From assembly GCA_947500845.1 (NCBI GenBank), contig CANMTP010000010.1, forward strand, positions 62,001 through 126,000: 64,000 nucleotides of DNA, in the 5' to 3' direction. This DNA comes from an uncultured Aquimarina sp. (GTDB lineage: Bacteria; Bacteroidota; Bacteroidia; Flavobacteriales; Flavobacteriaceae). Below the pieces are notes generated by a model. The model saw only the letters and a program-made list of their open reading frames with translations, searched no databases and was not told the DNA's origin. Numbering within the stretch: position 1 is the stretch's first letter; every line of letters begins with the position of its first letter. Below are positions 1 through 64,000 of this stretch, one piece after another. The position numbers were made by a program, and so were the translations under genes.

Positions 1-2
1 TA

Positions 3-707
3 GGAAGCTTCAAGGATAATAACGTCGAAATAGTTGGAAATGACACTATTGATGTATCGAAAAGCAATATTTTATTAAAAGAAATTTCGTCCTCTCAGTT
101 TTCAACATCTTCTAATGATTTGCCTGAAGTAACTTTTACTATCACCGGACAAGAATTGCTTCAAGCTTTTGATTATACAGCTGTTGACATTAAAGGATTA
201 GATGTTTTCACCTACAGAGTGATATTAGTTACTGATGAAGGTGAATTTACAGATGTAAGTTCAAATTTTGATAATCAATCTGCTGATCACAGCTTTGACG
301 CACAAGTACTATGCCCCTCAGACTTTAGCGCTCAATTCACTTATCTTAGTACCAATCTATCTACTCCTGAAATAGATGAACCTGATGGAGGTTGGCCCAA
401 TCAAAGCGGATCTGGTGAGTTTAGAGAAATAAGAGAAGGTGTTTACGAAATCACGCCAGGAGTTACGTTTGGAGCATTAGAGTTATGGAATCGAGGTGTA
501 ACGGCTGGTCCAGATAGTGTGTTTTTAAGGGATAATTGTGGAACTTTTAGCTTTATTGGTGAGGATAGTGATGACAATGGATACCAAATATCACCTTTTG
601 TAATCGATGGCAATCAACTTACTTTTACATGGGAAAATGATGAAGATGAATCGGGAACAGTAACGTTGACAAGAACAGACGGACAAATATGGCCGGATCT
701 AAACTAA
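3..707 (+). CDS. C-terminal part of an exported hypothetical protein (5' end outside window)
   Basis: The frame is open from the first bases of the window to a TAA at 705-707, so this is the 3' part of a longer gene. An internal TTG at 120 could be mistaken for a start, but codons continue upstream of it without a stop. The protein is acidic and rich in Asp, Gly and Thr, with beta-type alternation (a VTFGALELWNRG stretch, then an NCGTF stretch, then a TFTWEN stretch). This is typical of the secreted or lipoprotein components of flavobacterial uptake loci. I recognise no specific family and infer only an extracytoplasmic beta-rich protein. A strong terminator follows. Confidence 0.7.
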   Translation, partial: GSFKDNNVEIVGNDTIDVSKSNILLKEISSSQFSTSSNDLPEVTFTITGQELLQAFDYTAVDIKGLDVFTYRVILVTDEGEFTDVSSNFDNQSADHSFDAQVLCPSDFSAQFTYLSTNLSTPEIDEPDGGWPNQSGSGEFREIREGVYEITPGVTFGALELWNRGVTAGPDSVFLRDNCGTFSFIGEDSDDNGYQISPFVIDGNQLTFTWENDEDESGTVTLTRTDGQIWPDLN

Positions 708-728
708 AAAATAAAAAATATTAAAATA

Positions 729-766
729 AAAACAAGGGGTTTCCAATAGGGAATTCCTTGTTTTTA
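729..766 (+). terminator. Rho-independent terminator
   Basis: A 9-bp stem AAAACAAGG/CCTTGTTTT (729-737 with 756-764) closes a loop and runs into TTTTTATTTT. It lies 20 bases after the stop of the partial gene and ends its transcript before the next gene. Confidence 0.8.
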
Positions 767-824
767 TTTTATATATTAAGAGTACTTATTCTTTAATTAT
801 ATTGATCTTCTCTAAAAGTATTTT

Positions 825-1577
825 ATGATGTATAAATGTGTAAATAAAATAAAGACCGTTTTTTTAAGCTTAGTCGCTTTTAGCATTTTACCAATGAAAG
901 CGCAACAGCCCAGACCTACTAGTAGTGGAGCGCCAAGGCAATATATGAACACAATGCACGCCTTCCAAGAATTTAGAAAACTTTTAAATAAAGAAATAAA
1001 AGATAACCCAATAAGTTTAGAAGATATAAAAGGCAGTCCTTATATGGATGATAAATTTAAATTAGGTAGTATTTTTGTTAATGATTCACTAATCGAAAAG
1101 AGTTTGATTAGATACAATATTTATTCTGACGAAATTGAAATTAAAGAAAATAATGAACTGTTTAGCCTCTTAAAAATTGATAATTCTTCAGTTATTATAA
1201 ATGAACAAAAAATAACGTATCGAAAATATTTGACTGACTCTGGCAAAATCGAAGGCGGATACTTCGTTTTGCTTTTTAAAGGAGAATTTTTGAATTTATA
1301 TAAAAAACTTAGATGTAAACTCTCTTCACCAATAAAGGCTCCTACTCCCAACCAGAAGAATAGAGCAGCTAAATTTCTCACATACACGGATTATTATGTA
1401 AAATTTAATGAAAAAAGTAAATTCAAAAAAATAAAGAGTAAGCAAAAATTTATTTTAGAATTAATGAATGACAGAAAAGATGTCATTAAAAAATTAATAC
1501 AAGAAGAAAAAATTGATTTCAAAAAAGAAAACGATTTGATTTCGATATTCAAGGAATACAACAATTTGAATATATAG
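825..1577 (+). CDS. Small exported protein of a conserved uncharacterised Bacteroidota family
   Basis: 250 residues with an N-terminal signal peptide (hydrophobic LSLVAFSILPMKAQ, cleavage likely after KAQ). The mature part has the layout of a family I know only as uncharacterised: a GSPYMDDKF motif near residue 66, an IRYNIYSDEIE segment, a GGYFVLLF segment near residue 145, and a Lys-rich C-terminus ending in a KKENDLISIFKEYNNL segment. The start could be either of two adjacent ATGs (825 or 828). A broken paralogue of the C-terminal half lies at 2389-2718, so the family was locally duplicated. Function unknown; predicted periplasmic or secreted. Confidence 0.75.
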   Translation: MMYKCVNKIKTVFLSLVAFSILPMKAQQPRPTSSGAPRQYMNTMHAFQEFRKLLNKEIKDNPISLEDIKGSPYMDDKFKLGSIFVNDSLIEKSLIRYNIYSDEIEIKENNELFSLLKIDNSSVIINEQKITYRKYLTDSGKIEGGYFVLLFKGEFLNLYKKLRCKLSSPIKAPTPNQKNRAAKFLTYTDYYVKFNEKSKFKKIKSKQKFILELMNDRKDVIKKLIQEEKIDFKKENDLISIFKEYNNLNI

Positions 1578-2388
1578 AGATCTATACTTAGTTATTTGTA
1601 ATTCCTTTTTGATATACCTTGCAAATATCGATTATCTTAGCCATTACATTATTGAAAATCGTGTTATATTCCGGGAGCGATTGTTTCTAAAACGAAACTC
1701 ATTAAAAGATCGATTTAGATTAAAACTACTTACCCATTGATAGATAGCCTTACACAGACTTTAATACGATGTAATCAATCATTGTATGCTTTTAACAATC
1801 GGCACTATATCCATTTCATTTACCTTTACTTACTTTCGCTTTTCAACTAATATCACCGATGAATTTAATAAAACACCTAGCGAAAAAATCTTCTATTTTT
1901 TTTAGACCTACATTTGTTTGATTTTAGAACTATATGGCACTCTTAGAATTAAGCGATATTTTAAAAGAATGGTTTATACTCGGGGTCAAAAATTGACAAT
2001 TTACCAATGGATAAGGTATATTTGCCTTAAAGATGATGATTTTTTGAAGTTTTTCATGCTATTTTTGAAGCTGGTATAGATAATCCTTACACTTTTTCTA
2101 ATACATTACTAATATGGACACCAAAAAGACCCATCGTATTTCTGTCTAAGGTGCGTGCTTTGTTTTTTTGAAGTGATAATATTCTTTTTCTTCACCAATA
2201 CTACTCTCCAAGCGACTAGCTCTTTCTTTGGTCTTCATTTTAATTAGGATTACTCTTTGTTTTTTGTTCATAGATGTACGTCCCTTTCTTTTGAATTCGT
2301 TTGTTGTTTTATGTAGCGAATTACGATTTACGTTAGTGACAAAATTTTACCTACTCGTGCTAATCGGGTTTTGTTAAGAGTTACTTAG
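1578..2388. other. Decayed intergenic DNA, no intact gene
   Basis: About 0.8 kb with no convincing gene. It holds short open stretches broken by stops and shifts: one starting MALLELSDILKEW at about 1934, and a separate frame reading FHAIFEAGIDNPYTF at about 2055-2170. A 41-codon frame lies on the minus strand at 2146-2271. None could be assigned to a family. The pattern suggests remnants of one or more former genes preceding the broken paralogue that follows. Confidence 0.4.
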
Positions 2389-2718
2389 ACTTCAACTAAG
2401 AAAGGTTTTTTTATCGAAAAGCTACGTAACACAAATTGTAGCCTATATGTACGATACGAAAAAACGCTCAAACTTCCAGAAGAAGCAAAGACTAGTTTCC
2501 ATAAATCAGAATCACCAAAATTTATAGAAAAAGAACATTATTATATTCAATTCGGAAACCAAACCCCGATAAGGTTAAAATTGAAAAAAAGTAAAATTTT
2601 ACAGCACTTTAAATTACATCAGAAAAAATTAAAAGAATTTTGTAGTGAAAAAAAATTAGATCTAAAAATTGAGAATGATTTGATTATTCTTATCAATTAT
2701 TATAATTCTTTACAATAA
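2389..2718 (+). pseudogene. Broken paralogue of the exported protein at 825-1577 (C-terminal half)
   Basis: The frame opens only after a TAG at 2386-2388 and has no proper start, but it encodes about 109 residues that match the C-terminal half of the 825-1577 protein in order. GYFVLLF corresponds to GFFIEKL, TDYYVKFN to EHYYIQFG, FKKIKSKQK to RLKLKKSK, and KKENDLISIFKEYNNL to KIENDLIILINYYNSL. The N-terminal half (signal peptide, GSPY motif) is missing upstream. I read this as a truncated second copy; expression is unlikely. Confidence 0.75.
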
Positions 2719-3304
2719 ATAGAGTTGTCAATTTTGTTTCAAAAACATTATCTACTCACAAGTATTGAAGAAAAGAATACAGAACTTTACGCTATAAATA
2801 TGTTATTTATTAATCTTACCACAACTGTGTGCACTTTTCAAATAATACGAGAGACAAAATCCAGAATAGTATTAAAAATAAACTCTTAAAAACTTACTTA
2901 GAAAAAAATTTAATTCGGCTTCGAAAACTTAACCCTTCCAAATTATTGGGTGGTGCGAAGTTTCACAGAGCTAAGGTTAACTAGATATTAGACCCTCTTT
3001 AAGCATTTTTGCGATACTCCACGAAAAATTAATAAAATGAAATTAAAATCACATATATCAAAAAACCAAAATTGAAAACAAAAACTTTCCCTTAGAAATA
3101 TTAACAAGTGATCGATCTAAAATTCAAACCTTTACAAAAAGAAAAACTGTTATCAATGTCAAGAACATTGACAAAAATTGAGCAGAAAGTCTGTAAATAT
3201 TTGGTGTCACAATGAATTTTATTTTCAATTTTTAATATTAAAAAGTTGTTTTATAAATATATTATTATGATTTTTGGAACTGGCTAATTCAAATAAATTG
3301 TAAA
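2719..3304. other. Intergenic stretch upstream of susC
   Basis: Nearly 590 bases without a recognisable gene. One 54-codon open stretch (about 2821-2985) ends in a basic peptide containing KLNPSKLLGGAKFHRAK, with no start or relatives that I recognise. The 3' part must hold the susC promoter, but I found no clear TAnnTTTG element close to the start. Confidence 0.35.
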
Positions 3305-6300
3305 ATGAGAACAAAGTTTAGTGGAATTTTAACGCTATTTCTAGCGTTTGTTGTGCAATTGACTTTTGCACAAGAGAAAACAGTCTCAGGTACAGTAACA
3401 GACGACAAAGGTCTGCCTTTACCCGGGGTTAATGTTTTAATTAAAAATACAAGTCAGGGTACACAAACCGACTTCGACGGTAATTATACAATCAATGCTA
3501 ACAGAGGTGCTGTAATTACTTTCAGTTATGTTGGTTTTGAAACTGTAGAAAAAATCGTAGGAGATGGTAATACGGTGAATGCTCAATTGATACCTGCAGC
3601 CGCAGAACTTGAAGAAGTGATTATTCAGGCTTATGGTACAACTACAAGAGCTACTTCAAATATTTCGGTATCTGTTGTGAGCTCTGATGACATTGTAAAC
3701 AGACCTAATGCAAACGCAATTCAAACGCTTTCAGGTCAGGTGGCAGGTTTAAACATAACAGCTGCTACTGGTCAACCAGGAGCTCCTCCTACAGTTAGAA
3801 TTCGTGGTGTAGGATCTATTAATGGTGATGTGGATCCATTATATGTTATCGATGGTATACCTACTGATGCCAATGCTTTTCGTAGTTTGAACCCAAACAA
3901 CATTGCGTCGGTTTCTGTACTTAAAGATGCCGGTGGTACTGCTATTTACGGTAACAGAGGTGCGAACGGTGTTATAATCATTACAACAAACAAAGGGAGC
4001 TTTAACTCTGCTTTGAAGATGAATTATACCGGAATAGTACAATTTTCAAATCTTCAGGAAAACGATTACGACTTAATGAGTTCTCAGGAACAATTAACAA
4101 TCGAACGTGATTTAAACAGAGGACGCGGAGCTGGATTAAGTGATGCAGAAATCGCTCAGGCCGGAACTACCGATTGGTTTGATTATTTCTTTAGAACTGG
4201 AGTTACTCAAAGTCATAACCTTTCTTTATCTAGTGGTTCTGAAAATGTTAGACAATTCTCTTCTATTGCTTATTTTGATCAAGAAGGTATACTCGACAAT
4301 AGTGATCTTAAACGTTTCAATATCCAAAGTAATATCGACGGAAAATCAGAAAATGATAGATTTAACTATGGTCTAAATCTTGGTGTGAATTTTTCTAGAT
4401 CAAACGAGCCTAATGGAATAGGTGGTACTGGAATTAACAGAAACTTCGTTCTTGGTGCATATCAATCTGTACCATACATATCACCCAATGATTATATAGA
4501 TGGTGCTGCGTTACTATCTCCTCTTTCTTTTGCGAATACACCATTATTCCTAATCGATTTGCAAGAAACTTTTAGTAGAGTAGAAGACGAAATCCAAATA
4601 CTAGGTAGTTTCAATGCTAGCTATGAGATTGTTGATGGCTTAACAGCTAAAGTAGATCTAACTGCAGAACTAAGAGATGAGAAGCGCGTAACTGTGGAAG
4701 GGCCCACTTCTTTTAATGCGTTATTATTCGCTCAAGGAAAAGATCCTTCTGGTACGATCACTCAAAATTCTAATCGACAATTCTCGTTTAACCAGGTGAC
4801 TAGTTTAAACTATAACAAGACTTTTGGTAAAAACACTTTTGATATTGGTGTATTCACTGAGTATTTTAAAGCTCATTATGAGAACTTTGGTTTTACACAA
4901 GAAGGCTTAACTCCTTCAACTTTTTCACCTAGAGATGGTGCTGGTTTCATTCCTGACAATCCAGACAATGATTTTTACGTAGATACAGTATTTGCAGACG
5001 CTTTAAATGCGGGATTATTTTCATATTTCTCTAGAGTAGATTATGATTATGATACAAGATTTGGTTTTACCGGTACAATACGACGAGATGCTTCTTATAG
5101 ATTCTCTGATACTAATAGATGGGGTACTTTTTATTCTGTATCTGGTCGTTGGAACATTGGAAATGAAGATTTCATGGCGAACTCAGGTTTTGATGCTTTA
5201 AAACTAAGAGCTTCTTATGGTACAACAGGTAACCAAAGAATTAGCAGTAATCTTCTTATTCCTGGAATTTACTTCGATGCTGCAGATTTGCCTCGTGATT
5301 TATATGGTACCGGTGGAGGATATGGAGCACTTAACTCTACTTTCCAAACTCAAATTGGAAATCCTACTTTAGAATGGGAAACGACTACACAACTTAACGT
5401 TGGTCTTGATTTTGAGGTATTCCAAAGAAAGCTTAGAGGATCTGTAGACTATTATCGTAAAACGACTTCTGATCTATTCTTAGGAACTCCTATTTCTGCT
5501 CTTACAGCGGTATTTGATCCAAATGAAACCCTGAATTCAGTTAATGAACAACGTTTTATTACAGATTTAAATACAAATACTGGTGAATTTAGAAACTCTG
5601 GTGTTGATCTTTCCTTAAGTTATGATGTACTAAGAAGTTCTGACCCTGAAGGATTTAATTTTACTCTTGATTTTGTAGGAAACTATAATAAACAAGAAAT
5701 AATAGATCTTCCAACTGAAGATGGTCAGATCCTTCAAGGTATTTCTACATCTTTACGTGAAGGAGGACTATTAGGAGAGTATTTCACGTACAGATATGCC
5801 GGTGTTAATCAAGACAATGGTAACTTATTGTTCTTTACAGCTGATGGTGAACTTACAGAAACCCCAGATGTTGATAATGATAGAGTTTTCTTAGATAAAA
5901 ATATATATCCTGATTTTGAAGGAGGTTTTGGTTTCAAAGTAAGCTATAAAGGTTTCTTTGCAACTACTCAATTTAGATATGTTATAGGAGTTGATAGATT
6001 TGATTTTGACCTACAAGGATTCCAGGATCCTACTGCAATCGGTCAGTTTAGATCTTCAGTAGATCTCCTTAACGCATGGACTCCAGACAATACCAATACT
6101 GATATTCCATCTTTAACTGCATCAAATCTTGCATTAGGTGTTAATTCAGATCGATACTTAACGAGTTCAGATTTCGTTAGATTACGTTTTGCTCAAATTG
6201 GTTATCAATTTCCAGAAAAATACCTTCAAGGTACAGGCTTTAGCAATGTACGTATATTTGCAAATGGCGAAAATCTATTTACTATTACAGATTGGAGAGG

Positions 6301-6397
6301 TTTTGATGCAGAAGTATTTAATGTAAACGGACAATTACAAAGTAATTTATATCCTACTCCCAGAATTATATCTATAGGTTTTGAATTAGGATTTTAA
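3305..6397 (+). CDS. SusC/RagA-family TonB-linked outer membrane transporter
   Basis: 1030 residues. A signal peptide (to about residue 22, ending FAQ) is followed by a carboxypeptidase-regulatory-like domain (about 27-110, with GLPLPGVNVLIKNTSQGT and DFDGNYTI). The plug domain (about 115-230) holds VRIRGVGS, DPLYVIDGIP and YGNRGANGVIIITT, and a long beta-barrel ends in the aromatic terminus FELGF. SusC proteins form the barrel of a TonB-driven importer, with a SusD lipoprotein as the lid. The substrate cannot be read from the sequence. The next gene is its SusD, 18 bases downstream, so the two form an operon. No glycoside hydrolase or protease gene accompanies the pair here. Confidence 0.96.
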   Translation: MRTKFSGILTLFLAFVVQLTFAQEKTVSGTVTDDKGLPLPGVNVLIKNTSQGTQTDFDGNYTINANRGAVITFSYVGFETVEKIVGDGNTVNAQLIPAAAELEEVIIQAYGTTTRATSNISVSVVSSDDIVNRPNANAIQTLSGQVAGLNITAATGQPGAPPTVRIRGVGSINGDVDPLYVIDGIPTDANAFRSLNPNNIASVSVLKDAGGTAIYGNRGANGVIIITTNKGSFNSALKMNYTGIVQFSNLQENDYDLMSSQEQLTIERDLNRGRGAGLSDAEIAQAGTTDWFDYFFRTGVTQSHNLSLSSGSENVRQFSSIAYFDQEGILDNSDLKRFNIQSNIDGKSENDRFNYGLNLGVNFSRSNEPNGIGGTGINRNFVLGAYQSVPYISPNDYIDGAALLSPLSFANTPLFLIDLQETFSRVEDEIQILGSFNASYEIVDGLTAKVDLTAELRDEKRVTVEGPTSFNALLFAQGKDPSGTITQNSNRQFSFNQVTSLNYNKTFGKNTFDIGVFTEYFKAHYENFGFTQEGLTPSTFSPRDGAGFIPDNPDNDFYVDTVFADALNAGLFSYFSRVDYDYDTRFGFTGTIRRDASYRFSDTNRWGTFYSVSGRWNIGNEDFMANSGFDALKLRASYGTTGNQRISSNLLIPGIYFDAADLPRDLYGTGGGYGALNSTFQTQIGNPTLEWETTTQLNVGLDFEVFQRKLRGSVDYYRKTTSDLFLGTPISALTAVFDPNETLNSVNEQRFITDLNTNTGEFRNSGVDLSLSYDVLRSSDPEGFNFTLDFVGNYNKQEIIDLPTEDGQILQGISTSLREGGLLGEYFTYRYAGVNQDNGNLLFFTADGELTETPDVDNDRVFLDKNIYPDFEGGFGFKVSYKGFFATTQFRYVIGVDRFDFDLQGFQDPTAIGQFRSSVDLLNAWTPDNTNTDIPSLTASNLALGVNSDRYLTSSDFVRLRFAQIGYQFPEKYLQGTGFSNVRIFANGENLFTITDWRGFDAEVFNVNGQLQSNLYPTPRIISIGFELGF

Positions 6398-6415
6398 ACA
6401 AAAAATTAAGAGACA

Positions 6416-7921
6416 ATGAAAATTAAAAACATAATTTCGGTTTTTATATGCGCAATTGCACTTTGGTCGTGTAATGATGCAATAGATATAGAACAACCAG
6501 GAAGATTAGGCCCTGAACAAGCCTTTCAGAACGTTGAAGATCTCAATTCTGGTATACTAGGTGTCTATAATATTTATGACACTTCGCCTGAAGTTCAATT
6601 TAACGCAGTTTTTACTGATGAACTTTCGATTGGCTTTGACAATGGTGGCCAAGGTCTTGGCAATGGAGAATACGGCTTTCTGTTAAATGCCGCAAGTAGT
6701 GCTCCTGCTCAACAATGGTTAACTTATCATGCAGCTTTAAATGCTGTTAATAGGGTTATTGAAGGAGCATCTTTCATTACTCCTGATGCAGACGAACAGT
6801 CCAGGTACAATAACATCTTAGGACAAGCGTATGCCCTGAGAGCCTTTGCTCATTTTCAGATCATAACTTATTTTAGTACCGATTATACTGATGATAATGC
6901 TTTGGCAGGATTTTTAGTTGATTTTGTTCCTACTGCAGATCAGTTTTTACCTAGAAGTACTAACGGAGAGGTATTTACTCTTATAAATGAAGATCTGACA
7001 ACTGCTGCAAATTTACTGACCGATGAGGATAATGCTACGTTTGTAAGTCAAGATTTCGTGACTGCCTTGAATGCTAGAATTGCAGCATATAGACAGCAAT
7101 ATGCTCAGGCCATTACAGCGGCCGATGAATTATTAGCTAAATATGATTTACCTACACGTGATGAGTATATTGATGTTTTTCTTGATGCATCTAATGCAGG
7201 AATAATTTTCAAATTAGAGCGTACTATCGGTGATGACCACGATAGACAAGCTCAAACCGGAAGCGGTTTTGGTGCTGGATGGGTAGGAGCTAATTTTGCT
7301 TTTGTTGACGGAACAATAGATGGTTCGCCTTATTTTGAAATAGGTCGATCGTTATTTAATGAAATTGATCCAGCAGACGTGAGATATGATGTGTTAGTTA
7401 ATGAAACGTCATTAATTAGTCCTAATTACCAAACTACGGCAGATTTTCGTAGAGATGATATCTTAGTAGTTGGTAAATATCCTGGAAATGAAAAACCTCT
7501 TCTTAATGATCTAAAAATATTTAGAATTGCAGAGATGTTGTTAATCAAAGCAGAAGCTTTAGCTGCTCAAGGAAATATTAATGGTGCTGCTAATTCAACT
7601 GCCGCTCTAATTAAAGAGTTAAGAGATGCTAGATTCGGATCACCTCAACCATTACCAGTATATACCGATCAGCAAGAGGCATTTGGTGATATCTTAGATG
7701 AAAGAAGAATAGAATTTGCTTTTGAAGGACATCGTTGGAAGGATTTGAAGCGTCTGGGTGTTAGAGGTAATAGAAGAATCGAAAGAGATCCTCTAGACTG
7801 TGAAGTAAATGATGCATGTATACTTGAACCAACTGATTTCAGATTTACTATGCCTATTCCTCTTACAGAATTAAATGCTAACCCTAATATTCGAGATCAA
7901 CAAAATCCAGGTTACAATTAA
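6416..7921 (+). CDS. SusD/RagB-family substrate-binding outer membrane lipoprotein
   Basis: 501 residues with a lipoprotein signal peptide: hydrophobic VFICAIALWSC with the lipidated Cys at residue 19. Helical TPR-like segments typical of SusD follow (ILGQAYALRAFAHFQII near residue 140; LLIKAEALAAQGN near 375). The conserved C-terminal block has the DERRIEFAFEGHRWKDLKRLG motif, and the protein ends with the usual ...NPNIRDQQNPGYN. It caps the SusC barrel encoded immediately upstream. A near-perfect hairpin terminator follows, closing a two-gene operon. Confidence 0.96.
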   Translation: MKIKNIISVFICAIALWSCNDAIDIEQPGRLGPEQAFQNVEDLNSGILGVYNIYDTSPEVQFNAVFTDELSIGFDNGGQGLGNGEYGFLLNAASSAPAQQWLTYHAALNAVNRVIEGASFITPDADEQSRYNNILGQAYALRAFAHFQIITYFSTDYTDDNALAGFLVDFVPTADQFLPRSTNGEVFTLINEDLTTAANLLTDEDNATFVSQDFVTALNARIAAYRQQYAQAITAADELLAKYDLPTRDEYIDVFLDASNAGIIFKLERTIGDDHDRQAQTGSGFGAGWVGANFAFVDGTIDGSPYFEIGRSLFNEIDPADVRYDVLVNETSLISPNYQTTADFRRDDILVVGKYPGNEKPLLNDLKIFRIAEMLLIKAEALAAQGNINGAANSTAALIKELRDARFGSPQPLPVYTDQQEAFGDILDERRIEFAFEGHRWKDLKRLGVRGNRRIERDPLDCEVNDACILEPTDFRFTMPIPLTELNANPNIRDQQNPGYN

Positions 7922-7949
7922 TTTAGTAATACAATAATAATTTAACAAC

Positions 7950-7980
7950 ACAACCCTTTGGTATACCAAAGGGTTGTTAT
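7950..7980 (+). terminator. Rho-independent terminator after susD
   Basis: A 28-base perfect inverted repeat (7950-7977, arms ACAACCCTTTGGTA and its complement) followed by TATTTTAT. It separates the SusCD operon from rlmB; the rlmB promoter element begins 12 bases later. Confidence 0.85.
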
Positions 7981-7988
7981 TTTATACA

Positions 7989-7996
7989 TATCTTTG
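7989..7996 (+). promoter_or_regulatory. Promoter -7 element TATCTTTG of the rlmB-like gene
   Basis: Exact match to the Bacteroidota TAnnTTTG element. It ends 6 bases before the ATG at 8003, so transcription should start at or just before the start codon (leaderless mRNA). Confidence 0.6.
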
Positions 7997-8002
7997 TTGT
8001 TC

Positions 8003-8737
8003 ATGAAACAAGAGTCTTTAATTTTTGGTATCAGAGCTATAATAGAAGCCATTAGCTCAGGTAAAACTATTGATAAACTTTTTATTCAAAAAGGATTACA
8101 GGGAGAGTTAGCCAGAGAACTGCTGGCTATGGTACGTCAACAAAATATAAATGTTACTTATGTACCTTTAGAAAAACTTAATCGACTTACACGTAAAAAT
8201 CATCAGGGTGCGGTTGCCTATATCTCACCTATTAACTTCTATGTTTTAGAAAATCTGGTTCTTGAAGTAATTGAATCTGGTAAAACACCTTTGTTTCTTG
8301 TTTTAGACCAACTTTCTGATGTACGCAATTTTGGAGCCATTATTAGAACCGCCGAGTGCACTGGTGTTCACGGAATCATCATACAAAAAAAAGGTGGTGC
8401 TCCTGTAAATGCCGATACTATTAAAACTTCTGCTGGCGCAGTATTTAATATCCCGATATGTAAAGTAGATCATATAAAAGATGCCATGTATTATTTACAA
8501 GGTTCCGGCATTCAGGTAATAGCCGCATCAGAAAAAGCAGCTGAAACGATATATGAAGTAAATTTAGCTGTACCAACAGCCATAATTATGGGAAGTGAAG
8601 GAAAAGGCATATCAAATTCTGTACTAAAATTGGTAGATAAACAAGCAAAATTACCCATGTATGGTGAAATAGGCTCCCTCAATGTTTCTGTGGCCTGCGG
8701 TGTATTTTTGTATGAAACTATAAGACAAAGACAATGA
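8003..8737 (+). CDS. rlmB: TrmH/SpoU-family 23S rRNA ribose methyltransferase (RlmB-like)
   Basis: 244 residues. The N-terminal substrate-binding domain (LIFGIRAIIEAI, HQGAVAYI) is followed by the SPOUT catalytic knot with all three motifs: DQLSDVRNFGAIIRTAEC (about 103-120), IIMGSEGKGISNSVL (about 193-207) and LNVSVACGVFLYE near the end. The family methylates the 2'-O of a guanosine in 23S rRNA with S-adenosylmethionine. I place the start at ATG 8003: an upstream in-frame TTG (7958) lies inside the preceding terminator, and a TATCTTTG promoter sits just before 8003. The gene converges on the rhomboid gene with only four bases between the stops. Confidence 0.9.
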   Translation: MKQESLIFGIRAIIEAISSGKTIDKLFIQKGLQGELARELLAMVRQQNINVTYVPLEKLNRLTRKNHQGAVAYISPINFYVLENLVLEVIESGKTPLFLVLDQLSDVRNFGAIIRTAECTGVHGIIIQKKGGAPVNADTIKTSAGAVFNIPICKVDHIKDAMYYLQGSGIQVIAASEKAAETIYEVNLAVPTAIIMGSEGKGISNSVLKLVDKQAKLPMYGEIGSLNVSVACGVFLYETIRQRQ

Positions 8738-8741
8738 TAAA

Positions 8742-9494
8742 TCACTCAGTTTTTCTAGACTCATCCGTCTTATCCCTGTATTCATAAATTACCTGTATTG
8801 CATCGGGTTTTTCCTCATTCTCTTCTGCTATTTTTTCTATAAAATTACCATTTTCATCAAAATGTTTCAGGAATTCATCTTCCTCAGGATTATAATCCGA
8901 AGATTGCCAATAATATTTCTTAGGCCTTACCACTCCCCTTTTAATAAAAAAGGCTAATAATGTTCCTACAAACAAGCCGGATAGATGCCCTTCCCACGAA
9001 ATTTTAGGATCTATAGGTAGAATGTACCACACCATACTTCCGTAAATAAAAACAACAACGAAAGATAGAGCAGTTAACCTAAAGTGCTTAGCAATAATAC
9101 CTTTGAAAAATAAAAAACCAAACAACATATATACTACCCCACTGGCACCAATATGATTTGCTGTGCGCCCTAATAACCAAGTAGCTATTCCAGTTAATAG
9201 AGTTCCAATTATTAGAACCTTCCAAGCGTTGGATTGATAAAAATAAAACAGTGCCAAGGATAAAATAAGTAATGGCAATGTGTTGTGCCATAAGTGCGTA
9301 ATATCAGAATGAATAAATGGGGAAAATAATAATCCTCTTAAACCTTTAACTGTCCTTGGCAGCACTCCAAAACTACTAAAATCTAGTCTAAAACGCACTT
9401 CAAACCAAAAAATGATCCAAATAATCAATACAAATAATAAAGGAAACCCTATTACACCAATATTAAATTTAAACTCATCTTGTTCTCTTTTCAT
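8742..9494 (-). CDS. Rhomboid-family intramembrane serine protease
   Basis: 250 residues with about six membrane helices. The catalytic serine lies in NHIGASGVVYMLFG (about residues 131-144) and the histidine in WEGHLSGLFVGT (about 185-196). HLWHNTLPLLILSL carries the conserved His/Asn of the oxyanion region. A charged cytoplasmic tail of about 45 residues (rich in Glu, Asp, Lys) follows the last helix. Rhomboids cleave transmembrane substrates within the bilayer; the target is not evident. Monocistronic, convergent with rlmB. Confidence 0.93.
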   Translation of the reverse strand: MKREQDEFKFNIGVIGFPLLFVLIIWIIFWFEVRFRLDFSSFGVLPRTVKGLRGLLFSPFIHSDITHLWHNTLPLLILSLALFYFYQSNAWKVLIIGTLLTGIATWLLGRTANHIGASGVVYMLFGFLFFKGIIAKHFRLTALSFVVVFIYGSMVWYILPIDPKISWEGHLSGLFVGTLLAFFIKRGVVRPKKYYWQSSDYNPEEDEFLKHFDENGNFIEKIAEENEEKPDAIQVIYEYRDKTDESRKTE

Positions 9495-9625
9495 AACACC
9501 AAAAATATATCAAAAAAAAGTCCAAAATCAATTTATCAGTTAAAATGGCAGACTTTATTACTTTCAGGGAATGCTATAGTTATTTTGAAATGACTTTTCA
9601 ATCTTCATAATCTTATAAAGCTTTG

Positions 9626-9633
9626 TAACTTTG
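9626..9633 (+). promoter_or_regulatory. Promoter -7 element TAACTTTG of rarA
   Basis: Exact TAnnTTTG match ending 5 bases before the rarA ATG at 9639. As with rlmB, this spacing predicts a leaderless transcript. Confidence 0.6.
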
Positions 9634-9638
9634 TATTT

Positions 9639-10922
9639 ATGAATACAAATAAACCTCTTGCCGAAAGAATACGTCCGAAATCTTTAACATCCTACCTTAG
9701 TCAGGAACATTTGATAGGAAATAACGGTTCACTTACCCAGCAAATAAAAAATGGGGTCATTCCATCATTAATCTTATGGGGACCACCTGGGGTTGGCAAA
9801 ACAACTTTGGCAAATATAATTGCTCAAGAATCACAAAGACCATTTTATACATTAAGTGCTATAAATAGTGGAGTAAAAGAAGTAAGAGATGTCATTGATA
9901 AAGCAAAACAAAGTGGTGGCTTGTTTACTTCAAAAAATCCGATTTTATTTATTGATGAAATTCATCGTTTTAGCAAATCTCAACAAGATTCTTTATTGGG
10001 TGCAGTAGAAAAAGGCTGGATCACCCTTATCGGAGCAACTACAGAAAATCCAAGTTTTGAGGTCATTCCCGCACTCTTGTCAAGGTGTCAAGTATATGTT
10101 TTAAACCCATTTGACAAAGAAGAGTTAGAAGCTTTATTGAATCGTGCTATGCACGAAGACGAGTATTTAAAATCAAAAGATATTACTCTGAAAGAAACCG
10201 AGGCCCTATTAAGATTAAGCGGAGGAGATGCAAGAAAGCTGCTTAATATTTTCGAACTTATCGTTTCAAGTCAGAACCATAGAAGTATAATCATAACTAA
10301 TGATCTCGTATTAAAACTAGTTCAACAAAATACAGTGCGATACGACAAAACAGGAGATCAGCATTATGATATTATCTCGGCATTCATTAAATCCATACGG
10401 GGCAGTGACCCTAATGCTGCAGTATATTGGTTGGCACGTATGATTGAAGGAGGAGAAGATCTTAAATTTATAGCCAGACGAATGATTATTTTAGCATCTG
10501 AAGATATAGGAAATGCAAATCCAACAGCTTTGATCATGGCAAACAATACTTTTCAGGCAGTAAATACGATAGGATATCCAGAAGCAAGAATCATTTTAAG
10601 CCAATGTGCGGTTTACCTTGCTACCTCCCAAAAAAGTAATGCCTCATATATGGCAATAAATAAAGCGCAACAACTGGTCAAACAAACAGGTGATTTATCG
10701 GTACCATTACATATTAGAAATGCTCCCACGAAATTAATGAAAGAACTTGGGTATGGCGAAGATTATAAATATGCTCATAACCACGAAAAAAACTTTGCAG
10801 ACCAAGAATTTTTACCCGATGAGATTAAGAATACCAAACTTTATGAGCCTGGTGACAACCAGCGTGAAAATTCATTTAGAGCTTTTCTCAAATCGAGATG
10901 GGGAAAGAAATATGGGTATTGA
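9639..10922 (+). CDS. rarA: Replication-associated recombination AAA+ ATPase RarA
   Basis: 427 residues, full length for the family. It begins with the typical [10 protein letters not shown], then Walker [12 protein letters not shown] (about 48-58), Walker [10 protein letters not shown] (about 103-111), sensor 1 GATTENPSF (about 130-138) and a sensor 2/lid region ([10 protein letters not shown]). The C-terminal tetramerisation part includes [15 protein letters not shown] and a [12 protein letters not shown] stretch. RarA (MgsA) acts at stalled replication forks in the cytoplasm. Monocistronic; its stop lies 11 bases from that of a convergent gene. Confidence 0.95.
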
Positions 10923-10933
10923 TAAATCCAGCA

Positions 10934-11761
10934 TTACTGCCTTGCGAACGTATCAAGAATTATTTTATCAGTAACCGGGTTAACTCTTTCCAGAATGAAA
11001 TTTCCAAAGCTATCAAAATATCCGCTGCCACTTAAATCGCCTCCATTAATCAAATAAGAATTATCTCTTTTAAGTTTATAAATTTTTCCGAAAGAAATTA
11101 ACTTTTCTCCCTCCTTTTTTGAAAGCTCGTATCCATATTCTTTCTTTTTAAACACGAATACTTTGTTATTTAAAACGTATGACCTGGAGACTTGGTTAGC
11201 GTAATCTCCCGAGCTAGTTGATACTTCGTTTTTTATTTCTACAGCTTTTTCTTTTTCTGCCAAAATAATTTGTTTCTCTGTAACTGGAACTGGACTTATT
11301 TGTACTATTTTTTTATCCTCTTCTTGTGATTCGTTATACTTATAGTTCAATTTCTGTACATCCTTAAATGCATCACGTAAGGCTTCATGATATGCTTTTT
11401 TAAATTCTTTTTCCCTACTTGTACCTTCAGTAGAGACAAAAACTACTTGGTCTTCACAGTTTTTTAATTCTATATTCAACTTGGTCATAAAAAGTGAGGA
11501 AGACTTCTTTACGTGAACCAACAACCCCCTACAACTATTTTCTTTTAGTTCCATAGGCATTTCTTTTCCTTGGACATAGGCATTGAAGCCGTATTTGTTA
11601 AATAAAAACTTAGTTAACGAATTTAATTGATATGCATCTTCTTTTTTAAGAAACTCGAAAGTTCTGGGAACAATAATATATTCATAATCATTCACACTTT
11701 TCTGACTAAATATGTTCAAACTTGAAACCAAAATAATTCCCAAAAAAAGAAAACGTATCAT
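10934..11761 (-). CDS. Conserved secreted flavobacterial protein of unknown function
   Basis: 275 residues with a signal peptide (FLFLGIILVSSLNIFSQ). The first mature half is well structured and resembles a family I have seen widely in flavobacteria: a YEYIIVPRTFEFLKKEDAYQ segment, LTKFLFNKYGFNAYV, a conserved Cys in CRGLLVHVKK and another in LKNCEDQVVF, then REKEFKKAYHEALRDAF. A lower-complexity linker (about 150-190) leads to a C-terminal beta-strand region ending in a LERVNPVTDKIILDTFA stretch. Probably periplasmic or outer-membrane associated. No function can be assigned from the sequence. Confidence 0.8.
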   Translation of the reverse strand: MIRFLFLGIILVSSLNIFSQKSVNDYEYIIVPRTFEFLKKEDAYQLNSLTKFLFNKYGFNAYVQGKEMPMELKENSCRGLLVHVKKSSSLFMTKLNIELKNCEDQVVFVSTEGTSREKEFKKAYHEALRDAFKDVQKLNYKYNESQEEDKKIVQISPVPVTEKQIILAEKEKAVEIKNEVSTSSGDYANQVSRSYVLNNKVFVFKKKEYGYELSKKEGEKLISFGKIYKLKRDNSYLINGGDLSGSGYFDSFGNFILERVNPVTDKIILDTFARQ

Positions 11762-11918
11762 ATTTATTACATTATAACATTAAACCAAACTGCAAAGATA
11801 CTCCTCTTGCTTTAGCAATATCAGTATATTCTATCAAATTATTAGCAGAAATGTAAAATTAATTTCTTCTATACGACTTGATCATAAAAACCTTGTATTA
11901 AAATACAAATATTAACGA

Positions 11919-12605
11919 CTAAAGATAATTTTTGACCTGTTTTAAATTAAAAACCTGGAGGTTTTTTTCTGGAAGTTTTTCCCGATGGTAATTAAAACAG
12001 ATAGTCTTTAATCCAATTGCTTCGGCTCCTAAAATATCAGCTTCATAATTATCCCCAATCATAATGCTATTATTTGTGGCTGCACCTGAAATTTTTATGG
12101 CATGTTCAAAAATAAACGGATTAGGTTTTTTTACTCCTGCTTCTTCACTATTAGTAACCGTTTTAAAAAAGTGTTTTATTCCTGAATTTGACAACTTATT
12201 ATTTTGAACTTCTTTGAATCCATTTGTTATGATATGCATATTATATTTTGGATTTAGATATTCCAACAATTCTTTAGCACCACCAATTAAATGATTATTA
12301 AGCGGTAAAAAGGCTATATAATCATGAGCCATCTCGTCTATAATTTCTAAAGAAAATTTCTGACCTAAAATATCAAACGCCTCTATAAGTCTTCTTCTTC
12401 TCAATTCTTCTTTGGTAACTTCTTCATCTCTGTAAAGTTTCCAGTATTTCATATTAATAGGTTGGTATATATAAAAAAAAGAATCGAGTTCGAGATGTAT
12501 TTTGAACTTATCGAATATCATCCCAAATGCTAATGACGAATTTTTATCAAAATCCCATAGAGTATGGTCGAGATCAAAAAAAATATGTTTAATTGTATTA
12601 TTCAT
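11919..12605 (-). CDS. HAD-superfamily hydrolase, YjjG-like nucleotide phosphatase
   Basis: 228 residues from ATG 12605. The four HAD motifs are present: FFDLDHTLWDFD (nucleophile Asp and acid Asp), IITNGF (motif II), Lys in GVKKPNPFIFEHA (motif III) and MIGDNYEADILGA (motif IV). Overall similarity is to the YjjG/noncanonical pyrimidine nucleotidase branch; the precise substrate is inferred. A longer reading from 12704 is open but would run deep into the upstream gene. The ATG at 12605 instead overlaps that gene's stop by eight bases, suggesting translational coupling. Last gene of a radC - DUF7033 - HAD unit. Confidence 0.85.
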   Translation of the reverse strand: MNNTIKHIFFDLDHTLWDFDKNSSLAFGMIFDKFKIHLELDSFFYIYQPINMKYWKLYRDEEVTKEELRRRRLIEAFDILGQKFSLEIIDEMAHDYIAFLPLNNHLIGGAKELLEYLNPKYNMHIITNGFKEVQNNKLSNSGIKHFFKTVTNSEEAGVKKPNPFIFEHAIKISGAATNNSIMIGDNYEADILGAEAIGLKTICFNYHREKLPEKNLQVFNLKQVKNYL

Positions 12606-13902
12606 CTTCTGTATTCCAAATGAATTCAAAAATTGATTTCCAAAATGTCTGGCTATGGAGCTCACTAAATAAAACATTACTAAAAATGGGTATGAATACT
12701 CCATCTACCTTCTTAACTTTTTCCAAATAAGTAGTAATTTCATTTCTCGTAGCTGTCTCGCTTTCAAAATCTTCTCGCTTCCCTAAGTTGGCAATACAAA
12801 AAGAATGTATTACCAAAGGTGTTTGTACTTCATAATCCAAATCGTAAAACATAAAAGGAGTACAAGTACCTGCCCTAAATCCAGAATATCTCGAATATCC
12901 CATAGAATAATCTTCTTGTATCTCTAATTCAATAAAATTTCGATAAGCTTCGGGTAATTTAATTTTAAAAAATGAACACAAAACATATTTAAGTCTCCTG
13001 TTAAGAATACCTTCCATTCTTTGTTTCTCTTTGTTTAATGTAAGCAAATCACTTACGGCTTCATAAGAAACTTTAAGCCCTACATCAATATAATCTGATA
13101 TATGTTTTATAACAATGCGATGTTGAGGATTATTGTACCCTATATTTTTCTCATAATTTGAGTAATCTCCTAATCCAAATAACACTTTACATTTTCTTTT
13201 TTTTTGTTTTTGTAGATCTATGATAAAATCAAAAGTATCAAATGGATCTTTTTTAAATCCAAGTATAACTCGTATTCTATCGGAGAGTTCATCTAATTTC
13301 AGCCTCCACAAATCTCGCAAACTCCCTCCCAACGATCTTAAAACACCTTTATCTTTATAAGCAAATGTTTCACTTACAGAAATTATAGGAATAATTGTAA
13401 ATTTCTTTTTATCGAATTGTAAGTTAGAATATTTATCAACAAGAACTCTTTTAAATTTGAAAGCCCATATATCAACGACGGGATCTTGTAAAAATCCGTT
13501 TTCATATCCAATACTTTCTATAGCAGGAAAACGCCCTAAATTATCTTTTACGTGGGGTAAATATTCTTCATACCTGGTTAATAAATAAAATGATGCGGCA
13601 AAGATATCATAGGGCAAAGCTGTATTTGGATGTTTAACTTCAAAAAAACATTTGGTCTCTTCCCAATCCAATACATGAATATCTATAGCATTTAGTCCAT
13701 GTTCAAAAAGCAACTCGACACTTTGAAAATACAGCTCTTTTCCTAAAGGTTGCTTACCATAAGAAAATTTAGGACCATCATGAGCAATAAAGACCTCTAT
13801 CTTTGATGTTAAATCAACCTCGATTCCTAATATTCTCCTACAAATATGTTTAAAAATGTAAGAAACTCTTGGAGTGATCTTTTGTACATATATCAATAAC
13901 AT
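12598..13902 (-). CDS. Polysaccharide-deacetylase-like protein (DUF7033 type)
   Basis: 434 residues without a signal peptide. An N-terminal region (about 1-150, with LPYDIFAASFYLLTRYEEYL) matches the domain that precedes the deacetylase fold in Bacteroidota relatives. The C-terminal half carries IDVGLKVSYEA, then YSMGYSRYSGFRAGTCTPFMFYD, the family's typical FRAGTCTPF signature. This suggests a role in cell-envelope or exopolysaccharide modification. The classical metal-binding DD/HxxxH of deacetylases is not obvious, so activity is uncertain. It follows radC by 12 bases and overlaps the HAD start. Confidence 0.75.
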   Translation of the reverse strand: MLLIYVQKITPRVSYIFKHICRRILGIEVDLTSKIEVFIAHDGPKFSYGKQPLGKELYFQSVELLFEHGLNAIDIHVLDWEETKCFFEVKHPNTALPYDIFAASFYLLTRYEEYLPHVKDNLGRFPAIESIGYENGFLQDPVVDIWAFKFKRVLVDKYSNLQFDKKKFTIIPIISVSETFAYKDKGVLRSLGGSLRDLWRLKLDELSDRIRVILGFKKDPFDTFDFIIDLQKQKKRKCKVLFGLGDYSNYEKNIGYNNPQHRIVIKHISDYIDVGLKVSYEAVSDLLTLNKEKQRMEGILNRRLKYVLCSFFKIKLPEAYRNFIELEIQEDYSMGYSRYSGFRAGTCTPFMFYDLDYEVQTPLVIHSFCIANLGKREDFESETATRNEITTYLEKVKKVDGVFIPIFSNVLFSELHSQTFWKSIFEFIWNTEDE

Positions 13903-13914
13903 CGAAATCGTGGG

Positions 13915-14613
13915 TTATAATATGGATTCATCAGCAAAGCTAAAATAACTTTTTTCTGTTACAATAAGATGATCTAGTACATTGATATCTAAACTGGCCC
14001 CGGCCTGTTTCAATTTTTGCGTCAAATCTTTATCCGATTTACTAGGTAACAAAGAACCGCTTGGATGGTTGTGTGCAATGATTATTCCAGTTGCTCCGTA
14101 TTCCAGGGCAGATCGATACACTATTCTGGCATCTACTAGCGTACCAGTTTTCCCCCCTACACTAACTTGTTTCTTTTGTAAAATTTTATTTGCATTGTTT
14201 AAATACAATACCCAAAACTCTTCGTGATCTAAATCACCTATAACCGGACGAAGAAGATCAAATACATCTTTGCTACATGTAATTTTTGGAACAATCTCTA
14301 CTCCCTCTTTTTTTCTTCTACGTCCTAATTCTAATCCTGCTATAATGGCAATTGCTTTTGCTTCTCCTATTCCTTTGAACTCCATCAATTGTTTAATTGA
14401 CAATTTTCCCAGGCCATCAATCTTGTGATTAACACTAGCTAAAATTCGTTTGCTTAATGCGACAGCACTCTCTTCACGATTCCCAGATCCTATTAATATG
14501 GCTATTATTTCTGCATCGGTCAACGTATTTTTCCCTTTAGCGATTAATTTTTCCCTTGGACGATCATTTTCGCTCCATTCCTTGATAGAAAAAGAGGAGT
14601 TTAACTCTTTCAT
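13915..14613 (-). CDS. radC: RadC-family JAB/MPN metalloprotease-like protein
   Basis: 232 residues. An N-terminal helix-hairpin-helix region (LMEFKGIGEAKAIAIIAGLELGRRR, about 75-100) is followed by the JAB/MPN domain with the complete JAMM zinc site: a Glu in the first strand and HNHPSGSLLPSKSD (about 181-194). The family was named for DNA repair, but its real role in chromosomal settings is unresolved. First gene of a minus-strand unit with the deacetylase-like and HAD genes. Confidence 0.93.
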   Translation of the reverse strand: MKELNSSFSIKEWSENDRPREKLIAKGKNTLTDAEIIAILIGSGNREESAVALSKRILASVNHKIDGLGKLSIKQLMEFKGIGEAKAIAIIAGLELGRRRKKEGVEIVPKITCSKDVFDLLRPVIGDLDHEEFWVLYLNNANKILQKKQVSVGGKTGTLVDARIVYRSALEYGATGIIIAHNHPSGSLLPSKSDKDLTQKLKQAGASLDINVLDHLIVTEKSYFSFADESIL

Positions 14614-14782
14614 ATATTACTTTTATTTGTTAAAATAATACAATTATTTCTATTTGTAAGTATAAACTATTTAGCTCAAAAACAAGACATTATTAGATTT
14701 TTAATACTTTAAAAGAAGCGATATATAATTAAATATTCCTCAATATTTAATCTATATATTTGTTTGAAAATGAAAGTTTTAC

Positions 14783-14790
14783 TATATTTG
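14783..14790 (+). promoter_or_regulatory. Promoter -7 element TATATTTG
   Basis: Exact TAnnTTTG match with a TTTG/TTG -33-like element 16 bases upstream (14764-14766). It gives a leader of about 48 bases for the gene at 14843; the leader contains a nine-codon reading frame (14809). Confidence 0.5.
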
Positions 14791-14842
14791 GTCACCCAAA
14801 ATCCAAAAATGAATAATTTAACAACTTCAAATTAACCTATTT

Positions 14843-15286
14843 ATGAAGAATATTTTTACCCTCGTTTTATTTCTTGTTACTTTGAGCTTTTACGGTCAGG
14901 ATAAGAAAGTTTCCTTTTTAAATTTAGTAGGAAATAACATACAAGTTCCTAGAGGATGTGAAGCTCAATCGGAATATGAGTTGCAAGCCTGTGATGGTAC
15001 GTCTATAAAATGGGATTACTATACTGACGATATGTTATCTGCTGTTTTTGATGCTACAATAAGCGCGTTTGCAGAGAGTAATAGTTCTAAAACTGAAGTA
15101 ACTTTTACTTCATTTGGTTCTCAACTCAAGGGTTATAAATTCAAAATGGGAACTACTTTTCAATATTTTTTACATGGTAAAATTAAAGATCAGCCATTAA
15201 TGATCAACTTAGGTACACCTAAAGACATAGCAGGTACTGATGATCTGGACGGGTTCTTGAGTTTATTCTTCGATGAAGCAAGTTAA
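14843..15286 (+). CDS. Small secreted protein of unknown function
   Basis: 147 residues with a clear signal peptide (IFTLVLFLVTLSFYGQ). The mature protein has two closely spaced cysteines (RGCEAQSEYELQACDG, about residues 39-55) that may form a disulfide. An amphipathic beta stretch follows (TEVTFTSFGSQLKGYKFKMG). I recognise no family. It stands alone between a TATATTTG promoter and a strong terminator, so it is probably expressed by itself. Confidence 0.75.
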   Translation: MKNIFTLVLFLVTLSFYGQDKKVSFLNLVGNNIQVPRGCEAQSEYELQACDGTSIKWDYYTDDMLSAVFDATISAFAESNSSKTEVTFTSFGSQLKGYKFKMGTTFQYFLHGKIKDQPLMINLGTPKDIAGTDDLDGFLSLFFDEAS

Positions 15287-15310
15287 TTAAGAAAGTATAT
15301 ACTTATATAG

Positions 15311-15345
15311 ATAAAGGCGAATCATGTGATTCGCCTTTATTATTT
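15311..15345 (+). terminator. Rho-independent terminator
   Basis: A 14-bp perfect stem (15311-15324 with 15327-15340, ATAAAGGCGAATCA and its complement) with a two-base centre, followed by TATTTTAAAA. It ends the gene at 14843. Confidence 0.85.
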
Positions 15346-15363
15346 TAAAATCTTAAAATATAT

Positions 15364-15371
15364 TATTTTTG
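15364..15371 (+). promoter_or_regulatory. Promoter -7 element TATTTTTG
   Basis: Exact TAnnTTTG match 28 bases before ATG 15400. It supports starting the DUF1569 gene there rather than at the upstream in-frame ATT. Confidence 0.5.
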
Positions 15372-15399
15372 AGTATCATTGATCTCAAAATTCGTAATC

Positions 15400-15843
15400 A
15401 TGAAATCATTATTCGAAGAACCTGCCCTGCAAGAAATTGAAAATAGAATTAATAAACTATCCAATGAAAGTTCTTCTTTATGGGGTAAAATGAATGTAGC
15501 CCAGATGTTCAATCATTGTCAGTTTCCTTTAAAAATTGCTTTAAAAAAAGAACATCCCAAGTTAAAACCTAACGTACTGGCAAAGTTATTCTTCAAAAAA
15601 TCACTGTATAATAATAAGCCATGGAGAAAAAATCTACCCACGCATTCAAAACTAAAAGTTGTAGAACAAAAAGAATTTGATAAAGAAAAACATGAACTTC
15701 TAAAACTGGTTGCAGAATTTTCTAATCAAAGAGACAAAAAAGAATGGGATCCTCATCCTATGTTTGGAAAATTTACCAATGAACAATGGGGGCAAATGCA
15801 GTACAAACATCTAGATCATCATCTTCAACAATTTAACGTATAA
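15400..15843 (+). CDS. DUF1569 (DinB-like) protein
   Basis: 147 residues from ATG 15400. Helical, with the His pattern of DinB-like four-helix bundles: MNVAQMFNHCQFPLKIAL near the N-terminus and a YKHLDHHLQQF ending. These His residues bind a metal in the superfamily. Cytoplasmic; the substrate is unknown, and relatives are suspected thiol-dependent transferases. The following PaiB gene starts four bases after its stop, so the two are co-transcribed. Confidence 0.8.
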   Translation: MKSLFEEPALQEIENRINKLSNESSSLWGKMNVAQMFNHCQFPLKIALKKEHPKLKPNVLAKLFFKKSLYNNKPWRKNLPTHSKLKVVEQKEFDKEKHELLKLVAEFSNQRDKKEWDPHPMFGKFTNEQWGQMQYKHLDHHLQQFNV

Positions 15844-15846
15844 ATA

Positions 15847-16446
15847 GTGTATCCACCAAAACATCACCAGGACTATAATCCAGAAAATATAAAGGAAGTA
15901 GCCAAAACGTATCCCCTTGCTGCCATAATATCAGCAAAAAACAGTACTCCTTTTATTACTCATGCTCCCTTGATTTTTCATGGTCAGAAACTCATAGGTC
16001 ATATTGACGCAAATAACCCCCATGTTAATTTATTAAAAAATGACTATCCTGTTTGTACAGTATTTCAAGGACCACAGACCTATATTTCTCCGTCGATATA
16101 CACCACAAAACAATTACCCACCTGGAATTATATTATCGCCCATGCGACTGGTATTGTAAAAGAAATCGTAGATACAGAAATCATAAAAAATTCGATAGTG
16201 ACCATGACAAATTTCCTTGAGTCGCCAGATCAAAAATTTGTTTTAGATCATGAAGATGTAAGAATGGATCGCTTGGTGCCTTATATTCATTGTTTCGAAA
16301 TAGAAATACATAATTGGGAAGGAAAATTTAAATTAAGTCAGGATAAAGTCCCTAAAGATATAGAAAATGCAAAGCGAGAACTAATTAAGAACAATCAAAA
16401 AAGTGTTTCCAATTTTGTAAATGAATTGTTTGAAAAGCATTTTTAG
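15847..16446 (+). CDS. PaiB-family FMN-binding protein
   Basis: 199 residues. The GTG at 15847 gives the family's canonical MYPPKHHQDYN beginning. Conserved blocks include TYPLAAIISA, PFITHAPLIF, LIGHIDANNPH, a TYISPSIYTTKQLPTWNYI segment and VPYIHCFEIEI. The fold is a split beta-barrel that binds flavin; PaiB was first described as a negative regulator of sporulation and protease genes in Bacillus. Whether it is a regulator or an FMN enzyme here is not clear. Operon with the DUF1569 gene. Confidence 0.9.
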   Translation: MYPPKHHQDYNPENIKEVAKTYPLAAIISAKNSTPFITHAPLIFHGQKLIGHIDANNPHVNLLKNDYPVCTVFQGPQTYISPSIYTTKQLPTWNYIIAHATGIVKEIVDTEIIKNSIVTMTNFLESPDQKFVLDHEDVRMDRLVPYIHCFEIEIHNWEGKFKLSQDKVPKDIENAKRELIKNNQKSVSNFVNELFEKHF

Positions 16447-16461
16447 GTATCTATAAATACC

Positions 16462-17814
16462 TCAAAACCATTCTTTTATTTCATCAAAATTAAGCCCCCC
16501 GTAATTCCCACTACTCATAAGAACTAAGGCAGTATTAGAAAAATTTTTGTTTTTTAGATAATGTTGAAACTCTTCTGGATTAGTGTAGATAATTAAATCT
16601 TCCCGGCTAAACGCTTCTTCAATTTGATCAGCAGATATCTCTTCCAATTGTTTAATATTTACTGCCTTAGGAGAATAAAACACCACAGCTTCGTCTGCTG
16701 CATCTAAAGCTCCTTTATATTCTTTTAAAAACTCTGCATTTAAACTACTATAGGTATGTAATTCTAAACAGGCGATTACTGTTCTATTATGATATTGATC
16801 TTTTACAGCTTTTGTAGTGGCGCTCACTTTAGAAGGGCTATGTGCAAAATCCTTGTAGGCAACCGATGTAGAATTTTCTGCAATTTTTTCGAGTCTTTTG
16901 GATGCTCCTTTAAAAGAGGCTATCGCTTCATAAAAATCATCCTCATCAATTCCCATATGCTGACAAATCCATTTTGCACCTGCCAAATTACTTAAATTAT
17001 GGGCTCCAAAAACTTCAATTGGCATTTCTCCTTCGGGAGTAAAAAGCAATGTCTCTCCATCTTCAACACTATATTCAGGTGTAGTGTAGGGAAATTTTCT
17101 GATTGGATTTTCAGTTGCTTCAGCGAGTTTTTTTACCTCCTCATCTTCTTCATTATAAACTAGAGCACCTCCATTTACAATAGAATTCATAAATACCCTA
17201 AATTGATCAACATAATTCTCAAAAGTTGGAAACACATTAATGTGATCCCACGCAATTCCACTTACAAGGGCTATATTGGGCTGATATAAATGAAATTTTG
17301 GTCTTCTATCTATTGGAGATGACAAGTACTCATCCCCTTCTAACACCATAAAATCATTCTCTTCAGTAAGGTGAACCATGGTATCAAAACCCTCTAATTG
17401 TGCTCCTACCATATAATCTACTTCTTTCTCATGATAATGTAATACATGTAAAATCATTGAGGTAATTGTTGTTTTACCATGTGATCCACCGATGACTACA
17501 CGAGTTTTATTTTTGGACTGCTCATATAAAAACTCTGGATAAGAATAGATGGTCAATTGTAATTCCTGGGCTCTAAGAAGTTCTGCGTTATCCTCTTTTG
17601 CGTGCATTCCCAAAATAATTGCATCAAGATCTTTTGTTATCTTTTCGGGGAACCAGCCAAACTCATTAGGTAATAACCCATGTCGGTCTAGTCTAGATTT
17701 TGAGGGTTCAAAAATGGTGTCATCACTTCCTGTTATCTGATATCCTTTTTGATGCAATGCAATAGCTAGATTGTGCATTGCACTGCCTCCTATTGCTATA
17801 AAATGTACACGCAT
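16462..17814 (-). CDS. mpl: Mpl-like Mur ligase (UDP-MurNAc:peptide ligase)
   Basis: 450 residues. The N-terminal Rossmann domain (HFIAIGGSAMHNLAIALHQKG, GSDD) is followed by the ATP loop VIGGSHGKTTITS (about 105-117), the central domain with EGDEYLSSPIDRRPKF and AWDHINVFPTF, and a C-terminal ligase domain (YKDFAHSPSKV). The VEGDEY block and the shortened N-terminal motif favour Mpl, which recycles murein tripeptide, over MurC. A MurC activity cannot be excluded. Cytoplasmic and monocistronic, divergent from the alpha-2-macroglobulin gene. Confidence 0.82.
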   Translation of the reverse strand: MRVHFIAIGGSAMHNLAIALHQKGYQITGSDDTIFEPSKSRLDRHGLLPNEFGWFPEKITKDLDAIILGMHAKEDNAELLRAQELQLTIYSYPEFLYEQSKNKTRVVIGGSHGKTTITSMILHVLHYHEKEVDYMVGAQLEGFDTMVHLTEENDFMVLEGDEYLSSPIDRRPKFHLYQPNIALVSGIAWDHINVFPTFENYVDQFRVFMNSIVNGGALVYNEEDEEVKKLAEATENPIRKFPYTTPEYSVEDGETLLFTPEGEMPIEVFGAHNLSNLAGAKWICQHMGIDEDDFYEAIASFKGASKRLEKIAENSTSVAYKDFAHSPSKVSATTKAVKDQYHNRTVIACLELHTYSSLNAEFLKEYKGALDAADEAVVFYSPKAVNIKQLEEISADQIEEAFSREDLIIYTNPEEFQHYLKNKNFSNTALVLMSSGNYGGLNFDEIKEWF

Positions 17815-18116
17815 AATTTATTGTTAAATCTGATCGTAAAGATACAATCTACAATGAATAATAAAAGAACTAGAAATAAAAATCAAATGTGGATCAATGT
17901 CTATATTTACAAACAATTGTCTATTCTTACACCAATACACACTCAACCAAACCTCTCTTTCCCTAATTCATAGTTTAATTTACTGATTTTTACTTTTTTC
18001 TTTGAAGCAAGTATTGAATTTGAATTAGATCTTAATTTATAATCGCAAAATTGTTAAGGCTCATTTCAAATACGTAGCTTTATAATGTTATTTACAAATA
18101 AATAAAAATTCATCAA

Positions 18117-18124
18117 TACATTTG
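18117..18124 (+). promoter_or_regulatory. Promoter -7 element TACATTTG of the alpha-2-macroglobulin gene
   Basis: Exact TAnnTTTG match 37 bases before the start at 18162, in the 347-base divergent gap shared with the Mpl-like gene. I saw nothing else in that gap. Confidence 0.45.
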
Positions 18125-18161
18125 GTATGGCTATTGTTTGTATAAAAAATCTAAAACCTAA

Positions 18162-21100
18162 ATGATGAAAAAATATATCATCCTTATTATAATCTGTATA
18201 GCAAATCTAAACAATATGAAAGGTCAAAATGAATATTCGACCGATTGGAAAAAAGTGAAGGCTTTTGAAGAGCAAGGATTACCAAAATCTGCTCTAGAAC
18301 TTGTTGAAAATATTTACAATACCTCTAAAGCCGAGAATAATGACAATCAGCTTATAAAATCATTATTGTACAAAGCAAAATATTTGCTTACTCTCGAGGA
18401 AAATGCACAACTAACCATCATCAAGGATTTTAAAGATGAAATTAACCAAAGTGAATTCCCCAAAAGAAATATCTTAGAAAGCATTTTGGCCAACCTCTAC
18501 TGGCAATATTTTCAACAAAACAGGTGGAAATTTTACAATCGAACACAAACATCAGCAAAAGTAGACCAAGAAGATTTTAGAACATGGGATCTCGAGACTT
18601 TGTTTACCGAAATTCATTGGTACTACCAAAAATCTATCAAAAACGGAGTGTTGGCGCAGCAAACGGATCTTAAAAAATTTGATGATATCTTAAATACGAG
18701 TAGCGATTCTAAAAAATACAGGCCAACGCTCTATGACTTCTTGCTACATAATGCTCTGGAGTTTTATAAAACTTCAGAAACTAATATCACAAAACCAGCT
18801 TTTGCTTTTACTATTAATGATAGTAAATATCTCAAAGAGTATGTTTCTTTCATTTCTCTAAACATAGTACCAGAAGATTCTTTGTCGCTTCAAGGTAACG
18901 CATTAAAGCTATACCAGAATTTAATACGATTTCATAGTAGAGACAATACTCCTGAAGCTTTAACCGAAGTGAATATAGAACGTTTAAAATTTGTTTATGA
19001 CAATGCTATATTTAATGACAAACAAACTGTTTTCCTGGAAATCTTATCTTTAGAAAAAGAAAGGTTTGCTACCAAAAGTGTTTCTGCTTTATACAATTTC
19101 GAAATTGCAAATTTATATAAAGAACAAGCCGCTACTTTTATTGCGAAGGAGAATGAAATACATCAATGGAAACTTAAAGAAGCTATAGAAGTATGCAATA
19201 GGGCCATTGAAAAATTTCCAGATTCTAGAGGAGCAAATAAATGTAAAACACTAAAAGATCAAATTCTTCATCCAGAACTTGCAATTAAAACTGAAAAATA
19301 TGTACCCATTCAACAACCGACACGATTATTAGTAACCTACAAGAATCTTGACAAACTCTATTTAAGAGCTTTAAAAGTTGATCGAAAACAATTAAAATCT
19401 TTGAATAGATTGTATAAAACCGATGAAAAAGTCAAGTTTCTAAGCAATTTAAAGACCAGTAAAACCTGGAAATCTGAAATCAAGAATGAGAAAGATTTTC
19501 AAACCCATACCACCGAAGTTTTGTTACCAGAGCTTGACCAAGGAGGATATCTAATTGTAGCCACTATTACAAAAGAGCTATCACAGGAAAGTCTATTTTC
19601 TTATGGAGATGTACAAATAAGTAACCTGGCATTGGTTGAAAATCGTACTCCAGAAAAATCGATATTTCAGGTAATCGATCGCAATACAGGAAAACCTATT
19701 GTTAATGCCAAAGTACACCTGAAAACTGAAAGTGAACGAGGTTACAGAAACAAACTAGATAAAACTATATCTACAGATCAAAAAGGTCAGGCGTATTTGG
19801 CATTAAATAACTATTTCTATGATGTCACAATTACAGTAACTCATGAAAAAGACCAGGCATATTTTGAGGGATATTATTTAAATCAATCCTACAAACCCAA
19901 TAACGATGATAACGCAACTCGACAAAATACTTTTCTTTTTACAGATCGTAGTATTTATAGACCTGGCCAGATAGTCTATTTTAAAGGCATAATGATGTCG
20001 GCTACTGGCAAAGAAGATTTTAAAGTACTGCCCAATCAGTCGACTTTTGTAACCTTAAGAGATGTTAATGGTCAAGAGATAAAAACCTTATCTTTTAAAA
20101 CCAACGAGTATGGATCATTTACAGGTGAATTTATTTTACCGTCTACAGGTTTAACAGGTATATACACTCTACAAACTAATAATTATCAAAGTATTTCTAT
20201 TTCTGTTGAAGAATATAAACGCCCCAAGTTTGAAACCAAATTCAATCCTGTTAGCCAAACTTACAAGATCAACGATACTATAAAACTTACTGCTACGGCT
20301 ACTGCCTATGCTGGAAGTAACATTACCGATGCCAAAGTAGTATATAGAGTTCACAGAAAAGTACAATATCCAAGATGGTGTTATTGGTACCCTAGATACA
20401 CCTCAGAACCACAAGAGATCACCCATGGTGAGACAAAAACTAATGAAAAAGGCGAATATATGATTGATTTTGTCGCACTTCCTGACCCCAGTGTTGACAA
20501 AGAAAATCTACCTATTTTTAATTACGAAGTAACTGCAGATGTTACCGATATTAATGGTGAAACCAGAAGCACAACCACAATAGTAAATGTTGGCTATCAT
20601 ACGATGACAGCTACAGTTACTGTCGAAAACGAAATTGATAAAACACAAAAAGATCACAAACTTACCATAACAACAAAAAACCTAAATAATGAGGCAATTG
20701 CAGCTACAGGAAGTATAAAAATCTTCAAGTTAAAAGCACCAGACAAACCATTACGTCAGCGCCCATGGAAAGCTCCTGACTATCCTGGTTTTTTAGAAGA
20801 AGAATTTGATAAACTGTTTCCGCACGACGCTTTTAACAATGAATCTGATTACAGAACCTGGGAAAAGGGAGCATTAGTATTTGATACATCATTTAACACA
20901 GCTTCTACCAAAAGAAACGAATTAGGAACTCATGAAATAGCTCTGGGAGCTACAAAGAAATGGGAATCTGGAAAATACGTTATAGAATTAAATACCGAAG
21001 ATCGATTTGGTCAAGAGGTGAAAGACATAAATTATATTTCGGTTTTTGGTCAGGACGATAAAACCATTAGTGATCAACAATTATTTGAGATCACAACCAA

Positions 21101-24100
21101 TAAAACATCATATAAAATTGGAGAAGTAGCGATTATCAAACTAAGTTCTGCATCTAAAGACATAACTATAACCGTTGATATCGAAAAGAACCACAAGATC
21201 ATAGAAACACAGCTTATACAACTTTCCAGAAGTAGTAAAACGATCAAAATACCAGTTAAAAAAGAAGACTTGGGTGGTTTCACTGTGAGTTATAGTTTTG
21301 CTAATTATAATGATTATCAAAATGGGGTCATCCCAATTGCAGTGCCCTATGAACCAACCGAGCTTAGCATAGAAACCAAAACCTTTAGAGATAAACTAAA
21401 ACCTGGCCAGCAAGAAACCTGGAGCTTTATCATTAAAGGACCAAAAGGTGATAAAGTAACTGCAGAACTTTTGGCAAGTATGTATGATGCTTCCTTAGAT
21501 CAATTTAAGCCCCATCAATGGTATTTTAATCCAATCTATCGCCCAGTCTATAATTCGCAAAGCAGTAGGCAAGCATCACGCAGTTTTAGTCTTACCGCAT
21601 TTAAATTAAATAATCATAGTGATCCCGGATATTACTATAGTGATCAGGGTTATGATCAACTTAATTGGTTTGGATTGTATTTTGGTCAGCAATATTATGC
21701 AGTAAGAAGAAGAATGATGAAAAAATCAGCCGCTCCAATGGCTGCTATGGAAATGGTTGAGGAAGAATCTGCCGCAGACGAAGTAGCTGTAGCCGGTCAG
21801 GCAAACGATGTTAGTACAGATAAACCAAAAGAGAAGGATGAAAGTATAGAAAAAGACAAAAAAGATACGTCTCTTGAGGGGGTGAAAATTAGAAAAAACT
21901 TTCAGGAAACTGCCTTTTTCTTTCCGCAATTAACCACAGATCCCGAAGGTAATGTAAGTTTTAGTTTTACAGCACCAGAAGCATTAACCAAATGGAAATT
22001 GCAATTACTAGCACATACAAAAGAGTTAAATGCGGCAACGACTACTTTAGAAACGGTTACACAAAAAGAATTAATGGTTCTTCCCAACCCTCCAAGGTTC
22101 CTTAGAGAAGGTGACAAAATTGTTTTAAGTTCGAAAATATCAAACCTAGCAAACAAAGATTTAGAAGGAGTCGTAGAGCTACAATTGTTTGATGCATTAA
22201 CTAATACATCCATCGATGCAGCATTGCAAAATAGCAGTGCTCGCCAGAATTTTGAAGTGAAAGCCAAAGGAAATACCAGTATTTCTTGGGAATTAAAAAT
22301 TCCTGATAACGTTCAGACTGTACAATACAAAATTGTCGCCAAGGCTGGTGATTTTGCAGATGGTGAACAAAATGTACTTCCAGTACTTTCTAACAGAATG
22401 TTGGTGACCGAGACCTTACCCATGTGGATTCGTTCTAATGAGAGTAAGACATTTACCCTTGATAAATTAAAAAACAACACCTCCACTACGCTTAAGCATC
22501 ATAAGCTTACACTCGAGATCACGTCTAATCCTGCATGGTATGCTGTACAAGCATTACCTTATTTGATGGAGTATCCATATGAATGCTCTGAGCAGACATT
22601 CTCCAGATACTATGCTAATGCTTTGGCCAGCCATATAGCAAATTCTAACCCGAGAATTCAGGAAGTATTTAATCAATGGAAATCTACTGATGCATTGCTT
22701 AGCGATTTAGAAAAAAATCAGGAGCTTAAATCTTTAATTATTCAAGAAACCCCATGGTTGCGTGATGCACAAAGTGAAACTGAACAAAAGAAGCGAATTG
22801 CTTTGCTTTTTGACCTAAATAAGATGAATAATGAGCTACAATCTGCTTTAAATAAACTTAGACAAATGCAGTATGGCTCTGGTGGATTCCCATGGTTTAA
22901 AGGTGGTCATGAAAACCGATTTATCACGCAACATATAGCAACTGGCTTCGGGCATCTTAAAAAGTTAGGAGTTACCCAATTTGATAGCAATACGGCAAAT
23001 ATGTTACAGAATGCTGTTCGTTTTCTTGATAAGGAATTTGTAAAAGAATATGAAGCACTAAAAAGATATTGTAAAAGAAATAAAATCGACATCAACAAAA
23101 ACCACCTTAGTTATACTCAGGTTCATTACCTGTATATGCGTAGTTTCTTTGTCGATATCAAAAGGCCAAAAAGCACCAATGAAGCATGGGATTATTACTT
23201 AGATCAATCCAATAAATATTGGTTGAAGCAAGGTTTGTATGCCCAAGGTATGCTAGCGTTGATCTTAAATCGAAATGAAAATGCATCTACTGCTGCAAAA
23301 ATCATAAGATCTTTGGATGAAAGAAGTATTACCAGCGAGGAACTGGGAATGTATTGGAAATCTAACACTGCAAGTTGGTATTGGTATCAAGCTCCTATAG
23401 AAACGCAATCGTTAATGATAGAAGTATTTTCTGAAATTGAAACCGAAACAAAGAGAACAGAAATCGTTGATAATCTTAAAGTTTGGTTATTAAAACACAA
23501 GCAAACCAATCGCTGGCAAACTACCAAAGCTACTTCTGATGCAGTCTACTCATTATTATTGCAAGGTAGCGACTGGTTATCTGTTACCGATATGGTAGAA
23601 ATTGTTTTGGGAGATCAAAAAATTGATCCAAGCAAAATGGATGGTGTAAAAGTTGAAGCTGGTACGGGGTATTTTAAAACCTCTTGGAATAGCAATGAGA
23701 TAGAGCCCAATATGGCCACTGCCAAAATCACCAAAAAAGAAAAAGGTGTTGCCTGGGGTGCCTTGTATTGGCAGTATTTTGAAAACCTTGATAAAATCAC
23801 CTCAGCCAAAACCCCATTATCTCTTAAGAAAAAACTATTCTTGAAGAAAAATACAGATACCGGTGAAGTAATTACAGAAATAACTAGTGAAACCAATTTG
23901 AAGCTGGGTGATTTAGTGCGAGTACGTATTGAGTTGAGATCAGATCGGGCGATGGAGTTTGTACATATGAAAGATATGAGGGCTTCTGGTTTAGAACCTA
24001 TCAATGTAATTTCTCAATATAAGTGGCAAGATGGTTTAGGGTATTATGAAAGCACAAAAGACGCTGCCACAAACTTTTTCTTTGATTATTTACCGAAAGG

Positions 24101-24233
24101 AGTATATATTTTTGAATACGATTTAAGAGTAAATAATAAAGGGGATTTCTCTAACGGTATTACCACCATTCAAAGTATGTATGCACCAGAGTTTTCTAGT
24201 CATTCTAAAGGAGTACGAATTAAAATTGATTGA
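18162..24233 (+). CDS. Giant alpha-2-macroglobulin-family protein with thioester motif
   Basis: 2023 residues with a signal peptide (YIILIIICIANLNNMKG) and no lipobox. A long N-terminal helical region is followed by repeated macroglobulin (MG) beta domains, including FLFTDRSIYRPGQIVYFKG (about 588-606), the usual entry of the MG2-type domain. An Ala/Glu/Lys-rich linker (about 1185-1240) precedes the A2M block. The thioester motif is Cys1475-Ser-Glu-Gln1478 within YPYECSEQTF, and an alpha-alpha toroid follows (YGSGGFPWFKGGHENRFIT). Bacterial relatives trap attacking proteases in the periplasm. The pbpC gene often paired with such proteins is absent here; the downstream gene is a broken DUF2459 gene. 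Confidence 0.93.
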   Translation: MMKKYIILIIICIANLNNMKGQNEYSTDWKKVKAFEEQGLPKSALELVENIYNTSKAENNDNQLIKSLLYKAKYLLTLEENAQLTIIKDFKDEINQSEFPKRNILESILANLYWQYFQQNRWKFYNRTQTSAKVDQEDFRTWDLETLFTEIHWYYQKSIKNGVLAQQTDLKKFDDILNTSSDSKKYRPTLYDFLLHNALEFYKTSETNITKPAFAFTINDSKYLKEYVSFISLNIVPEDSLSLQGNALKLYQNLIRFHSRDNTPEALTEVNIERLKFVYDNAIFNDKQTVFLEILSLEKERFATKSVSALYNFEIANLYKEQAATFIAKENEIHQWKLKEAIEVCNRAIEKFPDSRGANKCKTLKDQILHPELAIKTEKYVPIQQPTRLLVTYKNLDKLYLRALKVDRKQLKSLNRLYKTDEKVKFLSNLKTSKTWKSEIKNEKDFQTHTTEVLLPELDQGGYLIVATITKELSQESLFSYGDVQISNLALVENRTPEKSIFQVIDRNTGKPIVNAKVHLKTESERGYRNKLDKTISTDQKGQAYLALNNYFYDVTITVTHEKDQAYFEGYYLNQSYKPNNDDNATRQNTFLFTDRSIYRPGQIVYFKGIMMSATGKEDFKVLPNQSTFVTLRDVNGQEIKTLSFKTNEYGSFTGEFILPSTGLTGIYTLQTNNYQSISISVEEYKRPKFETKFNPVSQTYKINDTIKLTATATAYAGSNITDAKVVYRVHRKVQYPRWCYWYPRYTSEPQEITHGETKTNEKGEYMIDFVALPDPSVDKENLPIFNYEVTADVTDINGETRSTTTIVNVGYHTMTATVTVENEIDKTQKDHKLTITTKNLNNEAIAATGSIKIFKLKAPDKPLRQRPWKAPDYPGFLEEEFDKLFPHDAFNNESDYRTWEKGALVFDTSFNTASTKRNELGTHEIALGATKKWESGKYVIELNTEDRFGQEVKDINYISVFGQDDKTISDQQLFEITTNKTSYKIGEVAIIKLSSASKDITITVDIEKNHKIIETQLIQLSRSSKTIKIPVKKEDLGGFTVSYSFANYNDYQNGVIPIAVPYEPTELSIETKTFRDKLKPGQQETWSFIIKGPKGDKVTAELLASMYDASLDQFKPHQWYFNPIYRPVYNSQSSRQASRSFSLTAFKLNNHSDPGYYYSDQGYDQLNWFGLYFGQQYYAVRRRMMKKSAAPMAAMEMVEEESAADEVAVAGQANDVSTDKPKEKDESIEKDKKDTSLEGVKIRKNFQETAFFFPQLTTDPEGNVSFSFTAPEALTKWKLQLLAHTKELNAATTTLETVTQKELMVLPNPPRFLREGDKIVLSSKISNLANKDLEGVVELQLFDALTNTSIDAALQNSSARQNFEVKAKGNTSISWELKIPDNVQTVQYKIVAKAGDFADGEQNVLPVLSNRMLVTETLPMWIRSNESKTFTLDKLKNNTSTTLKHHKLTLEITSNPAWYAVQALPYLMEYPYECSEQTFSRYYANALASHIANSNPRIQEVFNQWKSTDALLSDLEKNQELKSLIIQETPWLRDAQSETEQKKRIALLFDLNKMNNELQSALNKLRQMQYGSGGFPWFKGGHENRFITQHIATGFGHLKKLGVTQFDSNTANMLQNAVRFLDKEFVKEYEALKRYCKRNKIDINKNHLSYTQVHYLYMRSFFVDIKRPKSTNEAWDYYLDQSNKYWLKQGLYAQGMLALILNRNENASTAAKIIRSLDERSITSEELGMYWKSNTASWYWYQAPIETQSLMIEVFSEIETETKRTEIVDNLKVWLLKHKQTNRWQTTKATSDAVYSLLLQGSDWLSVTDMVEIVLGDQKIDPSKMDGVKVEAGTGYFKTSWNSNEIEPNMATAKITKKEKGVAWGALYWQYFENLDKITSAKTPLSLKKKLFLKKNTDTGEVITEITSETNLKLGDLVRVRIELRSDRAMEFVHMKDMRASGLEPINVISQYKWQDGLGYYESTKDAATNFFFDYLPKGVYIFEYDLRVNNKGDFSNGITTIQSMYAPEFSSHSKGVRIKID

Positions 24234-24282
24234 AAAAAGTAACTTTTTCGATTATTTTTAGACCTATCAGGTATGTAAGAAA

Positions 24283-24932
24283 ATGAAAAGTCGCATCACT
24301 AAAATACTACGATATATTGGATTCATTTTAATGATACCAATTACATATCTTCTTGTGTCTTTGATCTTAACTTATATTCCTGTTAACAATGATAATGACA
24401 TAACCAAAAATGATCATAGTATCTATTTGAGCTCTAATGGCGTACATTTAGAAATAATCATTCCCAAGAAAAATCTGAATCCATTAATTCTTGATGGATT
24501 AAAATTTGAAGATCAGGAACAGTTTTTTTCGTTTGGCTGGGGAGACAGAATCTTTTATGTCGAAACACCAACCTGGGGAGATTTGACCTTTGTAAATGGA
24601 TTTAGAGCCTTGTTTGTAAATACCTCAACATTAATACATGTAACTAGATATTCAAAGACCCAAAAAGATTGGGCCGAAATAAAAATAAGTAGCGTTCAGC
24701 TTGAAAAGATGAACTCATATATTAGTAAGACCTTCCAATTAGATTCATATGGCAATAAGGTTTTACTCCCGGGACTGGGATATTTAAAAATGATGATTTT
24801 TATGAAGCTACAGGAAATTACAATTGTTTTAGAACGTGCAACAGTTGGGTAAATACCGGATTAAAACAAAGCGGTATCAAAGCCTGTTTATGGACACCCT
24901 ACGATTTTAGATTATTAAAAATGCATCAATAA
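24283..24932 (+). pseudogene. DUF2459/TIGR02117-family protein, interrupted by a -1 frameshift
   Basis: The first frame (24283-24852) encodes an N-terminal membrane helix (FILMIPITYLLVSLILTYI) and the family's VHLEIIIP and FSFGWGDRIFYVETPTWGDL segments. It then degenerates after GLGYLK. The missing C-terminus continues in another frame: NDDFYEATGNYNCF, TCNSWVNTGLKQSGIKACLW and TPYDFRLL, ending at TAA 24930-24932. Restoring one base in the T3-A5 tract near 24783-24790 would join the two halves. The family is a membrane-anchored periplasmic protein of unknown activity. It is a real frameshift, a sequencing error, or slippage on the short homopolymers. Confidence 0.85.
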
Positions 24933-24970
24933 AAAACGGAAGCTTTTTAGTGAAGTTTCCGCTTTTTTGT
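24933..24970 (+). terminator. Rho-independent terminator, possibly bidirectional
   Basis: A stem CGGAAGCTT/AAGTTTCCG (with one G-T pair) ends in GCTTTTTTGTT. It lies just after the DUF2459 reading frame and just before the converging fasciclin gene; the left flank is AAAAAA, so it could work in both directions. Confidence 0.65.
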
Positions 24971-24995
24971 TATGTAAAACGTAAGAAGAATGTGG

Positions 24996-25598
24996 CTATT
25001 TTTTAGGCTGCATTACACCATCTATCGTATTAATGAATCCATTAGCTGCCTCTACATCAGTAGTGATCAATTTACCTCCATTACCCATTTCATCAATTAA
25101 AAATACACTATTACCTTTTAGGGAAGCTGTTAATTTTTTTCCTCCTAAGGTTCTCAAAGGCACGCTTCCTCTACCTTCATTTATGGCAGTAATGATATCC
25201 TCTTTGGTAATAACACTTGGAATAATATGATATTTTATGATTTCAGTAAGTTGATCTTTATTTTCTGGCTTTAAGAGCTTTTCAACAACACCCTCAGAGA
25301 AGCCATCGAAAGCTGTATTTATAGGTGCAAAAACCGTATATCCTTTTTCTTCATTTAATGTTTTATCCAGTTCTGTAGCTTTTAACGCAGCAACAAACCT
25401 AGAAAATCCCTTATCTACAGAAACAAATTCGGTTATCGTTGGTAGTTTTTCTTCTACTTTTTCAATATCGGTTATATTCTGTGCTATTAATTTATCCTTC
25501 CCGTCCTGTTGAGAAACGTCCGTTTTTATCATATCACATGATGTAGTTAATACTAATGCAGACAAGACTAAAACAGTTGTAATATTTTGAATTTTCAT
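24996..25598 (-). CDS. Fasciclin (FAS1) domain lipoprotein
   Basis: 200 residues. The signal peptide ends in a lipobox (LVLTTSC, Cys21). A single FAS1 domain (about 55-198) shows both conserved boxes: YTVFAPINTAFDGF and the INTIDGVMQPKK ending, with IIKYHIIPSVIT between them. FAS1 domains mediate adhesion or protein contacts at the cell surface. Monocistronic and divergent from the paraoxonase-like gene. Confidence 0.92.
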   Translation of the reverse strand: MKIQNITTVLVLSALVLTTSCDMIKTDVSQQDGKDKLIAQNITDIEKVEEKLPTITEFVSVDKGFSRFVAALKATELDKTLNEEKGYTVFAPINTAFDGFSEGVVEKLLKPENKDQLTEIIKYHIIPSVITKEDIITAINEGRGSVPLRTLGGKKLTASLKGNSVFLIDEMGNGGKLITTDVEAANGFINTIDGVMQPKK

Positions 25599-25915
25599 TT
25601 TGAAAAATTGAGGTTGATAATTACATATACAGATTAAACTGATATGGACACGCGGTATTATTTTTTACTATGTTAAAAATATTTTAAATTGAGTTAATAT
25701 ATGTTAACGAATGAGTATCCGTTGGATTTGGATTAGTAAGCGTACTCAATTTAAGCAGTCAACCAATACATTAAATATCTTATTTTATGATTATATGAAG
25801 CGTAGTTTTCAACGGAGTAATATATTGTCTATTTCAGTAGAATTTATTTGGTATATTTAGACTTGTCAATTCTATACCAGGGGATAAGCCAAAAAAAAAT
25901 AAAGCTCATCATTTT
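25599..25915. other. Divergent intergenic region
   Basis: 317 bases between the fasciclin and paraoxonase-like genes. It contains TATATTTA (one mismatch to TAnnTTTG) near 25853 upstream of the plus-strand gene, and a short inverted repeat GTTAA/TTAAC near 25693-25708. No gene or clear structured RNA seen. Confidence 0.4.
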
Positions 25916-26962
25916 ATGCGTCGTCTTATCAAAAGAATTTCCTTAGTAATTTTAGTTCTTATCACAGGTTTCGTTTCCCATACTCTTATATCAACAGGAT
26001 TTTTCAGAACAATTAATAATCAATTTCAAGGCACTATTTTAAAAAAAGTTCCTCTACCAGGAGCAGAGGATATTACTATAAGCGACACAGACCATTTTGC
26101 ATTGATCTCATCCACCAATAGGGCTGTTTACCCTCCTACCGAACAAGAGCAAGGAGGATTGTATCTTATGGATTTAAAGAACAAAAAATTTTCTATTAAA
26201 CATCTCACTGCTTCTTTTGACAAACCTTTTGCTCCCCATGGCATCTCCATGATCAAAAAAGATAGTACTTATACGATAATGGCGGTTAATCATACCTCCA
26301 ATGAACACTCGCTTGAAGTCTTCACTTTTGACGGTCAAAATATAAATCATCTAAGATCTCTGACCGATGCCTCTATGATTAGTCCGAATGACTTGGTTAT
26401 GATCGATGAAAATCGTTTCTACTTTACCAACGATCATGGTTACTCCAAAGGAATTGGTAAACTTATAGAAGAATATGGTGGACTTTCAGTTGCTAATGTT
26501 GTGTATTATGATGGTAATTCATTTAAAGAAGTCGCTCATGGTATCGCTTATGCAAACGGAATAAATTTTGATCTCAAACGTAACCTAATTTATGTAGCCT
26601 CTCCCCGAGGCTTCCTGATAAAAGTATACCTCAAAAAAAATGATGGCTCTTTAGACTTTATTGAAGATATCCCTTGCGGCACTGGAGTAGATAACATAGA
26701 AATCGATGGCCAGGGAAACTTATGGAGTGGCGGACATCCAAATCTATTAAGGTTTAAAGCTTACGCCAAAGGAAAAAAAGAAACTGCACCTTCAGAAATC
26801 ATCAAAATAGAATATAGGGGTAAAGGCGATTATACAGTAGAGAAAATATATGTAGAGGACGGAAAAATTATGTCGGGCTCTAGCGTTGCCGCACCATTTG
26901 AAGACCTAATTTTAGTCGGAAATGTAATGGATGACGAGTTTTTGATTCTAAAAAAAGAATAA
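25916..26962 (+). CDS. Paraoxonase/arylesterase-like six-bladed propeller protein
   Basis: 348 residues with an N-terminal membrane anchor (ISLVILVLITGFVSHTLI). Blocks characteristic of the serum paraoxonase branch appear in order: GAEDITISDTDHFALISS, FAPHGISMIKKD, NHTSNEHSLEVF, SPNDLVMIDENRFYFTNDHG, AYANGINFDLKRNLIYVAS and GVDNIEIDGQGNLWSGGHP. These carry the Glu, Asn and Asp residues that bind calcium in the propeller core. The natural substrate may be a lactone or ester; that is inferred from family knowledge. Periplasm-facing. Confidence 0.88.
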   Translation: MRRLIKRISLVILVLITGFVSHTLISTGFFRTINNQFQGTILKKVPLPGAEDITISDTDHFALISSTNRAVYPPTEQEQGGLYLMDLKNKKFSIKHLTASFDKPFAPHGISMIKKDSTYTIMAVNHTSNEHSLEVFTFDGQNINHLRSLTDASMISPNDLVMIDENRFYFTNDHGYSKGIGKLIEEYGGLSVANVVYYDGNSFKEVAHGIAYANGINFDLKRNLIYVASPRGFLIKVYLKKNDGSLDFIEDIPCGTGVDNIEIDGQGNLWSGGHPNLLRFKAYAKGKKETAPSEIIKIEYRGKGDYTVEKIYVEDGKIMSGSSVAAPFEDLILVGNVMDDEFLILKKE

Positions 26963-27001
26963 TAATACAAACGATAATTAAGACCTCTATTTTCTTGAAA
27001 T

Positions 27002-27577
27002 ATGAAAGATCAACTCAAAAATCACATACTAAAATTTGTATCCCCACCAGAAAGTGACCTTCAAACTTTTCTTGATGCTATGACGTTTGAAACCTTGAAA
27101 AATAAAGAATCCTTGATAAAGCAAGGACAATATTGCAAACACCAGTATTTTATCCTTAAAGGTTGCCTTCGGTCATTTTTTGTCAATGAAAAGGGAGTAG
27201 AAAAGATCGTTAACTTCGGAATTGAAAACTGGTGGCTAACAAATATTGACAGTTTTATTAACCAAACCCCTTCAAAACTGAACATTCAGGCTGCAGAGGA
27301 TTCGATTGTATTAAAAATAAACAAGCAAAAACTGGATACCATTCTAAAAGATTCTCTAGAATTGAACAGATACTTTAGAATCATCCTGGAGAAAGTTAGA
27401 ATTGCCGATCAACGTAGAATTCAATTCATGTACAACCTATCTGGCGAAGAACTTTATAACATTTTCTGCAAACACAATCCTGATTTCGTACAGAGAGTTC
27501 CCCAATATATGCTCGCATCATATCTGGGATTTACTCCAGAATTTTTAAGTAAAATAAGAGGTCGTAAAAAGATGTAA
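27002..27577 (+). CDS. Crp/Fnr-family transcriptional regulator
   Basis: 191 residues. The N-terminal cyclic-nucleotide-binding-like beta roll (ESLIKQGQYCKHQYFILKG, FFVNEKGVEKIVNFG) lacks the full cAMP pocket, as in most Bacteroidota members. A dimer helix and a short C-terminal helix-turn-helix follow (MLASYLGFTPEFLSKIRGRK). It lies 39 bases after the propeller gene and 76 before the AhpD-like gene, all in one direction, so it may control its neighbours. Ligand unknown. Confidence 0.88.
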   Translation: MKDQLKNHILKFVSPPESDLQTFLDAMTFETLKNKESLIKQGQYCKHQYFILKGCLRSFFVNEKGVEKIVNFGIENWWLTNIDSFINQTPSKLNIQAAEDSIVLKINKQKLDTILKDSLELNRYFRIILEKVRIADQRRIQFMYNLSGEELYNIFCKHNPDFVQRVPQYMLASYLGFTPEFLSKIRGRKKM

Positions 27578-27653
27578 TTTGTTTCTTAATCTAGATTAAT
27601 TTTTTCCTCATTCTTTATCTTGAATTTTGTCTTTTAACCCTTAAAACAAAGAC

Positions 27654-28106
27654 ATGAAAACAAAAAGAATTGACATTAATGAGGTGAAGCCAACAGCTTA
27701 CAAGCCAATATTTGATCTCTACAATGATCTTAAGAAAAGTACCTTATCGACCACAGCGTTTTTATTAATACAGATAAGAGCCTCTCAAATTAATGGATGC
27801 GCATATTGTGTACAATCTCATATCAAAGAAGCTGTGCAACAGGGAGAAAAGCAATATCGTATTCATGCGCTATCAACCTGGAGAGAGTCTCCCTTTTTCA
27901 CTGAAGAAGAACAGATAATTCTAGAAATGACCGAGGAAATAACCAATATTTCTACACATGGATTAAGCGAGAAACTTTATCAAAAAGCCGTTAAATTGCT
28001 TGAAGAAGAAGAAATAGCAGACATCATTATGGGTATTTGTTGTATCAATGTATGGAACAGAATTGGCCGTGCTACTTTAATGGAACCAATACCTTCTCAA
28101 GATTAA
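27654..28106 (+). CDS. Carboxymuconolactone decarboxylase/AhpD-like protein
   Basis: 150 residues. The AhpD-type redox motif CAYCVQSHIKEA (about 52-63) has both cysteines and the following His, within the all-helical CMD fold. Members with CxxC-x3-H are peroxidase partners with alkylhydroperoxidase activity; an antioxidant role is inferred. The adjacent Crp/Fnr regulator is a common companion in flavobacteria. Confidence 0.9.
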   Translation: MKTKRIDINEVKPTAYKPIFDLYNDLKKSTLSTTAFLLIQIRASQINGCAYCVQSHIKEAVQQGEKQYRIHALSTWRESPFFTEEEQIILEMTEEITNISTHGLSEKLYQKAVKLLEEEEIADIIMGICCINVWNRIGRATLMEPIPSQD

Positions 28107-28643
28107 TCTATTTGTAACTTGAAAATAAAAGCAATTTGCATCAAGCTCTTACAAGGGTTAGTTTAACTATTGAGTTTTTATCGGCTGCAGATAAGTTAGG
28201 TTTATGGCCAGAAGAGAAATCTGCTTGGGATGAATAGAATAGTTTTTTAGCATACACAAACTACTTACTCTCATAAACCTTATAAATATTATTGGTAGTA
28301 TTGCCTCGCTTATGAAGATTTTTAGCTCTATGTATAAGTATTGGCTTCAAAACATCGCTCTCTGCCAAATTTAGTGATTTTCTATAATTGATTTTTGGTT
28401 GGGCAATGATCTTAACTATAGGAATCAAAGCTCCTTCGGATTATTTGGTTTTCTCTGAAGCGTTAGCTGGGTTTAACCTAAGTCTGATTGAGGAACAATA
28501 TCTTGAAATTCATATCCTTATTTCTATAAAGTTGATAATACTATTTGTATTAGAATATATGATGCGCTTGCTCCATGAACTTTAACCTATTATTAAGTCC
28601 TGCACCATCCTAAATCTTTTAAATTTGAAAGTATCTTAAAAAC
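28107..28643. other. Gap with possible gene remnants
   Basis: 537 bases without a convincing gene. On the plus strand a start-less frame (28119-28238) reads HQALTRVSLTIEFLSAADKL and continues as GLWPEEKSAWDE before a TAG, which looks like the tail of a former protein. On the minus strand a 55-codon frame (28261-28428, TTG start) reads KINYRKSLNLAESDVL and ends NIYKVYESK. Neither could be assigned to a family. Confidence 0.35.
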
Positions 28644-28973
28644 ATGGTTACTATGGAAAAGAAAAACTGGTCACAATTAACGCTCATTAACAATACCGAT
28701 CATCCAAAAAAACGTTTTGAATTGCATGTAGAAGATAAGGTTGCCTTTATTGAGTATATTTTGGCCAAAGGAGAATCAATATACCTAACGCATACAGAAG
28801 TTCCCAGATCGTTAGAAGGTAACGGATTAGGGAGTGTGATTATAAAGAAAACTTTAGCTTATATTCGTGAAAAAGGATATCAACTTGTTCCGCTATGCCC
28901 TTTTGTAGCTGCTTATCTTAAAAAACATCCAGAAGCAGCAAACGGAATTCTAAAACAAGGCTATTCCGTTTAG
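28644..28973 (+). CDS. YjdJ-type small GNAT acetyltransferase
   Basis: 109 residues (or 106 from the ATG at 28653). It shows the minimal GNAT fold of the Acetyltransf_CG group: ELHVEDKVAFIEYIL, TEVPRSLEGNGLGSVIIKKTL (acetyl-CoA loop with GNGLGS), YQLVPLCPFVAAYLKKHPEA. Cytoplasmic; substrate unknown. Its stop is followed after one base by the end of the convergent obgE. Confidence 0.92.
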   Translation: MVTMEKKNWSQLTLINNTDHPKKRFELHVEDKVAFIEYILAKGESIYLTHTEVPRSLEGNGLGSVIIKKTLAYIREKGYQLVPLCPFVAAYLKKHPEAANGILKQGYSV

Positions 28974-28974
28974 G

Positions 28975-29973
28975 TTAATTATTCAGCATTTGCCACAACT
29001 TATCTTTTAATTCTTGTAGTCCTTGTTGAGCAACCGAGGAGATAAATAAATAAGGAACATTAAATTGCCCGTCTAATTCTGTTTTCAATTCTTCTTTCAA
29101 CTCATCATCCAGCATATCACATTTTGAAATGGCAATAAGTCTGTCTTTATCCAAAAGATCAGGATTATAGCGCCGCAACTCATCCAGAAGAATCTCATAT
29201 TGTTCTACTATATCTGGTGCATCTGCCGGAATAAGAAAAAGTAATGTAGAGTTACGCTCAATGTGTCGTAAAAAACGATGTCCGATCCCTTTACCCTCTG
29301 CAGCACCCTCAATTATACCAGGGATATCAGCCATTACAAAAGTTTGAAAATCACGATATTCTACAATACCTAAATTAGGCTTTAAGGTAGTAAATTCGTA
29401 ATCGGCAATCTTTGGTTTTGCAGCGGTAATTACAGATAACAGCGTTGATTTTCCAGCGTTAGGAAATCCAACCAGCCCCACATCTGCCAGTACTTTTAGC
29501 TCTAAGGTAATATCACGCTGTTGTCCTTCTATACCAGGTTGAGCATACCGTGGTGTTTGATTGGTTGGGCTTTTAAAGTGCCAGTTACCACGACCTCCCA
29601 TTCCCCCTTCTACAACGATATATTCTTGTCCCTCTTCGGTAATCTCTTTAATAATACTTTGTGTTTCAGTATCTCGAATTACAGTTCCCAGGGGTACATC
29701 AACATAAATATCTTCCCCATCTGCTCCTGTACTTCGGTTTTTACTACCATGTCCACCATGACCGGCTTTAAAATGACGCTTAAACTTAAGATGGTACAAG
29801 GTCCACATATTTGGATTAGCACGTATAATTATATGCCCTCCACGGCCTCCGTCTCCACCATCAGGACCTCCTTTGGATATATACTTTTCACGATGTAGGT
29901 GCGCAGATCCCTTACCTCCGTTTCCGGAAGCAATATGCAACTTTACATAATCTACAAAATTCCCTTCTGTCAT
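28975..29973 (-). CDS. obgE: Obg GTPase
   Basis: 332 residues. The glycine-rich Obg fold ([18 protein letters not shown] and neighbours, about 1-158) is followed by the G domain: G1 [11 protein letters not shown] (about 167-177), switch region [12 protein letters not shown]3 [10 protein letters not shown]4 SKCD, G5 SSVAQQG. The C-terminal OCT domain of E. coli ObgE is absent, as usual in Bacteroidota. It takes part in ribosome assembly and stress response. Lies downstream of the hpt-adk fusion on the same strand, with a gap of 90 bases. Confidence 0.96.
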
Positions 29974-30063
29974 AATTCGTTTCCTATAATTACAGTATAT
30001 ATTAAAGTCATTTTAATGAAATCCAATGAAAAAGATATTCTTGAAAACTACATCAAGACAACG

Positions 30064-31170
30064 TTAAAGCTTATCAATTACCTGACTTAATCTTTCTGTA
30101 ATTTCGTTAATCGCTCCTACTCCATCAACTCCAAAATATTTATTTTGCTTCTGGTAGTAATTTTTTAAGATCGCAGTCTCATCATAATACACTTTAATTC
30201 GATTACGAATTACTGTCTCATCTGCATCATCAGGACGCCCTGAAGTCTTACCTCTTTCTAATAATCTTTGTACCAATACCTCATCATCAACCTCTAATGC
30301 CACCATGGCGCTTACTTCTGATCCCTTTGAAACCAATAATTCTGATAATGAATCTGCCTGCGCCTCAGTTCGGGGAAAGCCATCGAAAATAAAACCATTG
30401 GCATCTGGATTCTTGTCAACTTCGGCATTAAGCATATTTATAGTAACCTCATCAGGAACTAATTGTCCTTTATCAATATATGATTTTGCCAATGTGCCAA
30501 GTTTAGTCGCATTTTTTATATTGTACCTAAATACATCTCCTGTAGAGATATGTATTAGATCATATTTTTGTTTCAAAACTTCTGCTTGTGTTCCCTTTCC
30601 TGCTCCTGGAGGGCCAAACAACACCAAATTTGTCATGTTACTTGATTTTAGTTGATAAACATCTGTGAGATTACGGCCAAGACCATCATAATCTAATCCG
30701 TATCCCACTATAAATTTATTAGGGATCTCGATCCCATAATAGTCTATTTTAATTTTCTTAGTATATGCTTCAGGTTTAAAAAATAATGTCGCAACTTTAA
30801 CCTCTTTACAATCTTTATCTCTGAGCATTTTATCCAACAAAGTTATCGTATTTCCAGTATCCACAATATCTTCGAGAACCACGATGGTCCGTCCAGATAT
30901 ATTATCCTCTAAGCCTATTAATTCTTGAATCTCACTGGTTGTTTTGGTTCCCTTATATGAGGCCAATTTAACAAAGCTAATTTTACAATCAAATTGAAAT
31001 CGTTTTAGCACTTCTGAAGCAAACATAAAAGCACCATTTAACACACCAATAAATAAAGGATTTTTATCTGATAGATCTTTATTTAATCTATCAGACATCT
31101 TATCAATTGCTGCTACTATTTCATTCTCCGTAATAAATGGGATAAATTGTAAATCGTGCAGTTTTATCAT
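30064..31170 (-). CDS. Hypoxanthine phosphoribosyltransferase - adenylate kinase fusion
   Basis: 368 residues holding two complete enzymes. Residues 1-178 are an HPRT with the PRPP-binding motif TIVVLEDIVDTGNT (about 97-110). From Met179 (ATG at 30636) a full adenylate kinase follows: LVLFGPPGAGKGTQ P-loop, HISTGDVFR, FDGFPRTEAQ, and a short LID (LLERGKTSGRPDDADETV). The fused protein would salvage purine bases to IMP/GMP and interconvert adenine nucleotides. The Met at the domain boundary may permit separate translation of Adk. It is divergent from purKE, giving a purine-metabolism cluster. Confidence 0.95.
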   Translation of the reverse strand: MIKLHDLQFIPFITENEIVAAIDKMSDRLNKDLSDKNPLFIGVLNGAFMFASEVLKRFQFDCKISFVKLASYKGTKTTSEIQELIGLEDNISGRTIVVLEDIVDTGNTITLLDKMLRDKDCKEVKVATLFFKPEAYTKKIKIDYYGIEIPNKFIVGYGLDYDGLGRNLTDVYQLKSSNMTNLVLFGPPGAGKGTQAEVLKQKYDLIHISTGDVFRYNIKNATKLGTLAKSYIDKGQLVPDEVTINMLNAEVDKNPDANGFIFDGFPRTEAQADSLSELLVSKGSEVSAMVALEVDDEVLVQRLLERGKTSGRPDDADETVIRNRIKVYYDETAILKNYYQKQNKYFGVDGVGAINEITERLSQVIDKL

Positions 31171-31213
31171 AAAATACTATACTAACTACTACTAGGTTTT
31201 TCAATTAAAGCGG

Positions 31214-31221
31214 CAAAGATA
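31214..31221 (-). promoter_or_regulatory. Promoter -7 element TATCTTTG of hpt-adk
   Basis: CAAAGATA on the plus strand, i.e. an exact TAnnTTTG on the minus strand, 43 bases before the hpt-adk ATG. No good -33 TTG at the usual distance. Confidence 0.45.
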
Positions 31222-31286
31222 GTGATTATAAAAGTTTGACTCTAGCATTTACTTCCTATTATTATGGTTATTCTTTCTGAAAAAAT

Positions 31287-31294
31287 TATTTTTG
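31287..31294 (+). promoter_or_regulatory. Promoter -7 element TATTTTTG of purK
   Basis: Exact TAnnTTTG match inside the upstream extension of the purK reading frame. It argues that translation starts at ATG 31312 and not at 31264. Confidence 0.55.
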
Positions 31295-31311
31295 TCTTCA
31301 TTAAGGTAAAC

Positions 31312-32484
31312 ATGAATCTCCCGGTAATGGAAAATTTTTTCTCGTCAAATTTTAAATTAGGAATTTTAGGAGGTGGTCAATTAGGTAAAATGATGTTATA
31401 TGATACCAGAAAGTATGACATTCAAACTTGTGTTCTTGATCCTAGTCCTGATGCACCATGTAAAATAGCCTGTGATCATTTTCAACAAGGCAGTTTAATG
31501 GATTATGAAACCGTTTATAATTTTGGGAAAAAGGTAGATGTACTCACTTTCGAAATTGAAACCGTTAATACTAAAGCTCTTGCGAAACTAGAAAGAGAAG
31601 GTAAAAAAGTATATCCGAGTTCAAAAACATTGGATATTATTCAAAACAAAGGGAGGCAAAAACTCTTCTATGAAGAAAAGAATATTCCAACAGCAAAATT
31701 TAGACGATTTTCGAATAAAGCTCATCTTACCGAAGGAATAACTGATAATCGTGTTAAACTTCCTTTTGTATGGAAAAGTACTCAAGGGGGATATGATGGC
31801 AAAGGCGTTTCTGTCATAAAGTCCGGAGCAGATGTTGCAAAACTACCGGATGTAGAGTGTATTGCTGAAGAAATGATTAATTTCAAAAATGAATTAGCGG
31901 TAATTGTTGTGCGCAGTGTAAGTGGTGAAATCAAAACGTATCCTGTAGTAGAGATGGAGTTTCACCCCGAAGCAAATCAAGTAGAATATGTGATATGCCC
32001 TGCAAGAATAAGTGATGCTATCACCTTAAAAGCTATTAAAGTTGCAGAAAAAGTGTCCAAAGCGTTCGAACATGTTGGTGTATTGGCCGTAGAAATGTTT
32101 CAAACACAGAATGATGAAATTTTGGTTAATGAAGTCGCTCCGAGACCACATAACAGTGGTCATTATAGTATAGAAGCGAGTTATACTAATCAATTTGAGC
32201 AGCATATTAGAGCAATATTAGACTTACCTTTGGGAGCTACCCAGAGTAAAGTAGGCGGAATTATGGTAAATTTGGTGGGTGCTGAAGGTCATGTGGGAGA
32301 TGTAGTCTACAAAAACATTGAAAAGATCATGAAAATGCCTGGTGTAACCCCCCATATTTATGGCAAGAAGCAAACACGACCATTTAGAAAGATGGGCCAT
32401 GTAACTATTGTGCATGAAAATATAGATGAAGCCAGAAAAATTGCCGAAAAGGTAAAAAACACAATAAAAGTAGTAAGTAAATAA
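31312..32484 (+). CDS. purK: N5-carboxyaminoimidazole ribonucleotide synthase PurK
   Basis: 390 residues from ATG 31312 (a further ATG at 31327 is also possible). ATP-grasp enzyme: KLGILGGGQLGKMM (about 14-27), WKSTQGGYDGKGVSV (nucleotide loop), CIAEEMINFKNELAVIV, and VNEVAPRPHNSGHYSIEA with metal ligands. It converts AIR, ATP and bicarbonate to N5-CAIR in purine synthesis. The reading frame is open upstream to 31264, but that segment contains the promoter. purE follows after 47 bases. Confidence 0.95.
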   Translation: MNLPVMENFFSSNFKLGILGGGQLGKMMLYDTRKYDIQTCVLDPSPDAPCKIACDHFQQGSLMDYETVYNFGKKVDVLTFEIETVNTKALAKLEREGKKVYPSSKTLDIIQNKGRQKLFYEEKNIPTAKFRRFSNKAHLTEGITDNRVKLPFVWKSTQGGYDGKGVSVIKSGADVAKLPDVECIAEEMINFKNELAVIVVRSVSGEIKTYPVVEMEFHPEANQVEYVICPARISDAITLKAIKVAEKVSKAFEHVGVLAVEMFQTQNDEILVNEVAPRPHNSGHYSIEASYTNQFEQHIRAILDLPLGATQSKVGGIMVNLVGAEGHVGDVVYKNIEKIMKMPGVTPHIYGKKQTRPFRKMGHVTIVHENIDEARKIAEKVKNTIKVVSK

Positions 32485-32531
32485 AACTTTCTAATTTAAG
32501 AAAACAATAATAATCATAACAAAATAGTATC

Positions 32532-33017
32532 ATGAGCAAGGTTGGAATAATAATGGGTAGTACTAGCGATATGCCTGTAATGGAAAAGGCTATCGAAGTA
32601 TTACAAGGGTTTGATATTGAAGTTGAAGTTGATATCGTATCTGCACATCGTACTCCCGAAAAATTGTTTGATTATGCTAAAAATGCTCATACACGAGGAA
32701 TCAATGTTATAATAGCAGGAGCTGGAGGTGCCGCTCACCTACCAGGAATGGTAGCATCTTTAACTCCTTTACCAGTAATAGGTGTTCCTGTTAAATCAAG
32801 AAATTCTATTGATGGTTGGGACTCTGTACTATCTATTCTACAGATGCCTGGTGGAGTTCCTGTGGCGACTGTCGCACTAGATGGAGCTTTAAATGCTGGT
32901 ATATTAGCTGCACAGATTGTTGGGGCTAATGACTCCTGTACTCTTGATAAAATATTGATGTATAAAGAAGGGCTCAAACAAAAAGTAATCGAGGGCGCAA
33001 AAAAGATTAATCAATAA
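32532..33017 (+). CDS. purE: N5-carboxyaminoimidazole ribonucleotide mutase PurE
   Basis: 161 residues, class I PurE. The phosphate loop [15 protein letters not shown] opens the protein, followed by [13 protein letters not shown] (catalytic His), [24 protein letters not shown], and [19 protein letters not shown]. It rearranges N5-CAIR to CAIR, following PurK. No other purine gene follows; 25 bases downstream lies the terminator that serves the minus-strand RNA candidate and may also end this operon. Confidence 0.97.
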
Positions 33018-33033
33018 CTCAGATACTATATTA

Positions 33034-33162
33034 AAAACAAAAAAGAGTCACCTTTCGGTGACTCTTTAAATATCAGGTCTTACAGAAGAATATAACAATA
33101 TTTATTAACCAACTTAAATATATTACACAAAAAATTCATTGTAAGACCATACTCTTAAAACC
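33034..33162 (-). ncRNA. Candidate structured small RNA A (6S-like architecture)
   Basis: A minus-strand transcript of about 129 nt is predicted between a strong promoter (TTG, 19 bases, TACCTTTG at 33168-33197) and a perfect terminator (11-bp stem 33042-33052/33057-33067, GAAA loop, then TTTGTTTTT). No coding potential seen. A 14-nt leader is followed by a perfect 9-bp helix GGTCTTACA/TGTAAGACC (minus-strand 33148-33140 with 33084-33076). That helix closes a large asymmetric internal loop and an AU-rich inner stem. The long helix with a bulged centre recalls 6S RNA, but I cannot confirm that. RNA B lies upstream in the same direction. Confidence 0.6.
33042..33067 (-). terminator. Strong terminator of RNA A, also facing purE
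   Basis: Perfect 11-bp inverted repeat AAAGAGTCACC with a four-base loop. On the minus strand it is followed by TTTGTTTTT; on the plus strand by only TAAATAT, so the minus direction is the better terminator. Confidence 0.85.
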
Positions 33163-33167
33163 TGTAA

Positions 33168-33197
33168 CAAAGGTAAAACCTTACTTTAATTACACAA
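33168..33197 (-). promoter_or_regulatory. Promoter of RNA A: TTG - 19 bases - TACCTTTG
   Basis: On the plus strand CAAAGGTA (33168-33175) and CAA (33195-33197). Read on the minus strand this is a -33 TTG and an exact -7 TAnnTTTG at ideal Bacteroidota spacing, with no open reading frame behind it. Confidence 0.65.
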
Positions 33198-33342
33198 TAA
33201 AAGTAACGAATATTTATTAACAATTTTCGATAAAATGCGCTTTTTTTCGACAAACCGCATTCTTGTTGAGTTTCAAGAGTTTTTTTTTATAGAAAATACC
33301 TGCACTAACCGACTTATTAACTAAATTTTAAAGGTTTTTAAC

Positions 33343-33474
33343 AACAAAAAGAGCTGCATTAATTGCAGCCCTTTCCATATATTTGGCCTTTGCTTCGAAA
33401 ATATAGTGTTATCACTCATACCCCAAACAAGAATAATATTTATATTTTCTGCATTAGGCCTTTTACTAATAAAC
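33343..33474 (-). ncRNA. Candidate structured small RNA B, tandem to RNA A
   Basis: A minus-strand transcript of about 132 nt is predicted from TACATTTG (33480-33487) to a terminator (11-bp stem 33348-33374, then TTTGTTG). Three co-linear helices are present: AGGCC/GGCCT (33456-33460 with 33385-33389), TGC/GCA (33451-33453 with 33391-33393), and a perfect 9-bp GAAAATATA/TATATTTTC (33397-33405 with 33441-33449). They enclose a 35-nt apical region. Leader, closing helix, inner AU helix, spacer and terminator follow the same order as in RNA A. A 74-codon reading frame overlaps, but the terminator lies inside it, which argues against coding. Confidence 0.55.
33348..33374 (-). terminator. Terminator of RNA B
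   Basis: On the minus strand AAAGGGCTGCA pairs with TGCAGCTCTTT (one G-U pair) around a five-base loop, followed by TTTGTTGTT. On the plus strand no T-run follows, so it acts on the minus strand. Confidence 0.75.
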
Positions 33475-33479
33475 CGTTT

Positions 33480-33487
33480 CAAATGTA
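33480..33487 (-). promoter_or_regulatory. Putative promoter -7 element TACATTTG of RNA B
   Basis: CAAATGTA on the plus strand. The nearest TTG upstream is 31 bases away, longer than usual, so the -33 element is weak or absent. Confidence 0.45.
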
Positions 33488-33611
33488 TACGTCTAATGAC
33501 TAAATAGTGAAAAAAGGGCAACATGAGATATCCATTTTTCGACAAAAGACGAATTTTATCGACACAAAAAAATAATACAAAAAGTAATTAAAAAAATATC
33601 GTTTATATAAT

Positions 33612-35633
33612 ATGAGCAACCCACTACTTACATTATTTGATACTGCTCCGTTTTCGAAAATAAAATCAGAGCATTTTTTACCTGCCATTAAAAATGGTAT
33701 ATCCGTAGCCAAAAAAGAAATAGATCAAATTGTATCTAATTCAGATACTCCTACTTTTTCTAATACCATCGAAGCTTTGGAGTATAGTGGAGAATTACTC
33801 GACCGCGTGACCAGCGTATTTTTTAATCTTAATAGTGCAGAAACTAATGAAGAAATTCAAAAAATAGCCCAGGAAGCATCTCCATTACTTTCAGAGTTTA
33901 GCAATGACATTGCTCTCAATTTAGATTTATTTAAAAGAATTGAGACAGTTTATCACCAAAGAGAAGAACTCGATCTTGATCCAGAACAATATACATTACT
34001 TACAAAAAGATATAAATCATTCTCAAGAAATGGAGCAAATCTTCCTGAAGATAAAAAGGAAAAGTTAAGAGAGATTGACAAAAAGCTCTCGATACTGAGC
34101 TTGAATTTTGGCGAAAACATATTGGCAGAAACTAATAAGTTCGAAATGCTGCTTACTAATGAATCAGATCTAGAAGGTCTTCCAGAAGGAGCAAAAGAAG
34201 CAGCAAAAGCGATGGCCGAAGCCAGAAATAAAAAAGGATGGTTAATTACCCTGGACTACCCTAGCTATATACCATTTACTACCTATGCCAAAAAAAGAGA
34301 GTTAAGAAAAAAGTTAGTCCTTGCATTTGGCGCTAAGGGTTTTCACGATGACGATCTTGATAATCAAGAAAATGTTTTAAAGATTGCTAACCTGCGACAT
34401 AAACGTGCCTTGGTTCTGGGATATACATCTCATGCCCATTATATTCTTGAAGAAAGAATGGCAGAAACACCAGATAAGGTTTTTGCGTTTCTTAACGAAA
34501 TTTTAGAAAAAGCAAAACCTGCTGCAGAAAGAGAATTTAAACAGCTTGAAGGGTTTGCTAAAGAACTAGATGGAATTGATCATCTGGAAAAATGGGACGG
34601 GGCGTACTACACCGAAAAACTAAAACAGAAGCTTTTTAACCTTGACGATGAAAAGCTGAAACCATATTTTAAACTTGAAAATGTAATCAACGGAGTGTTT
34701 GCTGTAGCCAACAAACTATTTGGACTTCAATTTAAAGAAACAAACGAGGTTGATACCTATCATGAGGAGGTAAAAACTTATAATGTTACAAATGCTGAAG
34801 GAAATTTTATATCCTTGTTTTATGCAGATTTTCATCCCAGACCGGGAAAACGTAACGGTGCCTGGATGACATCTTATAAATCTCAGATGAGAAAAGATAA
34901 CAAGAACATTAGGCCTCACGTGTCTATTGTTTGCAACTTTACCAAGCCTACTCCCAGCAAGCCCTCACTGTTAACGTTTAACGAGGTCACTACATTGTTT
35001 CATGAGTTTGGCCATGCCTTACACGGTATGCTGGCTAATACTACCTATCCCGGTTTATCCGGAACAAGTGTATATTGGGATTTTGTTGAGTTACCGAGTC
35101 AAATTCTTGAAAACTGGTGCTATGAAAAAGAAGCTCTAGAGCTTTTTGCAAAACACTATGAAACCGTGGAAACAATTCCAATGGAACTAGTGGAAAAAAT
35201 TAAAGAATCGTCCACCTTTATGGAAGGTATGTCCACGCTACGGCAATTAAGTTTTGGATTGCTAGATATGTCCTGGCATGCACAAGATCCTAGTAATATT
35301 ACAAATGTTAAAGAGCACGAAAAAAAGACATTTGCAGAAACCTCTTTATATCCAAATGTTGAAGAAAATTGCATGAGTACGGCATTTTCCCATATTTTTC
35401 AAGGTGGATATTCTGCGGGATATTATTCATATAAATGGGCAGAGGTGTTAGATGCCGATGCATTTGAATACTTTAAAGAAAATGGAATTTTTGATAAGGA
35501 AGTAGCCTCTAAGTTCATGGATAATATCTTATCCAAAGGTGGTACCGAAAATCCAATGAAACTTTATAAACGTTTTCGTGGGCAAGAACCAAAACCAGAA
35601 GCTTTATTAAAACGTGCCGGACTAATCAAGTAA
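33612..35633 (+). CDS. M3-family oligopeptidase (Dcp/OpdA type)
   Basis: 673 residues without a signal peptide. The zinc site is His464-Glu-Phe-Gly-His468 within TLFHEFGHALHGMLA, with the third ligand Glu in the following YWDFVELPSQILENW block. The C-terminal AFSHIFQGGYSAGYYSYKWAEVLDADAFEYF stretch forms the substrate cleft. M3 enzymes degrade short peptides; relatives include dipeptidyl carboxypeptidase Dcp and oligopeptidase A. Cytoplasmic location is inferred from the absence of a signal. Monocistronic with its own terminator. Confidence 0.94.
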   Translation: MSNPLLTLFDTAPFSKIKSEHFLPAIKNGISVAKKEIDQIVSNSDTPTFSNTIEALEYSGELLDRVTSVFFNLNSAETNEEIQKIAQEASPLLSEFSNDIALNLDLFKRIETVYHQREELDLDPEQYTLLTKRYKSFSRNGANLPEDKKEKLREIDKKLSILSLNFGENILAETNKFEMLLTNESDLEGLPEGAKEAAKAMAEARNKKGWLITLDYPSYIPFTTYAKKRELRKKLVLAFGAKGFHDDDLDNQENVLKIANLRHKRALVLGYTSHAHYILEERMAETPDKVFAFLNEILEKAKPAAEREFKQLEGFAKELDGIDHLEKWDGAYYTEKLKQKLFNLDDEKLKPYFKLENVINGVFAVANKLFGLQFKETNEVDTYHEEVKTYNVTNAEGNFISLFYADFHPRPGKRNGAWMTSYKSQMRKDNKNIRPHVSIVCNFTKPTPSKPSLLTFNEVTTLFHEFGHALHGMLANTTYPGLSGTSVYWDFVELPSQILENWCYEKEALELFAKHYETVETIPMELVEKIKESSTFMEGMSTLRQLSFGLLDMSWHAQDPSNITNVKEHEKKTFAETSLYPNVEENCMSTAFSHIFQGGYSAGYYSYKWAEVLDADAFEYFKENGIFDKEVASKFMDNILSKGGTENPMKLYKRFRGQEPKPEALLKRAGLIK

Positions 35634-35661
35634 TTCTTGATCGTTAAACTTTAGAGATAAA

Positions 35662-35700
35662 AAAGGTGCTTCAGTCGTTCTGAAGCACCTTTATGTTTTT
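35662..35700 (+). terminator. Rho-independent terminator after the M3 peptidase
   Basis: A perfect 13-bp stem AAAGGTGCTTCAG (35662-35674 with 35680-35692), five-base loop, then ATGTTTTTT. It also separates the convergent M28 gene; on the minus strand it is followed by TTTTATC, so bidirectional use is possible. Confidence 0.85.
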
Positions 35701-35712
35701 TGACTTAAATAT

Positions 35713-38247
35713 CTACCTGATTATTATTTTTTGTACTACTGATTCTTCCCCTGAAGTTTCAATTTCTATTAGATATATTCCTGCTTTTAGCCCTAATTTT
35801 TTAGCAGAGAAATTATTTATACCAGGACGTAAAGGTAGCTGACTTATTTTTGTTCCCGAAATCGTATATAGCGTAGCTTCAATATCGTTTGTACTATCTT
35901 TTCCAAAGTTTATCATGAAACTATCCTTTGTAGGGTTAGGGTTTATTTTTAATGAAGATAATATTCCTTCGTCCTGATCTCCTAATATAGGAGCAATAGA
36001 TCCAAAATCTGTAATACTGCTTCTCAAAGACCCCGAACAAGATCCTTCATATATCTTTACATTAGAAAAAACAGAGATATTTCCGCTTCCTGCATCATTG
36101 TCATTAACAAATACCAGGCGATCCATAGCACCTGTGTAAAAACTTCCGACAGGAATAACATATCGTCTGGTACCACTTGAATAATTATCATAATTGGTCA
36201 CTCCGTAATTCTGTGTACCATGAATTTTGAAATATCTTTCAGGAGTCAAGGTATTATCATTTTCAAAACCTATACCGTGAATTTCGCCCTGCACAGTACT
36301 GCTAAAATCAAATTCTATAACGGTTGCAGAGGTTACTGTATAATCCAGTGCAATGTATTTCCATGAATTATTTTGTAAGGATAACCCAGAACCGCCATTT
36401 GTTACCGTGTAATCCCCAGCTGAATCTTGGTTAGAAAAAGCTGTAATTGCAAAATCATTGAAGTTTAGAGCTTCACAAGTGCTTGGTCCCGGATCAACAA
36501 CTGACTCTCCAACATTAACATCATCAATGGAAATGTCGCCTTGCCAACTATTACCGGTTACGGCGTTAAATCGAAATTGAATCACAGATCCAATATAGGA
36601 TCCTAGATCTATACTTTCTTCATTCCAGTTACTGCCTTGAGTACCCGATTTGCTAAAGACAGTGGTCCACGAAGAGCCATTATCTGTACTTGCTTCAACA
36701 GACAAAGTACCTACAGCATCACCTTGCATATGATATTTAAAGCTAAAACTCGCTGTGGATAATCCTGTCAAATCAAAACAAGGGGAATTCAGTATAGCTC
36801 TCTTGCCAGGAAAACCACTTCCGTTACCAGAAGCTTCAACATAAATATATGATGATCCCTCGATAGCGCTGCCAGGTCCAGTACCGTTAGAAGGAGTTGC
36901 ATTAGAATTGATAGTCCAATTTAAGTCATCTGTTGTTGATTGCTCCCACGTTCCAATAGATCCTTCGAACCCTTGCCCATAAGGAAAAGAATTGACAGTC
37001 GTAGTACATTCACCTCCTCCACCGGGACCTCCAGTAGTTACTCCGTTAGAAATTTCTATTAAATACTCCAAAGCCAACTTTGCAAATTTTGCCGCATGAG
37101 TAGCATTAGGAGTAGGAGAACGATCAAAAGTATCTCGAGTAGTATGAATATTTGGATTGTGTTCTCCGAATTTTGCTTCAAAAGGGAATGTAACAGCATA
37201 CCCTTCTTGAGCCCAGCTATAATGATCAGAACAACCATAGTTACATTGCGAAGTACCATATGTAATGCTATGAACTCCTGAAGCATTATAATAGTTCAAT
37301 AATGCGATCATGAAATCATTCAATGTATCATCATTATAAGAATCTGTAGACACATATACATCGTTGGTAGAACCTTTATAATTGGTCATATCCAATTGCA
37401 TATAACTTACTACGTTTACATTACGGTTTCTATAATCCTCTGCGATCTCTTTTGATCCTCTAAGTCCAACTTCTTCTGCCGCAAAAGCCATAAATTCTAT
37501 CGTTCTTTTGGGTCTGAAGTTCATAGAGAATAACACCCTGGCTGCTTCTGTGATAGTAGCAATCCCCGAAGCATTATCATCGGCTCCTGGCGCATTCGAA
37601 TTATTGCCCCCAGCAGTTGAATCTGCATGTCCGCCAAGAATCACAAATTCATCTGGCTTCTCAGTACCAGTGATGGTCATGATAACAGAAGGCATTGCAG
37701 TACTGGTATGTTCAACAATTCTTACCGATACATCGTTTCTGCCTGAAGCAATACCTTCCCACTTATCTTTCAAATCCAATATTGCTTGTCTGGCAATGTT
37801 AGTGGTATGGTATCTGGTTCCATAACCTTCCAACTCCTGAATCTGGTTTGCGATATTCATATTATTTACCAAATCAAGGCTTTGCCGTACCAAAGCCTCC
37901 TGGGTGATCGAAAATGCCGCTTTCTGATGTACCTTACTTGACATTTTTGCAATATTCTCTATCGCAGACATAGCATTTTTTGCCGAGTTCTCATAAATAA
38001 ATCCAGGTCCATGAACCAGCACCTTGTGATGTAATTCTTCGGCAGCTTTATCACTTAGCATCACTGCGCTATAACCATTTGCAGATTTAAGAATTTTAAT
38101 ATCATTAGGATGATTAAGCTGAAGACCTTTGGCATCATCGCTTTGCATAGTAGCAAAAAACATATCCTGAGTCTGTTCTTGCGCGTAGCTAAAGGCAGAG
38201 AATAAGCATAGCCAGGCCATTGAAATAATTAGATTGAATTTTTTCAT
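35713..38247 (-). CDS. Secreted M28 aminopeptidase with MAM-like and T9SS sorting domains
   Basis: 844 residues. Signal peptide (MAWLCLFSAFSYAQ), then an M28 catalytic domain (about 150-405). The zinc ligands lie in ILGGHADSTAGG, PGADDNASG, FAAEEVGLRGS and MQLDMTNY, with HTTRDTFD at the end. A beta-sandwich like the MAM/jelly-roll class follows (about 420-590), with GFEGSIGTWEQ and ISIDDVNV. A further beta domain (about 595-745) and a type A T9SS C-terminal domain come last (about 765-844, INPNPTKDSFMINF to GIYLIEIETSGEESVVQKIII). Predicted to be exported through T9SS and to release N-terminal residues from peptides outside the cell. Confidence 0.93.
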   Translation of the reverse strand: MKKFNLIISMAWLCLFSAFSYAQEQTQDMFFATMQSDDAKGLQLNHPNDIKILKSANGYSAVMLSDKAAEELHHKVLVHGPGFIYENSAKNAMSAIENIAKMSSKVHQKAAFSITQEALVRQSLDLVNNMNIANQIQELEGYGTRYHTTNIARQAILDLKDKWEGIASGRNDVSVRIVEHTSTAMPSVIMTITGTEKPDEFVILGGHADSTAGGNNSNAPGADDNASGIATITEAARVLFSMNFRPKRTIEFMAFAAEEVGLRGSKEIAEDYRNRNVNVVSYMQLDMTNYKGSTNDVYVSTDSYNDDTLNDFMIALLNYYNASGVHSITYGTSQCNYGCSDHYSWAQEGYAVTFPFEAKFGEHNPNIHTTRDTFDRSPTPNATHAAKFAKLALEYLIEISNGVTTGGPGGGGECTTTVNSFPYGQGFEGSIGTWEQSTTDDLNWTINSNATPSNGTGPGSAIEGSSYIYVEASGNGSGFPGKRAILNSPCFDLTGLSTASFSFKYHMQGDAVGTLSVEASTDNGSSWTTVFSKSGTQGSNWNEESIDLGSYIGSVIQFRFNAVTGNSWQGDISIDDVNVGESVVDPGPSTCEALNFNDFAITAFSNQDSAGDYTVTNGGSGLSLQNNSWKYIALDYTVTSATVIEFDFSSTVQGEIHGIGFENDNTLTPERYFKIHGTQNYGVTNYDNYSSGTRRYVIPVGSFYTGAMDRLVFVNDNDAGSGNISVFSNVKIYEGSCSGSLRSSITDFGSIAPILGDQDEGILSSLKINPNPTKDSFMINFGKDSTNDIEATLYTISGTKISQLPLRPGINNFSAKKLGLKAGIYLIEIETSGEESVVQKIIIR

Positions 38248-38360
38248 TTTTACTTGAGTTTGTGTTAGAGGTTTAACTTACACAAAATCAACTATTAACA
38301 AAAATGGGTTCCCCGCAAAATATTAACTGTATAAACTTTTTTTTGATCAACCAAGACCCT

Positions 38361-38402
38361 ATTATTTTAAACTTTCAAAATTTTTTGAAAGTTTAAAATA
38401 AT
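38361..38402. promoter_or_regulatory. Long palindromic operator overlapping the GbsR-type promoter
   Basis: A perfect inverted repeat: 20-base arms (38361-38380 and 38383-38402) around a two-base centre, with core ACTTTCAAAA and TTTTGAAAGT. It overlaps the -33 TTG (38385-38387) and abuts the -7 TATATTTG of the regulator gene. A near copy (27 of 32 bases) lies at 38970-39001 before the next gene. Position and symmetry fit a dimeric MarR-type repressor. Confidence 0.75.
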
Positions 38403-38413
38403 TTGTATATTTG
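38385..38413 (+). promoter_or_regulatory. Promoter of the GbsR-type gene: TTG - 18 bases - TATATTTG
   Basis: TTG at 38385-38387 and exact TAnnTTTG at 38406-38413, four bases before the ATG at 38418. This predicts a leaderless mRNA, repressed when the palindrome is occupied. Confidence 0.65.
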
Positions 38414-38417
38414 CTAT

Positions 38418-38921
38418 ATGAATTACAACGAAGCGAAAAATAAATTTATATCTACCTGGGGAGCACTAGGTACGCTGTGGGGCATTAATAAGGCAATGGC
38501 TCAAATACATGCACTTCTTTTAATATCTCCAGAACCGCTGTCTATGGAAGATATTATGGAAGAATTACAAATATCAAGAGGAAATACCAGTATGAACCTT
38601 CGCCAGTTGATGGACTGGGGAATTGTTTTTAAGGAAAATAAGATGGGAGAGCGAAAAGAGTATTTTACCTCTGAAAAAGATGTTCAAGAACTGGCCAGGC
38701 AAATTGCCAAAGAAAGAAGTCGTAGAGAATTACAACCTACTATCAAAGTCTTGAATGATGTTTCAAGCATTCAAGAAGACGGTACTTCCAAAACCAAAGA
38801 ACTGATCAGACAGACTAAAGCATTGCATGAAATGGCAAATAATTTGGACATTATGGTGAATAAAGTTATCGGACAAGAAAGTAACTGGATTACCAAAGCA
38901 TTGCTAAAGTTAATTAAGTAA
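38418..38921 (+). CDS. GbsR/MarR-family transcriptional regulator
   Basis: 167 residues from ATG 38418; the upstream in-frame TTG at 38403 lies within the promoter. The winged helix-turn-helix (LSMEDIMEELQISRGNTSMNLRQLMDWGIV, about residues 44-73) has the GbsR signature, and the wing carries GERKEYFTSEKD. A long C-terminal helical dimer region follows. GbsR-type proteins are repressors in membrane-lipid and osmolyte pathways. The palindrome over its own promoter and the related site before 39008 indicate that it controls itself and the following operon. Confidence 0.9.
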   Translation: MNYNEAKNKFISTWGALGTLWGINKAMAQIHALLLISPEPLSMEDIMEELQISRGNTSMNLRQLMDWGIVFKENKMGERKEYFTSEKDVQELARQIAKERSRRELQPTIKVLNDVSSIQEDGTSKTKELIRQTKALHEMANNLDIMVNKVIGQESNWITKALLKLIK

Positions 38922-38969
38922 TAAGACCAAAGAGTGGATAAAGAGATATCCGCTTTTTATTTCAACATA

Positions 38970-39001
38970 TCTTTCAATTTTTTCTGAAAATTTAAAATAA
39001 T
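38970..39001. promoter_or_regulatory. Second operator copy before the membrane protein/methyltransferase operon
   Basis: 32 bases aligning without gaps to 38371-38402, with five mismatches; the shared stretches are CTTTCAA, TTTT, TGAAA and TTTAAAATAAT. It overlaps a TATCTTTC sequence (38968-38975, one mismatch to TAnnTTTG) and lies just before the ATG at 39008. This is where a repressor of the operon would bind. Confidence 0.7.
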
Positions 39002-39007
39002 CAAAAC

Positions 39008-39451
39008 ATGACACTCAATATCCCAAACTGGCTAATTATTACCGGAGGAATCGGTCAAATATTTACCGCTTTAATATATCCTTATATAAGACACCAAGTT
39101 TTCGATTGGTACAATGATGTAAAGCAACTTAAGCCTTTAAATCAAGAAATTGCCAAAACTTACGGAAGATATATTCAAGGACTCAACTTTTCATTTGGTT
39201 TAATTGCAATTGTTCTCACATCTAACTTAAAAGAACAATCAGAATTAGCCATAGCACTCACCGGACTAATTGCTGCATATTGGGTAGGTAAAGTCCTCAC
39301 TCAGATTGCATATTATCCTATGTATGACATACCAAAGAAAAAAATATTCAAAATAGGCAGCTACTTCATGAATTGCCTCTTCGTTCTCTTTGCAGTAGTA
39401 TATAGCTTATTATTGATTTACAATTGTATTGGTTTCTTTAATCTAAATTAA
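39008..39451 (+). CDS. Small integral membrane protein, unknown function
   Basis: 147 residues with about four membrane helices: LIITGGIGQIFTALIYPYI, LNFSFGLIAIVLTS, LAIALTGLIAAYWVGKVL and SYFMNCLFVLFAVVYSLLLIY. I recognise no named family. It opens the operon controlled by the second operator copy and ends one base before the methyltransferase start, so it probably acts with that enzyme at the membrane. Confidence 0.8.
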   Translation: MTLNIPNWLIITGGIGQIFTALIYPYIRHQVFDWYNDVKQLKPLNQEIAKTYGRYIQGLNFSFGLIAIVLTSNLKEQSELAIALTGLIAAYWVGKVLTQIAYYPMYDIPKKKIFKIGSYFMNCLFVLFAVVYSLLLIYNCIGFFNLN

Positions 39452-39452
39452 A

Positions 39453-40340
39453 ATGACCATGAGCACGCTTGCACTATTAGAAAAATTAAGAATTAAACGT
39501 TCTGCAACAAAAGAAAAAATAATTCAGTTTTACGACGAAGCTACTGAAGATTATAAGTTTTGGAGTAAAGGTCTTAATATGCATTTCGGGTATTATATTC
39601 CCTTTAAAACAAATCTTTTTAAAAGAGATTCGATGCTAAATGAAATGAATAATCAAGTTTTTGATCGTCTTGACATTCCTAAGAAGAATTCACTGATTGC
39701 AGATTTGGGTTGCGGAATAGGAGGCACAATGCGATACGGTTTAAGAAAATATCCCTTACTCAATATTATTGGAGTAACACTTTCTTCTTTTCAAATGAGG
39801 GAAGGAAATAAAAGGTTAAAAAATAGTAATGGACTGATTCTAGAAGAAAATTATGAAAATACTTCATTCAAAACCAATAGTATAGATGGCGCATACGCGA
39901 TAGAAAGTTTCTGTCATTCTGGCCACAGTGAACATGCTCTACAAGAAACCTTTAGGATATTAAAACCTGGCACCAAACTAGTAATCGCAGACGCATTCTT
40001 AAAAAAAGAAGAAGAACAATTATGCCCGGGTAGTAATTACTGCTATGAACAACTATGCAAAGGATGGAGTCTTGAGGGATTAGCAAGTATTACTACTGTC
40101 AAAAACACGCTTAGGCAAATAGGTTTTAAAAATGTACAAGTTGAAGATGTTTCTTTTAGGGTAGCTCCATCTGTATTGCATGTTCCTTTTGCTGTCATCG
40201 GATTTATTCTTAAAAAATTATTCAAAAAAGAAAAATTGAAACCTCAAAGCTGGAAAAATCTTAAGGGATCTCTATTCGCATTATTTTCTGGACTACATCT
40301 AAAAAGTTTTGGATATTACCTAATTACGGCAGAAAAATGA
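39453..40340 (+). CDS. SAM-dependent methyltransferase (tocopherol/sterol-MT-like)
   Basis: 295 residues (293 from the ATG at 39459). A class I Rossmann core: IADLGCGIGGTMRYGLRKYP (motif I, about 84-103), IIGVTLSSFQMREGNKRL, DGAYAIESFCHSG and ILKPGTKLVIADAFL. The IESFCHSG block and the overall layout resemble tocopherol- and sterol-type methyltransferases acting on hydrophobic substrates. A hydrophobic patch (VLHVPFAVIGFILKKLF, about 230-246) suggests membrane contact. It overlaps the next gene by four bases (ATGA). The substrate is unknown. Confidence 0.87.
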   Translation: MTMSTLALLEKLRIKRSATKEKIIQFYDEATEDYKFWSKGLNMHFGYYIPFKTNLFKRDSMLNEMNNQVFDRLDIPKKNSLIADLGCGIGGTMRYGLRKYPLLNIIGVTLSSFQMREGNKRLKNSNGLILEENYENTSFKTNSIDGAYAIESFCHSGHSEHALQETFRILKPGTKLVIADAFLKKEEEQLCPGSNYCYEQLCKGWSLEGLASITTVKNTLRQIGFKNVQVEDVSFRVAPSVLHVPFAVIGFILKKLFKKEKLKPQSWKNLKGSLFALFSGLHLKSFGYYLITAEK

Positions 40341-41245
40341 AAAAAATTGTTATCGCAGCAGGAACAGGTTTCTTAGGAGAAACACTTTCCGATTATTTTA
40401 AAGATAAGGTCGAAAAAATTGTCGTTCTCACTCGACGAAAAAACCGAATAGAAAATGGCATACACTATGTGAAATGGGATGGAAAAACTATAGGGGATTG
40501 GAAAAATGAAATAAATGACGCAGACGTACTCATTAATATGACAGGTAAGTCTGTCGATTGCAGATACAATCAAAAAAACAAAGATTTAATTCTGTCTTCA
40601 AGAGTACAGTCTACGCGTGTTTTAGGAGAGGCGATTGCAGCATGCAAAGTTCCTCCAAAAACCTGGCTCAATTCATCTACTGCAACTATTTATCGTCATT
40701 CTCTAGATAAAGAAATGGACGAAATACATGGAGAAATAGGAACCGGGTTTTCTGTAAATGTTGCTAATCAATGGGAAAAAACATTTTTTGAACAGCAAAC
40801 ACCCAACACCAGAAAAGTTGCGTTAAGGACTTCCATAGTACTAGGCAAAAGTGGAGGTGCCCTGCCCCCGATCTTAAACTTGTCCAAAATAGGATTAGGG
40901 GGAAAACAAGGTGATGGAAATCAAAAGTTAAGCTGGATACACCAAATAGATTTTGCGCGAAGTGTTGAATTTATAATAAGCAACACCAATATTGATGGTG
41001 TTATTAATATTGTTGCTCCCAAACCGTCAACAAATTCAGATTTTATGAAAACACTCCAAAAAGTTATAAAAACTCCAATCGCAATACCCATATCAAAAGC
41101 TCTTCTAGAATTTGGGGCTAGAATTATTCGAACAGAAACAGAACTTATCCTTAAAAGTAGAAATGTGATCCCGTCAAAACTTATACATCATGGCTTTGAA
41201 TTTTCATACCCCGATCTTGAATCTGCGTTACGCTCCCTAACCTAA
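40337..41245 (+). CDS. TIGR01777-family NAD(P)-dependent epimerase/oxidoreductase
   Basis: 302 residues, the full length of the family. The extended-SDR Rossmann motif is degenerate but clear (IVIAAGTGFLGETLSDYF). It is followed by VLTRRKN, INMTGKSVDCRY, SRVQSTRVLGEAI, and LNSSTATIYRHS in place of the YxxxK region. The C-terminal family block is present (LPPILNLSKIGLGGKQGDGNQKLSWIHQIDF). Cofactor binding is likely; the substrate is unknown. The partner SRPBCC gene follows after six bases, a pairing common in light- and oxidative-stress clusters. Confidence 0.92.
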   Translation: MKKIVIAAGTGFLGETLSDYFKDKVEKIVVLTRRKNRIENGIHYVKWDGKTIGDWKNEINDADVLINMTGKSVDCRYNQKNKDLILSSRVQSTRVLGEAIAACKVPPKTWLNSSTATIYRHSLDKEMDEIHGEIGTGFSVNVANQWEKTFFEQQTPNTRKVALRTSIVLGKSGGALPPILNLSKIGLGGKQGDGNQKLSWIHQIDFARSVEFIISNTNIDGVINIVAPKPSTNSDFMKTLQKVIKTPIAIPISKALLEFGARIIRTETELILKSRNVIPSKLIHHGFEFSYPDLESALRSLT

Positions 41246-41251
41246 TATATT

Positions 41252-41710
41252 ATGATGACAATACAGCTAAAAACCATCGTAAGTGCTTCAATTGAAGATG
41301 TATTTAATCTAGCCAGAGCTATTGACTTTCACACAGAATCTGCCAAAGAGACAAAAGAAAAAGCTATTGCTGGACGAACTTCTGGATGGATAGCGTTAAA
41401 TGAAACCGTGACTTGGAAAGGAAAGCATTTTGGGGTATACCTGACACATCAAAGCAAAATTACCTCATTCAAGTTTCCGGAAAGCTTTACAGATGAAATG
41501 GTTAAAGGAAACTTTAAATCATTTAAACATCAACATATCTTCAAAACAACTTCTTCTGGAACAGAAATGACAGATGTATTACAATTTCAATCTCCATTTG
41601 GTATTTTAGGAAAAATTTTCGACCATCTCATATTAAAGCAATACCTGACCCAATTTTTGACTTCAAGAAATCTTCACATCAAAAAGCATCTTGAAACAGA
41701 TACACCCTAA
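41252..41710 (+). CDS. SRPBCC-family ligand-binding protein
   Basis: 152 residues. The START/SRPBCC helix-grip pattern is visible: IVSASIEDVFNLARAIDFH at the N-terminus, TVTWKGKHFGVYLTHQSKI, FKHQHIFKTTSSGTEMTDVLQF, and a long C-terminal helix (LKQYLTQFLTSRNLHIKKHL). Such proteins bind hydrophobic ligands; this branch is often labelled 'cell division inhibitor' without good evidence. Last gene of the operon starting at 39008. Confidence 0.88.
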   Translation: MMTIQLKTIVSASIEDVFNLARAIDFHTESAKETKEKAIAGRTSGWIALNETVTWKGKHFGVYLTHQSKITSFKFPESFTDEMVKGNFKSFKHQHIFKTTSSGTEMTDVLQFQSPFGILGKIFDHLILKQYLTQFLTSRNLHIKKHLETDTP

Positions 41711-41805
41711 ATTGTCTGTTTCTAAAGTCTTTCATATAAGAAATCTAGATTAATTTATACCTATAATACATTTGTTAAAGCATTCTAAGATTCAACTTTT
41801 TATTC

Positions 41806-41813
41806 TATTTTTG
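41806..41813 (+). promoter_or_regulatory. Promoter -7 element TATTTTTG of the sigma factor gene
   Basis: Exact TAnnTTTG match directly abutting ATG 41814. Transcription would then begin after that codon, favouring translation from ATG 41838. Confidence 0.45.
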
Positions 41814-41837
41814 ATGAATACAACAACAGAAATAACA

Positions 41838-42392
41838 ATGTCAGCAAATACCATAGATCCCAACGCATGGGTTGATAAGTACAGTGACTACTTATTTAAT
41901 TATACCATTGTAAGAGTTGATGATAAAGAAATTGCACAGGATCTTGTACAGGAAACCTTCTTTGCCGGCCTTAAATCAATGAAGAATTTTAAGGGAGAAG
42001 CGAGTGAACGTACGTGGCTTATTTCAATTCTGAAAAGAAAAATAATTGATCATTATCGTAAAATAAACAGCAATAAAGGTAAGTCCGAGGTAAGAATGAG
42101 CTATTCAACAGATACCGAAACTGAAGGTGATTGGTTAGAAGAAAGGGTGGCAGATCCTTTTGATAGAAATGCAGAAAGCGATATAGAAAATGAAGAGTTA
42201 GGATTGGCAATACATAACTGCATGGGCAAACTACCTGAAAAGCAAGCTACTATTTTTAAAATGAAAACAATTCAAGGTTTTGAGACAGAAGCTATTTGTA
42301 ATGAATTTGATATAACTGCGTCTAACCTATGGGTTATTATACACAGAGCGCGAACAGCGATGGCTGAGTGCTTAGAAAAAAATTGGTTTTAG
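41838..42392 (+). CDS. ECF sigma factor (TIGR02943-like)
   Basis: 184 residues from ATG 41838 (longer readings from 41814 or 41772 are open). Sigma region 2 is ANAWVDKYSDYLFNYTIV-like with DKEIAQDLVQETFFAGLKSMKNFKGEASERTWLISILKRKIIDHYRK in short order. A long acidic linker follows (EGDWLEERVADPFDRN), then region 4 (LPEKQATIFKMKTIQGFETEAI and an HTH with ASNLWVIIHRARTAMAECL), ending in the group's typical CLEKNWF. The downstream gene encodes a likely zinc anti-sigma partner. Target promoters unknown; nearby stress-type genes are candidates. Confidence 0.9.
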   Translation: MSANTIDPNAWVDKYSDYLFNYTIVRVDDKEIAQDLVQETFFAGLKSMKNFKGEASERTWLISILKRKIIDHYRKINSNKGKSEVRMSYSTDTETEGDWLEERVADPFDRNAESDIENEELGLAIHNCMGKLPEKQATIFKMKTIQGFETEAICNEFDITASNLWVIIHRARTAMAECLEKNWF

Positions 42393-42401
42393 AAGGAAAA
42401 C

Positions 42402-42662
42402 ATGAGCAATAGTACTAAAAAAGGAATTTTTGTAAGTTGTTCTGATGCAAATCACTTTTGTGATAAAAATCAGTATAAAGAAGCTACTTTTTGGGAGAAA
42501 GTAAAATTGAATATACATCTTTTGTATTGTAGAGCTTGTAGAAAATATTCTGCGAATAACGCAAAACTAACGAAGCTTGTTAAAGATCCTAAAGTTATTA
42601 GTATAAATGAATATGAAAAGAAAGCCATGAAGGAGCGACTAAAACAAAAAATGTCCGAATAA
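42402..42662 (+). CDS. Small zinc-motif anti-sigma-factor-like protein
   Basis: 86 residues starting nine bases after the sigma gene, with a good ribosome site (GAAGGAAAAC). It carries the ZAS-type pattern His-x3-Cys-x2-Cys (HLLYCRAC, about residues 41-48) and an upstream HFCDKNQYKEATFWEKVKL helix. That is the minimal zinc anti-sigma fold seen beside ECF sigma factors. I infer that it binds and holds the sigma factor. A degraded tandem copy lies 65 bases downstream. Confidence 0.8.
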   Translation: MSNSTKKGIFVSCSDANHFCDKNQYKEATFWEKVKLNIHLLYCRACRKYSANNAKLTKLVKDPKVISINEYEKKAMKERLKQKMSE

Positions 42663-42727
42663 GATTAATAAGAATCCATTCTTATCGCAGCATCCTAAAC
42701 GAAAAGGAGTACCCAGAATCGAATTGA

Positions 42728-43003
42728 AAACAGTCAATTCAGTTATTTGTATCCTGCGAAGAGGCAAAACACCTCTGTAACAAAAATCAGTATGGCGAGG
42801 CTTCACTTATGGAAATAATCAAAGTAAACGTACGTTTAATCTACTGCAAAATTGCCCGTGCGTATTCGAAAAGAAATACAAAACTTAACAAGACCATAAA
42901 AAATCCAATATTCAAACAACAAGCCCTTCTAAAAAAAGAAAGCAATGAAGCAAAGACTTCAAAAAGAGTTAACCAAATGAGTATTCTAACAAAATTATTG
43001 TGA
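42728..43003 (+). pseudogene. Degraded tandem copy of the anti-sigma-like gene
   Basis: The frame opens after a TGA at 42725 with no start codon until an internal ATG (42809). It matches the preceding protein along its length: LFVSCEEAKHLCNKNQYGEA against IFVSCSDANHFCDKNQYKEA, and VRLIYCKIARAYSKRNTKL against IHLLYCRACRKYSANNAKL. The zinc motif is lost (His to Arg, second Cys to Ala). I conclude this is a tandem duplicate that lost its start and zinc site. A short protein from 42809 is possible but would lack the N-terminal half. Confidence 0.75.
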
Positions 43004-43796
43004 TCAACCACATTATTGGTACACTTTCTACCCAAAAAGAACAATAATATCTTGATTGTTCCTTTTTTGTTCCCCATAAGAACAATAAACTTATTGTCGA
43101 CACTGCGATAGTACTTAGAATTTCTGTGGAAGAAAGTACATTCTTAGTTGCTGTTAATAATAAGAATACTACCAATAAAATACTACCAAAAACTTTAGTT
43201 CGTGTAACTCCTATTTGCTGCGGAACTGTTTCTAAATCATAAGAATCATATTGAAGATCTCTAATTTCAAAAGGAAGCATCATCACAATGATAAATAAAA
43301 ATCGTTGAATAGTTTCGATCAGAAAATCAAAATTTAAATTTCCGTCAGCATGAACCATGGGTACAAATACAGTTATTCCGGCCCAAACTAAAGCAATAAT
43401 AAAGATTTTTATTCCGGCTAAACTCCTCAGATTATTTTTATTAGGAAAGACAGGCACCACATACAAAACGGTTAACACTATAAAAGGTATCATATAGAGT
43501 AGTGTCTTTAATGATAACTTAAAAGCGAAATACACAAAAAGAATCATACAAACCCAAGTTAAAAAACGAATACTCTTCATTGACTTGGTTAGTTTTTTAT
43601 GGTATAGTTTCGAGGTATTTGAATATTTAACAAAATTATATGCGACTATAGCACCTAAAAAACTAATAAAAAGAAAGGCATAGTCATTTTTTACCTCAAA
43701 CTTTATAAGGGTAACACTTACCAAAGCACAAATTGCTAAAGCCACATGAATACTACTGTTTATATAAAATCTGAATATACTTTTTAGGATTTTCAC
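42969..43796 (-). CDS. UbiA-like membrane prenyltransferase homologue
   Basis: 275 residues with eight or nine predicted membrane helices. The second Asp-rich motif of UbiA enzymes is present (LPFEIRDLQYDSYDLETVPQQIG, about residues 177-199). The first motif (NxxxDxxxD) is replaced by AYNFVKYSNTSKLYH near residue 52, without acidic residues. UbiA enzymes attach isoprenoids to aromatic acceptors; the loss of one metal site makes normal catalysis doubtful. Its 3' end overlaps the degraded anti-sigma copy on the other strand. Confidence 0.75.
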   Translation of the reverse strand: MKILKSIFRFYINSSIHVALAICALVSVTLIKFEVKNDYAFLFISFLGAIVAYNFVKYSNTSKLYHKKLTKSMKSIRFLTWVCMILFVYFAFKLSLKTLLYMIPFIVLTVLYVVPVFPNKNNLRSLAGIKIFIIALVWAGITVFVPMVHADGNLNFDFLIETIQRFLFIIVMMLPFEIRDLQYDSYDLETVPQQIGVTRTKVFGSILLVVFLLLTATKNVLSSTEILSTIAVSTISLLFLWGTKKEQSRYYCSFWVESVPIMWLITIILLEYSFG

Positions 43797-43895
43797 GTAG
43801 TAAATTTGGGGTTATCTGTTAATAACCTTCGAAGTTGGTTAAAAACTTGACATCTTCTCGTTAATTAATTGTGAAATTTTTAAGTATTTAATATG

Positions 43896-43903
43896 TATTT
43901 TTG
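43896..43903 (+). promoter_or_regulatory. Promoter -7 element TATTTTTG of gcvP
   Basis: Exact TAnnTTTG match with a TTG 24 bases upstream (43869-43871). It falls within the first codons of the longer gcvP reading, so translation should begin at ATG 43932. Confidence 0.55.
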
Positions 43904-43931
43904 CAATCTCAATTTCAACTGTTTTTTTGCT

Positions 43932-46787
43932 ATGAAAACTGACTCTTTTAAACTGCGTCATATCGGTCCATCTAAAAAGGATCTAAGCAGCATGTTAGGA
44001 ACCATTAAAGCTGATTCTATTGATCAACTTATCTTTGAAACTGTTCCAAATGATATCTTGTTAAAAAAACCACTTAATCTTGCAATGGCGATTAGTGAGC
44101 AAGAATATTCGGCACATATACAGAAACTATCTGCCAAGAATAAAGTGTTTAAGACTTATATTGGTTTGGGATATCATGAAGCCTGCCTGCCTGCGGTGAT
44201 TCAAAGAAATATTTTAGAAAATCCAGGTTGGTATACAGCGTACACCCCGTATCAAGCCGAAATTGCTCAAGGTCGACTAGAAGCTTTATTAAATTATCAA
44301 ACCATGATCTGTGACCTTACCGGCATGGAACTGGCAAATGCATCGCTCCTTGATGAAAGTACAGCAGCAGCAGAGGCAATGACTATGTTATTTGCGGTGC
44401 GATCAAGAGATCAGAAAAAAAATGAAGTCAACAAATTTTTTGTTTCTGAAGAGATTCTACCTCAAACACTTGATCTATTAAAAACACGAGCAATTCCTCT
44501 TGATATTGAACTTGTAGTTGGAGATCACCAAAAGTTTGATTTCTCATCAGAATTTTATGGTGCTATTCTACAATATCCTGGAAAATCAGGACAAGTATAT
44601 GATTATGCTGATTTTGTAGAAAAAGCCCATCAAGCAGAAATAAAAGTAGCGGTAGCTGCAGATATACTAAGCTTAGTTTCTCTAAAATCGCCGGGAAGTT
44701 TTGATGCCGACGTAGTTGTTGGTACAACACAACGTTTCGGAATACCTCTAGGTTATGGAGGTCCCCATGCGGCATATTTTGCCACTCGAGAAGCTTATAA
44801 GAGAAATATACCTGGTAGAATAATCGGCGTTACACAAGACATGAATGGCAATCGAGCCTTAAGAATGGCACTTCAAACCAGGGAGCAGCACATAAAACGA
44901 GATAAAGCCACTTCAAATATATGTACGGCACAAGTATTACTTGCTGTCATGGCAGGAATGTATGGTGTTTATCATGGTCCTGAAGGCTTGAAATATATCG
45001 CATCAAAAGTGAATGATTTGGCGTGCACATTATCAGATGCTTTAGAAAATCTTGGATACAAGCAAATCAATTCATCATATTTTGACACCATTAGTATACA
45101 AGCTAATACTATCAAAATAAAAGAAGTTGCCGAAGCTCATGAAGTAAACTTCTTTTATCCCGATACAGAAACGGTTTCAATTTCGTTGAACGAAGCAACA
45201 AACATCGAAGACCTGAATACTATTGTTGCAATATTTGCTAAAGTTGCCGGAAAAGGAACTGTTCAAATTAAAGAAATCGTGAATTCTTCTAGTATACCTA
45301 AAAATCTAGAACGTACGACAGAATTTCTAACTAATGAGGTATTCAATTCTTATCATTCTGAGACAGAACTTATGCGCTACATCAAAAAACTAGAGCGTAA
45401 AGATCTTTCTTTGAATCACTCTATGATTGCACTAGGGTCTTGCACGATGAAACTTAATGCAGCTTCAGAAATGTTACCTCTTAGTGATCCTCAATGGGGC
45501 AATATTCATCCATTCGTACCTGTAGATCAGGCTCAGGGATATCACGAGGTATTGAAAACTTTAGAAGACCAACTTACGGAAATCACTGGTTTTTCAGGGA
45601 CATCTTTGCAACCAAATTCTGGTGCACAAGGAGAATTTGCAGGGCTAATGGTAATACGTGCTTATCATGAATCCAGGGGAGATCATCATCGCAATATCTG
45701 CCTGATTCCATCATCTGCTCACGGTACTAATCCGGCTTCTGCAGTAATGGCCGGAATGAAAGTAGTCGTTACCAAAGCTACAGAAGAAGGAAATATTGAT
45801 GTTGAAGATTTAAGAGAAAAAGCAGTTAAACATAAAGATAATCTTGCAGCTTTAATGGTCACCTACCCTTCTACTCATGGCGTATATGAATCGGCTATTA
45901 AAGAAATTACACAAATCATCCATGATAATGGTGGACAAGTATACATGGATGGTGCCAATATGAATGCTCAGGTAGGATTAACTAATCCCGGAGCTATTGG
46001 AGCAGATGTATGTCATCTTAATCTACATAAAACATTCGCCATCCCACATGGTGGCGGTGGACCAGGCGTTGGACCCATTTGTGTTGCAGAACAATTAGTG
46101 CCTTTCTTGCCGGGTAATCCGATTATCGCTACTGGTGGAGAAAAAGCAATTACAGCGATCTCTGCAGCTCCCTGGGGATCATCACTCGCATGTTTAATAT
46201 CTTACGGATATATCACTATGCTTGGTGCAAAAGGTCTGAAAGAAGCTACAGAATATGCCATCTTAAATGCTAATTATATTAAAGAACGTTTAGATGGACA
46301 TTATACTGTACTTTATGTAGGAGAAAGAGGGAGAGCAGCTCACGAAATGATCATCGATTGCAGACCTTTTAAAGCGAATGGTATAGAAGTTACCGATATT
46401 GCCAAACGATTAATGGATTATGGTTTCCATGCTCCTACTGTATCGTTTCCCGTAGCTGGAACCATGATGATCGAACCTACAGAAAGCGAAAGCAAAGAAG
46501 AGTTAGATAGGTTTTGTGATGCTATGATATCGATTCGCCAAGAAATTAAAGAAGTTACCGCAGACAATCCAAATAATGTGTTGAAGAATGCACCGCATAC
46601 GATGGCGATGCTTACTGCAGATACCTGGGATTTTCCTTACTCAAGAGAGCAAGCTGCTTATCCTTTATCCTATATTATCGAAAATAAATTTTGGCCAACT
46701 GTTCGTCGTGTAGATGATGCTTACGGAGATAGAAATTTAATTTGTACTTGCGCTCCTATTGAAGAATATATGGAGGCAGAAGCTTAA
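43932..46787 (+). CDS. gcvP: Glycine dehydrogenase (decarboxylating), P-protein
   Basis: 951 residues from ATG 43932, the full alpha-beta fused form. The N-terminal half has [32 protein letters not shown] and [11 protein letters not shown]. The C-terminal half has the pyridoxal phosphate lysine (about residue 700, in [20 protein letters not shown]) and the preceding [15 protein letters not shown]. It decarboxylates glycine and passes the aminomethyl group to the lipoyl H-protein; gcvT and gcvH are not in this window. A 13-residue upstream extension is open but overlaps the promoter. Ends in its own terminator. Confidence 0.97.
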
Positions 46788-46808
46788 TGTAAAAAACAAT
46801 TCAAATTT

Positions 46809-46840
46809 AGAGAGGTAATCAAAACATTACCTCTCTTTTT
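46809..46840 (+). terminator. Rho-independent terminator after gcvP
   Basis: A perfect 11-bp stem AGAGAGGTAAT (46809-46819 with 46826-46836), six-base loop CAAAAC, then TTTT. Confidence 0.85.
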
Positions 46841-46854
46841 AAAACATACATGCC

Positions 46855-47220
46855 GTGAAAGATATCACTTCAAGAGAAGACATAGAATTTTTGATGAAGT
46901 CTTTCTACAGTGATGCTTTGATTGATCCTATAATTGGAGAATTCTTTACAAAAATTGCAAAGTTAGATCTTAATTCACATTTACCGCAGATTACAGATTT
47001 CTGGGAACTTCAACTTTTTAGAAAAGGAGGATATAAAAAAAATGTGCTTCAGATCCATAAAAATTTAAGTGATAAAAAAAGATTTGAGGAAATTCATTTC
47101 AAAACTTGGCTGTTATTATTCAATAAAGCTGTTGATAACAATTTCAAAGGAGAAAAAGCAAATCTAATCAAGACCAGAGCTTTATCTATAGCAACAGTTA
47201 TGCATTTTAAAGTAACATAG
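46855..47220 (+). CDS. Truncated hemoglobin (group III type)
   Basis: 121 residues with a GTG start at 46855; no ATG is available in frame nearby. Group III features: MKSFYSDALIDPIIGEFF at the start, LPQITDFWELQLFRKGGYKKNVLQIHKNL with the proximal-side His, and RFEEIHFKTWLLLFNKAVD. Members bind heme and react with oxygen or NO. Cytoplasmic. It stands alone after the gcvP terminator. Confidence 0.85.
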   Translation: MKDITSREDIEFLMKSFYSDALIDPIIGEFFTKIAKLDLNSHLPQITDFWELQLFRKGGYKKNVLQIHKNLSDKKRFEEIHFKTWLLLFNKAVDNNFKGEKANLIKTRALSIATVMHFKVT

Positions 47221-47340
47221 ACGTTAAACCTCAATTTTATACTACTATAGGGTGAGTTAGGCATCGTAAATTATATTATGCATGCATAACACAAAAGATC
47301 TTAAATGTCTATCTTGCGTTTCAACCCAAAATTTAATGTG

Positions 47341-48399
47341 ATGAATATTAAGATAACTGGTACGGGAAGCTATATCCCAAATGAAATTGAGAAAAATGAA
47401 GATTTTAACAATCATCAATTCTTTAATGAAAACGGAGCAAAGATTGACTACTCAAACGATGTTATTATAGAGAAATTTAAAAAAATTACTGGTATTGAAG
47501 AGCGTAGATATGCTTCGACTCAACAAAATACATCAGATCTGGCTTTTCTTTCTGCTCAACAGGCTATTAATAATGCGAATATTGACCCTGAAACACTAGA
47601 TTACATAATTGTAGCACATAATTTTGGTGATGTAGACAAGAACACATCTCAAGGTGATACAGTGCCTAGTTTGGCTGCAAGAGTAAAACACAAGTTAAAA
47701 ATTAAAAACCCGTATTGCGTTGCCTATGATTTACTTTTTGGATGCCCCGGTTGGATTGAAGGAGTAATACAAGCCCAGTCATTTATAAAAAGTAATATGG
47801 CAAAAAGATGCCTGGTAATAGGTGCCGAAACCTTATCGCGGGTTGTAGATAAACACGATAGAGATTCGATGATTTATTCAGATGGTGCGGGAGCCTCAAT
47901 AATTGAGACTACAAGAGATACCGGAGGCATTATTTCTACCATAAGCGCATCGTACACCCTTGATGAAAGTAACTTTCTGTTCTTTGGTAAAACATATAAT
48001 AAAGCATCTAATAATGATAAAAAATACATTAAAATGCATGGCAGAAAAATATATGAATTTGCTTTAAACTACGTTCCCAAGGCTATGAAAGCTTGTTTAG
48101 ACAAGACTCGTTTTGATATTTCTGATGTAAACAAAATCCTGATTCACCAAGCCAATGAAAAAATGGACGAAGCCATTGTAAATAGATTCTATGGTTTATA
48201 TAATGAAAAAGTGCCCGAAGGGATTATGCCAATGAGCATTCAAAAATTAGGAAATAGTAGTGTTGCTACCATTCCGACACTCTATGACCTAATTCTAAAG
48301 GAAAAAATAGAAAATCACCATTTTAACGAAGGTGATATTTTATTATTTGCCAGCGTAGGAGCAGGTATGAATATCAATGCATTTCTTTATCAATTCTAA
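47341..48399 (+). CDS. 3-oxoacyl-ACP synthase III-like ketosynthase
   Basis: 352 residues from ATG 47341; an upstream extension to 47305 is open but less likely. The KAS III triad is complete: Cys in YDLLFGCPGWIEGVIQAQ, His in ILIHQANEKMDEAIV, Asn in KLGNSSVATIPTLYDLIL. KITGIEERRYA and GAETLSRVVDKHDRDSMIYSDGAG-type segments are also present. Long-form members of this group condense acyl-CoA with malonyl-ACP, or act in special lipid pathways such as flexirubin or branched-chain starters. The exact role is not evident from the neighbours. Confidence 0.88.
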   Translation: MNIKITGTGSYIPNEIEKNEDFNNHQFFNENGAKIDYSNDVIIEKFKKITGIEERRYASTQQNTSDLAFLSAQQAINNANIDPETLDYIIVAHNFGDVDKNTSQGDTVPSLAARVKHKLKIKNPYCVAYDLLFGCPGWIEGVIQAQSFIKSNMAKRCLVIGAETLSRVVDKHDRDSMIYSDGAGASIIETTRDTGGIISTISASYTLDESNFLFFGKTYNKASNNDKKYIKMHGRKIYEFALNYVPKAMKACLDKTRFDISDVNKILIHQANEKMDEAIVNRFYGLYNEKVPEGIMPMSIQKLGNSSVATIPTLYDLILKEKIENHHFNEGDILLFASVGAGMNINAFLYQF

Positions 48400-48483
48400 T
48401 TACCTTTAAATTATTCTCCCTCTAAAGACAGGTAATCTTAGTTATTTTCTATTTTTACAGCTCTAAAAATTCATTCTATACTT

Positions 48484-49008
48484 ATGTACGAAGGAAGTTT
48501 CCCTCATAAACGCTACCAACAAACCTTAGAATTTCTTAGAGCTCATACTCCTGCACCTGCAGATATTTTGGATTTGGGTGTACGAAATCCTTTTGTAGCA
48601 TTTATGGAGAAAGAAGGTTACACCGTTTTAAATACTTCTGGTGAAGATCTGGACTTACATACAGAGGCTGTAAAAAATAGCGATGCCCAAATCGTAACAG
48701 CGTTTGAAATTTTTGAACATCTAATAGCTCCTTTTAATGTACTAAAAGATATTAAAGCCAGTAAATTAGTAGCTTCAATACCATTAAAATTATGGTTTTC
48801 TCCTGCTTATCGAAGTAAAAGCGATCCCTGGGACCGACATTATCACGAGTTTGAGGACTGGCAATTTGATTGGTTGTTAGAAAAGGCTGGTTGGCAAATC
48901 AAAGCTAGAGATAAATGGACACACCCTGTTAAAAAGCTAGGATTTAGACCTTTGCTTCGTCTTTTTACACCTAGATATTATATCGTGTATGCAGAGAGAA
49001 TTAGTTAG
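48484..49008 (+). CDS. Class I SAM-dependent methyltransferase-like protein
   Basis: 174 residues. A shortened Rossmann core: ADILDLGVRNPFVAFMEKEGY (motif I region), IVTAFEIFEHLIAPFNVLKDI (motif IV with the FEHL signature) and LVASIPLKLWF. The glycine-rich motif is atypical (DLGVRNP). It probably belonged with the GT2 gene downstream before a four-helix-bundle gene came between them. Its stop codon TAG lies inside the first heptamer of the TTAGTGG array. Confidence 0.8.
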   Translation: MYEGSFPHKRYQQTLEFLRAHTPAPADILDLGVRNPFVAFMEKEGYTVLNTSGEDLDLHTEAVKNSDAQIVTAFEIFEHLIAPFNVLKDIKASKLVASIPLKLWFSPAYRSKSDPWDRHYHEFEDWQFDWLLEKAGWQIKARDKWTHPVKKLGFRPLLRLFTPRYYIVYAERIS

Positions 49009-49046
49009 TGGTTAGTGGTTAGTGGTTAGTGGTTAGTGGTTAGTGG
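49005..49046 (+). repeat. Tandem heptamer TTAGTGG, six copies
   Basis: Six perfect copies in a row followed by a partial TTAGT. It begins at the stop codon of the methyltransferase gene and ends 26 bases before the four-helix-bundle ATG. Related heptamers in reverse orientation occur at 49487-49506 on the other side of that gene. Confidence 0.95.
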
Positions 49047-49072
49047 TTAGTAAAGTAATTTATCCAAAATTG

Positions 49073-49447
49073 ATGCAAGAAATAAAATTTAGCTTTGAAG
49101 ACTTAATTGTATATCAAAAATCCTTGGACTTTGTAGACTTCGTTTACAATGTCTGTGAATCTTTGCCCAAAGAAGAAATATACAGACTTTCATCGCAATA
49201 CATTAGAGCAGCTAATTCTATTGCTCTTAATATTTCGGAAGGTTCAGGAAATACTGATGCTCAATTTAACAGATACCTTCAAATCGCTTTAGATTCTACA
49301 AGAGAATGTGTGGTTTGCTCAACTATTGCTACTAGAAGAAATTATATTTCAAAAGAAATTGATGACGATGCCAGGGTAAAATTGGCAGAACTATCAAAAA
49401 TGATAACTAGCCTACAAAAATATCTTAAAAAGAAAAATACAGAATAG
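49073..49447 (+). CDS. Four-helix-bundle protein (23S rRNA intervening-sequence/S23 family)
   Basis: 124 residues from ATG 49073; a GTG at 49043 lies in the heptamer array and is rejected. The family pattern is complete: FSFEDLIVYQKSLDFVDFVY, LPKEEIYRLSSQYIRAANSIALNISEG, a FNRYLQIALDSTRE segment, and a final helix LAELSKMITSLQKYL. The family forms pentameric four-helix bundles; related Avd proteins assist diversity-generating retroelements. Such genes occur as movable insertions in Bacteroidota genomes. Flanking heptamer repeats and a terminal hairpin suggest this copy arrived as a unit. Confidence 0.9.
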   Translation: MQEIKFSFEDLIVYQKSLDFVDFVYNVCESLPKEEIYRLSSQYIRAANSIALNISEGSGNTDAQFNRYLQIALDSTRECVVCSTIATRRNYISKEIDDDARVKLAELSKMITSLQKYLKKKNTE

Positions 49448-49454
49448 ATAAAAA

Positions 49455-49506
49455 AGTGTTTTAAATTGGCTTGTCAATCTAAGAAACACTAACCTCTAAC
49501 CTCTAA
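49455..49506. repeat. Hairpin plus reversed heptamers at the right edge of the four-helix-bundle unit
   Basis: An imperfect stem of about 14 bp (AGTGTTT... with ...AAACACT, 49455-49490, one mismatch and a bulge) is followed by two copies of CCTCTAA (49493-49506). Read on the minus strand these are TTAGAGG, TTAGAGG and a partial TTAGTG, i.e. the left-edge heptamer in opposite orientation. Confidence 0.7.
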
Positions 49507-49515
49507 GTACTAAAA

Positions 49516-50364
49516 TTGAATATTTATATTGTCATACCTGCACATAACGAAGAGTGTTTTATATCCAAGACACTCGAATCATTAGTTTCACAAACACTTC
49601 TTCCTAAAAAAATCGTTGTGGTTAATGATAATTCAATAGACAGTACTGAAAATATCCTCAACGAGTTTACAAAGAACTATAATTTTGTGTCCCAGGTAAA
49701 TACTGTGTCCTCAAAAGACCATATGCCGGGGAGTAAAGTCATTAATGCCTTCTATCAAGGATTTAAAACTTTAGATACCCACTACGATATTATTTGTAAG
49801 TTTGACGCAGATCTTATTTTTCCTTCAAATTATCTCGAGAGAATAGCCTGGCATTTTACACAAGATCCTAAAATAGGAATGGCCGGTGGTTTTTGTTATA
49901 TCGAAAGTAATGATACATGGGTATTAGAAAATTTAACCAATAAAGATCACATTCGGGGAGCATTAAAAGCCTACCGCGCAGCATGTTTCAAAGATATCAA
50001 TGGGCTCAAACCTGCCATGGGATGGGATACCATAGATGAGTTACTTGCTCAATATCATCGATGGAAAATCAAAACCGATAAATCGCTTCATGTAAAGCAT
50101 CTAAAACCAACAGGATACACTTATAATCCAAAAGCCAAATACAACCAAGGCGAAGCCTTCTACCGTATGCGCTATGGTTTTTGGATCACTCTTATTGCGT
50201 CACTAAAACTAGCTTTACTCAAAAGAAGATCGCAACTTCTTTTCGATTATCTAATGGGCTTCTTTAAAGCCAAAAAAACAAAACTACCCTTTCTCGTATC
50301 AAAAGACGAAGGAAAATTTATTCGTAAACTTAGATGGAGAGGCATCTTTAAAAAATTATTCTAA
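49516..50364 (+). CDS. GT2-family glycosyltransferase
   Basis: 282 residues. GT-A fold: IYIVIPAHNEECFISKTLESL at the very start, VVNDNSIDSTENIL, and the metal-binding FDADLIFPSNYLERIAWHF (DxD variant). GLKPAMGWDTIDELLAQYHRW serves as the acceptor/catalytic block. No ATG is available: a stop at 49504 is followed by TTG at 49516, the only workable start, directly before the first strand. It overlaps the end of convergent pafA by nine bases. It likely adds sugar to a surface glycan. Confidence 0.88.
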   Translation: MNIYIVIPAHNEECFISKTLESLVSQTLLPKKIVVVNDNSIDSTENILNEFTKNYNFVSQVNTVSSKDHMPGSKVINAFYQGFKTLDTHYDIICKFDADLIFPSNYLERIAWHFTQDPKIGMAGGFCYIESNDTWVLENLTNKDHIRGALKAYRAACFKDINGLKPAMGWDTIDELLAQYHRWKIKTDKSLHVKHLKPTGYTYNPKAKYNQGEAFYRMRYGFWITLIASLKLALLKRRSQLLFDYLMGFFKAKKTKLPFLVSKDEGKFIRKLRWRGIFKKLF

Positions 50365-51996
50365 TACAAAAGTCAATACATCTCCCGTTGCTCCATTAGG
50401 AAAAGCAATTCCTAACAAAGCAGAAATCGTAGGTGCAATATCTGTAATTTGTGTCTTATGCGTTGTGCTTCCTTTCTTTATACCTTGTCCAAAAAATAGC
50501 AAAGGTGCATGGGTATCATATGTCAATCCGGTACCATGTGTAGAACCGGTTTTTGAATATGCTATGGTGGCAGGATCTAACACAATAATCACATCTCCAC
50601 TTCTTTTTTGATTATACCCTTTTTGAATTAGAGCGGCAATCCCGGTAGTATAATTGGTAGATTCTAATTGCGCTCTGGTAAACACCTTATCCACTTGATC
50701 TTCCTGAAGTACAAAATGCGCAATTAATTTCTGCAAATCTTGCGCATTTATTTTATTCTTTTCTAGTATGTTATAATCAAAGAATATCTGGTAATTAGAA
50801 ATATTCTTGATCAAACCATCTATATTAAATTTAGATTTCACAAAGTTTTCGACCTTAGCTTTAAATGCATTTGCATCATAATAGCCAGCCGGAATCTTGA
50901 CCGATTTCAAATAAGAGGGTACGTGAACCGCTCCATGATCCGCAGTTAAGAACACTGTATATTGCCCCTCGCCTACTTTCTTATCCAACGCAGCAAATAA
51001 TCTTTCTAAATCCTTATCTAATCGCAAATAAGTATCCTGAATTTCTTTGGAATTCACTCCAAAATTATGCCCAACATAATCTGTACTAGAAAAACTAACT
51101 GTAAGAAAATCTGTGATTTGATCTGCTCCCAATTGTTCACCATCAATGGCGTCTATTGCAAAATCGGCCGTTAAACTATTACCATATGCAGAAGATTTTA
51201 TGATATCATATCCCATATTTTGATCTTTTAACTTTGCTAAATCATATGGAAATGTTGCCGTTTCTTTTCCCTTATATCCGCCTTCAAATGTATTTTTATC
51301 ATCACCACTTTCTGTATACGTATTCATGTCATATAATGTATTCCAGACTTTGAGATAGGATTTCGCTTTGCCAGATTCATTAAATGTCTTCACCCACTGC
51401 GGCAATTCATTTCTATAATACGTACTTGTGATCCATTTCCCTTCATCCTTTCCTCTAAACCAGTACGCTCCATTGGCAGTATGTCCTGCCGGAAGTATTG
51501 CCCCTCTGTCTTTAATAGCTATTCCTATCGTTTTCCCTTGTAATTGAGTATGTAGTCTATTTTGATCTGAAACGGTAGTCGTTTTCATACGATGTGGGGA
51601 CATTCTTTCTAATTCGCTATCAGAGCCAACCGCTTTTACTGAAGGGTCCCCAGCACAATACACTTTCTCATCGCTGAATTTGTCATACCAATAGTTAGAG
51701 ATGACACCATGATTTTGAGGTGTAGTTCCTGTATATATCGAGGCATGTCCCGGACCTGTATACGTTGGCACATAATTAAAATGATTATTTTTACAATTAA
51801 ATCCTTCATTTACCATACGCTTAAAACCACCCTCACCAAAACGATGATAAAAGCGAGTGAGATAATCATATCGCATTTGATCCACTACAATACCAACCAC
51901 AAGTTTTGGAGCATGATTAATCTTCTTTGCTTTCTGTGCGTTACCATATATAAACATTACCAATAACAATACAGTCAAGAATATTTTCTTTGTCAT
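50356..51996 (-). CDS. pafA: PafA-type secreted alkaline phosphatase
   Basis: 546 residues with a signal peptide (IFLTVLLLVMFIYGNA). Alkaline phosphatase superfamily metal sites: VGIVVDQMRYDYL (first Asp), nucleophile Thr in PTYTGPGHASIYTG (about Thr80), the KDR pair in AIKDRGAILPAGH, VSFSSTDYVGHNFG and FLTADHGAVHVP, with the last His in GSTHGTGL. The Lys/Arg pair and Thr nucleophile identify the PafA branch, which hydrolyses phosphomonoesters in the periplasm even when phosphate is plentiful. Monocistronic. Confidence 0.94.
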   Translation of the reverse strand: MTKKIFLTVLLLVMFIYGNAQKAKKINHAPKLVVGIVVDQMRYDYLTRFYHRFGEGGFKRMVNEGFNCKNNHFNYVPTYTGPGHASIYTGTTPQNHGVISNYWYDKFSDEKVYCAGDPSVKAVGSDSELERMSPHRMKTTTVSDQNRLHTQLQGKTIGIAIKDRGAILPAGHTANGAYWFRGKDEGKWITSTYYRNELPQWVKTFNESGKAKSYLKVWNTLYDMNTYTESGDDKNTFEGGYKGKETATFPYDLAKLKDQNMGYDIIKSSAYGNSLTADFAIDAIDGEQLGADQITDFLTVSFSSTDYVGHNFGVNSKEIQDTYLRLDKDLERLFAALDKKVGEGQYTVFLTADHGAVHVPSYLKSVKIPAGYYDANAFKAKVENFVKSKFNIDGLIKNISNYQIFFDYNILEKNKINAQDLQKLIAHFVLQEDQVDKVFTRAQLESTNYTTGIAALIQKGYNQKRSGDVIIVLDPATIAYSKTGSTHGTGLTYDTHAPLLFFGQGIKKGSTTHKTQITDIAPTISALLGIAFPNGATGDVLTFVLE

Positions 51997-52033
51997 TACT
52001 TTTTGAATTTAGATAGCGAAAATAGTATTTATA

Positions 52034-52041
52034 CAAATGTA
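52034..52041 (-). promoter_or_regulatory. Promoter -7 element TACATTTG of pafA
   Basis: CAAATGTA on the plus strand, an exact TAnnTTTG on the minus strand, 37 bases before the pafA ATG. No convincing -33 TTG. Confidence 0.4.
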
Positions 52042-52109
52042 AAACTTTAATAGAAGGTTAAATGCTGTCCCTAATTTTTTTTCTATTTTAGCCTTTCTAA
52101 TTGTAAAGA

Positions 52110-52847
52110 ATGTTTTATCTAGACGATATCGGACGATATTTTTTAATGCTTAAAGGGGTTTTTAGTCGAATGACGAAAGGCTCGGTGTTAAGAAACCTCA
52201 TATTTAAAGAAATAGATGATCTTATTATTGGTTCGCTTGGAATTACGGTTTTTCTAGCCTTCTTTATCGGTGGTGTGGTAGCCATACAAACTGCTTTGAA
52301 TTTGAATAATCCGATATTACCGAAAAAATTGATTGCTTTTGCCTCCAGACAATCTGTTATTCTTGAATTTGCACCTACCTTTATTTCAGTAATCATGGCT
52401 GGTAAGGTAGGATCATATATAACATCCAGTATTGGTAGTATGCGGGTTACAGAGCAAATCGATGCGCTGGAAGTAATGGGGATTAACTCGCTCAATTATT
52501 TGGTTTTTCCAAAGATTGTGGCCATGTGTATGTATCCTTTTGTCATCGCCATCGCTATGTTTGCTGGTATTCTTGGAGCGTATGTAGCAGGTGTCTACGG
52601 CGGATTTGTACCTGGTACTGATTTCATAACAGGTTTGCGAGAAGAGTTTGTCCCGTATCATCTTACATACGCATTTATAAAAACATTTATTTTTGCATTT
52701 TTGTTGGCTACTATTCCTTCTTTTCATGGATTTTACATGAAAGGAGGAGCATTAGAGGTAGGAAAGGCTAGTACATCTGCTTTCGTTTGGACTACCGTTG
52801 TCATTATTATTTCAAATTATATACTCACTCAATTATTACTTAGTTAA
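52110..52847 (+). CDS. mlaE: MlaE-family ABC lipid-transport permease
   Basis: 245 residues with an N-terminal interface helix and five membrane helices. Family landmarks are EFAPTFISVIMAGKVGSYITSSIGSMRVTEQIDALEVMGI, then YLVFPKIVAMCMYPFVIAIAM and GGALEVGKASTSAFVWTTVVII. MlaE/Mce-type permeases move phospholipids between inner and outer membranes. The stop overlaps the MlaF start by one base, so the pair is translationally coupled. The MCE-domain (MlaD) partner is not in this window. Confidence 0.94.
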   Translation: MFYLDDIGRYFLMLKGVFSRMTKGSVLRNLIFKEIDDLIIGSLGITVFLAFFIGGVVAIQTALNLNNPILPKKLIAFASRQSVILEFAPTFISVIMAGKVGSYITSSIGSMRVTEQIDALEVMGINSLNYLVFPKIVAMCMYPFVIAIAMFAGILGAYVAGVYGGFVPGTDFITGLREEFVPYHLTYAFIKTFIFAFLLATIPSFHGFYMKGGALEVGKASTSAFVWTTVVIIISNYILTQLLLS

Positions 52848-53611
52848 TGATAGAAGTTAAAGATCTACATAAAGGTTTTAATGGAGAAGAGATTCTGAAA
52901 GGAATTACCACAACATTTGACCGTGGTAAGACCAATCTTATCATCGGCACCAGCGGTAGTGGTAAAACAGTATTTCTAAAATGCCTACTTGGGCTTTTTA
53001 CTCCAGAAAAAGGCTCTATTTGTTATGATGGAAAAACGTATTCTGAACTAAATGAAGAAGAGCAAAGGGATCTCAAAGAACAAATGGGAATGGTTTTTCA
53101 AGGCAGTGCTTTGTTTGATTCTATGACGGTTGAAGAAAATGTAATGTTCCCCCTTATGATGTTTACAAAACAAAAGAAGAATGAGATGTTAGAAAGAGTT
53201 CATAGAGTTTTGGATAGGGTGAATCTGGAGAACGCAAACGATAAACTTCCTTCTGAAATAAGTGGCGGAATGCAAAAACGTGTTGCAATAGCGCGTGCTA
53301 TTGTTACGCAACCAAAGTACTTATTTTGTGACGAACCCAACTCTGGACTAGATCCTAAGACTGCTATTGTTATAGATAACCTCATTAAGGAAATCACCGA
53401 GGAGTATGATATTACTACAGTAATTAACACTCATGATATGAACTCTGTTATGGAAATTGGTGAAAAAATTGTTTTTCTTAAAAATGGACACTTAGAATGG
53501 GAAGGGGACAAGACTCAAATATTTAAAACAGATAACCAAGCCGTGACCGATTTTGTTTACTCTTCGAATCTGTTCAAAAAAGTTAGAGAGGCACAATTAA
53601 AGGGCCTGTAA
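52847..53611 (+). CDS. mlaF: MlaF-family ABC ATP-binding protein
   Basis: 254 residues. Walker A IIGTSGSGKTVFLKCLLG (about 32-49), Q-loop MGMVFQGSALFDSM, signature ISGGMQKRVAIARAIV (about 141-156), Walker B YLFCDEPNSGLDP and switch His NTHDMNS. The FQGSALFDSMTV and EPNSGLD variants are typical of the Mla/Mce subfamily. It powers the MlaE permease encoded just upstream. Confidence 0.95.
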   Translation: MIEVKDLHKGFNGEEILKGITTTFDRGKTNLIIGTSGSGKTVFLKCLLGLFTPEKGSICYDGKTYSELNEEEQRDLKEQMGMVFQGSALFDSMTVEENVMFPLMMFTKQKKNEMLERVHRVLDRVNLENANDKLPSEISGGMQKRVAIARAIVTQPKYLFCDEPNSGLDPKTAIVIDNLIKEITEEYDITTVINTHDMNSVMEIGEKIVFLKNGHLEWEGDKTQIFKTDNQAVTDFVYSSNLFKKVREAQLKGL

Positions 53612-53667
53612 TAATTAGAATAAGTTTGTTATCATTGTATATTAGCTTATGTTATTGATAACTGAGC

Positions 53668-54264
53668 TTAGTTTCCTGTCTTACCTATAAACACATTTAC
53701 TTTTGGATTCATAGGATTGCCGGACGATCTTCTAAAAGAGACAACTTGCCCAACATGATAAAGAGCATCAGATATTTGCCCGTTGACCATATTCCAAAAG
53801 GGGAACTCTCTTCGATTTTCTCCAGATTGAAAAATCACTTTGTAGGCAGCTACATCTTTTGCTGACTTCCCTGAGAGTAATTCACTTACCTTTTTGAAGT
53901 TAAGTAAGGTTTCTTTTCTAAGTTCTTCAAAATTAGCTTCTGGCTGATTATTAGTTCTAATATTAGGTAAGTTTTGTACAGCATTTAATATTCCTTTTGA
54001 TAACTGATTGATATGCCTCAAGGTTTGTAACATTGTTCTTCCTTCTTTAGATGGAGCGAATTTTAGATCTCTTGCGCTAAGTCCTTCTGTAGCCCAATAA
54101 TACCGATATCCTAACCCGTCAACAAATCGTGAAAGAATGTTCCCGGGAGTATACGTTGAAGGATACTCTGGGATTTGCTCGTAGGGAAGTTTCATGACAT
54201 CTGAATTTTGACTAAAACCAATTTGTGTACAACTAAATAAAACTAAAAGAATTTTACTGTTCAT
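53668..54264 (-). CDS. Exported DinB-like protein
   Basis: 198 residues from ATG 54264, which starts a clean signal peptide (ILLVLFSCTQIGFSQ); a longer reading to 54312 would place 16 charged residues before it. The DinB four-helix bundle is recognisable: YRYYWATEGLSARDL, MLQTLRHINQLSKGI (first His) and ISDALYHVGQVVSFRR (second His). These bind a metal in the family. A periplasmic DinB is less common; the function is unknown. Confidence 0.82.
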   Translation of the reverse strand: MNSKILLVLFSCTQIGFSQNSDVMKLPYEQIPEYPSTYTPGNILSRFVDGLGYRYYWATEGLSARDLKFAPSKEGRTMLQTLRHINQLSKGILNAVQNLPNIRTNNQPEANFEELRKETLLNFKKVSELLSGKSAKDVAAYKVIFQSGENRREFPFWNMVNGQISDALYHVGQVVSFRRSSGNPMNPKVNVFIGKTGN

Positions 54265-54333
54265 AAGATTTTTGATTTGAGACCAACACTTTACAGAAAC
54301 ACGTATTTGCATATCTAGTATGCGCTTTAGAGG

Positions 54334-55779
54334 CTACTCAACATATAACGTATCAGCCTTCAACTCTTTAGTAATCCATTCGCGAAGTGCTTTTGTACGT
54401 ACTGTATTTAAGCTATCAGACACCTGGAATTTCCATTTAGGAAAGATTACTTGTATCGTATCCATTTTTAAAAAATTAGATTGTAAAACCTCACCATACC
54501 CTAACGTTTCGAGATCAGGAAAACGTATTTTGGCATCTTTAGAAATATTAAAATAAGGTAATATCTCTATCGATGCTACTTTATTAGCCTCATTTAGACT
54601 AGTTTCTAACCCTGCAATTTGGATCTTGAGATCTTCAATTTGATCAAGAAGTTTACCATTTTCTTTTTCAATACGGTCCAGCTCAACAATGGCGCGATCA
54701 TAAGCCTTCGACACCTGATCTAATCCACGCGCTTTGTTACCATTTATGGTAAGTTCGAAATCACCTATATGATCGTACTTTTTAATCTCATTTTTAAGAT
54801 CACTCATTACAGCTTCAGGCATTTCACCATCAAAATATAACTTTATGGTTTTATCATTATAATTATAAAAGTCTTTTCTCAAATACAAGTTTTCATTGCT
54901 GTTGATATCATTTTCAAGAAAAACCTTATAATCATGTGCTGCGTTACTTTCTAACAGGGTGGTATAAAATGTATAACTCGCTGGAATCATTACAAGGATT
55001 GCTAATAAAGAGGCAAATTGAGCAGTACGTCTTCGCTTTGCAGAATTAGCATATCGTAGCATTGGGAAACGCAATAACTTGGCTACAATAAAAGTTGCTA
55101 GGGCGATAAAAATTGCATTTATAGAAAACAGATACAATGCTCCTAATGCATATTTGGGACCTCCTTCTGCGATTCCGTATCCAACGGTACATAACGGTGG
55201 CATAAGGGCCGTAGCGATTGCTACTCCGGCAATGGCATTGGGCATGGTTCCTTTTTTTGATTTGGCCACGATAAGTGCCAAACCTCCAAAAATTGCTACT
55301 AGTACATCCAGAATAGTTGGTGCCGTTCGGGCCTCTAATTCAGGAGTCAATTCAGTCAAAGGAGAAACCCAAAAATATAAGGTAGCCGCAAGGACACTTA
55401 GTCCCACCATTACGCCCAAATTAACCAAAGATCTTCGTAAAGTATCAATATCATTAATTGCAATAGATAGTCCAACTCCCACAATCGGACCCATTAATGG
55501 AGAGATTAACATGGCTCCTATAACGACTGCAGTAGAACTCACATTAAGACCAATCGATGCGACAAAAATGGAAAAGATCAAAATCCATGCATTGTGTCCT
55601 TTAAAAGGAATATCCTTTTTGACATCTTCAATAGTTTGATCCTTATCAGTTTCTGATTTAATATTTAATAATTCTCCAAGAAATTTAGAAATACTTGCAA
55701 AAAGCCCTTTCGCATCTCTTTTTACAGATTCACTTGCTTCATCTTGATGTGACACTGGTTGATTTGTGTTTTCTTCCAT
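54334..55779 (-). CDS. DUF389/TIGR00341 membrane protein
   Basis: 481 residues. The DUF389 membrane core (about 60-285) has WILIFSIFVASIGLNVSSTAVVIGAMLISPLMGPIVGVGLS, then IAGVAIATALMPPLCTVGYG and further helices. A long soluble C-terminal part follows, with a coiled-coil stretch (AIVELDRIEKENGKLLDQIEDLKIQIAGLE in part, about 360-395). Function not established. It lies five bases downstream of manC on the same strand, so the two may share a transcript. Confidence 0.9.
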   Translation of the reverse strand: MEENTNQPVSHQDEASESVKRDAKGLFASISKFLGELLNIKSETDKDQTIEDVKKDIPFKGHNAWILIFSIFVASIGLNVSSTAVVIGAMLISPLMGPIVGVGLSIAINDIDTLRRSLVNLGVMVGLSVLAATLYFWVSPLTELTPELEARTAPTILDVLVAIFGGLALIVAKSKKGTMPNAIAGVAIATALMPPLCTVGYGIAEGGPKYALGALYLFSINAIFIALATFIVAKLLRFPMLRYANSAKRRRTAQFASLLAILVMIPASYTFYTTLLESNAAHDYKVFLENDINSNENLYLRKDFYNYNDKTIKLYFDGEMPEAVMSDLKNEIKKYDHIGDFELTINGNKARGLDQVSKAYDRAIVELDRIEKENGKLLDQIEDLKIQIAGLETSLNEANKVASIEILPYFNISKDAKIRFPDLETLGYGEVLQSNFLKMDTIQVIFPKWKFQVSDSLNTVRTKALREWITKELKADTLYVE

Positions 55780-55784
55780 AAGTA

Positions 55785-56861
55785 TTAACCGTATTGTTCT
55801 CCGTAGGTGTCTTTTACTTTTTTAAGAACCTGCTTAATGTCCTGCTCTTTCTTTTTAGGATAAATTAAAAGTACATTTTCTTTATCAACAATGATATAAT
55901 TTTCTAATCCATCTACTACAACAATTTTATCATTTGAGGCCATAATCATATTACCTGAAGCTTCTTGTGATAACACACGAGCATTTACTACCGCATTTTT
56001 GGCATCATTTTTATCTAATTTATCATATAATGATCCCCAGGTACCTAAATCATTCCAATCAAAAGTAGCAGGTAATACGTAAACATTTTCGGCTTTTTCT
56101 AAAATTGCATAATCTATAGAGATATTTTCAGCTAGGGGATAATGAGTACATATAAAATCATCCTCTTGATCAGTATTATATACATTATTGCCTTGCTCAA
56201 ACAAAGAAGTCATTTGTTTCTGATATTTTTCAAAAGCATTTATGATACTTGTAACGCTCCAAATAAAAATTCCAGCATTCCAAAGATAATTCCCTTCTTC
56301 AAAAAATCTCTTCGCAGTATCATAATCTGGTTTTTCGGTGAATTGAGCTACCTTTTTTATCGCTTTATCTTCTTTTTCATATTGAATATAACCATAACCG
56401 GTATTTGGAAATGTAGGTTGAATCCCCAAAGTCATCAAAACATCTTTGTTAGTGCATGAGTCAAAACATTGCTTTAAATTTGACACGAAAGCATCTTCAT
56501 CTTCTATCCAATGATCACTGGGAGCAACCACCATAACGGCATTGGGATTTTCCTTTTGTATTTTCATTGATGCATATAAAATACATGGGGCCGTATTACG
56601 CATTGCAGGTTCTGTAACAACTTGTCGTTGTTCTATCTCTGGTAATTGTTCAAGAACCAAATCATTATACCGCTCATTGGTGAGGATAAAAATATTTTGA
56701 GATGGTACAATTTTGGACAATCTTGAAAAGGTACGCTGAATTAGCGTCTCTCCGGTTCCTAACATATCGTGAAATTGCTTTGGAAACTCTGTGGTACTTA
56801 CAGGCCAAAACCTAGATCCTACTCCTCCAGCCATTAATACGGCGTAATAATTTTTATTCAT
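55785..56861 (-). CDS. manC: Mannose-1-phosphate guanylyltransferase
   Basis: 358 residues, the single-domain form. The nucleotidyltransferase start YYAVLMAGGVGSRFWPVSTTEFPKQF, VVAPSDHWI, GYGYIQYE, FTEKPDYDTAKRF, YLWNAGIFIW and FDWNDLGTWGSLYD are all family blocks. It makes GDP-mannose for surface polysaccharides. It starts two bases after the SprT-like gene, giving a sprT - manC - DUF389 unit. Confidence 0.95.
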   Translation of the reverse strand: MNKNYYAVLMAGGVGSRFWPVSTTEFPKQFHDMLGTGETLIQRTFSRLSKIVPSQNIFILTNERYNDLVLEQLPEIEQRQVVTEPAMRNTAPCILYASMKIQKENPNAVMVVAPSDHWIEDEDAFVSNLKQCFDSCTNKDVLMTLGIQPTFPNTGYGYIQYEKEDKAIKKVAQFTEKPDYDTAKRFFEEGNYLWNAGIFIWSVTSIINAFEKYQKQMTSLFEQGNNVYNTDQEDDFICTHYPLAENISIDYAILEKAENVYVLPATFDWNDLGTWGSLYDKLDKNDAKNAVVNARVLSQEASGNMIMASNDKIVVVDGLENYIIVDKENVLLIYPKKKEQDIKQVLKKVKDTYGEQYG

Positions 56862-56863
56862 AA

Positions 56864-57460
56864 TTAATGTAATAATTCTACTTCTGCATTAGGATTAAAA
56901 AGGTAGATTCTACCTGTACTTATTTCGACACATTCGTATCTTTTTACTTTTTTATTACCTCTCTTAAAGATTCTTCCGTTGTATAATCTAAAAGTACTCC
57001 CCAAGGGGATTTCAAAGATATAATTTTTATCACTCTCTGGGTCATATTGTTTTAATGCTAGAGATAATATCTCATCGGTATCACTACTTGCTTTAGGGTT
57101 CCTAAAATGATTGGCGATAACCGGTAATAGTTTTGGTGGAAAAACTTCTGGATTAATATAAGGTAACATCAATTGCTGAAAAACTCGTTTCCATTCTATC
57201 CCATGAGGTTTGATGAACCTTCCGTATTTCTCAAAAGCTATCAGGTGTGCTATCTCATGAATTAAGGTTATGAGAAAGCGATATCTGTTAAGCGAAGCAT
57301 TCACAGTGATTTGATGTCTGCCATCTGGCATTTTTCGATAATCACCATGTCTTGTCACTCTATTATTGACTATTTTGAGATACACATTACATTTGACTAT
57401 CAAGTCAAATGCCATATCTATTGCTCTTTCTGGGATATATCTGGCAAGTACTTCCTTCAC
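56864..57460 (-). CDS. SprT-like zinc metalloprotease-domain protein
   Basis: 198 residues from GTG 57460 (start KEVLARYIPERAIDMAF). A TTG at 57475 is also in frame but is part of the TAATTTTG promoter. The zinc motif HEIAHLIAFEKYG (HExxH, about residues 84-88) is followed by the third His in KPHGIEWKRVFQQL. The RVTRHGDYRKMPDGRHQITVN block is typical of Bacteroidota members. The C-terminal zinc-ribbon of longer SprT proteins seems absent. The role is unknown, by analogy possibly in cleaving DNA-protein crosslinks. Confidence 0.88.
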   Translation of the reverse strand: MKEVLARYIPERAIDMAFDLIVKCNVYLKIVNNRVTRHGDYRKMPDGRHQITVNASLNRYRFLITLIHEIAHLIAFEKYGRFIKPHGIEWKRVFQQLMLPYINPEVFPPKLLPVIANHFRNPKASSDTDEILSLALKQYDPESDKNYIFEIPLGSTFRLYNGRIFKRGNKKVKRYECVEISTGRIYLFNPNAEVELLH

Positions 57461-57472
57461 GGGTACAAAATA

Positions 57473-57480
57473 CAAAATTA
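57473..57480 (-). promoter_or_regulatory. Promoter -7 element TAATTTTG of the sprT-manC-DUF389 unit
   Basis: CAAAATTA on the plus strand. It ends 12 bases before GTG 57460 and overlaps the rejected TTG start. Confidence 0.45.
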
Positions 57481-57804
57481 ACCTTATGAGAGTAACATCC
57501 GGTTTTATTATTTCGAGATCGATTAAAGTTGTACAAAATACATGTACAATATTTTAAGATTTTATTCAATCTTTACTCAAAAGATGCCGTCTAAACCACA
57601 GTTACAGTGAATTACAAATTATAATAATTAATTGATACGGTTTAATCATCAAAAAACTACTGTAAAACTTCAACATTACGTTCTTGACCGATTAAATATT
57701 AACATTTATCGAGTATTTATCATATTTAACTTGTTGTTAATCAAATATTAATATTTTTAAAATCGATAATTAATATGTAACACAAACCATAAAGACTCAA
57801 CGAC
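57476..57804. other. Divergent intergenic region
   Basis: About 330 AT-rich bases between the sprT-like unit and the small secreted protein. Apart from the minus-strand TAATTTTG element I see only AT-rich direct repeats of AATATTAA (57697-57755); no gene or hairpin terminator. Confidence 0.35.
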
Positions 57805-58164
57805 ATGAGAACACTAGCCATCCTTATTGTTCTGTTTACTTACACCTTTAGCTCTGCGCAAACTCAAATAGAGGACCAAAAAAACGACAAACAAATTCTT
57901 AAGCAATTAGCAATAGAAAAAACAATCGAATTACAAAAAGAACTAAATCTTACCATCCAAACAAGCAAAATTTTAGAGAAAAACATCTTTAAATATTCAC
58001 TTAAGGCAAACAAAATATTACAATCCAATTTATCTACTAAAGAAAAATCAAAAAGCATTAGTAACCTTATTTACTTTCAAAATGAAGAGTTGAAAGAAAT
58101 CTTTAATGTAACTCAATTTTATAAATATTTGAGTTTACAGAATACTTATGTTGCAGGCTTCTAA
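57805..58164 (+). CDS. Small secreted helical protein, unknown function
   Basis: 119 residues. A clear signal peptide (LAILIVLFTYTFSSAQ) is followed by an almost wholly helical Lys/Glu/Gln-rich mature chain (KQLAIEKTIELQKELNLTI and onward), possibly a coiled coil, ending in a YKYLSLQNTYVAGF tail. No family recognised. It stands alone between divergent and convergent neighbours. Confidence 0.7.
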   Translation: MRTLAILIVLFTYTFSSAQTQIEDQKNDKQILKQLAIEKTIELQKELNLTIQTSKILEKNIFKYSLKANKILQSNLSTKEKSKSISNLIYFQNEELKEIFNVTQFYKYLSLQNTYVAGF

Positions 58165-58186
58165 AGAGTATGTTTATCTCAATATT

Positions 58187-58867
58187 TTAAGGAGTACTAC
58201 TTGATACCTGTAATACTTTTCCGTTGTAATATCTATTACCGGTTAGCGCAAAGTCTTTAACATATGTTGCCATTTCTAATGCGGTTAGAGGTGCTTGATA
58301 TCCGGGGAAAGCTTCTTCGAGCATTTCGGTCTGTACCGCCCCTAAAGCAAGCACATTAAAAGCAATACCACTTTCTTTGTATTCTTCTGCCCATAATTCG
58401 CTTAATGTAATCACGGCTCCTTTACTCGAGCTATATGCCGCCAATCCAGGAAACTTCATGCTTCCTTGTATCCCACCCATACTACTTATGGTCACTACGT
58501 GACTTTCTGCTTTCATAAAAGGGATCAGCATTCGGGTAATCTCGGCAACGCCAAAAACATTCACTTTATATACAGATTCAAAATCCAGAGGCGTACTCTC
58601 TTTGAAAGGTTTATTGAGTAACTTTCCTGCATTATTGATTAGAATATCTACTGTTTCCCACTCTTCTTTTACATAATTAACCATTTTATCAATATCATCA
58701 GACTTACAAATGTCAAATGAGAAGGTATTTATGTTTTTATGTTGTAGTGCAGAAATGGGTACAGAATTACGAGAAAGAGCTAAAACTTGGTGTCCTTCGT
58801 TTGCAAAAAGCTGTGCCAATTCAAAACCAATTCCTCTACTTGCTCCTGTGATGATAATATTTTTCAT
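58187..58867 (-). CDS. Short-chain dehydrogenase/reductase
   Basis: 226 residues. Classical SDR motifs: cofactor loop ITGASRGIGFELAQLF (about 5-20), ILINNAGKL, catalytic Ser in VVTISSMGG, and YSSSKGA (Tyr-x3-Lys). The Arg after TGAS favours NADP(H). The substrate is not evident. The gene is separated from the upstream M28 gene by about 155 bases. Confidence 0.92.
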   Translation of the reverse strand: MKNIIITGASRGIGFELAQLFANEGHQVLALSRNSVPISALQHKNINTFSFDICKSDDIDKMVNYVKEEWETVDILINNAGKLLNKPFKESTPLDFESVYKVNVFGVAEITRMLIPFMKAESHVVTISSMGGIQGSMKFPGLAAYSSSKGAVITLSELWAEEYKESGIAFNVLALGAVQTEMLEEAFPGYQAPLTALEMATYVKDFALTGNRYYNGKVLQVSSSTP

Positions 58868-59023
58868 CTGTTTGTTTTTATTGTTTTTTATTTGTCACAC
58901 TTCAACTTTGCTCGGTGCAAGTATATAATTCGCTAATAATCATGTTGGTTGGTATTTACCTAATCATCATAGCTCATTTCATAAGATATCTAAAAAAGTT
59001 CTATCTTAAAAACAAGGGTTTTT

Positions 59024-60001
59024 TTAGTTTAATTTAATTTCCTTGCTTCGGGTATTTGCCATTTTTGCAATTGCAGGAACACAATTATTAATTAATTCTG
59101 CCATGAATTCAAAATTCATTTCAGACACTTCGTCGTCTACATGGTGATAGTAATCATAATTTGTAAAATCGAACGTAGAAATTGTTTGACAAGGCACATT
59201 AAATTGTTCATAAAAAGGGTAATTATCACTTCTACGAAACAATTGATATTCTTTTGCTTTTGGAAGATATCCAATTAATTCTGATCCCACATACTCGTTA
59301 ATTTTCACAGCCATATTAGATATTTCATACCCTGTGATATAGGCTTTATAAGCCTTTTCATTTAATGGAACCCCAATCATTTCAAAATTTACCATTGTAT
59401 ATAGATCAATGTTATCCTCTTTCAAAACTTTAGCAAGATGTGCAGATCCCAATAAACCTCTTTCTTCAGCTCCAAATAATACAAAAAGAATACTTCTCTT
59501 ATTGTTTTTTAGTTTAGCAAATTGTTTTGCTAACGAAATTACAGCTGTACTTCCTGCTGCATTATCATTGGCACCATTTGCAATCGTATCGCCATTGACA
59601 TCTTTTCCCGTACCAATATGGTCAAAATGAGCTCCAACGACAATAAATTCATTTGCCAGGGATTTATCTTGGCCTTCTAAATAGCCTACCACATTATATG
59701 TTGCTGTTCCTTTGGCGTCAAAAGCATCCCTATAGGTATCAAAATAAGGTTGGACACCATACTTTTTAAATTCTTTTTCTATAAACTGTGCAGCTTTCTC
59801 CAAACCTTGGCTTCCGGTATCCCTTCCCTGCAGTTCATCACTAGCAAGGAAATTCATGATAGCTTTTACATCTGAAGTTTTAGTAGTCACTAAAGCCTCA
59901 GTTTCTGAGTCTTTAATTTGCGGTTGTGCAGAAGTAATTTGTTTACAATTAATAAATAAAATAGAAATACATAGTATGTACATATATTTTTTCATGAGCA
60001 T
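59024..60001 (-). CDS. M28-family aminopeptidase lipoprotein
   Basis: 325 residues (ATG 60001, or 59995). The signal peptide ends in a lipobox (ILFINC, Cys about 19). M28 zinc ligands occur in order: His in VVGAHFDHIG, Asp in GANDNAAGSTA, Glu-Glu in FGAEERGLLGS, an acidic ligand in NFEMIG, and His in YDYYHHVDDEV. It is a smaller, membrane-anchored counterpart of the T9SS-secreted M28 enzyme at 35713-38247. Predicted to trim peptides in the periplasm or at the outer membrane. Confidence 0.92.
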   Translation of the reverse strand: MLMKKYMYILCISILFINCKQITSAQPQIKDSETEALVTTKTSDVKAIMNFLASDELQGRDTGSQGLEKAAQFIEKEFKKYGVQPYFDTYRDAFDAKGTATYNVVGYLEGQDKSLANEFIVVGAHFDHIGTGKDVNGDTIANGANDNAAGSTAVISLAKQFAKLKNNKRSILFVLFGAEERGLLGSAHLAKVLKEDNIDLYTMVNFEMIGVPLNEKAYKAYITGYEISNMAVKINEYVGSELIGYLPKAKEYQLFRRSDNYPFYEQFNVPCQTISTFDFTNYDYYHHVDDEVSEMNFEFMAELINNCVPAIAKMANTRSKEIKLN

Positions 60002-60022
60002 CTAGTTTTGGTTAAAGGTAAA

Positions 60023-60052
60023 AAAATCCCACTTTGAATGAAGTGGGATTTT
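60023..60052 (-). terminator. Rho-independent terminator after pdhC
   Basis: A perfect 12-bp stem AAAATCCCACTT (60023-60034 with 60041-60052), six-base loop. On the minus strand it is followed by TTTACC after a run of T, so it ends the pdhA-pdhC transcript just before the M28 gene. Confidence 0.85.
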
Positions 60053-60073
60053 GATAAATATTTAATCTCGAGA

Positions 60074-61684
60074 TTACGCCAGCATCGTCACTGGATTTTC
60101 AAGATATTGCCGTAATGTTTGTAAGAATTGAGCGCCTGTTGCACCATCTACTGTTCTGTGATCGCAAGCCAAGGTAACTTTCATTGTATTGCCAACAACG
60201 ATTTGTCCATCCTTAACCACTGGCTTTTCTATAATAGCACCTACCGATAAAATTGCCGAGTTGGGTTGGTTAATGATCGAAGTAAATTCTTGAATACCAA
60301 ACATTCCCAAATTAGATACTGTAAAAGTACTCCCACTCATTTCTTGCGGAGTAAGTTTTTTATTTCGAGCTCTTCCGGCCAAATCTTTAACTTTAGCGCC
60401 TATTTGGGTCAGAGACATTTGATCAGTAAAAGGTAACACAGGAACAACCAATCCGTCTGGTACAGCAACTGCAACGCCAATACTTATATGTTTCGCATAT
60501 TGAGTAGCAGCATCTGTCCATTGTGTATTTACCTGGGGATGTTTGCGAAGTGCCATGGCACAAGCTTTAACTACCATATCATTAAAAGACACTTTGGTAT
60601 CAGGTAGTTCATTAATATTTTTACGCGACAGCATTGCATTTTGCATGTCGACCTCAATAGTAAGATAGTAATGAGGAGCTGTGAATTTGGAAGCAGAAAG
60701 GCTTTTGGCAATCGCCTTGCGCATTTGCGAATTCTTTACTTCTTCAAAACTTACTTCACCAGCAGGCACAAAAGCCTGTACCACCGGAGCAGAAGTTTCT
60801 TCTTTAGACGGAGCGGAAGTTTCTACTGCTGTGGCGCTTGGAGTGAATGACTCAACGTCTTTTTTTACGATGCGTCCGTTCTCCCCTGTTCCTTTTACTT
60901 GTGAAAGATCAATCCGTTTATCTGCTGCAATTTTCTTAGCTAGTGGCGATGCAAATATTCTACCTCCTTCGGTAGTGGTATTTGTTGTAGTTGGTTCAGA
61001 TTTAGTCTCGCTTTTTGTTTCTTTTGTAGCCTCTTTCTTTGCAGAAGGAGCAGAAACCGGGGCTCCATCTTTAATCCCCGAAACATCAGTCCCTGCTGGC
61101 CCAATAATGGCAAGAAGAACATCAACAGGAGCTGTCTGGCCTTCTTCAATCCCGATATGCAGTAAGGTACCGTTATAGAAAGATTCGAATTCCATCGTCG
61201 CTTTATCGGTTTCTATTTCTGCCAGAATATCGCCTTCTTCTACAGTGTCACCCACTTTTTTCAACCAGGTCGCAACTGTACCTTCTTCCATAGTATCGCT
61301 AAGGCGTGGCATCGTAATTATTTCAACTCCTTCCGGAATTGTATTACTTTTGGCCGACTCAGAAACTACCGCCTCCGTCTTTTCTTCTTTCGGTGCTTCA
61401 GCTTCTGAAGAAGAATCTTCCTTTAGTAAACCTGAAATATCTTCGCCCTCATCTCCGATTATTGCCAATAATTTGTCCACAGGAGCCGTTTCTCCCTCTT
61501 CTATACCAATATGAAGCAGTGTTCCTTCATAGAAAGATTCAAACTCCATAGTCGCCTTATCGGTTTCTATCTCTGCCAGGATATCACCTTCGCTAATTTT
61601 ATCTCCTTTTTTAACAAGCCACTTTGCAACAACACCTTCTTCCATTGTGTCACTTAACCGTGGCATATTTATTACTGTAGCCAT
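60074..61684 (-). CDS. pdhC: Pyruvate dehydrogenase E2 (dihydrolipoamide acetyltransferase), two lipoyl domains
   Basis: 536 residues. Two lipoyl domains (about 1-80 and 122-200), each with the lipoylated Lys in IETDKATMEFES. Ala/Pro/Thr/Glu-rich linkers follow, then a peripheral-subunit-binding domain (about 243-275, ASPLAKKIAADKRIDLSQVKGTG). The catalytic domain (about 310-536) has DHRTVDGATGAQFL at its active site. It forms the core of the pyruvate dehydrogenase complex. It follows pdhA by three bases; the E1 beta gene is not between them. Confidence 0.96.
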   Translation of the reverse strand: MATVINMPRLSDTMEEGVVAKWLVKKGDKISEGDILAEIETDKATMEFESFYEGTLLHIGIEEGETAPVDKLLAIIGDEGEDISGLLKEDSSSEAEAPKEEKTEAVVSESAKSNTIPEGVEIITMPRLSDTMEEGTVATWLKKVGDTVEEGDILAEIETDKATMEFESFYNGTLLHIGIEEGQTAPVDVLLAIIGPAGTDVSGIKDGAPVSAPSAKKEATKETKSETKSEPTTTNTTTEGGRIFASPLAKKIAADKRIDLSQVKGTGENGRIVKKDVESFTPSATAVETSAPSKEETSAPVVQAFVPAGEVSFEEVKNSQMRKAIAKSLSASKFTAPHYYLTIEVDMQNAMLSRKNINELPDTKVSFNDMVVKACAMALRKHPQVNTQWTDAATQYAKHISIGVAVAVPDGLVVPVLPFTDQMSLTQIGAKVKDLAGRARNKKLTPQEMSGSTFTVSNLGMFGIQEFTSIINQPNSAILSVGAIIEKPVVKDGQIVVGNTMKVTLACDHRTVDGATGAQFLQTLRQYLENPVTMLA

Positions 61685-61687
61685 ATT

Positions 61688-62689
61688 TTATTGTAATTTG
61701 TGTGGTAAAAACGGGTAATCATCTTGTTCGTATACAACATCATACATCACACTTTTTTCTGGGAACGGTGATTCTTCTGCAAATTTTTGACACTCTGCAA
61801 CCCTTTCTTTTACTCTCTTATCAATAGTAGCTATTTCCTCATCGGTTGCATATTTTTTCTCTTTAATGATATCCAATACTTGAGTAATTGGATCTATTTT
61901 CTGGTACTCTGCAACTTCTTCTTTGGTTCTATACTTTTGAGCATCACTCATTGAGTGTCCTCTATATCTATATGTCTTTAACTCTAAGAATGTAGGTCCG
62001 CCTCCTGTTCTGGCCCTGGTAATGGCTTCATCCATTGCTTCAGCTACCTTAACGGGATTCATAGCATCTACTGGACCGCAAGGCATTTCGTAACCCAATC
62101 CTAATTTCCATATATCAGGGTGGTTTGCTGTTCTTTCAACAGAAGTACCCATGGCATATCCATTGTTTTCTACACAAAATACTACTGGTAAATTCCAAAG
62201 CATCGCCAAATTAAAGGTTTCATGTAATGATCCCTGACGTGTAGCTCCATCACCCATAAAAGTTAAAGTGACTGAATCCCTCTTACTATATTTATCAGCA
62301 AATGCGAGACCAGCTCCTAGAGGAATTTGCCCTCCAACTATTCCATGACCCCCATAAAACCGATGTTCTTTTGAGAAAATATGCATGGATCCTCCTAAAC
62401 CTTGTGAGGTACCCGTGCCTTTACCGAAGAGTTCGGCCATAACACGTTTAGGATCAACTCCCATCCCTATAGGTTGTACATGATTACGATAGGCAGTAAT
62501 CATTCGATCCTTGGTGAGGTCCATCGCATGCAAAGCTCCAGCTAATATAGCCTCTTGACCATTATATAAGTGTAAAAAACCTCTTACTTTCTGTTGAATA
62601 TATACTTGAGCAAGCTTGTCTTCAAACTTTCTCCAGAAAAGCATTTCTTCATACCAATTAAGGTAAACTTCTTTGGTTACTTTTTTCAT
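61688..62689 (-). CDS. pdhA: Pyruvate dehydrogenase E1 alpha subunit
   Basis: 333 residues. The thiamine diphosphate motif is LTFMGDGATRQGSLHETFNLAMLWNLPVVFCVENNGYAMGTS in part (GDG to NN, about 160-195). The phosphorylatable-type loop YRYRGHSMSDAQKYR (about 242-256) and HLYNGQEAILAG are typical. With E1 beta (encoded elsewhere) it decarboxylates pyruvate and acetylates the E2 lipoyl groups. First gene of the pdhA-pdhC operon; a TATTTTTG element lies 90 bases upstream. Confidence 0.96.
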   Translation of the reverse strand: MKKVTKEVYLNWYEEMLFWRKFEDKLAQVYIQQKVRGFLHLYNGQEAILAGALHAMDLTKDRMITAYRNHVQPIGMGVDPKRVMAELFGKGTGTSQGLGGSMHIFSKEHRFYGGHGIVGGQIPLGAGLAFADKYSKRDSVTLTFMGDGATRQGSLHETFNLAMLWNLPVVFCVENNGYAMGTSVERTANHPDIWKLGLGYEMPCGPVDAMNPVKVAEAMDEAITRARTGGGPTFLELKTYRYRGHSMSDAQKYRTKEEVAEYQKIDPITQVLDIIKEKKYATDEEIATIDKRVKERVAECQKFAEESPFPEKSVMYDVVYEQDDYPFLPHKLQ

Positions 62690-62778
62690 TTACAATTGTA
62701 GTGATATATGAATAACAAACTGGTTATAAAACCAGTAATTCTTTAGTTTATTCCTTATTCTATTAAAAGAACGAAAAA

Positions 62779-62786
62779 CAAAAATA
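62779..62786 (-). promoter_or_regulatory. Promoter -7 element TATTTTTG of pdhA-pdhC
   Basis: CAAAAATA on the plus strand, an exact TAnnTTTG on the minus strand, in the 150-base gap between cdd and pdhA. No clear -33 TTG. Confidence 0.4.
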
Positions 62787-62838
62787 ACATATTCGAAATT
62801 AAGGGAAAAGGAGTTTTATAATTAAATCGACGAAAACG

Positions 62839-63321
62839 TTATAGATACGAATTATCAAAAGTAAGCGGCAATAAATTTACCAGCGATTTAGATTTAACAA
62901 CTTTTCCTGTTTCTCCCATGAAATAGATCTCTATGGGCTTTTTCTGTTTTAACTCATATTCTCCTATAGCTTGTCTACATGCACCACAGGGAGGTGTTGG
63001 AGTTAGCAATTGATATTTTAAAGATTTAGCACAAAGTGCCATTTTCAAAACAGGAACTCCAGGAAAATTTGCTCCTGCGTAATAAATCGCCGTTCGTTCT
63101 GCACATAGACCTGATGGATAACATGCATTTTCCTGATTATTTCCTAAAATTACCTCTCCGTTTTCTAATAATAACGCGGCTCCCACCAAAAACTCTGAAT
63201 AAGGAGCATATGCGTTGTCCCTAACAATCATTGATTGACGCATAAGTTTTTGAATATCTTCTGGCAATTCGTCAAAAGAGTCAAACACCTCTAATACCGA
63301 TTTAATCTCTATTTCCTTCAT
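62839..63321 (-). CDS. cdd: Cytidine deaminase
   Basis: 160 residues, the homotetrameric form. The zinc site is CAERTAIYY (Cys and catalytic Glu) with PCGACRQAIGE (two Cys). The N-terminal NAYAPYSEFLVGAALLLENGEV block is typical. It deaminates cytidine and deoxycytidine in pyrimidine salvage. In flavobacteria cdd commonly lies between porV and pdhA, as here; that is shared gene order with no known functional link. Confidence 0.96.
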   Translation of the reverse strand: MKEIEIKSVLEVFDSFDELPEDIQKLMRQSMIVRDNAYAPYSEFLVGAALLLENGEVILGNNQENACYPSGLCAERTAIYYAGANFPGVPVLKMALCAKSLKYQLLTPTPPCGACRQAIGEYELKQKKPIEIYFMGETGKVVKSKSLVNLLPLTFDNSYL

Positions 63322-63363
63322 AGCCTTTACTTAAAATAGCACCACAATGTACTACAAACAAAA

Positions 63364-63393
63364 AAAGTATCAAACTCTGGAGTTTGATACTTT
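63364..63393 (-). terminator. Rho-independent terminator after porV
   Basis: A near-perfect 14-bp inverted repeat (63364-63377 with 63380-63393, AAAGTATCAAACTC and its complement) with a two-base loop. On the minus strand it runs into TTTTTTGTTTG. It ends porV transcription before cdd. Confidence 0.85.
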
Positions 63394-63424
63394 CTGTAAT
63401 ATGTATACTATTTTTGTTTAAACT

Positions 63425-64000
63425 CTAGTCGATATATTCATCCCCAAAGTTAAAAGTAAGACCAAAACGCAATGTTCCTTCAAGCGGACTTCTAACTGAA
63501 GATGTTGAAAATAAATAAGATACATCCAAATTAACGATGTTGTATCTAAATCCACTTCCTAGAGATAGAAATTGACGAGCTCCTTTTTCATCACTTTCAT
63601 GAAAGAATCCAGTTCTAAAAGCGAATACATCGCGATACATATACTCTGCACCTAATGACCAGGTAATTTCTTTCAATTCTTCACTAAAACCTCCATCTGC
63701 ATCTCCCCAAGAAGAGAAAATAGCACTAAACTCACTTATATCTTGATATTCTCGATTATCCTCTGCGTCGATATCACCATCTCCATCAAAATCCTGGGGA
63801 CTAGGTACTAATAACTTACTAAATTCTAAAGAAGGTGATATTCTATTATCTTCATTAAAAATAAAATCAAAAGCTCCACCTATTCTGAAGTTTGTTGGAA
63901 TAAAATTTTCTTGTCCTGCATCATCATAACTTATTTTAGGACCAAGGTTTGATATTGCTGCCCCAGCTCTCCATCGACCATTAAACGAATTAAAAGCTAT
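63425..64000 (-). CDS. porV: T9SS outer membrane protein PorV (C-terminal part; 5' end outside window)
   Basis: The minus-strand frame is open from the window edge (64000) to its stop at 63425; the TTG at 63676 is only an internal codon. 191 residues are visible. They form a FadL-like beta-barrel end: FNGRWRAGAAISNLGPKISYDD, NFRIGGAFDFIF, WSLGAEYMYRDVFAFRTGFFHESDEKG, GSGFRYNIVNLDVSYLFS, and a C-terminal LRFGLTFNFG. PorV receives type IX secretion substrates at the outer membrane for PorU. The gene order porV-cdd-pdhA supports the call. An acidic loop with a DFDGDGDIDAEDN segment lies about 90 residues into the visible part. Confidence 0.9.
   Translation of the reverse strand: MAFNSFNGRWRAGAAISNLGPKISYDDAGQENFIPTNFRIGGAFDFIFNEDNRISPSLEFSKLLVPSPQDFDGDGDIDAEDNREYQDISEFSAIFSSWGDADGGFSEELKEITWSLGAEYMYRDVFAFRTGFFHESDEKGARQFLSLGSGFRYNIVNLDVSYLFSTSSVRSPLEGTLRFGLTFNFGDEYID

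Follow-up and report, generated by a model that had tools for sequence, protein, structure and literature searches.

In enterobacteria, OmrA/OmrB, McaS and other small RNAs (sRNAs) repress curli through the csgD mRNA, together with Hfq. To our knowledge, Bacteroidota are generally reported to lack Hfq. The usual landmarks are missing in this phylum, and few sRNAs of Flavobacteriaceae have known targets. From Flavobacterium psychrophilum, PMC9723704 reports 85 new RNAs, including Rfp18 with predicted protease and adhesin targets; deletion of rfp18 lowers the mRNAs of Fpp1 and of another metalloprotease. The same paper cites the Flavo-1 motif from Weinberg 2010 and gives TAnnTTTG as the consensus of Bacteroidota sigma-A promoters. 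In a literature search with subscription papers mostly outside its coverage, we found no paper on the RNA beside purE that is described here, or on an sRNA directed against curlins in Flavobacteriaceae.

The window is the whole 64,000-nucleotide stretch of Aquimarina DNA that was analysed. In it, the gap between purE and the gene of an M3-family peptidase holds an RNA element, encoded on the minus strand. We take the neighbouring genes to be purK, purE and an M3 peptidase gene from their likeness to known genes and from the earlier naming of them. The features are as follows.

31264-32484, plus strand: purK (presumed)
32532-33017, plus strand: purE (presumed)
from 33612, after purE: M3-family peptidase gene (presumed)
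33195..33197, minus strand: TTG of the -33 element, separated from TACCTTTG by 19 bases
33168..33175, minus strand: -7 promoter element TACCTTTG, of the Bacteroidota sigma-A type TAnnTTTG
33163, minus strand: start of the near-invariant sequence, which begins with AGGTTTTAAGAGTA
33038..33163, minus strand: predicted sRNA transcript, with both ends placed from sequence only
33140..33148, minus strand: outer clamp helix, 5' strand, 9 bp GGTCTTACA, pairs with TGTAAGACC
33092..33128, minus strand: inner AU-rich hairpin, of which the 5' arm and the loop are antisense to the start regions of putative targets
33105..33114, minus strand: 10-nt hairpin loop AGTTGGTTAA, the probable seed
33076..33084, minus strand: outer clamp helix, 3' strand, 9 bp TGTAAGACC, pairs with GGTCTTACA
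33042..33067, minus strand: intrinsic terminator hairpin AAAGAGTCACC GAAA GGTGACTCTTT
33044-33038, minus strand: terminator T-run, after the terminator hairpin

The original prediction had proposed an independent, structured RNA gene of about 129 nt on this strand. Its parts are where it had put them: the promoter (TTG at 33197-33195, TACCTTTG at 33175-33168), the terminator (hairpin 33067-33042, T-run 33044-33038) and the 9-bp long-range helix (33076-33084 with 33140-33148). Together with the helix compensation described below, the promoter and terminator bear out an independent gene, with the length corrected to about 126 nt. Of the 30 Aquimarina loci compared, 27 have the promoter octamer TACCTTTG before the RNA and 29 have the leader AGGTTTTAAGAG; locus L035 has neither. 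By eye, a 19-codon ORF can be read on the RNA strand; it is not kept, and a T-run within it differs in length among relatives. The element thus carries its own promoter and intrinsic terminator without a conserved ORF, as a base-pairing sRNA would, and we infer that it is transcribed as a minus-strand RNA gene. Also by eye, an imperfect inverted repeat, (C/T)AAAGTAAGGTTTTACCTTTG, overlaps the -7 element on the minus strand (33168-33190 of the window) and recurs in most of the 30 loci; it may be an operator of the sRNA promoter.

Folding of 33164-33030 gives a minimum free energy of -36.2 kcal/mol (z = -4.7), which none of 200 shuffles equals. An alignment of 21 sequences was then scored over 35 pairs and compared with 500 shuffles. 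Bases are paired in 97.0% of cells versus 94.3% in the shuffles, and both sides have changed in 11 of the 35 pairs versus a shuffle mean of 4.1; no shuffle reaches either 97.0% or 11. The count of further pair types is equalled by 6 of the 500. In the alignment across relatives that had been called for, the 9-bp outer helix does show compensatory change: it is paired in 98.4% of cells, and four of its nine pairs have changed on both sides. Compensatory changes are found in 6 of the 10 pairs of the terminator helix as well. Within Aquimarina, none of the 14 pairs of the inner hairpin has changed on both sides, its sequence being almost invariant. That the outer helix and the terminator compensate while the inner hairpin stays fixed suggests that the sequence of the hairpin is held by an outside partner. 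The gene, its structure within Aquimarina and its conservation are shown by computation.

The same-genus comparison covers 30 loci. The exact core occurs in 29 of them (30 copies) and a variant core in L034; purE and the peptidase gene are both present in 28, the peptidase gene alone in L033 and L035. Elsewhere, the 22-base core was found in 56 named stretches, 50 of them from Aquimarina; a match in Desulfosporosinus has neither leader nor terminator and was taken as chance. A search of 52 Aquimarina genomes with the antisense 23-mer described below gives 47 matches of RNA-gene form, which are exact in 44 genomes (twice in G024) and carry one mismatch in G071 and three in G008. Features of the RNA were examined in the 30 loci and in a further 29 (L060-L088, which include many of the same genes), with G057, G060 and G062 left out. 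Among these 29, the exact core followed by a T-run is found in 27, with the leader in 25 of those; the other two are not RNA genes. In L025, from G024, two complete copies of the RNA and one partly masked copy lie between purE and the peptidase gene.

The partner of the fixed hairpin was sought with the antisense 23-mer of the core, CYAACTTAAATATATTACACAAA, allowing up to three mismatches and using the backward sequence as control. In the own genome (4.7 Mb), the 23-mer has two matches, the RNA gene itself and a site at C20:25725, and the control has none. The C20:25725 site immediately precedes the ATG of a 53-aa peptide with a GG-type leader, MKKIINLTHVKRLSKEQQQEITGA... Over the 52 Aquimarina genomes there are 79 matches, 32 of which are not RNA genes, versus nine matches of the control. 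At 20 of the 32, an ATG opening an ORF of at least 50 aa stands at or within a few bases of the end of the site; these ORFs comprise 13 GG-leader peptides, four curlin-repeat proteins (three in G071, one in G008) and three others, which begin like signal-peptide or lipoprotein genes. The curlin repeat (PF07012) was confirmed in one protein each of G071, the own genome and G322. All 32 sites were checked in both orientations: in the antisense orientation, 15 of the 20 ORFs start at one same distance, whereas in the opposite orientation any such ORF is found at five sites, at scattered distances. The remaining 12 matches have no start codon in place; at one of these (L116 near 1026, G016:C9:28525), the antisense site precedes a remnant that resembles a GG peptide and has lost its start codon. 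As in base-pairing sRNAs, then, a conserved putative seed is complementary to the initiation regions of unlinked genes. The complementarity at start codons is a computed result, from which we infer duplex formation in the cell.

The wider gene sets were collected by protein profile, with the curlin profile matching 42 and the GG-peptide profile 40 of the 52 Aquimarina genomes. Most seeds of both profiles were genes that had been detected by their start regions. Genes with a start region matching the 23-mer were therefore left out of the set counts, which leaves 28 of the 30 curlins given as loci and, for GG peptides, 69 out of 81 distinct start regions, from 28 of 30 loci. The 28 curlins pair with the core at a mean of -16.0 kcal/mol versus -7.8 with the reversed core, and the 69 GG peptides at -15.7 versus -7.6. 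The 43 control ORFs, few and unannotated, have a mean of -8.8 and a minimum of -15.2 kcal/mol. That minimum is reached or passed by 19 of the 28 curlins, and by 36 of the 69 GG peptides with the core versus none with the reversed core. For all 30 curlins p = 5e-13, a value that overstates independence, as the genes are related to one another. The energy of the own curlin start region is reached by none of 200 dinucleotide shuffles, and over the 30 curlins the number ranges from 0 to 10 of 200.

It should also be noted that the pairing of the orthologous curlins of Aquimarina, the own genome's included, is modest (-13.5 to -20.5 kcal/mol, n = 28, start regions not independent of one another). 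Nine of the 28 pair less strongly than the best control ORF does, and many of the 28 do about as well with the core of the sister genus g27 as with the Aquimarina core. The own genome has a second curlin, whose pairing is weak (-12.3 kcal/mol). Among GG peptides, 33 of the 81 start regions lie above -15.2 kcal/mol, many carry insertions or deletions within the site, and those of G071 and G008 pair poorly. The one-base core change of G071 leaves the energy of curlin pairing unaltered (G-U versus A-U).

Covariance model R1, run on 249 Flavobacteriaceae genomes, finds a relative in genus g27, in the same place after purE, with E about 1.5e-8 in two genomes. Its core, GATTAATATATTTAGAATGGTTAA, differs from that of Aquimarina. 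Searching the 12 g27 genomes with the antisense of their own core yields 17 matches and none in the control. Eleven are RNA genes. Three are sites within one base of the ATGs of three curlin genes in G322, genes that the profile finds as well, and two lie in the 5'UTR of a lipoprotein of about 495 aa in G323 and G324; the sixth site outside an RNA gene is near no ATG. The curlins of G330 and G329, also of g27, show no clear antisense site. Since curlins were found in 3 of the 12 g27 genomes and the core in 11, curlins are not the only target. Between Aquimarina and g27, with the curlins of one g27 genome as the case in point, RNA and target have changed together: the target sites follow the changed core of the sister genus. 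Exchanging the cores gives energies of -24.2 to -32.9 for eight Aquimarina sites with the Aquimarina core versus -9.0 to -19.7 with the g27 core, and of -21.7 to -37.6 for seven g27 and g51 sites with the g27 core versus -8.8 to -19.5 with the Aquimarina core. These sites were chosen by likeness to the cores, so that the energies describe how the sites differ and are not a separate test; the weight lies on where the sites fall.

A wide core search of 397 Flavobacteriaceae genomes returned 24 matches versus 18 for the control, a count so high that a match alone means little there. The 24 comprise 13 RNA genes, two sites before the lipoprotein and nine assigned to neither, one of which (L321) stops at the ATG of an ORF of 59 aa that resembles a lipoprotein. 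Eight loci in g27, g51, g131, g164, g209 and g255 have the element in the same orientation, flanked by purE and the peptidase gene, fold alike and carry the terminator. The family beside purE and the M3 peptidase gene is hence found in Aquimarina and six other genera of Flavobacteriaceae. Tested as simple stems, the outer helices of seven Aquimarina sequences give p from 0.000 to 0.030, and those of ten sequences of other genera p from 0.047 to 0.94, mostly not significant singly; for the other genera we therefore claim only fold and synteny. The loop TGGTTAA is common to all genera partly by construction, as the search pattern contains it. R1 is not sensitive, having missed G185, G218 and G263, which the wide core search shows to carry the RNA. 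We attribute to chance its hits in genomes from other families of the order (E no better than 6.3e-5) and in 12 additional Flavobacteriaceae genomes (E between 6.9e-5 and 6.8e-4); L255, the one among all these that was inspected, is a terminator.

Sites are also found before genes of the same lipoprotein family in G105 (g51) and G330 (g27). The members of about 490 aa in g27 and g51 (L281, L282, L327 and L335, with L282 assigned by eye) are 38-43% identical. They have no Pfam hit, an N-terminal Mfa1-like match being weak and far below the cut-off, and no clear relative among solved structures.

Taken together, our results point to a trans-acting antisense sRNA of about 126 nt that probably blocks translation of mRNAs for curli-type amyloids, GG-leader peptides and some lipoproteins. 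We hold this with good confidence, slightly reduced because the profile seeds are not independent of the start regions and because of the high control count of the wide search. The sigma-A-type promoter would start the RNA at about 33163 and the intrinsic terminator would end it at about 33038. The outer helix would clamp the molecule and present the AU-rich hairpin with its loop AGUUGGUUAA. This loop, as the likely seed, may pair first, after which the 5' arm GUGUAAUAUAUUUA would zip onto the target, so that together they pair with the 5'UTR up to the start codon (UUAACCAACUUAAAUAUAUUACAC..AUG). A duplex covering the start codon would block translation initiation, and it is from this register that the predicted sign of regulation, repression, is taken. 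The putative targets are genes of exported proteins, namely curli-type amyloid subunits and small, bacteriocin-like GG-leader peptides, and in related genera possibly the lipoprotein of about 490 aa.

Other readings of the locus have to be weighed against this one. The original prediction had likened the helix, internal loop and inner stem to 6S RNA, which mimics an open promoter and binds RNA polymerase, and in size, terminal helix and internal loops the two are alike at first sight. The purine gene next door fits as well, since 6S genes lie near purine genes in other phyla. The covariance search against 6S families that it had called for decides otherwise: the 6S-Flavo model (RF01685) scores 111.3 bits on another contig of the same genome (G000:C20:46873-46979, L001), and the locus beside purE is absent from the five RF01685 matches in that genome up to E = 10. 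The 12 weak Rfam matches of 32800-33400 include no 6S family, and neither the window nor any of the ten relative loci tested gives a match to an Rfam family at its gathering score. One of the weak matches, MicX (27.5 bits, E = 0.00043, cut-off 75), aligns mainly to the plus-strand terminator hairpin on the purE side; we discounted it as driven by a hairpin with flanking T/A runs. Furthermore, the likeness in shape does not hold: 6S RNA has an open, single-stranded bubble between two helices, and the fold predicted here has in its centre a closed hairpin whose loop measures 10 nt. A clamp helix, a closed hairpin and a core antisense to mRNA start sites indicate an mRNA-pairing sRNA, and we regard a 6S RNA or a 6S paralogue as exceedingly improbable.

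The remaining alternatives concern what the shared sequence does. The core could be a DNA operator common to the sRNA gene and the exported-protein genes, with complementarity as a by-product; the sites do lie upstream of functionally related genes, and by eye a separate inverted repeat, an imperfect one, can be made out in the promoter region of the RNA. An operator would not account for start codons that stand in the antisense orientation at 20 of 32 sites, 15 at a fixed distance, against five scattered ones the other way round; this register is translational rather than promoter-like, and the core lies within a conserved hairpin. We therefore give this reading very little credence. Scarcely better are the prospects of a consensus of AT-rich translation initiation in the genus, which any AT-rich antisense would match. 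Start regions of Bacteroidota are, as far as we know, A-rich and without a Shine-Dalgarno sequence, and TAACTTAAAT...ACACAATG recurs in many GG start regions, in some of which the site is interrupted by insertions or deletions. This consensus is opposed by the weak pairing of cores of the same length when reversed (-7.5/-8.1 kcal/mol) or complemented (-3.4/-4.1 kcal/mol), the 43 other ORFs, which do not match, the near uniqueness of the antisense 23-mer in the own genome, and the sites that track the changed g27 core. An RNA that pairs with these mRNAs and activates or stabilises them is unlikely too, if less so than either of these. In its favour, the Rfp18 mutant has less mRNA of Fpp1 and another metalloprotease (PMC9723704), and the lipoprotein sites end about 15-35 nt before the ATG. 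Against it, the duplexes with curlin and GG-peptide mRNAs extend as far as the start codon, which is the register of repression.

Beyond the repressing antisense sRNA itself, we lean slightly towards a broader picture, in which the RNA belongs to an sRNA family not described before and fixed next to purE in seven or more genera of Flavobacteriaceae. By hybridising with start regions that lack a Shine-Dalgarno sequence, this family would be the master switch of surface amyloids and exported peptides. The hairpin core and the regulon would co-evolve, and in Aquimarina the RNA would have beside it a sister with a different loop, AGGGGTATG. This sister, RNA B, lies at 33344-33476 of the window on the minus strand and has the same build as the RNA beside purE: a TAnATTTG promoter-like element, the leader GGTTTATTAGT, a GGTC/GACC clamp, a hairpin loop read by eye as AGGGGTATG, and a terminator. 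It is present in 27 of the 30 Aquimarina loci (29 copies, three of them in tandem in L030) and is a weak hit of R1 at 24.6 bits. Sites CATACCCC before ORFs in the loci examined gave nothing convincing as targets of RNA B. A further RNA-like element of this build, with clamp GGCTTCA/TGAAGCC, core GTGTAAATATTTAAGTTGGTTA and a terminator-like hairpin, is seen in L043 around 1555 (G007) and in L044 around 1052 (G005).

Comparing sequences has thus been enough to propose a regulon and a seed, and to find target sites that keep step with the altered core of another genus. With these in hand, post-transcriptional control of functional amyloids and bacteriocin-like peptides becomes directly testable in a cultivable marine genus.

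By its description in PMC9723704, Rfp18 is, like the RNA beside purE, a genus-conserved sRNA of Flavobacteriaceae that is predicted to pair with mRNAs of secreted proteins, which for Rfp18 include an adhesin; the predicted targets of Rfp18 are mostly metalloproteases, and its pairing is by a third stem-loop. Flavo-1 is also a conserved RNA motif of Flavobacteriaceae, but since no Rfam family was found at its cut-off in the window and ten relative loci, neither was Flavo-1. The 6S-Flavo RNA (RF01685) is of similar size and from the same family of organisms, but it is a separate gene in the same genome, and its model does not match the RNA beside purE. OmrA/OmrB and McaS would share with the RNA beside purE the control of a curli-type amyloid by base pairing near a start codon; they act on the regulator csgD, whereas here the mRNAs of the amyloid subunits themselves appear to be paired.
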